A stretch of DNA of 27,361 nt from a virus: the IMG/VR virus record IMGVR_UViG_3300035698_022155, positions 1-27,361 of that record. One strand, written 5' to 3'. Below are positions 1 to 27,361 of the stretch, in pieces (within the stretch, counting starts at the first letter, position 1; every line of letters starts with the position of its first letter). The position numbers and the translations under genes are program-made. Under the pieces are notes generated by a model, which had not been told where the DNA came from, did no database searches, and saw only the letters and a program-made list of their open reading frames with translations.

Positions 1-590
1 CCACTTGGCTGAGCTATTAACGATCTTGATGTAATATGCACATCACTTAACATTATAGCTGTTCCACCGCGATACTCATCTGTTAAATCACCATATGTAA
101 CATATATATCGAATCCTTTTCCTACTACTTCTTCATAGTTTTTAGTTATATAATTAAATTGGTCCGGGCGGATTAATCTTTCACCATTACCATTTGTTAT
201 TTCCATAAGATTTTCTTTACTCATATTTAAAGCATCATTAGAATCATATAAATCAAAAAAATTATTTTCATCGTTGTAATCTTTTCCAAAATACTGTTTA
301 AATTTATTTAGTACATTAGATAAATAATTTGCTTCGGTAAAAGCTATTGCAAATTGTCCCTGAACTATATATGTTCCCCTAGCAACAGCATCGAAAGACT
401 CGCTCATATAGCCATGTATCGGGGCTTTATTGTTCTGTAGTGTAAATTGTATGCTAATGATGTCATCTACCCATACAGGGCCTATGAACATGCCACAATC
501 GCATCCACTGTAGTATTCCTCATAATAATTAGCTTTCTCAAAAAGCTTCTTAATGCGTGATTTATTTGCAGTTTCCTGTATAATATCCAT
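1..590 (-). CDS. Third tail-tube-like structural protein (partial, C-terminus outside window)
   Basis: The frame is open from an ATG at 590 to the left edge, so at least 196 residues are present and the end is missing. GAGGT lies 5 nt before the ATG, and a strong promoter (608-637) lies just upstream. The protein appears related to the two genes before it. Residues about 44-90 (ISIQFTLQNNKAPIHG..., then ARGTYIVQGQF) line up with ISYSVTRQKAPVYTLG / RSKRGIAGSMI in the 211-residue tube protein. A later GFDIYVTYGD...YRGG segment matches PFDVTLASRNEYDRG. It differs in an inserted acidic/Asn-rich middle section and an N-terminal CDC motif. By position after sheath and two tube genes it may be a tube-initiator or baseplate-hub-proximal protein. 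That role is inferred; the relationship is by-eye alignment only. Confidence 0.7.
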   Translation of the reverse strand, partial: MDIIQETANKSRIKKLFEKANYYEEYYSGCDCGMFIGPVWVDDIISIQFTLQNNKAPIHGYMSESFDAVARGTYIVQGQFAIAFTEANYLSNVLNKFKQYFGKDYNDENNFFDLYDSNDALNMSKENLMEITNGNGERLIRPDQFNYITKNYEEVVGKGFDIYVTYGDLTDEYRGGTAIMLSDVHITSRSLIAQPS

Positions 591-607
591 TTTTTACCTC
601 TTATACT

Positions 608-637
608 ATTATATAGCAGGTATACTATAAATTTCAA
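608..637 (-). promoter_or_regulatory. Sigma70-like leftward promoter for the third tube-like gene
   Basis: On the minus strand, TTGAAA (632-637) is separated by exactly 18 bp from TATAAT (608-613). Its context (AGTTGAAAT, then CTATATAATAG) is nearly the same as the promoter before bS21 at 25588-25617. It sits in the 52-bp gap between the 219-residue gene and the partial gene, so it would start a new transcript within the tail region. Two independent copies with the same spacing make a chance match unlikely. Confidence 0.75.
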
Positions 638-642
638 CTATA

Positions 643-1302
643 TTATGATAAATATGTGTAATCGAAAGGTATATCTGCTGGACCTAGTGCCCTGGCAGCT
701 ATTTCAGATGTGTCTGACATGAATCTTGCTACATCATGTGTCCTAGAATTTATAGGTTCTAAAGGCTCTACATGTTGAGCCACGTATTGTATCGTGCTCT
801 CAACGTATGTATCTTCTATACTATGTGATTGTCCTTCATCTACTATTTGGATACCAAATATAGCCAGTGATGCTTCATGACCATATTCATTTGCAAAATA
901 TAAAACTATATCAAATGGTGGTAACTCATGGGGATGTCCTGTTTTCCCGGTAACATTGTTTCTGTTCATATTAGATATCTCCCATAACGCTTGGGTATTT
1001 AATATGTTTAATATCATTGTGCCGGCGACAGTTTCTGGACCACGTACAAATCCTTTTGGTTTTCGTCTACCTAGTGTTCGTACTGCACCCTTATCCTGAT
1101 GAACAGAGTATGTTAGAGTTGCAATATCACCTACTACATATAATAATGGTTTTCCAGACCCATCTCTACCATATATCATTGGTTTTATATCACATCCGCT
1201 AAATGTGTTGTTATCTGTAAACGTACCGGAATCTCTAATATCACTTGAACCATAGATACGCTTATATTTATCCTTTGATGGGAATAGTTTTTCTTCGAAC
1301 AT
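643..1302 (-). CDS. Tail-tube-like structural protein (second paralogue)
   Basis: 219 residues. The core (about residues 60-180) aligns by eye with the preceding 211-residue protein: LTYSVHQDKGAVRTLG, the basic stretch RGPETVAGTMILNILN, LPPFDIVLYFANEYGHEASLAIFGIQ and SIEDTYVESTIQYVAQHV each have a counterpart there in the same order. It lacks the roughly 50-residue insert of that paralogue and carries its own C-terminal tail of about 40 residues. Phages that code for two tube-type proteins after the sheath often use one as the main tube and the other at its tip or base; which is which cannot be told here. The SD is weak (only TAGG about 15 nt upstream), and a hairpin lies between this start and the previous stop, so it may be made in smaller amounts than its neighbour. 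Family relationship is likely; exact role is inferred. Confidence 0.7.
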   Translation of the reverse strand: MFEEKLFPSKDKYKRIYGSSDIRDSGTFTDNNTFSGCDIKPMIYGRDGSGKPLLYVVGDIATLTYSVHQDKGAVRTLGRRKPKGFVRGPETVAGTMILNILNTQALWEISNMNRNNVTGKTGHPHELPPFDIVLYFANEYGHEASLAIFGIQIVDEGQSHSIEDTYVESTIQYVAQHVEPLEPINSRTHDVARFMSDTSEIAARALGPADIPFDYTYLS

Positions 1303-1321
1303 AATATTAGTACAAAACCTA

Positions 1322-1339
1322 GGGAAGAATTAACTTCCC
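1322..1339 (-). terminator. Hairpin between the two tube genes (partial terminator candidate)
   Basis: A perfect 6-bp stem (GGGAAG / CTTCCC, loop 6 nt) lies in the 61-bp gap between the 211-residue and 219-residue genes. Reading leftward it is followed by TAGGTTTTG, a short U-tract. It could attenuate transcription after the abundant tube gene or protect the mRNA 3' end. Confidence 0.5.
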
Positions 1340-1363
1340 CAGATTTTGTTTTATATTTAAAGC

Positions 1364-1999
1364 TTACTCTTCGTTAACCCAAGGTGTCAATAACCTTGCT
1401 AAGTATGTAAGCTGGACCTCATTAGATGTATCATCTATAGATACACCAGAACCTTCATTAAGAAACTCTACACCAAATATCCTCATGGATATTCCTCTGT
1501 CATATTCATTCCTTGATGCTAAAGTAACATCAAATGGAAGAAGCTGATCAGCGAATAATGGTGCGGTTCTTTCAGAAATACTTGCACTAGGATTCAATGT
1601 AAGATTAGTTCCTACTTGTGCCTCAAGTTCATCTATTGCGTCCTGTACTGCGTCCGACGTAGGCGTAAGCATCGAATTGCCAGGCCTATTAGGATTTACA
1701 TCAGAAGCTGCCATACTATCTTTCTTTGCAGCAAAGATAGATGTCTTCATGAAATCAGACAAACAATGCTGGTTAAAAGTAGTAAGTATCATAGAACCGG
1801 CGATACCTCTCTTAGAACGAGCAACCGCGCGAGGGTCAGTAGATCCAAGTGTGTAAACTGGCGCCTTCTGCCTTGTAACAGAATAGCTTATACCCTGCGC
1901 TGTAGTAACAATCATATCATTAAAAACCGCATACATATCAGTACCTGTGTGAATTGTGTGTGTTCCCTGATACGAAACATTTTCCGGATTACTACCCAT
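1364..1999 (-). CDS. Tail tube protein (probable main tube subunit)
   Basis: 211 residues, directly downstream of the tail sheath gene, which is the usual place of the tube gene in contractile-tailed phages. A near-perfect SD (AAGGAGG, then AAATAA before ATG) predicts strong expression. Features seen are a beta-rich N-terminal half (DMYAVFNDMIVTTAQGISYS, then APVYTLG), a basic loop (residues about 57-66), a region of about 60 residues with an Asp/Glu-containing helix (118-129), and the C-terminal PFDVTLASRNEYDRGISMRIFGVEF block. These blocks recur in the next two genes. Tube proteins are generally weakly conserved, so the call rests on position, size, predicted high expression and paralogy. 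A different tail-core role remains possible. Confidence 0.7.
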   Translation of the reverse strand: MGSNPENVSYQGTHTIHTGTDMYAVFNDMIVTTAQGISYSVTRQKAPVYTLGSTDPRAVARSKRGIAGSMILTTFNQHCLSDFMKTSIFAAKKDSMAASDVNPNRPGNSMLTPTSDAVQDAIDELEAQVGTNLTLNPSASISERTAPLFADQLLPFDVTLASRNEYDRGISMRIFGVEFLNEGSGVSIDDTSNEVQLTYLARLLTPWVNEE

Positions 2000-2038
2000 T
2001 TATTTCCTCCTTAAGTATTCAAACAATTTATATTTCAA

Positions 2039-4927
2039 TTAAACTCCGGTACTAGAAAGTTCTACAGTTACACCTATTCTGCGAAGCTCAAATGCCGGCT
2101 GTAATATAAGATATATGTCTGCCTCATTCGAAGCTGCTTGCGCAGATGTCTGTGTTATACTGTAACTAAAACTCTGTAATGACCCGGATTCTTTTAATTT
2201 AGTTAGTGTTTTACTTATAGCTGTGTCCATAGCTGCTTTCTTAACAGCACTGAAACCTTCACCTATAAACGGTTCTGCCACTTCCCTAACAGCACCCATT
2301 GCTTCAGCAATTATTCTAAATGTGCTTCTGCGTGTCCAGTCACTTGTTGACGCCGCGGCTGTAACACCATCTGTTATAACAACGCCCACTCCAGACTTTA
2401 TCCTGGCAGTAACATACCTATCACCGGTAAGAGCATCTAATCTAGCAGGAGATAATCTATATTTAAGACCTAATACATTATTTCCCATCGGTTTACCTGT
2501 AGGTGCACTATTTGCCGGTAACTTAGCAACTATTCCAGCAAGAATAGCCTCACCAGTAGTATAATAAGGTGCAGTTATAACTGGATTAGTAGTTAACACC
2601 TCAATTGCTGTAATATCTATAAGCTTCTGATCTGTAGCAGCCATTATATTTGCTGACCTGGTAGTATCAGATGTGCTAGTAGTATGCAAACTATTATACC
2701 ATGATGTAACATCTGCAGTTTTACCACTATCTGCTTCTGTAACAGATAATATACCATATGCTTCATTTACGCCATCCATAAGACTTTCGAGAAATGTTCC
2801 TAACTGAAGTACGAATCCAGCATTAACATTAACTTCCTGTCCAGTATTTGGATCATATGCAATTTTTATATCATCTATTGCTGTTCCCATTGGAACAATT
2901 ATATCAGCATTTGTGTCTACTAATACTTCATACGCATCATCTAGTACATCATACTTTTCAGCGTTACTCATTTCTATACCATTTGTTCCGCCTTGTAATG
3001 CTTGGGCAGCCGTAATGTTTACCCATTCTGGAAGATAATAGTAATCCAATCCTATTATTGTTCCAACGTCACCACTTGTGCCGTCAGGAAGATTTCCTGA
3101 AGGTGTTACACCAGAAGGTGTTACATTTATACTAGCTGTAGATGGAGCAGATATATTTATAATATTATCTTTAGTTCCACTAACAACAACTTCCCTACCA
3201 GGTGTATAATTTTTCTTAGCCCGATAACAAAGTTTTATATCATATGGAAGAACTGTTCCAAATGTTATAGTTTTGCCTGCAGCAAAATATTGCTGGTAGC
3301 TTGAGCTCTGCTGTGCAGCATATAATGTGCTCAGCTGTGTAAGAGCAAACTCGTCACTATTATAATCAATAGTTAACGCAGCATTATTAGCTGGAGGTGT
3401 TGCAAAAACAACCTCAGCAATAGAACTATTTAATGTTCCGCCCAAAAGATTAAACGTGTAAGTGCTTGAATCTATTTCCACGGTTGTTCCACTTGTTGAT
3501 GTTAAATATATTTTAAGTATCGTGTCACCGTCATCGTCTACTGCTGTCTCATCTATTGTCTGAAAAGCTGTAAACTGATATGTTAATGTTTCACCATCTC
3601 CGGATCCTATACTCGAATTTCTTACTACAAATACACCTTCACCATTATTTGTTAAATCTGGAGTCTCGTCCAATTTAAGTAATGGTTCAGCCAAACTTGT
3701 TCCCATTTCAACCGGGTATGATAATGTAACTGTTGAACTGGCCGCGCCATCTAATTCTTCAACTATTTCATCATACTCGTAACATTCCATAATCTGAGAT
3801 ACATCATCTGCAGCTGTAACCGATATAGGTAATGGAAATACAGGTATATAAATTTCTACATGATCGTCGGCTGTATGCGCCCTAGCAACAGTGCCTGCAA
3901 AACCTCTACAAAGATCTCCATCAGTATAACCATTTATTCCTGAAGCTGTTGCCACACTTATAACACCATTCGGTGATGCATAAGATGGTCCAGTTCCATT
4001 ATACTTTATTATCTCTACTTCTGTTTCAGTTCCATCTACTGCAACCTTACATATCTTTATATATCCGGTCGTTGGCCAATCAGTTGCTATGCTAGCAAGT
4101 GATCCGTCTGACGAATAAGCATTTATAGTTGCACTAGAAGATGTAATAGTTGTACGCAATTTTAAATCTGTGTAATCTACAGCTGCAACACCTGAACAAG
4201 TCGGATATTCTACAACTCCATCATCATCATAATCAAAATCGTCTAATAGATCTATAAGATTTATAGAAACTGTTGCATCTGTTATAGAGCAATAATCCCA
4301 ATTTCTATGAACATCTACTTCGAATACTGTTCTTATTTCATTAGCTTCAGCTGATATAATTGCTCCAACATTTGAGTCAGCATTTATTGCGTCAGCTAAT
4401 TCTTTAGTATCGCTCACAGAACCTGATATAGCTCCTGTAGCATCATAAGGTATAACAGTATACTCTTCTGTTAATGGATTATACACCTTTACAGAATTCT
4501 GTCCACTTACATATTCCTGTATGATTGATACACTATTATATATCGATCCTGTATAAAGCGCCGTAAGTGTCAAAGCAGTTATAAGCTCTCCAGATGTTCT
4601 GCTTTCCTCGTCTTCATTGGAACCAAGTGTTTCGGTCAACTCAAGAATAGCTTTTTCACCATTTCCTATTCTCATACATGTTATATCTTTTCTTCCGCCT
4701 GGGGCATAGAAAGCCTCAACATAACCGCGGACAAGATTTCCAGAACTTACTGATCCAAATGTATCTACAGCTTCTTGTACTGTCCTAATAGCCATTGGTT
4801 CAAAATCTGGGCCCTGAGCTGCTGTACCTATGATCAATATCTTATCACCAAGGTCAACAGGACGTGTTGTAGTTAAATTATTATCAGTAAGATTACTGAT
4901 TATTCCTGGTAAATTGTCTCTACTCAT
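2039..4927 (-). CDS. Contractile tail sheath protein
   Basis: 962 residues. The N-terminal part has the typical sheath signature: LGDKILIIGTAAQGP (26-40), then TVQEAVDTFG and GNLVRGYVEAFYAPGGRKDITCMRIGN (to about 89). The C-terminal domain (about 866-962: RRSTFRIIAEAMGAVREVAE, then LQSFSYSITQTSAQAA and ILQPAFELRRIGVTVEL) is also sheath-like and would form the inter-subunit contacts around the tube. Between them lie several hundred residues rich in Ser, Thr, Asp and Val, probably extra surface domains, which make it longer than many sheath proteins. The SD is AAGGAGG with ideal spacing. It is followed 39 bp later by the tube gene. The sheath assignment is firm; the identity of the inserted domains is not known. 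Confidence 0.93.
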   Translation of the reverse strand: MSRDNLPGIISNLTDNNLTTTRPVDLGDKILIIGTAAQGPDFEPMAIRTVQEAVDTFGSVSSGNLVRGYVEAFYAPGGRKDITCMRIGNGEKAILELTETLGSNEDEESRTSGELITALTLTALYTGSIYNSVSIIQEYVSGQNSVKVYNPLTEEYTVIPYDATGAISGSVSDTKELADAINADSNVGAIISAEANEIRTVFEVDVHRNWDYCSITDATVSINLIDLLDDFDYDDDGVVEYPTCSGVAAVDYTDLKLRTTITSSSATINAYSSDGSLASIATDWPTTGYIKICKVAVDGTETEVEIIKYNGTGPSYASPNGVISVATASGINGYTDGDLCRGFAGTVARAHTADDHVEIYIPVFPLPISVTAADDVSQIMECYEYDEIVEELDGAASSTVTLSYPVEMGTSLAEPLLKLDETPDLTNNGEGVFVVRNSSIGSGDGETLTYQFTAFQTIDETAVDDDGDTILKIYLTSTSGTTVEIDSSTYTFNLLGGTLNSSIAEVVFATPPANNAALTIDYNSDEFALTQLSTLYAAQQSSSYQQYFAAGKTITFGTVLPYDIKLCYRAKKNYTPGREVVVSGTKDNIINISAPSTASINVTPSGVTPSGNLPDGTSGDVGTIIGLDYYYLPEWVNITAAQALQGGTNGIEMSNAEKYDVLDDAYEVLVDTNADIIVPMGTAIDDIKIAYDPNTGQEVNVNAGFVLQLGTFLESLMDGVNEAYGILSVTEADSGKTADVTSWYNSLHTTSTSDTTRSANIMAATDQKLIDITAIEVLTTNPVITAPYYTTGEAILAGIVAKLPANSAPTGKPMGNNVLGLKYRLSPARLDALTGDRYVTARIKSGVGVVITDGVTAAASTSDWTRRSTFRIIAEAMGAVREVAEPFIGEGFSAVKKAAMDTAISKTLTKLKESGSLQSFSYSITQTSAQAASNEADIYLILQPAFELRRIGVTVELSSTGV

Positions 4928-4942
4928 TTTATTTCCTCCTTG

Positions 4943-5629
4943 TTATTGCAAAAATTTAATCTGCACTTTTTCTAATATTCCTTCTTCATCTGTTAAAATT
5001 TCTTCAAGTCTAACATAAAAAACTAAAGTTCTAAAATGTAATTTATTATCCAGCTTAGTACTTGTGGCATCTTCTCCTCTCCACCAAAAAAGTATATCAG
5101 ATAAACCCATTTCTTTAAAAAAATCTCTATATCTGGCCATAAACCTGAAAAACCACAATGCCATATTTTCAACATCTTTATTGGTCAAAGCCCAAACATC
5201 AAACTGTATTAAAGCGTCCAAATACTGACCATAAACATTTGTCTGTTTATTTGCATCTTTTATACTTCGTCTTAACCTTGGAGTTAATTCCCTTGTTCCT
5301 GTCCCAAAAGGCTGCTTGTCCTTCCCTATCGCTGCCGGCTCCATTCTAGTTACCTTATATGTTATGGTATCCTTAAATTTTGCTACAGGATTATCCATAG
5401 TTTTAGTATATGCATGTGTGCCTGGCACGAGAAACGCTGGATAACATGGTGCTGTTATAACATCCGGTTGCTCCATTATCATTACATGATAAAATAAACT
5501 ATAAAACTGCGGTAATGAAAGATTACCCTGAGCTATATCAAAATTATAAGGTTCACTATTTGTTAACAAATGTGTCTGATATTCAGACGCAGTCATTTCC
5601 AAAGTAGAAGTTATCTCTACTGGGCTCAT
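4943..5629 (-). CDS. Probable tail-completion/neck protein
   Basis: 228 residues, immediately before the sheath gene and overlapping the previous gene by 4 nt. It is rich in aromatic residues and has an alternating hydrophobic core (YGQYLDALIQFDVWALTN, NMALWFFRFMARYRDFFKEM, LHFRTLVFYVRLEEI). GGAG lies upstream of the start. In contractile-tailed phages the genes between capsid and sheath usually encode head-closure, tail-terminator and neck subunits, and this gene takes the tail-terminator position. No sequence motif proves the family, so the role comes from gene order and size. Confidence 0.45.
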   Translation of the reverse strand: MSPVEITSTLEMTASEYQTHLLTNSEPYNFDIAQGNLSLPQFYSLFYHVMIMEQPDVITAPCYPAFLVPGTHAYTKTMDNPVAKFKDTITYKVTRMEPAAIGKDKQPFGTGTRELTPRLRRSIKDANKQTNVYGQYLDALIQFDVWALTNKDVENMALWFFRFMARYRDFFKEMGLSDILFWWRGEDATSTKLDNKLHFRTLVFYVRLEEILTDEEGILEKVQIKFLQ

Positions 5630-6102
5630 AAATGATTCTCCTCTGCATAAACACCTTTATAATCTATTTTAAAATTTTGACTATTTACCGGTAAAACTTT
5701 TATAACCTCGGACTTTCTTTTAGGTGTAACTTTTCCAAGTGTTAAATCCTCATCTGCTTCATCAAATACGACAGTTGGTTCATCTTCATCTATCCAATCC
5801 AATTCATATACTATATCGTTATCACTAATGTTTACATCATTTTCAAAGAAATATAAACTTGCTCTAGTTGAAAAATCCCCAGGTGCTTCAGGAGTCATAC
5901 CATCGGCTGTTAAAGCTAAACCAAAAGATGAATCTGTTGAAAAAGTTAAAACCACTGTATCTGTATATTCGAACATTGGTCCTCCTACTCCTTCTTTAGT
6001 TACCTCATCATAATACTCAGTGTGTTCGGTAGTAAAATGTCTAACCATTACCCATCTTCCACTACCTTCCAATATTTTAAGCAACTCGGCAGCTAAATCC
6101 AT
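5626..6102 (-). CDS. Probable head-closure/neck protein
   Basis: 158 residues, strongly acidic in its middle (ELDWIDEDEPTVVFDEADED), ending in a likely beta-strand pair (VIKVLPVNSQNFKIDYKGVY). The start overlaps the stop of the preceding gene (TAATG) and the stop overlaps the next start, so it is translationally coupled on both sides. Short beta-rich proteins between connector and tail-terminator genes are often head-closure subunits; here that is inferred from order only. An in-frame ATG at codon 41 follows GGA-GGA codons that mimic an SD, which I regard as chance. Confidence 0.4.
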   Translation of the reverse strand: MDLAAELLKILEGSGRWVMVRHFTTEHTEYYDEVTKEGVGGPMFEYTDTVVLTFSTDSSFGLALTADGMTPEAPGDFSTRASLYFFENDVNISDNDIVYELDWIDEDEPTVVFDEADEDLTLGKVTPKRKSEVIKVLPVNSQNFKIDYKGVYAEENHL

Positions 6103-7415
6103 TAGAAATATTTACTACTATCAGTATCAGTAGTTAATCTTGTCCATGTTCTGCCGGTTATAGGGCGCCTAAGACTATTAGCAGCCTTTATTGGTGTTCT
6201 TATATTAGTAGCAACATCATTACCCAAAAGATTGTATGCTTTACTGACACAATCTTCAAGTTTTTTTATCAAAGATCCGACATGTTCAACAAAAGCTCTA
6301 CCATAATCTATTTCTAGATGAGCTAATTTCTTTCGATTTACTTCTCCGCCTTCAAAAAGCCTTCTACCTAGTAATGCTAATTCAGTTGAACATAAAACAT
6401 AATTGGCTGCTGTATTTACTAATGTGCTTGAAACATCGAATTCCTCATCAACCTCATATGAAAATTTATATATATAAAATTCTATTAAGCTATCTTGTAT
6501 ACCTACTATTAAGTTACCAAGATCAGCTCTTACCATTCTAACCGTTGTGTAAAATGGATCTATTTCTGTTCTAAAACTAAAACTGTAATCTTCTGATAAA
6601 GATGCCTCACTAGATGCTATATCTGAATCAAGTGTTACAGTGTATATCAGGCTATCTGTTAAATTTGTTATAACTATATCTATATACTTACCTGTTGTAG
6701 TATATGTATATGTTACATCATCTGTACTAAATAAGCCTGAAAAATTTACAGCTGTTATAGTAATATTAGCATCGACTATTGTTGCAATAGTATCAGACAA
6801 TTCTACTCTGATGCTTCCACTTGTAACATCTGTATCATCATCGTCTGGTGTTGTGCTAACTACTGTAAAAGTTGAACTGGAAGGTGCTGGTAAATATACA
6901 GCTCCTCCACCAGGAATCGGTATTATGTTACCACTTGGTCCTACATCGGCAGCTGTTGTGACAACATACGATACCGGCTCACCAACTTCATTATATACAA
7001 GTGTGTATAATCCGCTGGCTCCAACAAAAGGTTGACTACCACTATAGCCTTCTTGTTTGGCCAATGCTAAAGTGCCATCTATAGTACTTCCTGTAGTAAA
7101 CTCAATTATATAATTATCTGAAAATACGTTGACTCCAGCAGTGGTTTGTAAGCCATAATCGCCACCTACTAGAATCAACATATATTTTGTGTTTTCTTCT
7201 AAATAATCTAGTAATTGGAACGTTACTTCTCGCGTTCCATATAAATATCCTGTTACACCGCTTACTAATGTTTCGGTGTTTGATTCTCCTAAAATAACAG
7301 TGTTAGTTGTTATTGAAGTTGGATCTATATCATCATCAAACTTTATCCTTACATATACGTTTAACGAAACGTTTGTTGCGCTGTTTTCCGGAATCGCATT
7401 AATAATATTAGACAT
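6102..7415 (-). CDS. Ig-like (Big_5/SbsA-type) double-domain protein with connector-like C-terminal domain
   Basis: 437 residues. Residues about 4-108 read as a bacterial Ig-like domain of the Big_5/SbsA type (PENSATNVSLNVYVRIKFDD, then LEENTKYMLIL and YIIEFTTGS). Residues about 183-283 repeat the pattern (VVSTTPDDDDTDVTSGSIRV, then SLIYTVTLDSDI and SFSFRTEIDP). A Gly/Pro-rich linker (about 158-178) separates them. The last 150 residues are different: helical, with charged and aromatic residues (MVRADLGNLIVGIQDSLIEF, LALLGRRLF, EHVGSLIKKLEDCV). Position between capsid and tail genes suggests this helical part is a head-tail connector-like module, with the Ig domains exposed on the neck, possibly as whisker-like or adhesion decorations. 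The Ig call is by pattern; the connector role is inference. Confidence 0.55.
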   Translation of the reverse strand: MSNIINAIPENSATNVSLNVYVRIKFDDDIDPTSITTNTVILGESNTETLVSGVTGYLYGTREVTFQLLDYLEENTKYMLILVGGDYGLQTTAGVNVFSDNYIIEFTTGSTIDGTLALAKQEGYSGSQPFVGASGLYTLVYNEVGEPVSYVVTTAADVGPSGNIIPIPGGGAVYLPAPSSSTFTVVSTTPDDDDTDVTSGSIRVELSDTIATIVDANITITAVNFSGLFSTDDVTYTYTTTGKYIDIVITNLTDSLIYTVTLDSDIASSEASLSEDYSFSFRTEIDPFYTTVRMVRADLGNLIVGIQDSLIEFYIYKFSYEVDEEFDVSSTLVNTAANYVLCSTELALLGRRLFEGGEVNRKKLAHLEIDYGRAFVEHVGSLIKKLEDCVSKAYNLLGNDVATNIRTPIKAANSLRRPITGRTWTRLTTDTDSSKYF

Positions 7416-7469
7416 TTATAAACTTCCAATTTATACTTATTGTAGACTATATCTAGATCTGACATCTTA

Positions 7470-8024
7470 TTATTTTAGAGTTAGATTCTCTTCAGAACCT
7501 TCTTCTTCTTGTGGTGGTGTTACACCACTGACTTTCTTTTGCCTGGCACAAATCATATCTATAACATCCGCCCTAGATTGAGATGTTGGATTTTCACCTG
7601 CTTTCTCTAATGCTAACAATCTTGCAAGAGACGCATAATCAGCTATAGTATTTATATGATCTCTTATTTCTTCAGGCTCATATGAATCAAGCACGCGTAA
7701 TAGTGCTTTATCCTGCTTATCTTCAACATCTGGCTCTTCAAACCCTTTTTTAACTATAGGTACAAACCTATCAATTTTTACCTTTCCGCCGAATTCTACT
7801 GAAACATCCTTACCATTTTTAAAAACCCGTAATATTCCGTGAGCTATGTTAGCTTTAATTGTGGTAAGCACGGTTTTTTCTTTTATTAGCATTTCAGATT
7901 TTCCGCCTTCAAAATAGCTAAAAACAAAACCATTTTCATCGTCGCGTAGCATCCCACCCATTTGTGGGTCTAATTTCACCATACAACCGACTAAATCTAT
8001 TTCTTTTACTGTTTGTTCTGACAT
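7470..8024 (-). CDS. Unrecognised capsid-region protein with C-terminal helix-extension-helix-like segment
   Basis: 184 residues with a strong SD (AAGGAGG) before ATG, directly after the major capsid gene. The N-terminal half looks beta-rich (IDLVGCMVKLDP, then GFVFSYFEGGKSEMLIKEKT and HGILRVFKNGKDVSVEFGGK). The second half is helical. ADYASLARLLALEKAGENPT followed by SRADVIDMI (about 128-156) resembles the short helical DNA- or protein-binding modules of the HeH/LEM/SAP type found in small phage head proteins. It ends in an acidic tail. It could be a head accessory or connector protein; I do not recognise the family. Confidence 0.4.
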   Translation of the reverse strand: MSEQTVKEIDLVGCMVKLDPQMGGMLRDDENGFVFSYFEGGKSEMLIKEKTVLTTIKANIAHGILRVFKNGKDVSVEFGGKVKIDRFVPIVKKGFEEPDVEDKQDKALLRVLDSYEPEEIRDHINTIADYASLARLLALEKAGENPTSQSRADVIDMICARQKKVSGVTPPQEEEGSEENLTLK

Positions 8025-8068
8025 GAGACCTCCTTTCTAAGGTTACAGAACCATGAAATAAAACTATA

Positions 8069-8099
8069 GGATAGGTACACACGTAATGCATACCTATCC
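8069..8099 (-). terminator. Strong hairpin downstream of the major capsid gene
   Basis: A perfect 9-bp inverted repeat (GGATAGGTA at 8069-8077, TACCTATCC at 8091-8099) with a 13-nt loop sits in the 90-bp gap after the capsid stop. On the minus strand it is followed by TATAGTTTTATTT. This suits a partial rho-independent terminator, or an mRNA-stabilising hairpin, that sets a step in expression between capsid and neck genes. Confidence 0.6.
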
Positions 8100-8114
8100 C
8101 ATAAAGTTTTTATC

Positions 8115-9368
8115 TTATGTTACTCTTGCTGTCGTAACGTCTATTGCTGCGAGTGATGCGTTATTCACATTATCGAAAATGTAATTTCTGTCTACAACAA
8201 CGTTTCTTGCCACGGCGATACCTTTACCTTGATCGAAAACGCCCATGCCATATCTTTCACGAATATGTATCTGACGTACTTCTCTCTCGAAGATATTATC
8301 TTCTTCAGTATTAACATCTTCCCTCTGTACGAGTATACCACATCTCTGACTATCAGCCATTATGATGTTTGTTATTGGTTTCTCTCCCATTCCTCTATCC
8401 GTGAAAGGTGCCATATGTGTTACAAGCACTTTCATCGGTGTTGGAAGGTACTGAGGTGGTATATTAAAAGATGCGTTTAACGGTGTGAGTGTCTGTGTAA
8501 AAGCATCTATCCCATTATCGTCGCCGGTATATTTGTACCTGGCGCCTACACCATCAGGTGAAAATGGGTCAGCCCATCCGCCGTTTCCGGATCCTATAGG
8601 CATCCTTGCTGTTGCAAGTACTGCGCCACGGATAACTATCTCTCTGAGTTCCGGGTCTACTGCAAACGTTTTCCAAGCAAGCGGGTTCATTATCAGCGTG
8701 TCAGGATTAAAACCCCTAAGCGCAAGATATGCCCACATGTCGAAAAGATCGTTCAGTGTCATAGATCCATTAGCAGCACCAGCGATATTTCTACCGTTAA
8801 GTGAGCCATACTCAGAACTAGCCGGTGTCTGATTATCATACACAGTTGTTCCCATTGTGTTGATAAGCTTGATCGCCTTGTTCTCTTTAAGCCTTGCAAG
8901 AGCAGCACCAGCTGCACGCAGCCAAATATTTATAATATCGAACTGATTATCTTCAAGTACTTCTCTAGCAATATTGATAGCACAACCATATTTTGCTACC
9001 TTAATGCTGACTCCTACACCAGTCGTATCAGCAGACAGTGTGCTTCTAGGATAAGTTCCGCCCTGGGATACTTTACCGGCCATAATTCCACCGATATTTC
9101 CTATTTCCACAAGCTGACCTTCTGGTATATTAACCTTCGTAAAAAGATTAGGTATTACAAGCAGATTCGGTTGAATCGCCTCCAAAATTATCCTTCTTAC
9201 AACTTTAGGAATAAACGGTGCTATATCTTCAGTTGTTACAAGATCCCGAACCGTTAATTTTTCATTACTAAAACCGTCATTATATATGAGACCATTATTA
9301 TTAAGTACATGGTACAATCGGTCCATATATTTTCTGACCTTTTGTTTATCCTTGAGATCAATAGCCAT
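8115..9368 (-). CDS. Major capsid protein (HK97 fold)
   Basis: 417 residues with a strong SD (AAGGAGG) and codon use suggesting high expression. HK97-type features are the N-terminal helix, the APFIPKVVRRIILEAIQPNL segment followed by a loop region (GQLVEIGNIGGIMAGKVSQGG, about 94-114), the spine-helix region (AREVLEDNQFDIINIWLRAAGAALARLKENKA), the A-domain phrase LIMNPLAWKTFAVDP, and the C-terminal RYGMGVFDQGKGIAVARNVVVDRNYIF typical of this fold. It carries no long N-terminal scaffold domain, which fits the separate protease-scaffold gene upstream. Gene order portal, protease/scaffold, accessory, capsid supports the call. Confidence 0.9.
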   Translation of the reverse strand: MAIDLKDKQKVRKYMDRLYHVLNNNGLIYNDGFSNEKLTVRDLVTTEDIAPFIPKVVRRIILEAIQPNLLVIPNLFTKVNIPEGQLVEIGNIGGIMAGKVSQGGTYPRSTLSADTTGVGVSIKVAKYGCAINIAREVLEDNQFDIINIWLRAAGAALARLKENKAIKLINTMGTTVYDNQTPASSEYGSLNGRNIAGAANGSMTLNDLFDMWAYLALRGFNPDTLIMNPLAWKTFAVDPELREIVIRGAVLATARMPIGSGNGGWADPFSPDGVGARYKYTGDDNGIDAFTQTLTPLNASFNIPPQYLPTPMKVLVTHMAPFTDRGMGEKPITNIIMADSQRCGILVQREDVNTEEDNIFEREVRQIHIRERYGMGVFDQGKGIAVARNVVVDRNYIFDNVNNASLAAIDVTTARVT

Positions 9369-9398
9369 TTATGATTCCTCCTTATTAATTAAAATCAA

Positions 9399-10463
9399 TT
9401 ATACGTCTAACTCTATACGTGTATATCCAAATTCACCATTTCTTATTCTATCGCGAATATAGTTTTTTCCTACATTAAGACTATTAGCTGTAAGAACATC
9501 ACGAACGAAAACGAACAGATCAGTTGGTATTCCAGCTGTATTCTGACTCATTGTTTCTAATCCAGGATAATTCTGTATATCTGCTGCCATCTCTTTAGGA
9601 TATCTTGTATCAGTTGTTACTATTCTTCCGACTGTTTGAATAGTTTTTGTTGCACTTGAGCTGGAAGATTCTGTTATGAACCTACCAAATCTATCTGATT
9701 TCAAAAACGACCCAGATACACCTTCGTTATCATCGCTAGCAAAATAATGAAACGCGTATTTCAAATAAACTGCATCATAGCCTTCATTATTTGTTCCTAC
9801 TCCAGTATCTAAACCAAATGTGCCATCAGTAAACTTTGATGTATCACAAAATGGAAGCCACATAAAACCTTTATGTGCTATATCAACTGCATCCTGTATT
9901 TCGTAATTAAGGTTTGCACCCCTAATGTCTAACATAACATCCTGGAAAACTATCCCGGCTGGTAAGTTAGCAGCAAGCACAAGGTCATCATCAGTAGATG
10001 CGGTCCAAGGACCATAAGAATCATCTATAGTTGTGTACGCATGTGTAGACGCATTTCCACCATTAGCTGGAACTAGTAAACTAGTTATATCATCATCATA
10101 TCCAAATGCACCTGAATCAATACTCTGATCCACGATAGCTCCTGTAGCTACGCTCTCGTAAACAGGTATGTCACCACTAGCTGACGGTCCTGGAATACTA
10201 TCTGCGACTATTGTCTGAGCTGTTAGCAAAGAAACGATAGTGCCTTTTGCAAGAACTATCGGCTTTGATTCAGCCATGTCACCAGATACATATTCAGTTG
10301 TTACCCTATTCACTGGGAGCAGCTTATATGCATAAGAAGGTGCCCCGAGAACACCCATGTTTTCAATTTCGATCCTTGGATCGATAGTTACTAGACGACT
10401 GCCAACATCGATCGATTTTACTGGAACGTTTTGACTTCCGCCATCAAAATTCAAATTAGCCAT
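9399..10463 (-). CDS. Capsid-associated structural protein (possible decoration protein)
   Basis: 354 residues with a strong SD (AAAGGAGG), between the protease-scaffold gene and the major capsid gene. It is acidic and rich in Asp, Ser, Thr and Gly (SGAFGYDDDITSLLVPANGG, ASTDDDLVLAANLPAG) with likely beta structure and no transmembrane segment or catalytic motif. Its position and expected high translation suggest a virion protein, for instance a capsid decoration or cementing protein. The family is not recognised, so the role is inferred only from neighbours. Confidence 0.5.
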   Translation of the reverse strand: MANLNFDGGSQNVPVKSIDVGSRLVTIDPRIEIENMGVLGAPSYAYKLLPVNRVTTEYVSGDMAESKPIVLAKGTIVSLLTAQTIVADSIPGPSASGDIPVYESVATGAIVDQSIDSGAFGYDDDITSLLVPANGGNASTHAYTTIDDSYGPWTASTDDDLVLAANLPAGIVFQDVMLDIRGANLNYEIQDAVDIAHKGFMWLPFCDTSKFTDGTFGLDTGVGTNNEGYDAVYLKYAFHYFASDDNEGVSGSFLKSDRFGRFITESSSSSATKTIQTVGRIVTTDTRYPKEMAADIQNYPGLETMSQNTAGIPTDLFVFVRDVLTANSLNVGKNYIRDRIRNGEFGYTRIELDV

Positions 10464-10493
10464 TTCTAATCCTCCTTTAATCTTTACCTTTTA

Positions 10494-11483
10494 TTAATTA
10501 TCCTGACTATCATTTTCATCCGGGAAAAGTTTATTTTCTATAGTTGATTTGTTATCCTCAGTTTTAACTGCGTTCTTTCTGCTGTCTATTACAGCCTGAA
10601 ATGGATCATCGCCACCAACATCTTTCTCCGGATCATCTTCTACTATTTCTGAAATCTCATTTGAAGATGATTTAAGTTCTATCTTTAAATCACTTACTTT
10701 ATCTTCTAATGAAGACTTTGATCTTTCTAATAGTTCACTTTTATATTTATTATAAGCTGTCTTATATGTTTCATCGCTATCAGCATTCCTAATGGAATCA
10801 ACGAGTTTCTGTTTAGAATATACAGAAAGTTCTATGACTCTATCAACAAGCATATCTTTAACTCTCTTATTGAGTTCTACAATTTCACCATCCGAAGCTT
10901 TTGTTTTATCAGCTTGCGCGTCCAACTTAACTTTAAGGTCTTCAGTTGTCTTCTTAAGCTCATCATACCTTTTTTCTAGTTCTTCGTATTTGACTTGAAT
11001 TTCTTTTACTTTAACTTCAGCATCTGATATTTTTGTTGATTCATCAGCAACTAAAGTTTTTTCTTTCCTGTCAATACACGCAACAAGTTTACTTTTGTCT
11101 CCTGCACCGTCATAGTTTTCGATAAATTTGCGTGCTGCTTTAGCATGTTCAATATCATTTACAGGAAAACTCTTATCCGGGCCACAAAAATACTTAGTGT
11201 CTAGATTGCTTATTTTTTCTTCAGATAACTTTGAATCTTCACTAATCATCTTATCTGGGTCTTCATTAATATATTTAATATATGCTTCACCCATTGATTT
11301 TAGATCAGTTAAATCTTTTTCTTCAGCATCTTTCCAAAAAACTGAAATATCCTCATCGCAACCTTCACATTTGTCCAATAATGCTGACGCTTCATCTACT
11401 AACTTAGAAAATTGTTCTGTTGTTATAGTAGAAACAGTATCATTTGTTTTTGGATCACTTACATTCTTTTTATCTTTCTCCAT
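10494..11483 (-). CDS. Nested scaffold protein (internal in-frame start)
   Basis: Within the protease-scaffold gene an ATG at 11483 (codon 260) is preceded by AAGGAGG at 11489-11495 with a 5-nt spacer, as good as the SD of the major capsid and tail genes. It starts exactly after the protease domain and would give a 329-residue acidic, coiled-coil scaffold including the CGPDKSFPV module. A nested scaffold inside a protease gene is known from lambda (C/Nu3) and related systems, where much more scaffold than protease is needed. Expression is inferred from the SD. Confidence 0.7.
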   Translation of the reverse strand: MEKDKKNVSDPKTNDTVSTITTEQFSKLVDEASALLDKCEGCDEDISVFWKDAEEKDLTDLKSMGEAYIKYINEDPDKMISEDSKLSEEKISNLDTKYFCGPDKSFPVNDIEHAKAARKFIENYDGAGDKSKLVACIDRKEKTLVADESTKISDAEVKVKEIQVKYEELEKRYDELKKTTEDLKVKLDAQADKTKASDGEIVELNKRVKDMLVDRVIELSVYSKQKLVDSIRNADSDETYKTAYNKYKSELLERSKSSLEDKVSDLKIELKSSSNEISEIVEDDPEKDVGGDDPFQAVIDSRKNAVKTEDNKSTIENKLFPDENDSQDN

Positions 11484-12260
11484 CTTATCCTCCTTATGTT
11501 TACTGTCAAGAATAATCGATTCTCTTCTAACCATACTATCATATGTATTGAAAGTCTCGTTAGTATAATCATACTCAACTAAACTCATAGAAACTATGCC
11601 AGCTACATGTTGTGGTGAATAATCTGCAGGAAAATTTATGAATGAGCATTCATCATAATGTACCTGGGGAACTATCATTCCAACATAGTTATTATCTATT
11701 ATATCACCGCAGGCGTGATCACATGATAAAACTGGCCTACCATTAAAAACTGTTACCGGTTCTTTGCATTCTGAACAATATGGGATAGATGTTGGTCCAC
11801 CACCAGTTGAAACTGTTAAAAACTGTGACTTTAGGACTCGCTTCATTCCATCAACATCTGTCAATAGTGCATTTAAGCGTATTTTTCCAGTTGGTACTCC
11901 ACGATATTTAGCTTCATCAGCGTGTTTATCAAATGTTCCATCTGGTATTGGAATAAAAGCTGCTTCTTTTACACGTCCTAATGGTACTACTTCACCATTA
12001 TGTTCTGTTAATATTGGTTTAAGATATGGTTCTACAAATGAAGCAACACCATTTGCCATACCATCATGTGTATAAAAATATGAATTGTGGTTATAATATC
12101 CACAATGTGTTGCATCTATAACAACACTTAGCGCCTTGTCTTTAAAAAACTCTGCGTCTGATAAAGCTGAATCGCTAACTGCTATAGGTTTATCATTAAA
12201 AACGCCAATAGCTTTTGGCATTTCTATATCTATATTGTCTCTTACAATAATTCTCGACAT
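10494..12260 (-). CDS. Prohead protease fused to scaffold protein
   Basis: 588 residues. Residues about 1-232 look like a prohead protease domain: a His-rich stretch (THCGYYNHNSYFYTHDG, 51-67), GKIRLNALLTDVDGMKRVL, and FLTVSTGGG (148-155), a good candidate for the catalytic Ser motif. Cys162/Cys165 and Cys180/Cys184 can bind one zinc. The NFPADYSPQHVAGI phrase closes the domain. Residues 355-400 (FCGPDKSFPVNDIEHAKAAR, then DKSKLVACIDRKEK) match a CGPxxSFPV module common in phage capsid-maturation proteins. Residues about 408-530 are Lys/Glu-rich coiled coil typical of scaffolds. The protease start has no SD, an in-frame stop lies two codons upstream, and a tiny ORF with a good SD overlaps it. 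A second, strong start lies at codon 260. Confidence 0.8.
   Translation of the reverse strand: MSRIIVRDNIDIEMPKAIGVFNDKPIAVSDSALSDAEFFKDKALSVVIDATHCGYYNHNSYFYTHDGMANGVASFVEPYLKPILTEHNGEVVPLGRVKEAAFIPIPDGTFDKHADEAKYRGVPTGKIRLNALLTDVDGMKRVLKSQFLTVSTGGGPTSIPYCSECKEPVTVFNGRPVLSCDHACGDIIDNNYVGMIVPQVHYDECSFINFPADYSPQHVAGIVSMSLVEYDYTNETFNTYDSMVRRESIILDSKHKEDKMEKDKKNVSDPKTNDTVSTITTEQFSKLVDEASALLDKCEGCDEDISVFWKDAEEKDLTDLKSMGEAYIKYINEDPDKMISEDSKLSEEKISNLDTKYFCGPDKSFPVNDIEHAKAARKFIENYDGAGDKSKLVACIDRKEKTLVADESTKISDAEVKVKEIQVKYEELEKRYDELKKTTEDLKVKLDAQADKTKASDGEIVELNKRVKDMLVDRVIELSVYSKQKLVDSIRNADSDETYKTAYNKYKSELLERSKSSLEDKVSDLKIELKSSSNEISEIVEDDPEKDVGGDDPFQAVIDSRKNAVKTEDNKSTIENKLFPDENDSQDN
11489..11495 (-). 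promoter_or_regulatory. Strong internal ribosome binding site for the nested scaffold
   Basis: AAGGAGG sits 5 nt before an in-frame ATG inside the protease-scaffold gene. The codons (Lys-Glu-Asp-Lys) need not be spelled this way, and the full-length start at 12260 has no comparable SD. Confidence 0.7.
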
Positions 12261-12277
12261 AAGTTATATATATACAT
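12242..12277 (-). CDS. Eleven-codon upstream ORF overlapping the protease start
   Basis: An ATG at 12277 has AGGACG 3 nt upstream (AGGA core 5 nt from ATG). It encodes MYIYNLCRELL, ending at a TAA 16 nt past the protease ATG in another frame. It may capture ribosomes and lower protease synthesis relative to scaffold, or deliver ribosomes to the SD-less protease start by coupling. Support comes only from SD and position; there is no conservation evidence. Confidence 0.3.
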   Translation of the reverse strand: MYIYNLCRELL

Positions 12278-12323
12278 TTCCGTCCTATCTATATAGTAGA
12301 CACTTTACGCTAAAAATGTAATA

Positions 12324-14351
12324 CTACCGCAAAATTTCGGCTATTTTCCCAACATCTATATACGTGACTGGGAAAATTTTATCAAAATTCACATCACCTA
12401 TTTCTACCGTTGCTAATTTAATATCATTTAATACAAGATCTACCTTTTCACCATCACTCGTAGTATCCATAATTATAGCAGTAAAATATGTTTTTGTTGC
12501 TATAAAAGTTGCTAATAAATTGATTTTAAATTCTGTTGCATCAAATACTATAACAGAATCTCTAGCAATTACACAATTATCTTTTAACATATCATTTACT
12601 TCACTAAATAAATTTGCAACCAATTTATTATTTTTATCTAAAACCGTTTGTATTTCGTTTACATTATATTTATCTCCGCAAACTACTTCAAATAGATCTG
12701 TTAATACTTTATCTGTATCTGTTAATACATCATCCATTGCGCTAACCATGGTGTCCTGGAACATCACATTTGTAGAATCTTTAAATGTTGCTACAGCATC
12801 ACTTGAAACAGTTACAAATTTATCGGATATTATATTTTTATATTTATTTATACTCTCAACTAATGCATCTGTTCCCCTCTTGGCCTCGCCTGATCTACGT
12901 TTTGTGCCGTATTGATTTTTTGGTGTTTCCTTTTGTTTAGCTTTTGGTGATATCTCAGGTGCACCTATTTCTTTACCCTCACCGGTTCCCTCTGAATCAG
13001 AGAATAATTTTGCTGCTGCTATTTTAGGTATAGTTATTCTATTTAAAAATGTATTTTCAAATTCTTCCTGTGAAAAAGGATCCTTACCTATAGCGCCGCG
13101 GGCTTCATCTTCGGAATATAAATTTCCTTGCCACAATGATGCTATATGAAATTCTTTTCGTATTTTATCATCAAGATCTATTTCAGGTATATATAATTCA
13201 ACTTTATTTTCATCGTTAAATGAATCAAATCCACCTTCTTCTAATAATTCATCAAATATGAAATCCTCAACACAACTCTGTATTCTACGCTGGTATCTAG
13301 AAACGCTGTCCAGCACTATCTTATTCATTATCCCCATAGATGATCTACTTACCTCTCCCAAACCTATAGCTGCAGATGAGAGATTCATTCCAATTAATAT
13401 TCTCTCTCTAAAATAACTTAAATACCCTGTTACATCTAGCTCTCCTCTAACACCTACACATTCTATCTCATGCCGGCCATCTGTAACAAACATGCCATGT
13501 GGTTCCATTTCCATTATTTTTGCTTCTACATCATCAACTTCACCAGCCTTGGCGCCAGTTTCTTGTGTCCCTACTTTATATTGATAAAGTGGTATAGCGT
13601 GCTGGAAAACTAATATTTCAACATTCTCTTCCATACGCCTTAGTGCTCTTACATCATCTAATATATTAGCCGCTAATGGTGTAGCAAATACTTGATTTTT
13701 CTCATCATCTATTTTCATATGAATAACATCTTCTTTATTATATGTTGCTATTTCATTACCATATTGATTATAGACCTTCCATTTTTCTATTCTTTTGTTT
13801 TTTCTATCTCGCATTGCCGAAATTCTGGTTGGTTCTACAACAAAATATCCTGCTACAGGAAGAAGGTCTTTACCATAAAAGGTTCTTCTTTTTCTACCGC
13901 CAGATGCCTTTATGTTGCGCTCCTTAACAATAAAACAATTATTATATTGATATATGTATCTTGCTATATCATCAAAGAATTCTTCTGTTGATTGCTTTGT
14001 AACTTTAGATATCTGCCGCAATCTTTTAGAAACATAATTTCTTGCTGCTTTGTTTGAACCAGTTATTTTAAAACTATTTTTCCATATTAATTCAACAAAC
14101 CTTGCCCTGGACCTAGATAAGAAACCTTCTACTTTAAAAGCTGTTCTTACTGTAGCTAAAATTGTTGGTGATGATACTTCCTCAACATTCCAATTTCTAT
14201 TGATACCGTAAGTGGTTTTTATCTTTCTATATATAAATTTTAAAACTTTAACAACTGATCCACTAGATTTCTCATCAGAAACATTACTTAGATCAGTATT
14301 TCTATATCCTGAATCTATTAATCCAACCTCACGTTTTTTATTTTTATTCAT
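12324..14351 (-). CDS. Portal protein
   Basis: 675 residues, the dodecameric ring at the capsid vertex through which DNA is packaged. Typical portal features are an N-terminal region leading to SRARFVELIWKNSFKITG, a wing/stem region with YIYQYNNCFIVKERN, VEPTRISAMRDRKNKRIEKW, the NKEDVIHMKIDDEKN phrase (portals usually have a hydrophobic-H-hydrophobic motif here), TPLAANILDDVRALRRMEEN, and a long helix-plus-clip region with RERILIGMNLSSAAIGLG, SSMGIMNKIVLDSVSRYQRRIQ. The C-terminal 200 residues vary and include a Lys-rich linker. It lies between terminase and protease-scaffold, as expected. GGA lies a modest distance before the start, 2 nt after the previous stop. Confidence 0.9.
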   Translation of the reverse strand: MNKNKKREVGLIDSGYRNTDLSNVSDEKSSGSVVKVLKFIYRKIKTTYGINRNWNVEEVSSPTILATVRTAFKVEGFLSRSRARFVELIWKNSFKITGSNKAARNYVSKRLRQISKVTKQSTEEFFDDIARYIYQYNNCFIVKERNIKASGGRKRRTFYGKDLLPVAGYFVVEPTRISAMRDRKNKRIEKWKVYNQYGNEIATYNKEDVIHMKIDDEKNQVFATPLAANILDDVRALRRMEENVEILVFQHAIPLYQYKVGTQETGAKAGEVDDVEAKIMEMEPHGMFVTDGRHEIECVGVRGELDVTGYLSYFRERILIGMNLSSAAIGLGEVSRSSMGIMNKIVLDSVSRYQRRIQSCVEDFIFDELLEEGGFDSFNDENKVELYIPEIDLDDKIRKEFHIASLWQGNLYSEDEARGAIGKDPFSQEEFENTFLNRITIPKIAAAKLFSDSEGTGEGKEIGAPEISPKAKQKETPKNQYGTKRRSGEAKRGTDALVESINKYKNIISDKFVTVSSDAVATFKDSTNVMFQDTMVSAMDDVLTDTDKVLTDLFEVVCGDKYNVNEIQTVLDKNNKLVANLFSEVNDMLKDNCVIARDSVIVFDATEFKINLLATFIATKTYFTAIIMDTTSDGEKVDLVLNDIKLATVEIGDVNFDKIFPVTYIDVGKIAEILR

Positions 14352-14353
14352 AA

Positions 14354-16417
14354 TTAAAGCATTCCTTTTATTTTATCTATTTCGCCAGGGTTAAAACCAT
14401 TTTTACACGCACAATTACCTTTTTCACTCTCAGTTATTATAGCATCTACTCTAGATGGATCAACACCAACAAAATTTACAAGTAGAACTTTCATTCCAGA
14501 ATAATTCCATGGTGAAGATTTCTCTGGTTCAACATTGCTTCTAAAATCTCTACTTAACTCGTCAAGTTTATCGGCATTCATTCTTTCAATATTCTTTTGT
14601 TCAGAAAAACCTACCTTATTATATAAAGTAGACGATTTTTTAGCATTTTGTAATACATTGGAACCTGATAATAACTCAGGACTAAATTCTGATACATATG
14701 TGTTTGTGCCTTCGTCTGTCGAACACTCTACCCAAAATTTTAAATATTTATTAACGCTTTCTAAAAATCTTATCATTGCGTCCAATTCTAAAATATCTGC
14801 TGCTACCTTTACGCTAAGTGTTGATCTTTTTGGTATATCTATTAGATCATCCCATAAGCTACTTAAATACCTATTTAATTTAAGCATTAGATCTTTAAAA
14901 TATTCAGGTAATAATAATGTAAATTTATCAAATGGAACACATATACGTAATGGTCTATCTAATGGTCCCTTTTTTATATTGTATACTCGGCCTAGCCACA
15001 TATTTATACCATCCCTGAAATAACCTGTTAATAAAAATATATAATTCTTTATTATATTTCGTATAAGAACATTCACTATATTTGCTATCATGTTTCCTAA
15101 TTTTGCTATTCCATGTTTATAATCTGTTATCTGAACAGTTCGTGTAAATTTTAATAATCCTACTAGAGTTTTTAATTCATTTATTGCTGTGTCCATACCT
15201 TTTCCGCCGCGCAAACTAGGAATAATTGTTGTAAGATTGTATATAAAACAACATATCATTTCTTCGCTATTTGCCCAACTTTCAAATATCTTGTTCATTT
15301 TTTTTATATATTTTTCTGTTTCTTCTGATACTTTCTCAAACATTTTGTTACTACCAAGTGGCTCTAAATCTATCATTTTCCCACCGGCTGTTTCATTTTC
15401 ATTTTTATACTCATTACCATCGTATTTATAATTATTTTTTATTTTTGTTCCGGCTAAATCTTCGCGCATAACTCTAATATTTTCTTTTACTGCATCATTG
15501 CCAGCTTTTAATTGTAGAGAAATTGATCCGCGAACATCGCTATCTTCTGCTGCAGGTATAGCAGTTTGTTCGAAATTATGATAATGTAGCACGCATTGTG
15601 TATCAGAATCAACATTGCTGCCACCGGTCAAAGTATCCCATGTTACATTTGGTTCAATTGAACTATCATCATCATCATTTTCACTATCTATATCACTATA
15701 TGCTGATACATACCCTAATTTCTTTTTTAATTTTTCGATTTTTCTTTTTATTGATTTTGGTATCTTCTTCGCAAATGGTACACTCTTAAGTGGTTTAACT
15801 AATTTATATAAAAACTCTAAAACCCATATTATTATCTGAATCAATACAACTTTTCCCATCTTAATTGATTGGTCTTGCATAAACTTTTCCTGATCAGCTA
15901 ATATTTGCGTTGGGTCTCTATCTGCATTCATAGATGGTAAATTATTACTATATATTTTATCCTTATTTTTAGCTTTAATTAAGAATGCTTCACCATTTAA
16001 AACATTTGTTGCTGATTGATCTCCACAATACGGACATCTTATACTTTCGTGAAGCAATGGATATTTCTTAGCATCATATGGTATATTTATTTTTCGTATT
16101 TCCTCGTCTAATTTATTTCCTATTATATCTAAATTTTTGTTTATATCATCAGTTCGGCTTAAAAAATTATCTATTCTTTCTTGCTCGTCAGGTGGATATG
16201 TATCTCTAACAGTTTTTTCATTAAATGGGTCAAAATCTCCGAATGCTGCTTTAGCTTTACCTGGATGAAACTTAGCCATATGAGCATTATACGTATCCTC
16301 ATCAGGAAAAGCTTCCTTATGGTATTCACAATAATACCTGAAAAATGGTGGCACACCAAATTTATCAGCATTTATATCTTTTGTATCGTGGTTAAATTCT
16401 GGTTTTTCGAAAACCAT
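14354..16417 (-). CDS. Unrecognised large protein with zinc motifs and a possible membrane helix
   Basis: 687 residues between large terminase and portal, coupled to terminase by a TAATG overlap. Residues 30-51 form a C2H2-like motif (Cys30, His33, His46, His51). Residues 128-131 are CPYC, and the C-terminus has a CACKNGF motif, so several metal sites are possible. Residues about 189-207 (VVLIQIIIWVLEFLYKLV) are very hydrophobic and followed by a dense Lys/Arg stretch (to about 235), as in a membrane helix with a cytoplasmic anchor. The rest is mostly helical. Its position among packaging genes suggests a head-assembly, portal-associated or ejected virion protein. I do not recognise the family. 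Confidence 0.45.
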   Translation of the reverse strand: MVFEKPEFNHDTKDINADKFGVPPFFRYYCEYHKEAFPDEDTYNAHMAKFHPGKAKAAFGDFDPFNEKTVRDTYPPDEQERIDNFLSRTDDINKNLDIIGNKLDEEIRKINIPYDAKKYPLLHESIRCPYCGDQSATNVLNGEAFLIKAKNKDKIYSNNLPSMNADRDPTQILADQEKFMQDQSIKMGKVVLIQIIIWVLEFLYKLVKPLKSVPFAKKIPKSIKRKIEKLKKKLGYVSAYSDIDSENDDDDSSIEPNVTWDTLTGGSNVDSDTQCVLHYHNFEQTAIPAAEDSDVRGSISLQLKAGNDAVKENIRVMREDLAGTKIKNNYKYDGNEYKNENETAGGKMIDLEPLGSNKMFEKVSEETEKYIKKMNKIFESWANSEEMICCFIYNLTTIIPSLRGGKGMDTAINELKTLVGLLKFTRTVQITDYKHGIAKLGNMIANIVNVLIRNIIKNYIFLLTGYFRDGINMWLGRVYNIKKGPLDRPLRICVPFDKFTLLLPEYFKDLMLKLNRYLSSLWDDLIDIPKRSTLSVKVAADILELDAMIRFLESVNKYLKFWVECSTDEGTNTYVSEFSPELLSGSNVLQNAKKSSTLYNKVGFSEQKNIERMNADKLDELSRDFRSNVEPEKSSPWNYSGMKVLLVNFVGVDPSRVDAIITESEKGNCACKNGFNPGEIDKIKGML

Positions 16418-18108
16418 TAGATATTTCTCCTTCTTGGTCTTTTTATATTAACTCTACTAGATGATTTTTTCTCATTGTGTTTAAATGTTACGCGTTTTAG
16501 CATATTAGTTAATTTTTCTTCAGCTTTTGTTTTATCTTTATCATTAAACATTCCCCTTCCCTCTACACCCACGGGAACAACCTGCGCTACAACGCGCTTT
16601 GTTTTAGCGTGAGGTCTTTCTCTAGTTAATGCACTAGTTAATACTGTTACTGCTAACAATGCTAAAAATGTTGCATCTAATTCATGGTCCTGTGTGTTAC
16701 ATTCATAAGATGGATTATTTGTTCCTCTCGAAATCTTTTTAACTCTATATCCTCTCATCGCGCCGGCAACTTGATTCTGCTCGTCTTCAGTTTTAGGCAT
16801 ATTAAATAAACTCTTCTCTAAGAACGATGCGCAATTGTTTACCATAAAAGATTTAGCTGGTTTAGTTATTATTTTATTAGTATACGGATGATACATTTCT
16901 ATCTTTCCACCAAACTCTATTTCTCGTAGTATGCTTCCAAAATAATCATCGTTTGATTCTTCAGCATGTTTATATAACAATTCACCTTGTACCGTTCCAA
17001 AACCATGATCTAAAAATATTCCCTTCAATGGAACATCTTCATATAATTCTATTATTCTATCTACGGCACCTAACTGTGTATATTTAGTTTTTTCTATTCT
17101 ATCTTTTTTCCAAAGCATGACTTTATTTGTTTTTGGGTTTCTTTCAACTATTACTATACTTACGCCAAACAACTCATTCCAATCCACACCCATATAATAT
17201 TCCAATCTTCTATTTACAGTCAATCCTTCATACGTATAATCTTTTAATGCTCCATCAACATACTTAGTTAAGAATACACCTTCTTGCTCTTCTCCAAAAT
17301 TTGCCATATATTCTCTGTTAAACTTTGATTCTGTTTGTGATAACTTCCTGGCCGTTCTTTCTGCTCTATCGTCCCAACCAGGTATATCTGTACAAGGCAC
17401 ATAAAATTCTTCTATATGTTCACCAAAATCGTTTTCCTTTATACCTTGCGCCGCCATAGACATTTCCCAAAAAAGACTGTGTGTCCCGGAAGGCGTAGAG
17501 CTTATAATGAGCTGACATTTCCTATTGTTAACAAATATTGGCATTAGAACTTCACGTATTATCTCGTCTACACCGAAATCTATTTCATCTAGTATTATTA
17601 GATCTGCTCCCAGCGAACGTATATTAGAACCTTTAGTTGCTGATGTTCCACCTGCCGGCATACCAATTATAGATGACCCATTTTTAAACTTTAAAGTGTG
17701 TGGCTGCTGTATATCCTGTATAGGTTTAATATAAGTGTCTTGCATCATAGTTCTTAGCGTTCTAAATATTAATCTCACCTGACTATCGAACGGTGACACT
17801 ATGAGTACTCTAAAATTTGACTTTGTAAATGCGTGCCACAATATTTCTGCTGCCATGGCAATGGTTTTTCCCGCACGTCTAGAACATCTATACACTTTCC
17901 ATCTTCTATCATAATATTCAAAATTATCGGCGTTCAAACATGCAACCGGTTGAAAAGTTACCATATCTTTCTGATACTTTCTAAATGTAAATCTTTCTTT
18001 TGGTGTTATAGGATTTCTTAGAGTTGCTTCAGCCCACCTTATAGGGTCCTGTAATATCGATAGTTCTTTGCGCTCAGACGCTGTTAATGCTTTAAGTACT
18101 TCACTCAT
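16417..18108 (-). CDS. terL: Terminase large subunit (packaging ATPase and nuclease)
   Basis: 563 residues. This is the motor that pumps DNA into the prohead and cuts concatemers. ATPase motifs are Walker A CSRRAGKT (75-82), Walker B LIILDEID (170-177) and the coupling motif SSTPSG (203-208). RNase H-like nuclease motifs follow: YYMGVDWNELFG with Asp309, GIFLDHGFG with Asp367, and NTQDHELDATFLALLA with Asp474/Asp478. All expected acidic residues are present and, unlike two nearby genes, no intein interrupts it. Its start overlaps the previous stop, and its stop overlaps the next start (TAATG both times), so it is translationally coupled in the packaging gene block. Confidence 0.95.
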   Translation of the reverse strand: MSEVLKALTASERKELSILQDPIRWAEATLRNPITPKERFTFRKYQKDMVTFQPVACLNADNFEYYDRRWKVYRCSRRAGKTIAMAAEILWHAFTKSNFRVLIVSPFDSQVRLIFRTLRTMMQDTYIKPIQDIQQPHTLKFKNGSSIIGMPAGGTSATKGSNIRSLGADLIILDEIDFGVDEIIREVLMPIFVNNRKCQLIISSTPSGTHSLFWEMSMAAQGIKENDFGEHIEEFYVPCTDIPGWDDRAERTARKLSQTESKFNREYMANFGEEQEGVFLTKYVDGALKDYTYEGLTVNRRLEYYMGVDWNELFGVSIVIVERNPKTNKVMLWKKDRIEKTKYTQLGAVDRIIELYEDVPLKGIFLDHGFGTVQGELLYKHAEESNDDYFGSILREIEFGGKIEMYHPYTNKIITKPAKSFMVNNCASFLEKSLFNMPKTEDEQNQVAGAMRGYRVKKISRGTNNPSYECNTQDHELDATFLALLAVTVLTSALTRERPHAKTKRVVAQVVPVGVEGRGMFNDKDKTKAEEKLTNMLKRVTFKHNEKKSSSRVNIKRPRRRNI

Positions 18109-18968
18109 TAACCAATTAAAGCAGCATAATTGGCTGCTTCTGTCCCCAAACCACGTCTTCCACCTAAATGTGTTCTCTGTAGCATTTGAACAGCTCTTTG
18201 TCTTTCTGTGGCGGCAGATTGTGTTCTAAATCCTGCACCAAGTGTTCCACCAAACTCTAATGATCTAATTTGTTCTGATTGAGCAGAGGCATAATCAACT
18301 GCTGATACAGCAGCCTTAAACGCTAAAGATGATACGTGACCAATACTACTTCCTATCATATATCCTGTTGCTATTGGTGATAATATTGAACCTAATCGTG
18401 ATAAATTAAGAGTAAGTTCTATTGCTTTCCTTGGCCCAGCCTTTCCCATACTAGCCATGACTTTTGCTATAGTTCCTCCACTATGCGACTTGTGTAGTTT
18501 TCCTATAACCGTGTCTAAAATATCATCTATCGCGCCAGGACCATTCTTAACCCATCTCTTATTTCGTATCGCCGCTGTCATTTCCTTTGTAAAATCCCTA
18601 TAAAAACCTGGATTTCCTGTGCCTATAGCGCCTTCTATTGCATTAGATATACTAAAAGCTCCCATGCCACCAACATCAAATCCCGCGCCAAGGGCACCAG
18701 GTATTACTTTATTGGCTAACCATGAAGACATCGTTGAGCCTATAGGAAATTTCCTAGATATTTTTCTAATTAATCCTTGCCCTACAAATGATGGTAATGA
18801 ATATGGGAATATTGCTAAACTTCCTGTTTTAGCCATATGACCAGCAGCATACATCGATCCCATAGGACTGAAATACCATTTTATGGTACTAAGTGGATTT
18901 TCAAATAGAAGTGATCCTACTCCACCTCTGTTCTCTATTTGTCTTCGTGCGCTATTTTGTGTGTCCAT
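18108..18968 (-). CDS. Small Gly/Ala-rich virion-region protein upstream of terminase
   Basis: 286 residues, basic, rich in Gly, Ala, Ser and Ile, with several amphipathic or weakly hydrophobic segments (AIFPYSLPSFVGQGLIRKIS, ILSPIATGYMIGSSIGHVSS). The C-terminal part (GTLGAGFRTQSAATERQRAV, then RTHLGGRRGLGTEAANYAAL) is basic and low-complexity. It is coupled by TAATG overlaps to both neighbours. It forms a block with the 69-, 223- and 153-residue proteins to its right, which share this composition. Such proteins could be internal virion proteins ejected with the DNA, or peptides lining the head. No family recognised. Confidence 0.45.
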   Translation of the reverse strand: MDTQNSARRQIENRGGVGSLLFENPLSTIKWYFSPMGSMYAAGHMAKTGSLAIFPYSLPSFVGQGLIRKISRKFPIGSTMSSWLANKVIPGALGAGFDVGGMGAFSISNAIEGAIGTGNPGFYRDFTKEMTAAIRNKRWVKNGPGAIDDILDTVIGKLHKSHSGGTIAKVMASMGKAGPRKAIELTLNLSRLGSILSPIATGYMIGSSIGHVSSLAFKAAVSAVDYASAQSEQIRSLEFGGTLGAGFRTQSAATERQRAVQMLQRTHLGGRRGLGTEAANYAALIG

Positions 18969-20464
18969 TATATTGTGGATGAATGTCTCATATCGTGTAG
19001 ACTCAGAGATAGTCCCTCAGTTGATAAATGATTACTAGGCATTCCTGAATTATGTGAAATAATACCATTTGCTAATATAAATAAATGATTATCAGATTCA
19101 ACCTCTATATCATAGAAATTTAAACCCGACACATAATTAATATCTTTCACTATTATACTTCTAACATTATTAGATACAAATGATGGTACCGTTTTAAATA
19201 CTTGTGATCTTACTAATGATTTTCTTATTTCATACTTTGTTGCTTCATATTCTTTACTTAATTTTTTATTACTTATAATTCTAGGATATCTTCTACATAT
19301 CCACCCGAGTAATAAACATACTAGGTTAAATTGTTTTTCTAATTTACTATTTCTAGCTAAACCAATTAACCATCTATTATTATCATCTTCATAATACCCA
19401 TCACCATTTAAAAATGCGTTCATCATCTCTGTCAACCAATCTACACCATATGAAAAACATTCATTTTTCAAACACTTAGTATGAACATTTTTACCACCAA
19501 TAAATCTCTCAATTAAAGACTGTGTTAACCTAGAACCGTATACCCGTACTACCAAAGTGTTACCTATTCCTGCAATATGTTTGCTCCCAGAAATACCATA
19601 TTTTTCTTTAAAAAAATTAAGTAATTTGTCAGCAACATGCTCCTCATTAATATTCAATGTAAATTGGATCCCATCTTCAGTATAACAACCTTCAGCTAAA
19701 TACCAACCAATTATATATGCCCAATCAATTCCAAAATATTCGGGCGTATTTACACTTTTATTTTCAATAGTTGCGACACTACAAATAACATCGTTAACTT
19801 TAATATATTGGGCTTCTTTTAATTCATGGGTATTTTCTGTAGCAATTAATAAGCGATGATTTTTACTACATGTCACCGTACAACCATTATCGCCAATTAT
19901 TTGAATGCCATCCTTTTTTTCAGTTTTCCATACATTTTTGATATCCACCCAAATCGTATTGCCGGACTCATCAATTGATGGTATTTGAGCATCCATATTT
20001 TTTATTCGTGCTAATTCTCGAAGTTCCATAAACTTTAACTTTCCATGAGTATAACAATATATTGATGATGAACCAACCAAACATTTCTTTGACCAACTTA
20101 TCATTCCTGATCCAGCACCTATCCCTCTTTCCTGAGTTGCGGCCTCTGGTGACAACCATGACATAGTGTTAAATATACTTTTACTTAAAGCGTAAGCACC
20201 TACAGCTATTCCTAAACCTACTGCACCGTATCTTACTCTTTTAGGTGTAAGTGTCGCATTTAAAAACCTACTCATCTTTCCGGAAAATGCTGATCTGGAG
20301 GCACTACGTATTCCTCTAAATGCATTTGCAAAACCTTTTACGTTAAGATTCTGCTGCTGAACATATCCTCTTGGTGCTCCTGGTTTATTAGGGAGCCTAG
20401 CGTATTGATTTATAAACTTCCTAGTTTTTGGTAAATATGATCTACCTCTGCTTAATGTTGGCAT
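18968..20464 (-). CDS. Small basic protein (153-residue mature form) interrupted by a LAGLIDADG intein
   Basis: The precursor is 498 residues from an ATG at 20464. I prefer this over a longer TTG reading because GGAGG lies 6 nt upstream and the ATG follows the previous stop by 1 nt. Residues 1-127 and the last 26 residues are host protein; residues 128-472 are the intein. Predicted splicing (…ISWSKK joined to SGMPSNHLST…) gives 153 residues with a basic N-terminus, a Gly/Ala-rich possible membrane helix (RYGAVGLGIAVGAYALSK) and a GLSLSLHDMRHSSTI end. It belongs to the block of small basic proteins before terminase. Function unknown, possibly an internal virion protein. Confidence 0.7.
   Translation of the reverse strand: MPTLSRGRSYLPKTRKFINQYARLPNKPGAPRGYVQQQNLNVKGFANAFRGIRSASRSAFSGKMSRFLNATLTPKRVRYGAVGLGIAVGAYALSKSIFNTMSWLSPEAATQERGIGAGSGMISWSKKCLVGSSSIYCYTHGKLKFMELRELARIKNMDAQIPSIDESGNTIWVDIKNVWKTEKKDGIQIIGDNGCTVTCSKNHRLLIATENTHELKEAQYIKVNDVICSVATIENKSVNTPEYFGIDWAYIIGWYLAEGCYTEDGIQFTLNINEEHVADKLLNFFKEKYGISGSKHIAGIGNTLVVRVYGSRLTQSLIERFIGGKNVHTKCLKNECFSYGVDWLTEMMNAFLNGDGYYEDDNNRWLIGLARNSKLEKQFNLVCLLLGWICRRYPRIISNKKLSKEYEATKYEIRKSLVRSQVFKTVPSFVSNNVRSIIVKDINYVSGLNFYDIEVESDNHLFILANGIISHNSGMPSNHLSTEGLSLSLHDMRHSSTI
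19049..20083 (-). mobile_element. Intein with LAGLIDADG homing endonuclease (345 residues)
   Basis: The intein starts with Cys (after WSKK) and ends in GIISHN before Ser, so all splice-junction residues are canonical: Cys1, terminal His-Asn, +1 Ser. Block B is SKNH within TCSKNHRLL; block F is FYDIEVESDNHLFI. The centre has two LAGLIDADG-type helices, YIIGWYLAEGCY (with Glu) and MMNAFLNGDGYY (with Asp), about 90 residues apart as in two-repeat homing endonucleases. Splicing and nuclease activity both look intact. Confidence 0.9.
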
Positions 20465-20465
20465 A

Positions 20466-21137
20466 TTATACCTCCGTTCCTGATCTATACATTCTTCTGG
20501 CGTTTCCTCTTGCAAATCTATATGTTGCTGAAGTTACGCCAAAACTTGCTACAGTTGGTGCAGCTAAAACTGCTAAATTAGATGCTAACCTTGGACCTTC
20601 CAATAACGCTTTACTACCTTCGGCCAAACCTATTGTCTCCATAGCTCTATCGCGTCCGGACATAATAGCACCCTGTATTCTTCCAACAACATGATCATTG
20701 TTCTTAGGTATAAATTTTCCTAAAGTTGCCTTTATTGCATCAGAAGTCTCATTTGCCTTCCAATCATATTTACTAGATCTGTATAAAAGATCGCCTACCC
20801 TTTGGCGCACATCTGCTGTGCGTTTAGCTAAAGCGTATCCTAGCTTATCAGTCTTGTTTATTCCTATGTTTGGCAACCTATTTAAAAGTTTACCTTCCTC
20901 CCCAGGGATAGCGCCGGCAACTTGTTTAACAACATCCCGCATGCCACCAGCAAACATTCCCTTACCGCGATAAGCGGCCGACCGTAGAACGTGCATACTT
21001 CTATGATACGGCAATGCAGCCTTTAAAGTCTTTCCTATCGCTACAGCTGCTTTACCTGGTCCATACCCCGGTACGAGATATCCTAGTGGATTTCCTACCA
21101 ACCCACCCTTACGAAACATACCAAGAAACTTATTCAT
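20466..21137 (-). CDS. Small Gly/Ala-rich basic protein
   Basis: 223 residues, strongly basic, starting MNKFLGMFRKGGLVGNPLGY, with Gly/Pro/Lys-rich N-terminus (VPGYGPGKAAVAIGKTLKAA) and an Ala/Val-rich, possibly membrane-interacting C-terminus (ASNLAVLAAPTVASFGVTSA) followed by RFARGNARRMYRSG. The start overlaps the 69-residue gene's stop (TAATG); its stop is 1 nt before the intein-bearing gene. Composition and position match the neighbouring small proteins, suggesting a common role such as internal head or ejection proteins. No family recognised. Confidence 0.45.
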   Translation of the reverse strand: MNKFLGMFRKGGLVGNPLGYLVPGYGPGKAAVAIGKTLKAALPYHRSMHVLRSAAYRGKGMFAGGMRDVVKQVAGAIPGEEGKLLNRLPNIGINKTDKLGYALAKRTADVRQRVGDLLYRSSKYDWKANETSDAIKATLGKFIPKNNDHVVGRIQGAIMSGRDRAMETIGLAEGSKALLEGPRLASNLAVLAAPTVASFGVTSATYRFARGNARRMYRSGTEV

Positions 21138-21346
21138 TAAATTTCGCCTTGAATTTTCATCTTAGAATATTTATTCGCAGTATCTGCTAATCTAAGACCA
21201 AGTCCGCGAGTGGCTTTCAGCCCTACGCTCTTTCTAACTCTACCCATACCAAGTTTTCTAATAAAATCTAATTTCTTTAACATATTACTATTCATTAACC
21301 CTATCGGTTTCAGGGCCTTCAATAAATTAGGATTTCGTAACAACAT
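21137..21346 (-). CDS. Small basic protein (69 residues)
   Basis: 69 residues, about one quarter Lys/Arg (LKKLDFIRKLGMGRVRKSVG, KATRGLGLRL). GAGGAG lies a few nt upstream inside the end of the preceding gene, which it overlaps by 20 nt; it is coupled to the next gene by TAATG. It may bind nucleic acid or a membrane. Function unknown. Confidence 0.5.
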   Translation of the reverse strand: MLLRNPNLLKALKPIGLMNSNMLKKLDFIRKLGMGRVRKSVGLKATRGLGLRLADTANKYSKMKIQGEI

Positions 21347-23942
21347 CTGATATCTCCTCTACGTCTATAACTCTAGTGTCTTCGGCATGCTCTTTTTCTA
21401 ACTGAGCCGCGCGCTCACGTAATGAAGCAGCGTACTCATCCGGAGTAGCTCCAACATCCTTAAGAAATTTAGCCTTTGCTTCTCTTGTTGCTATCATCTC
21501 TTTAAGAACCTTACTCCTACGATTAGTCAAAGTCTGCTTAACTGATATTGCCAAATTAACTATTGTTTGTGTTATTGGGTTTCCACCATCATCTATTCCT
21601 ACAAACACTTCCTGAGTGAGCCCATCTTGGGCCAGCATATTGCTAGCCCGGTTGTTTACTAGATCAAGCTCTATTAATTCGATTATCAGCATTCTATCTA
21701 CTCTATCGCTCCAATCGACGTCCATGGAGTCAATATATTCGTCTTTCCATTTATTTACTAGAAATAATTCGACCGGGCAGTTGTGTGTAACGATTCCGCC
21801 CGCAATATAAGTTTTATATTTATCAACATCTAAAGAATAAACAATACCATCATAATCTTCATATTTTATATTACATTCTTCCCAATAATTTTTCTCATAT
21901 GATAAAAAACCATATTTTGTTTTTTTTCGTTTTCCTGAAAAAATAGGTACATCCATAACTCCAGGTAAAATGTTACATGTTCTTATATACATGGGCCACT
22001 TAACATATGGTCCTATTTCAGGTGTGTCATCAGAAAATCCTCCTCTTCTCCATATTGGATAAGCTTCAGATAACCCTAATGATTCCAATAATTCTTTATA
22101 AAAATTAGCAGGTTTTTTAAGACGGTTATGATGCGCATTTATCTGTTCTTGTGTCGCCCATTTATAAATACCATTATAAACAGTTTTTTGTCTATCTAAA
22201 CAATTAGCAAATGATAAACGACTTACCTGAAATTTTAAGGAATAATACTCCTCATCCAAATAAGCTTCCGTATTGGTATCATAAATACCTAATATCCACA
22301 TTTTATCTGCTTCCTCTTTAACAGCTCTCTGTGTAAAATTCATATAAAGTTTATGTTTACTACCACTTTTTTTATATTTTGATATTAATTTACTTTTACC
22401 AATTCTCCAATAATCACCCTTTCTCATTAAATAAACACAAAACTTACCAACAGCTTTATCATTAAATTTTGCAACAGAAATATGATCGTATGTAACTTTA
22501 TGTTTATAGCCATTAGCAGTAGATAACTCAATTATATTACCTTTAAAAGATCTTTTACCTATCTTAAAATTATAACCGACTTTTTTCTTATTTCTAAATA
22601 CTTGATGTTTTCTTTCCCATACTACTAAAGTGTGAATATTTTCATCAAGCTCTTCGATGTTAACATATCCATATTTTTCAGTATAAATTTTTTCGCCCGG
22701 AGGATGGCATATTTTTCCTACCGGCGCCTTATCTAATTCCTCAAGCGGACACTTTTTAGACATAACACAATTATGAGTAACAATATCATTAGACACATAT
22801 GTTCCATATTTATCAACATCCAGACTATAAACTATTCCATCATAATCACGAAAACTTGTTTTAACTTTTTTCCATGTTGGTCTAATACCACATTTTTTCT
22901 TACCAATAGTTCCATCTTTTCTTTTATAATCCCTAACCACTACCTCACCCGGCATAGTAGGAATACTCATACAGTCACTCAATACATTGCAAGCTCTTAT
23001 TATCAAAACATTTTTATAGCCAAGTTTATCGAAATTCTTTTCTTTTCCAGAAAACTTACATATTACAGATTTATCCTTATGTCTTGACCAAAATGGATAA
23101 TTAATATCAAGACCAAACTGATAAAGTTTTTTCGCATAATAATCTCTCGGTTTATATAAACTCTGATGATGAGCATCAAGTTGTTCCTGTGTTACCCATC
23201 TATATAAACCTTTAGATTTACCAACTTGTCCTCTATGTGGAACAACAAAACAAGCTTTTGGTGTGCCCCATTCTGCCGAGTAAAATTCCTCACCCAACAA
23301 TGCCTCTGTGTTAGTATCATAAATACCTAAAATCCATAATCTATCGGCTTTTTCGCCAAATACTCTTGAAGATGGAACAAATGTTCCACCATATTTTTCA
23401 GAATTCCGAAAAAGTTGTGTTTTTCCTATTCTAAAAAAATCATCTTTTTGCATAAGATATACAACAAATTTTCCCTTAGCGCACTCATTCCATTTTGCTA
23501 CAACAAAATGATTATTGGTGCATTCATATGATTGTTTATTAGACTTCAACTGAAACATTTTTCCATGATAATTTCTACTGGTTTTTGTAAAAACGTATCC
23601 TTGATTGTTAGTTCCAGGTTTACCTGAACGAACAACATGATTATTTAAATCATATGTTGATAATCTATGAGTATCGCTATTAAGTTCTTCAATCGATATC
23701 TTACCATGAGAAACAGTATCAATCATAGTTCCCGGTGGTTGACACTCGTCAGCATGACAAACCATAGGTGCATTATAAGTCTCACTTAAAATATTACGCT
23801 TAAGACTCGTTTTAAGACGAGATATCTCTTTATCTGTCAACGCTAGGCTCTGCTTAGTATCATCATCCATCTGACCTATGATACCGGCTAAGTCATTATC
23901 GGTTATGTCTACTAGCGCTGTAGTTTTTATTTCTTCTTCCAT
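21327..23942 (-). CDS. Four-cysteine protein (possible small terminase) interrupted by two inteins
   Basis: The precursor is 871 residues from an ATG at 23942, chosen because it follows the stop of a 28-codon ORF by 1 nt; a GTG 30 nt upstream is the alternative. Inteins occupy residues 67-391 and 412-721. Splicing leaves 236 residues with the cluster C-x4-C-x5-C-x13-C (CHADECVMSKKCPLEELD, then APVGKICPVE), likely a zinc or iron site. After it come an acidic helical middle and TNRRSKVLKEMIATREAKAK near the end. A CPL…P.GK.CP.E pattern before the large terminase is, from memory, seen in other phages in the small-terminase position. That role is inferred; the extein boundaries are well supported. 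Confidence 0.65.
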   Translation of the reverse strand: MEEEIKTTALVDITDNDLAGIIGQMDDDTKQSLALTDKEISRLKTSLKRNILSETYNAPMVCHADECQPPGTMIDTVSHGKISIEELNSDTHRLSTYDLNNHVVRSGKPGTNNQGYVFTKTSRNYHGKMFQLKSNKQSYECTNNHFVVAKWNECAKGKFVVYLMQKDDFFRIGKTQLFRNSEKYGGTFVPSSRVFGEKADRLWILGIYDTNTEALLGEEFYSAEWGTPKACFVVPHRGQVGKSKGLYRWVTQEQLDAHHQSLYKPRDYYAKKLYQFGLDINYPFWSRHKDKSVICKFSGKEKNFDKLGYKNVLIIRACNVLSDCMSIPTMPGEVVVRDYKRKDGTIGKKKCGIRPTWKKVKTSFRDYDGIVYSLDVDKYGTYVSNDIVTHNCVMSKKCPLEELDKAPVGKICHPPGEKIYTEKYGYVNIEELDENIHTLVVWERKHQVFRNKKKVGYNFKIGKRSFKGNIIELSTANGYKHKVTYDHISVAKFNDKAVGKFCVYLMRKGDYWRIGKSKLISKYKKSGSKHKLYMNFTQRAVKEEADKMWILGIYDTNTEAYLDEEYYSLKFQVSRLSFANCLDRQKTVYNGIYKWATQEQINAHHNRLKKPANFYKELLESLGLSEAYPIWRRGGFSDDTPEIGPYVKWPMYIRTCNILPGVMDVPIFSGKRKKTKYGFLSYEKNYWEECNIKYEDYDGIVYSLDVDKYKTYIAGGIVTHNCPVELFLVNKWKDEYIDSMDVDWSDRVDRMLIIELIELDLVNNRASNMLAQDGLTQEVFVGIDDGGNPITQTIVNLAISVKQTLTNRRSKVLKEMIATREAKAKFLKDVGATPDEYAASLRERAAQLEKEHAEDTRVIDVEEISDVVTKS
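21780..22709 (-). mobile_element. Intein 2 with GIY-YIG-like insert (310 residues)
   Basis: It starts CHPPGEKI after VGKI and ends GGIVTHN before Cys, with block B TYDH and a VYSLDVDKYKTYIAGG block F, so splicing residues are canonical. The insert contains VYLMRKGDYWRIGKSKL, an Arg in FTQRAVKEEAD, and WILGIYDTNTEAYLDEEYYS. These match the order of the GIY, YIG, catalytic Arg and catalytic Glu elements of T5orf172/MUG113-type GIY-YIG nucleases. No LAGLIDADG motif is present. It is clearly a sister of intein 1. Confidence 0.8.
22770..23744 (-). mobile_element. Intein 1 with GIY-YIG-like insert (325 residues)
   Basis: It starts CQPPGTMI after CHADE and ends NDIVTHN before Cys. Block B is TNNH and block F VYSLDVDKYGTYV. 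The insert has VYLMQKDDFFRIGKTQL, Arg in SSRVFGEKAD, and WILGIYDTNTEALLGEEFYS, then a conserved helical tail (WVTQEQLDAHHQSLYKPRDY). The same segments in the same order occur in intein 2, but only about half the residues match by eye, so the duplication is not recent. Confidence 0.8.
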
Positions 23943-23943
23943 A

Positions 23944-24030
23944 TTAGCATCCGCCTCTGCGTCTGCCTCCACGTTTTATACTTGGCCTTGGTGATCTTTC
24001 TCTTGGTCCTTTTCCGTCTCCGCCTGGCAT
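23944..24030 (-). CDS. 28-residue Gly/Arg-rich peptide
   Basis: An ATG at 24030 has GGAG 9 nt upstream (AAAAGGAGCAATATC). It encodes MPGGDGKGPRERSPRPSIKR followed by GGRRRGGC and stops 1 nt before the ATG of the four-cysteine gene, so the two are probably coupled. The MPGGDGKGP opening and terminal Cys recall the small DUF5320-type peptides (MPxGDGTGP…GxC) seen in prokaryotes and phages, but the match is short. It could be a leader whose translation controls the next gene, or a small DNA- or RNA-binding peptide. Confidence 0.5.
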   Translation of the reverse strand: MPGGDGKGPRERSPRPSIKRGGRRRGGC

Positions 24031-24043
24031 GATATTGCTCCTT

Positions 24044-24502
24044 TTAATTATTCTTTTTCAACAACTTTAGTCTTCTTCGCATATAATCTTCTTTCTGATC
24101 ATATCTGAATCTTACTATCTTCCATCCGTTCTCTATCATTATTTTGCTTTTAAGCTTATCGATCTTCTTACTTTTCTCAAAATTCTTTTTAGTTTTATGA
24201 AAATGCTTTATAAATTTAAAATGCTGCTCACCATCGTATTCAACACACAATTTATATTCCGGAACAACAATATCCATTCTATAAAATCTATTAAACTGAA
24301 ATATTGCTTCCTGGAGCGTCTTGCTCTTAAACACTTCCCTGACTATCTTATATAACATCGTCTGGGGCTTACTTACCTTTTTTCCGTATCTCAGAGCTAC
24401 TATGTTATATTTATTATTATGAATGTATCTTTTTCTATCCCTGTGGCAAACATATTGTTTACCTAATCTTCCGCATACCCAACATACATCATTTTTGTTC
24501 AT
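24044..24502 (-). CDS. Vsr-like (EDxHD-type) endonuclease, probable free-standing homing nuclease
   Basis: 152 residues. An N-terminal metal-binding candidate (Cys7, Cys10, Cys19, His20) precedes a PD-(D/E)xK-like core of the Vsr/DUF559 type: YRMDIVVPEYKLCVEYDGEQ (Asp77, Glu88, Asp90, then His94), KKIDKLKSKIMIENGW (Asp115, Lys120) and IVRFRYD. Phages commonly carry such nucleases as free-standing homing endonucleases next to inteins, introns or split genes. It overlaps the upstream helix-turn-helix gene by 14 nt. It could act on an intein-less copy of a neighbouring gene. A DNA-repair or packaging role is less likely but not excluded. Confidence 0.75.
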   Translation of the reverse strand: MNKNDVCWVCGRLGKQYVCHRDRKRYIHNNKYNIVALRYGKKVSKPQTMLYKIVREVFKSKTLQEAIFQFNRFYRMDIVVPEYKLCVEYDGEQHFKFIKHFHKTKKNFEKSKKIDKLKSKIMIENGWKIVRFRYDQKEDYMRRRLKLLKKNN

Positions 24503-25343
24503 TGTATCGGTAAATAGGAAGATCCGGATTCTTCCTTGCCCATTTAACCATTTCCTCTGCAGCGTCTATGTAACATTCATTCTTCCGGAACTTTTTTCGT
24601 AATAGACTCTCGAACGACCTACGATACGCGGTGCTAGGTTCATTCCATACCTTTTCCCTGCGCTTAAAACCATACTTATCCATCTTTTTTATGACGGTAG
24701 GATAACTTACACCCAATATCCTTCCTATCTCTTCCATCGTGTAATCTTTAACATAATATAGCTCATATAAGATCGTAGATGATATATTCTTTTGTGTCTT
24801 GGTTACCGGTAGATCATAATACTTCATCAGGTCACATATCGTATTCTGTTTCTGTCCAACCATCTCTCCTATCTGGCCCTGGGTAAGTCCCTTATCATAA
24901 AACAGATAACTAAGGTCTTCCCGGGATATCTTAGTTTCCCTGAGCTTCTCAATGTATTTATTCCTTGTACGCGCTTCAGTAGTCTTAATATGAGCTTTCC
25001 AGCTATCTGTCTTAACCCGGTTATCCATATCAAATGCCATCTTGCCGGCCATGTTCATAATATCGGACTGAGTCATCAATATGCATTCTTTATTGTCATA
25101 TACGACCTCTCTAGCCTCCGGCACGATACTGAATATTATCATCCGGATCATACCGATTATCAAATCAATAGTACCAAATGTAGACTTAAACTTTACATTA
25201 ACCGTATGATCTGGACGATTATATGAAGGAATATCAGTTCTATACAAGAACTTACATTCACTTAATTGTTTGTCAATGAACGAACTTAAATATTTCCAGG
25301 ATTCTCTAATCTTCCTGACTTTAATAAATTTATGCTTTACCAT
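24489..25343 (-). CDS. DNA-binding protein with two helix-turn-helix repeats
   Basis: 284 residues from an ATG at 25343. An ATG at 25379 is an alternative; neither has a good SD, and the chosen one overlaps the end of the bS21 gene closely enough for coupling. Residues about 143-180 (EDLSYLFYDKGLTQGQIGEM…) and 188-227 (YELYYVKDYTMEEIGRILGV, then SYPTVIKKMDKYG) are two similar helix-turn-helix units of the kind in invertases, sigma-like factors and homing-nuclease partners. The N-terminal 100 residues are not recognised. Because its end overlaps the Vsr-like nuclease, it may be that nuclease's DNA-binding partner. A late-gene regulator or small terminase are other options. Confidence 0.6.
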   Translation of the reverse strand: MVKHKFIKVRKIRESWKYLSSFIDKQLSECKFLYRTDIPSYNRPDHTVNVKFKSTFGTIDLIIGMIRMIIFSIVPEAREVVYDNKECILMTQSDIMNMAGKMAFDMDNRVKTDSWKAHIKTTEARTRNKYIEKLRETKISREDLSYLFYDKGLTQGQIGEMVGQKQNTICDLMKYYDLPVTKTQKNISSTILYELYYVKDYTMEEIGRILGVSYPTVIKKMDKYGFKRREKVWNEPSTAYRRSFESLLRKKFRKNECYIDAAEEMVKWARKNPDLPIYRYNEQK

Positions 25344-25572
25344 ATGGACGCTTTTTCTTCCACCTTCTAAGTAGTTCATTAGCTGCAAGCTTTTTCTTTT
25401 TTCTTTTCTTCTCGAATTTCATGTCCTCATTTTTTTTATTCTTTTTAGCTGAGGGTTTCATAAAATACTGATTCTTTTTTAATGCTTGCTTTATCTTAGC
25501 TTTACCACATTCTATCGTGAACCGGCGTAACAATGAATCTATATTTTCGTTTTTTCTCCTGCGTACGTACAT
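25330..25572 (-). CDS. rpsU: Phage-encoded ribosomal protein bS21 homologue
   Basis: 80 residues from an ATG at 25572, with AGAG 7 nt upstream. The pattern KNENIDSLLRRFTIECGKAK, then LKKNQYFMKPSAKKNKK, follows bacterial bS21 (NEPFDVALRRFKRSCEKAG, then REFYEKPTTERKRAK) residue class by residue class, ending in the usual Lys/Arg-rich tail. bS21 is a small, exchangeable subunit of the 30S ribosome near the anti-SD end of 16S rRNA and helps initiation. Phage copies are known and are thought to bias host ribosomes toward phage mRNA. It is the first gene behind the late promoter. Upstream TTG extension is unlikely because the promoter -10 would lie inside it. Confidence 0.85.
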   Translation of the reverse strand: MYVRRRKNENIDSLLRRFTIECGKAKIKQALKKNQYFMKPSAKKNKKNEDMKFEKKRKKKKLAANELLRRWKKKRPYGKA

Positions 25573-25587
25573 ATTAATCTCTATCTT

Positions 25588-25617
25588 ATTATATAACAAC
25601 CGTATTAAATATTTCAA
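25588..25617 (-). promoter_or_regulatory. Sigma70-like leftward late promoter
   Basis: TTGAAA (25612-25617) and TATAAT (25588-25593) with an 18-bp spacer on the minus strand. It nearly copies the promoter at 608-637, including AGTTGAAAT and the base run around TATATAATA. It lies 15 bp before the bS21 start and would drive the whole packaging-head-tail operon. Confidence 0.75.
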
Positions 25618-25642
25618 CTATGTTTTGAGTTCGCGAATCAAT

Positions 25643-25697
25643 AACGCTTCTAATATGATACCTTAAGCCATTTTTTTATCTTAATGCTTCAAATATG
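25643..25697. repeat. Pair of 15-bp direct repeats upstream of the late promoter
   Basis: AACGCTTCTAATATG (25643-25657) and AATGCTTCAAATATG (25683-25697) differ at two bases and start exactly 40 bp apart, about four helical turns. They lie 26 and 66 bp upstream of the late -35 box. They may be binding sites for an activator or repressor. An 8-bp palindrome TTCGCGAA is nearby at 25630. Confidence 0.45.
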
Positions 25698-25737
25698 TCG
25701 CAGTATAAGAAACCATAAATTATTTACTAGATATTTT

Positions 25738-25768
25738 CCCTCCGGGGCAGGGGGGTTTATTTTTTTTT
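25738..25768 (+). terminator. Rightward rho-independent terminator-like hairpin in the divergent region
   Basis: CCCTCC pairs with GGGGGG (one G-U) around a GGGGCA loop and is followed by TTTATTTTTTTTT. On the plus strand this is a textbook terminator, but no plus-strand gene precedes it here, so it may end a leader or small RNA or act as an attenuator for the rightward genes. Confidence 0.6.
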
Positions 25769-25816
25769 AATTTTTTGAAAAAGGTTTTTAGTCACTCTTT
25801 CTAGTGTGAGGAGTAG

Positions 25817-25839
25817 GTTATATATATACAATATATAAC
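25817..25839. promoter_or_regulatory. Perfect AT-rich dyad in the rightward leader (operator-like)
   Basis: GTTATATAT, 5 nt, ATATATAAC: a 9-bp perfect inverted repeat about 85 bp before the first rightward gene. It could be an operator, or part of an AT-rich promoter. Further on lies GCAGGATCCTGC (25873-25884), a 12-bp palindrome. No clear -35/-10 pair was found for the rightward genes. Confidence 0.4.
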
Positions 25840-25923
25840 TTGATTTCACGGCCACGGGGTCATGAAAGAGACGCAGGATCCTGCAAAGGTAGCGCAGTAC
25901 AAACACACCATAGGAGGTGTACT

Positions 25924-26385
25924 ATGTTAGAATTACTTTATGCTCTTTTTACTATCATAATGATTATGGTAGTTAGGTATGTTATACTCAATCATGTTAT
26001 TGAGGAGAAGTCGGATAGGTATGTGTGGAAGGAGGATGTTATGGATTTTCTTAAAGAAGCAGGGGAATGGGTAGTTGGCCTATTTGTTATAAAGAAAAGA
26101 AAAGGAGATACTATGAAGAAACAAGTGTGTGAACGGTGTGGTTTAGTAGAGGCGGAAGAGTTTATTATTTATGAGAATGAAAGAATGGTAATGGTATGCT
26201 CCAGTTGTGGTGATGAAGCATGTGAACAACCGGGTAATAGTGTAATTGAGAGATACATACCCGATGCTGGTGTTACCGAATGTGTCACAAGATGTGTTAA
26301 GTGTGGATCTAAAATGGTATGGAATATGACTATCACTGGATACGTGTGCCCTTGTGGAGAAAAATACATACCTAGAAATCAATAA
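25924..26385 (+). CDS. Membrane-anchored zinc-ribbon protein
   Basis: 153 residues from an ATG at 25924 with GGAGGT 5 nt upstream; a longer TTG reading has no SD. Residues 1-22 (MLELLYALFTIIMIMVVRYV) form a membrane helix. After a charged linker, the C-terminal 90 residues carry paired cysteines: CERCG (69-73), CSSCGDEAC, then CVKCG and CPCG. These look like two zinc ribbons. A second start with its own SD lies at 26113, so a soluble form may also be made. First gene of the rightward group; function unknown. Confidence 0.65.
   Translation: MLELLYALFTIIMIMVVRYVILNHVIEEKSDRYVWKEDVMDFLKEAGEWVVGLFVIKKRKGDTMKKQVCERCGLVEAEEFIIYENERMVMVCSSCGDEACEQPGNSVIERYIPDAGVTECVTRCVKCGSKMVWNMTITGYVCPCGEKYIPRNQ
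26113..26385 (+). CDS. Soluble zinc-ribbon form from an internal start
   Basis: ATG at 26113 is preceded by AAAGGAGATACT, an SD as good as those of the neighbouring genes, and is in frame with the gene starting at 25924. It would give a 90-residue protein starting MKKQVCERCG with both zinc ribbons and no membrane helix. It may be a real second product, or the upstream part may be a former separate membrane gene fused by loss of its stop. Confidence 0.45.
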   Translation: MKKQVCERCGLVEAEEFIIYENERMVMVCSSCGDEACEQPGNSVIERYIPDAGVTECVTRCVKCGSKMVWNMTITGYVCPCGEKYIPRNQ

Positions 26386-26393
26386 TTAAGCGC

Positions 26394-26420
26394 GTCCTGA
26401 GTACGACGTTAAACTGCTCA
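26394..26420 (+). repeat. 27-nt hairpin-forming repeat, copy 1
   Basis: This segment starts GTCCTGAGTA and ends AAACTGCTCA; it matches 27207-27233 at 26 of 27 bases. TGAGTA pairs with TGCTCA (one G-U) around an 11-nt loop. It lies 9 bp after the zinc-ribbon gene. Confidence 0.75.
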
Positions 26421-26424
26421 TCCT

Positions 26425-26464
26425 TCCTAGATATAGATCATATATGTATGGTCTACATGTAGGA
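26425..26464 (+). other. Long imperfect hairpin in the intergenic leader
   Basis: A 15-bp stem with two mismatches (TCCTAGATATAGATC against GGTCTACATGTAGGA) and a 10-nt loop, right after repeat copy 1. No U-tract follows, so it is more likely an RNA structural or processing element than a terminator. The rest of the 26386-26586 gap holds no gene I can support. Confidence 0.4.
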
Positions 26465-26586
26465 TACATTGGGTGTTCTATAATGTTGCGCCTGGCTCAA
26501 TTTTATTAGGTAGCCACGGCTATAATGGGATGTAAGGAGGTACGTTGAAGATATAAGTTGGTAGTTGTATAAGATAGGAGGTTATT

Positions 26587-26781
26587 ATGTTTATCTTATT
26601 TGTTGGTCTTGCTATTGTTCTTGTTGGTATTACTGTCGCTGCTGTTGTTGAACAGAAGAAAGCAAATGTTGAACTGGAGGAAATCGAACTCTATAATCAA
26701 CTGATTGAGTGTGAAGAAAGAGAGTTTGATATTCTATGTAACATGGTTGTTATATGCGCAAAGATGTCGTTATTAAAATAA
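26587..26781 (+). CDS. Small membrane protein (64 residues)
   Basis: ATG follows TAGGAGGTTATT. Residues 1-22 (MFILFVGLAIVLVGITVAAV) form a membrane helix, followed by an acidic helical domain (ELEEIELYNQLIECEEREFD). Its leader, GTAGTTGTAT plus SD, is shared with the 46-residue gene at 27054. Function unknown. Confidence 0.6.
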   Translation: MFILFVGLAIVLVGITVAAVVEQKKANVELEEIELYNQLIECEEREFDILCNMVVICAKMSLLK

Positions 26782-26791
26782 AGGAGGATGT

Positions 26792-27028
26792 ATGATAGAG
26801 GTTCTTATTAAAGAGAAACCAACTCTTAGTTCATCAACAATTGATGACTTATGTTGGCCAGGTGGGTTTGTAAGTATAGCTGGAAGGTGGTTTGACCTTG
26901 CGTTCGATGGTAGTATGAGTAAGAGGAATGGTATAGATTATGTTCATCTAGACCTAACTAATATGAAAGGGGAGAGACTTGGTTCTGTTATATCAGTACC
27001 ATACGATGTAATAGAAGACATAAGATAG
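26792..27028 (+). CDS. Small soluble protein of unknown function (78 residues)
   Basis: ATG follows AAAGGAGGATGT, 10 nt after the previous gene. The sequence looks like a compact alpha/beta or all-beta fold (GGFVSIAGRWFDLAFDGSMS, YVHLDLTNMKGERLGSVISV) with no membrane segment or recognised motif. It is the only clearly soluble member of this small-gene group besides the zinc ribbons. Confidence 0.6.
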   Translation: MIEVLIKEKPTLSSSTIDDLCWPGGFVSIAGRWFDLAFDGSMSKRNGIDYVHLDLTNMKGERLGSVISVPYDVIEDIR

Positions 27029-27053
27029 TAGTTGTATGTGTAGGAGGTGTATT

Positions 27054-27194
27054 ATGAATGGATTAATTTACTTTATGTTTCTTGGTATTCTAGGTATCAT
27101 GCTGTCCGGTATAGGCTATCTATTGTGGAAGCTGATTGTTGCATACTGGGAGTCAAGGAATGATATGGAAGCTGATATTTATATTGAACTGTAA
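27054..27194 (+). CDS. Small membrane protein (46 residues)
   Basis: ATG at 27054 follows TAGGAGGTGTATT. It starts MNGLIYFMFLGILGIMLSGI and continues to a Trp/Lys boundary near residue 26, then an acidic tail (ESRNDMEADIYIEL). One membrane helix is predicted. It is short but has a strong SD and a clean stop, and fits the tight array. Confidence 0.6.
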   Translation: MNGLIYFMFLGILGIMLSGIGYLLWKLIVAYWESRNDMEADIYIEL

Positions 27195-27206
27195 GTAAGT
27201 ATGTAT

Positions 27207-27233
27207 GTCCTGAGTATGACGTTAAACTGCTCA
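27207..27233 (+). repeat. 27-nt hairpin-forming repeat, copy 2
   Basis: Same as 26394-26420 except T for C in the loop; the stem TGAGTA/TGCTCA is kept. It lies 12 bp after the 46-residue gene and about 25 bp before the next start. Confidence 0.75.
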
Positions 27234-27257
27234 ATGTATACACTAAGGAGGTGTAAT

Positions 27258-27361
27258 ATGAAAACGTTAAAGTCAAGTTGGTGGGTATTAGCATGGATCA
27301 TAGTGTTGGTCATAACTATGTTTATAACCAAAGAACATGTCAAGATACCTGAGGTACATAA
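27258..27361 (+). CDS. Small membrane protein (partial, runs off right edge)
   Basis: ATG at 27258 follows AAGGAGGTGTAAT. The visible 34 residues (MKTLKSSWWVLAWIIVLVIT, then MFITKEHVKIPEVH) have a single N-terminal membrane helix with a positively charged start, possibly a signal anchor. C-terminus is outside the window. Function unknown. Confidence 0.55.
   Translation, partial: MKTLKSSWWVLAWIIVLVITMFITKEHVKIPEVH

Follow-up and report, generated by a model that had tools for sequence, protein, structure and literature searches.

How a single reading frame could supply a virus with few proteases and many scaffold proteins is the question raised by one gene in the window, by which we mean the whole stretch of DNA analyzed, a virus record of 27,361 bases. 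An earlier note, made from this DNA alone, had described the gene as a protease–scaffold fusion with a nested scaffold start and an upstream mini-ORF. Our analysis indicates that the gene very probably encodes a head-maturation protease fused to a scaffold, which is also an independent nested cistron. In the following sections, we describe the two starts and the fold of the protease, the leader, the conservation of the internal start and a sister clade with a separate scaffold gene.

One gene with two start sites

The full-length gene (10494..12260, minus strand) encodes 588 amino acids from an ATG at 12260. An in-frame TAA lies two codons 5′ of this ATG, and the start is upheld by a residue-by-residue alignment of the N-terminus with those of three relatives (L006, L010, and L011), whose starts are collinear with it. 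As the earlier note had observed, the start lacks a Shine–Dalgarno (SD) sequence, which is absent within 20 nt upstream (tatatatataacttATG; the 20 preceding bases are gaaatgtatatatataactt). The second start was also found as described there: an AAGGAGG (11489..11495, minus strand) is separated by a 5-nt spacer from the ATG at 11483, which is codon 260. From this ATG, a nested ORF of 329 amino acids (10494..11483, minus strand) shares both frame and C-terminus with the protease gene, an arrangement of the lambda C/Nu3 and herpesvirus UL26/UL26.5 kind. This ORF recurs in relatives, and its product is modelled as helical.

The coding strand of the window contains six copies of AAGGAGG. Apart from the internal site, all are located directly 5′ of gene starts (10463, 9368, 8024, 4927, and 1999). 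Within the window's genes, ATG 11483 is the sole internal in-frame ATG, GTG, or TTG with an anti-SD duplex of −10 kcal/mol or below (1/259). Synonymous-codon shuffles of this gene reproduce an internal SD and start in 6% of cases, so that the single-gene test alone is not decisive; conservation in relatives is. In the minimum free energy fold, the internal SD and its ATG are almost wholly unpaired.

A simple initiation score gives +1.6 at the full-length start and −9.1 at the internal start. From these two scores, few proteases and many scaffolds are predicted for the window gene. Across the family, the scores do not consistently favor the internal start: it is predicted to be stronger than the full-length one in 21 of 34 relatives (median −1 kcal), and a strong scaffold excess is therefore no family-wide prediction.

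Gene neighborhood and relatives

The fusion gene belongs to a head gene cluster on the minus strand. It is preceded by the portal protein gene (12324..14351; phrog_9232, E 6.9e-34) and followed by a conserved gene (9399..10463), which has an AAGGAGG, matches no family and possibly encodes a decoration protein, and then by the major capsid protein gene (8115..9368; Pfam Phage_capsid_4, E 3.2e-15). The named phages MTATph1 (Moorella), KLEB27-3 (Bacillus), and ME3 (Acinetobacter) share with the window the order portal, protease–scaffold, conserved gene and capsid protein. Among named phages, only these three gave remote matches to the fusion protein (25–27% identity), and the window capsid protein is 25–30% identical to theirs, which makes the window a distant member of this group. 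Elsewhere on the minus strand, the segments 18968..20515 and 21327..23972 contain intein-like sequences, which begin with Cys and end with HN-Cys/Ser; the first ORF appears to have one of them and the second ORF two.

Single-protein scans with the fusion protein and with the portal found no relatives. Capsid-protein searches gave better ones, and a capsid profile yielded 79 loci. A full fusion-protein alignment was too diverged to serve as a search query; with a profile of the protease domain, the gene was found in 87 sequences, 66 of them distinct, nearly all of which have a long C-terminal extension.

The N-terminal half resembles gp21 and herpesvirus proteases

The AF2 model of residues 1–258 reached a pLDDT of 82.7 (59 sequences). 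In VIA-align comparisons, its best match was T4 gp21 (5jbl; Z 10.2, rmsd 2.2 over 120 residues), followed only by herpesvirus capsid proteases (Z 9.5 to 5.2), with unrelated folds at 4.6 and below. Foldseek alone recovered only the HCMV protease (E 0.016). The model, its structural matches, and an alignment of 62 sequences place the protease fold at about residues 42–229 (11574..12137, minus strand). In this alignment, His87 and Ser151 are invariant and Glu204 is conserved in more than 90% of sequences; the first two are candidate catalytic residues. On the strength of the modelled fold, the N-terminal half is a predicted head-maturation protease of the gp21/herpesvirus type, with putative proteolytic activity on scaffold and capsid protein. 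The profile phrog_18299 (“head maturation protease”) matches 41 of the 62 homologues; the window protein has no hit to any protease family profile.

Between the Ser strand and the Glu strand, the domain contains a CxxC…CxH insert (residues 162–182; 11715..11777, minus strand). C162, C165, and H182 are invariant and C180 is conserved in more than 90% of the 62 sequences, a pattern which suggests that the insert is probably a metal-binding zinc site.

The modelled fold ends near residue 229–235 and is followed by a disordered linker (237–257). Codon 260, placed by the earlier note exactly at the domain border, directly follows this linker and thus lies at the border approximately. For the charged C-terminal half, the model is helical, with long helices spanning 130–223 and 237–272 in scaffold numbering, and is loose (pTM 0.36). 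In a large clade of relatives, this half opens with a DUF6582-like domain.

The leader of the full-length start

The earlier note had also given a role to an 11-codon ORF with its own SD that overlaps the protease start. The ORF is present (MYIYNLCRELL*; 12242..12277, minus strand): it is out of frame with the protease gene, begins 17 nt before the protease ATG, and ends past it. Its SD is weak, consisting of an AGGA(CGG) (AGGA at 12283..12286, minus strand) with a duplex energy of −3.9, or −1.8 with the spacing penalty. Shuffled leaders contain a similar or better overlapping mini-ORF in 2.7% (ATG) to 5.5% (ATG, GTG, or TTG) of cases.

Upstream of the protease gene lies a promoter-like element, CTACTATAT (12291..12299, minus strand), which is found 5′ of this gene in five of the six members of the window's clade (window, L006, L008, L010, and L017). 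Across 684 kb of related sequence, there are 11 copies on the coding strand, of which nine belong to those five members, and four copies on the other strand. The element, which is specific to strand and clade, is also present elsewhere in L006/L007, L008, and L010.

Could the mini-ORF control initiation at the protease ATG, by capturing ribosomes or by letting them reinitiate there after termination just past it? The geometry of the locus lends this some appeal. Portal stop and protease start overlap by 8–20 nt in many relatives, a spacing suited to translational coupling, and coupling to the portal may set the protease level there. In the window, the portal gene ends 63 nt upstream of the protease start, and the mini-cistron with its upstream AGGA could substitute for the missing overlap, although that it replaces portal coupling is a guess. 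Moreover, the window leader folds better than its shuffles (z −3.1). Against such a role, the SD is weak, the mini-ORF is close to what chance produces, and none of the relatives examined has it intact: at its position, L006 has an unrelated 7-codon ORF and its close relative L010 an ATG-TGA, while in L011 and L008 there is no mini-ORF and the full-length start is served by a strong SD. The leader hairpin was not found in L006, L010, L017, or L008. Were CTACTATAT a promoter, transcription would begin a few bases ahead of the mini-ORF, and the 5′ arm of the hairpin would lie outside the mRNA. We therefore consider regulation by the mini-ORF unlikely, and the mini-ORF, which lacks the conservation of a regulatory upstream ORF or leader peptide, is probably incidental. 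In this part, the scheme proposed by the earlier note is not supported.

A different arrangement is seen in L011 (1083..1145), where a TTCCTCC located 5′ of the strong SD that serves the full-length protease start is able to base-pair with this SD (z −3.1 for the leader fold). In this single case, the pairing may be another way to damp the protease.

The internal start is conserved among relatives

For each relative, we took the best in-frame start within 55 codons beginning 20 codons past the protease domain (codons 20–75) and scored it as strong at a duplex energy of E ≤ −9; this region was picked after inspection of the internal sites, and all controls use the same region. A strong in-frame start was found in 29 of 65 relatives, window included. 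The controls gave 3 in the +1 frame and 1 in the +2 frame, 6.5 expected from synonymous shuffles, and 8/440 for other stretches of the same genes. The nested ORF has an initiation signal of its own that is conserved in relatives. Conservation had been proposed by the earlier note as a check for both elements, and it is borne out for the internal SD (29/65 against 6.5 expected), but not for the mini-ORF.

The internal sites differ between clades. In the window's clade (L006, L010, L011, and L017) and in L005, the site is AAGGAGG. Another large clade has TGGAGGA about 32 codons past the protease domain, and a Bacillus-phage-like clade has GAGAGGAG or AAGGAG about 51 codons past it. The nested Met is located at the start of the DUF6582-like domain in a second clade. 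In L028 and L034, the internal start lies further on, past this domain, as does a similar site in L026, whose duplex of −8.3 misses the stricter cut of the nested-versus-detached count given below. The start codon itself varies between ATG, GTG, and TTG at one position: L080 has ATG|TEEQIKALQ with an SD, and L078 has TTG|TEEQVKALQ. The cultured Bacillus phage KLEB27-3 carries the signal with a GTG at codon 256. Since the start codon switches over a constant protein start (M/L-TEEQ-KALQ), the conserved feature is a start site and not an amino-acid motif.

A strong internal SD is absent in about one third of relatives. Seven of the loci without one (L002, L004, L019, L064, L067, L071, and L088) have no detected separate scaffold gene either. 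In L008 (5950..5975), AAAGGAGGT is present at the position of the nested SD, yet no ATG, GTG, or TTG follows it (GTTATTACT), whereas its sister L017 has an ATG; L008 has possibly lost the start or uses a non-standard start codon.

A sister clade encodes the scaffold separately

Nine loci without a strong internal start carry a highly charged gene of 220–263 amino acids directly downstream of the protease. With a filter for size and charge, such a detached gene was found in 9 of 20 loci without a strong internal start versus 0 of 46 with one (Fisher p 4.5e-6, with related genomes counted). A profile of the fused C-termini finds the detached genes, and a profile of the detached genes adds L038 and L065. 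In all eleven loci (L030, L032, L038, L045, L049, L052, L054, L055, L058, L065, and L069), a scaffold gene that is homologous to the C-terminal part of the fusion lies downstream of the protease gene, and in the protease tree they group together as sister to the window's group. Their proteases keep a different C-terminal extension. L038 combines the detached gene with a moderate internal SD (−7.5), so that its loss is incomplete there, and the strong start is absent in the other members. The protease frame of L040 (615..2342) stops at 191 amino acids and is followed by a charged ORF, which may be a broken or split fusion.

Since the detached form is essentially confined to one clade on the tree, it represents one event and not nine or eleven; as judged from the tree, scaffold domain and protease were joined or separated once, on the sister-clade branch. 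The free-standing homologue implies that the C-terminal half is able to function as a polypeptide of its own. By this evolutionary evidence, the C-terminal part is an independent module with putative scaffold activity. The sister clade thus provides a natural experiment: its scaffold is encoded on its own, and its protease genes lack the strong internal start. Taken with the modelled N-terminal protease fold and the internal SD and start conserved in place, the free-standing homologue sustains the nested-scaffold part of the earlier proposal.

The same data bear on the idea that the scaffold is released by proteolysis only, through self-cleavage of the fusion near the linker (compare the herpesvirus R site), with the internal SD a chance product of Lys-Glu codons. 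The predicted disorder of residues 237–257 would suit cleavage, and the 6% of shuffles of the window gene that yield an SD leave some room for chance. Over the family, however, a strong SD and start stand in place several times more often than the same amino acids would produce (29/65 versus 6.5 expected), the start codon switches among ATG, GTG, and TTG, and the scaffold of the sister clade has a gene to itself. Nor need the two routes exclude each other, since HSV UL26/UL26.5 combines cleavage with nested initiation (PMC12474303). Release by proteolysis only is thus quite unlikely.

Proposed mechanism

We favor a fusion of protease and scaffold in which the scaffold is also a nested cistron. 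This reading draws on the two starts, the conservation of the internal one, the protease fold with its candidate catalytic residues, and the homology of the scaffold part to a free-standing gene; from these, we infer initiation at 11483, scaffold excess, co-assembly, and cleavage as follows. Weak initiation at ATG 12260 would yield a minority of 588-amino-acid protease–scaffold molecules, and strong initiation at AAGGAGG/ATG 11483 would yield the 329-amino-acid scaffold in excess. The scaffold part of the fusion would carry the protease into the procapsid, which would form around a scaffold core containing a minority of fusion molecules. The protease would then degrade this core and mature the capsid. 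An unequal ratio of scaffold to protease is plausible because the T4 core contains 576 scaffold versus 100 protease copies (PMC5694885) and because the protease-derived scaffold of HSV-1 makes up about 10% of the total (PMC12474303).

It is very unlikely that the mini-ORF is instead the remnant of the true start, put out of frame by a real or assembly indel in the TATATATATA run: although ATG 12277, which is preceded by an AGGA, lies 17 nt 5′ of the protease ATG, a small indel would bring it into frame with the gene and the TA-repeat run is indel-prone, relatives start at the position of 12260 without extra residues (MNRMYLKD in L006 and MKYMYIKD in L011, compared with MSRIIVRD here).

Comparison with known systems

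The nested protease/scaffold plan is already known, since lambda C/Nu3, HSV UL26/UL26.5, and Bacillus phage 0305phi8-36 precede the case described here. These systems differ from the window gene in several respects. UL26.5 is expressed from its own transcript, whereas a ribosome-binding site is the evident signal in the window gene, and the likeness between the two is one of fold and layout. The lambda C protein is an SppA/ClpP-like protease, in contrast to the gp21/herpesvirus type modelled for the window protein.

The layout of HSV-1 is nevertheless the same: a protease of the same fold is fused to a scaffold, which is nested in frame. There, the protease has 635 amino acids and the scaffold corresponds to the last 329, encoded by an in-frame gene starting inside (PMC12474303); in the window, the scaffold is the last 329 of 588 amino acids, and we take the equal length to be a coincidence. 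In lambda, too, the scaffold gene lies in frame within the 3′ portion of the protease gene, according to Shaw and Murialdo (1980), as cited in PMC8508860. For 0305phi8-36, a Figure 2 legend from 2007 names a “protease with nested scaffold gene” (PMC2147016), a likeness by annotation. The record of Acinetobacter phage ME3, which is linked to the window family, annotates its terminase, portal, and capsid protein as homologous to those of 0305phi8-36. T4 offers the closest solved fold to the window protease in gp21 (5jbl, Z 10.2), but encodes gp21 and the scaffold gp22 by separate genes, a trait in which the sister clade resembles T4. For giant phages, it has been stated that no equivalent of the T4 scaffold is confirmed (PMC5694885).

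Our additions to this known plan are fourfold: the internal start was tested for conservation across dozens of lineages, the protease was assigned to a fold, a detached scaffold was identified in the sister clade, and the mini-ORF was rejected as a conserved element. The comparisons suggest that relatives of KLEB27-3, MTATph1, and ME3, and, by annotation, of 0305phi8-36, widely share a protease/scaffold plan of the herpesvirus type. In the named relatives, the fusion is annotated merely as “hypothetical protein” or “prohead protease”, and annotators should add the second, nested gene. Fusion and nested start might even be homologous to those of herpesvirus UL26/UL26.5, in which case the plan would predate the split of herpesviruses and tailed phages, and both the separate genes of the T4 type and the detached sister-clade scaffold would be derived; we regard this as rather doubtful.

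A further gene of the window (5626..6102, minus strand) also has two candidate starts. Its ATG at 6102 lacks an SD and overlaps the upstream stop, and an internal ATG at 5976 is accompanied by AGGAGTAGGAGG, which may reflect either coupling or a second start.

Follow-up and report, generated by a model that had tools for sequence, protein, structure and literature searches.

Two related inteins before conserved cysteines of one four-cysteine cluster in a phage gene

Introduction

The closest known counterparts of the inteins described here reside in the UvrD-type helicase genes of phages. The intein of gp34.33 of the Bacillus phage SPO1 and its SPO1-type relatives align with the second of our two inteins over its whole length at 29–31% identity; like it, they combine the Hint domain with an insert bearing a YLM...R-[IV]-G motif, and the element is annotated as an intein in its record. 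They differ from it in their helicase host, in the serine that occupies the +1 position in SPO1 and CampHawk, and in their place in the intein tree, outside the clade specific to the gene studied here. In phage phiBsKO1-1 (L009) the SPO1-type intein region is split over several frames of an unannotated record, owing to either sequencing errors or decay.

With respect to the crowding of insertion sites, the nearest parallel is found in the haloarchaeal MCM inteins, for which the accessible text of one report (PMC10643990) describes several close sites in one conserved gene and some genomes with two inteins. There the sites are four neighbouring ones, whereas those of our gene are the cysteines of a single cluster, and host, intein and probably nuclease type differ as well. 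The same text indicates that close sites can both be filled but that two inteins home poorly together into an empty allele, which fits the observation that most intein-bearing phages in our collection have one intein.

A third point of comparison is the MoaA intein of Pyrococcus abyssi, which resembles our first intein in having an N-extein cysteine near intein Cys1, so that a disulfide is conceivable in both. In MoaA that cysteine lies at −3 and a disulfide is reported in the available portions of the literature (PMC3922620, PMC10663303), whereas in our gene the nearest cysteines lie at −5 (intein 1) and −14 (intein 2) and a disulfide is hypothetical. Within the accessible parts of the open-access literature we found no report of three intein sites in one four-cysteine cluster.

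Here we report a viral gene in which two inteins precede two cysteines of such a cluster, and we discuss how they may have come to occupy these positions.

The four-cysteine gene and its inteins

The window, by which we denote the whole stretch of DNA analysed, is a virus record of 27,361 bases. A single open frame on its minus strand (21327–23972), referred to below as the four-cysteine gene, contains both inteins (Table 1) and encodes a precursor of 881 aa when read from the GTG at 23972 or 871 aa from the ATG at 23942. The spliced extein would comprise 246 or 236 aa, respectively, and the length of 236 residues given in a preliminary description of this DNA is correct when counted from the ATG. 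In the 236-residue form the only cysteines are residues 62, 67, 73 and 87, which make up a C-x4-C-x5-C-x13-C cluster with the sequence C-HADE-C-VMSKK-C-PLEELDKAPVGKI-C once spliced. The 325-aa and 310-aa inteins lie in the one frame exactly before the second and fourth of these cysteines, as the preliminary description had placed them; its view of the two as related yet diverged is likewise borne out by an identity of 38% across 332 aligned columns (E 2e-72).

Table 1. Coordinates of the parts of the four-cysteine gene and of the large terminase gene in the window
Feature	Position	Strand	Remarks	Basis
N-extein	23745..23972	(-)	Cluster Cys1 followed by HADE at its C-terminal end; start at the ATG at 23942 or at the in-frame GTG further upstream at 23972	Homologues
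Intein 1, 325 aa	22770..23744	(-)	Directly 5' of cluster Cys2; CQPPGT...IVTHN/C; Hint halves flank a GIY-YIG-like insert	
Middle extein, 20 aa	22710..22769	(-)	Holds cluster Cys2 and Cys3	
Intein 2, 310 aa	21780..22709	(-)	Directly 5' of cluster Cys4; CHPPGE...IVTHN/C; Hint halves flank a GIY-YIG-like insert	
Insert of intein 2, residues 86-222	22044..22454	(-)	Putative, divergent GIY-YIG-like domain	No Pfam match
C-extein	21330..21779	(-)	Cluster Cys4 and a predicted helical, small-terminase-like domain; stop codon at 21327-21329	
Large terminase subunit	16417..18108	(-)	Three genes downstream of the four-cysteine gene	

Both inteins possess a cysteine at position 1, the TxxH motif, the C-terminal His-Asn and a +1 cysteine, the motifs being assigned by the block names of class 1 inteins. 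Their Pfam Intein_splicing scores, 19.6 and 33.5 bits, fall below the curated cut-off of 35.8. The model of intein 2 (pLDDT 88, pTM 0.85) clearly has the Hint fold, matching solved Hint and intein structures with Z values of 14.7–19.3 among the best 50 matches listed; Hint proteins fill these comparisons, which are a poor test of the insert. Intein 1 is assigned the same fold by homology only. The window contains no tRNA and no Rfam match.

The central insert

The insert of intein 2 carries the invariant residues Tyr93, Arg102, Gly104, Arg128 and Glu153, and the positions invariant across 14 inteins include, besides these, Leu94, Met95, Glu132 and Trp138. In the model the invariant insert residues fall along a strand (90–97), a second strand (100–107), a helix (124–131), a third strand (136–143) and a second helix (146–159). 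A strand–strand–helix–strand–helix arrangement with the motif residues in order is what is expected of GIY-YIG nucleases, and the motif residues of the insert sit on this expected order of secondary structure.

Sequence comparisons give a fainter signal. At E-values up to 10 no GIY-YIG family of Pfam, among them PF01541, PF10544 and PF13455, matched the insert; three inserts matched nothing at all, and among 13 inserts eight unrelated families each matched a single insert (best E 0.007). A profile built from the inserts of 13 of the 14 inteins (L045 was left out) scored 20.3 against 17 T5orf172 proteins, compared with a maximum of 10.8 in 30 column shuffles, albeit over 18 columns and with a probability of 7%. 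Against a combined T5orf172/MUG113 profile it scored 19.15 (shuffled 11.7; probability 5%), while a shortened insert scored lower (15.9 and 14.3) and the comparison with MUG113 alone gave 13.8, below the shuffled maximum of 16.7. The insert shares with GIY-YIG and T5orf172 nucleases the order of its motif residues and its predicted strand–strand–helix–strand–helix succession, and departs from them in the lack of a Pfam match, the weak profile match and its second motif, R-[IV]-G. On this motif order and the model, we regard the insert as probably a divergent GIY-YIG nuclease.

Such a nuclease-like insert would be unusual for inteins. According to the available text of a 2006 survey, no intein with GIY-YIG had been found up to that time (PMC1564403); a 2020 paper reports, in its available text, a split intein with a GIY-YIG gene lying between its halves (PMC7891396). 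In the accessible open-access literature we found no report of a GIY-YIG domain within an intein. Full-length relatives occur in phage UvrD-type helicase and methylase genes, and also at six loci of the genome collection. One UvrD-like frame (L047, 2–5863) holds three intein-like elements with the YLM-type insert motif, two of which form a separate deep branch.

Host homologues and the conserved cysteines

A tblastn search with the spliced extein recovered homologues in Moorella phage MTATph1, Bacillus phage KLEB27-3 and Acinetobacter phage ME3 (two records), those of MTATph1 and KLEB27-3 being free of inteins and carrying the same cluster. A profile scan keyed to the cluster returned 20 viral loci, of which 17 were translated; 16 of these were intein-free and had the cluster, and the other (L026) was ME3. 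The three left untranslated (L014, L015 and L018) gave matches of the same length, identity and E-value as L012/L013. Scanning viral contigs with the extein or intein 2 as single-sequence queries was unproductive.

The scan was repeated with the C-terminal half of the protein, independently of the cluster, and yielded 140 relatives, 80 of which were kept and examined. The cluster, whose presence in intein-free homologues the preliminary description had proposed to check, was found in 76 of the 80 loci, in one frame of 188–268 aa (one, L114, is truncated by the contig end). The remaining four comprise two inteins, at Cys4 in L055 (the L048 contig) and at Cys3 in L086, and two frameshifts. The latter, in L087 and L089, were considered as a split or intein-bearing gene and rejected, the two loci being identical and having only a frameshift inside the cluster, which is probably an assembly or sequencing fault.

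Aligning 36 intein-free sequences left a Glu, an Arg and a Thr column as the only invariant ones besides the four cysteines. Spacing varies among distant members (x3 in L027, L029 and L030; x14 in L024 and L028) and among intein carriers (a first gap of x5 in L031, a second gap of x4 in L050). The four invariant cysteines probably bind a metal.

Probable identity of the host protein

Searches with sequence profiles said little about the function of the host protein. PHROG and Pfam scans of its family gave scattered matches, with no PHROG or Pfam family reaching more than 4 of 36 members and best E-values of 0.0076 and 0.0043; in another scan one of four members touched a small-terminase PHROG (E 0.047), and sequence searches of solved structures were unproductive.

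The model of L054, an intein-free homologue, has block means of 90–96 pLDDT over residues 71–190, cluster included. When it was compared with a viral structure library, the first four ranks were probably filled by members of the host family itself (ME3 at rank 4), and of the 45 rows ranked 6–50, 24 named small terminase, with E-values from 1.4e-3 down. The same model weakly matches the HK97 small terminase (PDB 6z6e, 8pop) with Z values of 7.8 and 7.5 (rmsd 3.7 and 3.5), although such values may, as the tool warns, be unspecific for helical folds. Of 41 loci examined, some of them near copies, 18 have a large terminase gene downstream on the same strand and two (L027 and L030) have one on the other strand, the fetched flank of the other 21 containing no match. 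In seven records searched whole it was found on the same strand every time, about 2–6 kb downstream. In one of these, the L031 contig, the match (G144:C1:98256-99497) lies inside an open frame of 1027 aa, compared with 536–688 aa in the other six, and may hold an insert.

The balance of these observations tips towards a small-terminase-like subunit, as judged from sequence context and model. Our protein, as modelled, resembles the HK97 small terminase in its helical core and in having its gene near the large terminase, and the two differ in that no sequence family match connects them; the four-cysteine cluster is, to our knowledge, an extra feature relative to HK97. Herpesvirus small terminases carry zinc fingers, according to the accessible text of PMC9611059, which we cite by way of analogy only. 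The main competing view, less probable but still a serious contender, is that the four-cysteine knuckle belongs to a different head or neck protein or to a regulator. The thin family matches agree with it, as does the fact that the top solved structure by Z is the phi29 connector (9.5, rmsd 6.9), above the HK97 small terminase; the small-terminase names in the viral library and the large terminase gene following downstream in the same orientation speak against it.

Intein sites across phages

In total, nine insertions were found in eight distinct phages, two at Cys2, three at Cys3 and four at Cys4; L048 and L049 are identical in the four-cysteine gene and are counted as one phage. Scans keyed to the inteins showed that, besides the window, the Cys2 site is filled in L167 and the Cys4 site in L031, L048/L049 and L050. 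At Cys3, ME3, L086 and L170 carry a mini-intein unrelated to those of the window, which in ME3 measures 153 aa and lies before the third cysteine. The ME3 gene itself (ME3_9; L005, 4078–5373) is annotated as an RNA (guanine-N1-)-methyltransferase, and by sequence is the four-cysteine protein split by the mini-intein. No intein was seen at Cys1 or outside the cluster, a statement that rests mainly on the 80-locus scan since the intein-keyed scans detect only these intein families.

Intein-free alleles of the host gene exist both across the family (76 of 80 loci) and between close relatives. L048 and L054 form a filled and empty pair at Cys4, with gene flanks 88% and 87% identical, large terminases 92% identical and the intein placed exactly at the Cys4 codon. 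This pair and the intein-free homologues match the extein boundaries originally proposed.

Neighbouring genes

Between the four-cysteine and large terminase genes of the window lies a gene containing a third intein (18968–20515, minus strand; Pfam Intein_splicing E 1.5e-12). It has a homologue in L054 (54% over 416 aa), and L048 matches over only 26 aa; this intein, too, seems to be present in some relatives and absent from others. Immediately upstream of the four-cysteine gene (24044–24502, minus strand) is encoded a DUF559/HNH-endonuclease-PHROG protein, likely a free-standing homing endonuclease by its family matches, that is found in the same place in L048 and L054 (46%), with or without the intein.

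Targeting of conserved codons or regulated splicing

Protein splicing needs Cys, Ser or Thr at the +1 position. Only five C/S/T columns of the host family are at least 90% conserved, and these are the four cluster cysteines and one threonine. Inteins preferentially occupy conserved sites, according to the accessible part of a published analysis (PMC2814812). The cysteine codons can therefore be understood as targets because they are nearly the sole conserved codons that supply a suitable +1 residue, and simple targeting of conserved codons, one of the two options raised in the preliminary description, suffices to explain the placement. That all three occupied sites are at cysteines has P=0.4 under the null of conserved C/S/T columns, compared with P = 7e-4 if any of 33 C/S/T residues is allowed; under the former null, placement at cysteines was discarded as evidence for regulation.

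The other option, a conditional switch, we judge improbable. Redox state or metal would pause splicing such that the packaging protein matures only in suitable conditions, either through oxidation, such as a disulfide that would join Cys1 of intein 1 to cluster Cys1 at −5, or through zinc bound in the half-built cluster, two routes that share this low standing. The arrangement has its attractions: cluster cysteines provide the +1 nucleophiles, the −5 position of intein 1 is occupied by one as well, and the accessible literature offers precedents in the Cys-3/Cys1 disulfide of P. abyssi MoaA (PMC3922620, PMC10663303) and in the mycobacterial DnaB intein, inhibited by zinc (PMC7360933) and by peroxide (PMC6195587). 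Yet conserved-codon targeting already accounts for the placement, and the 76 of 80 relatives that lack an intein rule out a family-wide switch. The geometry allows a redox or zinc switch and nothing here demands one; it is not the reading we prefer.

It had further been claimed that the metal site cannot form until both inteins have spliced. This stands for the native cluster. It does not extend to any metal site whatsoever, given that each intein starts with a cysteine of its own and that the ligand position, viewed from the N-terminal part of the precursor, would therefore still be filled by a cysteine; a mock metal site built with these residues is conceivable. Taken further, metal or oxidation at the half-built site might silence the terminase precursor until conditions suit, as a lock with two keys on packaging for which the inteins would be kept, a proposal that we regard as a long shot, less probable still than a switch in general.

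Relationship and spread of the inteins

Of the 20 inteins placed in a tree, those of the four-cysteine gene, six in number, make up a single clade (99/99), in which the closest partner of intein 1 is L167 (98/98) and that of intein 2 is L048 (100/98), followed by L050 (99/97) and then, weakly, L031 (85/69); an earlier tree without L167 gave the Cys4 group a support of 94/88. Each window intein hence groups with those at the same cysteine in other phages, and the earlier designation of the two as sisters does not hold. These site-specific branches suggest that one intein lineage came to use two cysteines of the gene, each site keeping a branch of its own, a pattern that selfish elements on unchangeable codons fit better than a switch does. 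The Cys3 mini-inteins have no convincing match to the insert-bearing lineage (best E 0.04), their likeness being to inteins in helicase and DNA polymerase genes of phages; L170 is absent from the tree and from the identity comparison.

In the insert-bearing lineage, intein identity exceeds host-core identity in all seven same-site pairs (intein/host core 59/40, 45/29, 44/30, 47/31, 43/30, 43/27 and 48/24%), which are drawn from six inteins and are not independent. The one pair of Cys3 mini-inteins compared, which have no insert, shows the reverse (40% intein versus 55% host). The large terminases of the window and L048 are 37% identical, those of the window and L050 29%. G+C content is lower in the intein than in the host in four of five cases, namely both window inteins (0.32 and 0.29 versus 0.40), L048 and L050, and equal in L031. 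We read the greater likeness of the inteins than of their hosts as homing, and the sequences fit a spread of the insert-bearing inteins between phages by this route; stronger constraint on the inteins could also produce it.

That the inteins are inert remains, having lost both splicing and homing, is very unlikely. Pfam scores under the curated cut-off might hint at such decay, but the splicing residues of both inteins and the invariant insert residues are kept, the fold of intein 2 is predicted with confidence, and between intein 2 and L048 dN (0.25–0.44 by region; 0.23 in residues 90–160) is well below dS (1.5–2.5, near saturation) in every region, insert included. Least credible of all is a local duplication within the window phage, which the relatedness of two inteins 20 residues apart in one gene might suggest but which the tree contradicts, and intein 1 is no more identical to intein 2 (42%) than to L031 (44%).

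A model for the four-cysteine gene

The likely and best explanation, in our opinion, is that selfish inteins landed on conserved cysteine codons of a packaging-type gene and spread by homing. The product of the gene would be a phage protein of the head or the packaging machinery, conserved and most likely small-terminase-like, with four cysteines that probably act as metal ligands. An intein lineage equipped with its own homing endonuclease, probably of the GIY-YIG type, would have come to hold two of the four cysteine codons, each site-specific lineage then passing between phages through homing, while an unrelated mini-intein would have occupied the third cysteine in other phages. The host protein would be functional once both inteins are spliced out. 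Within this explanation, that the inteins splice and home, that the insert acts as a nuclease, and that the host binds metal and works as a small terminase are inferences.

If the insert is indeed of the GIY-YIG type, it adds to inteins a nuclease type that was absent from them in the 2006 survey, as far as its accessible text goes (PMC1564403). Were the lock on packaging true, each intein would take a cluster cysteine as its +1 nucleophile, with its own first cysteine standing in for the absent ligand. Across different phages, two unrelated intein lineages occupy three of the four cysteines of a short motif, and close relatives provide a filled and an empty allele. The four-cysteine gene may thus serve as a compact natural system in which to ask whether metal-site cysteines are occupied through codon conservation alone or through regulated splicing.
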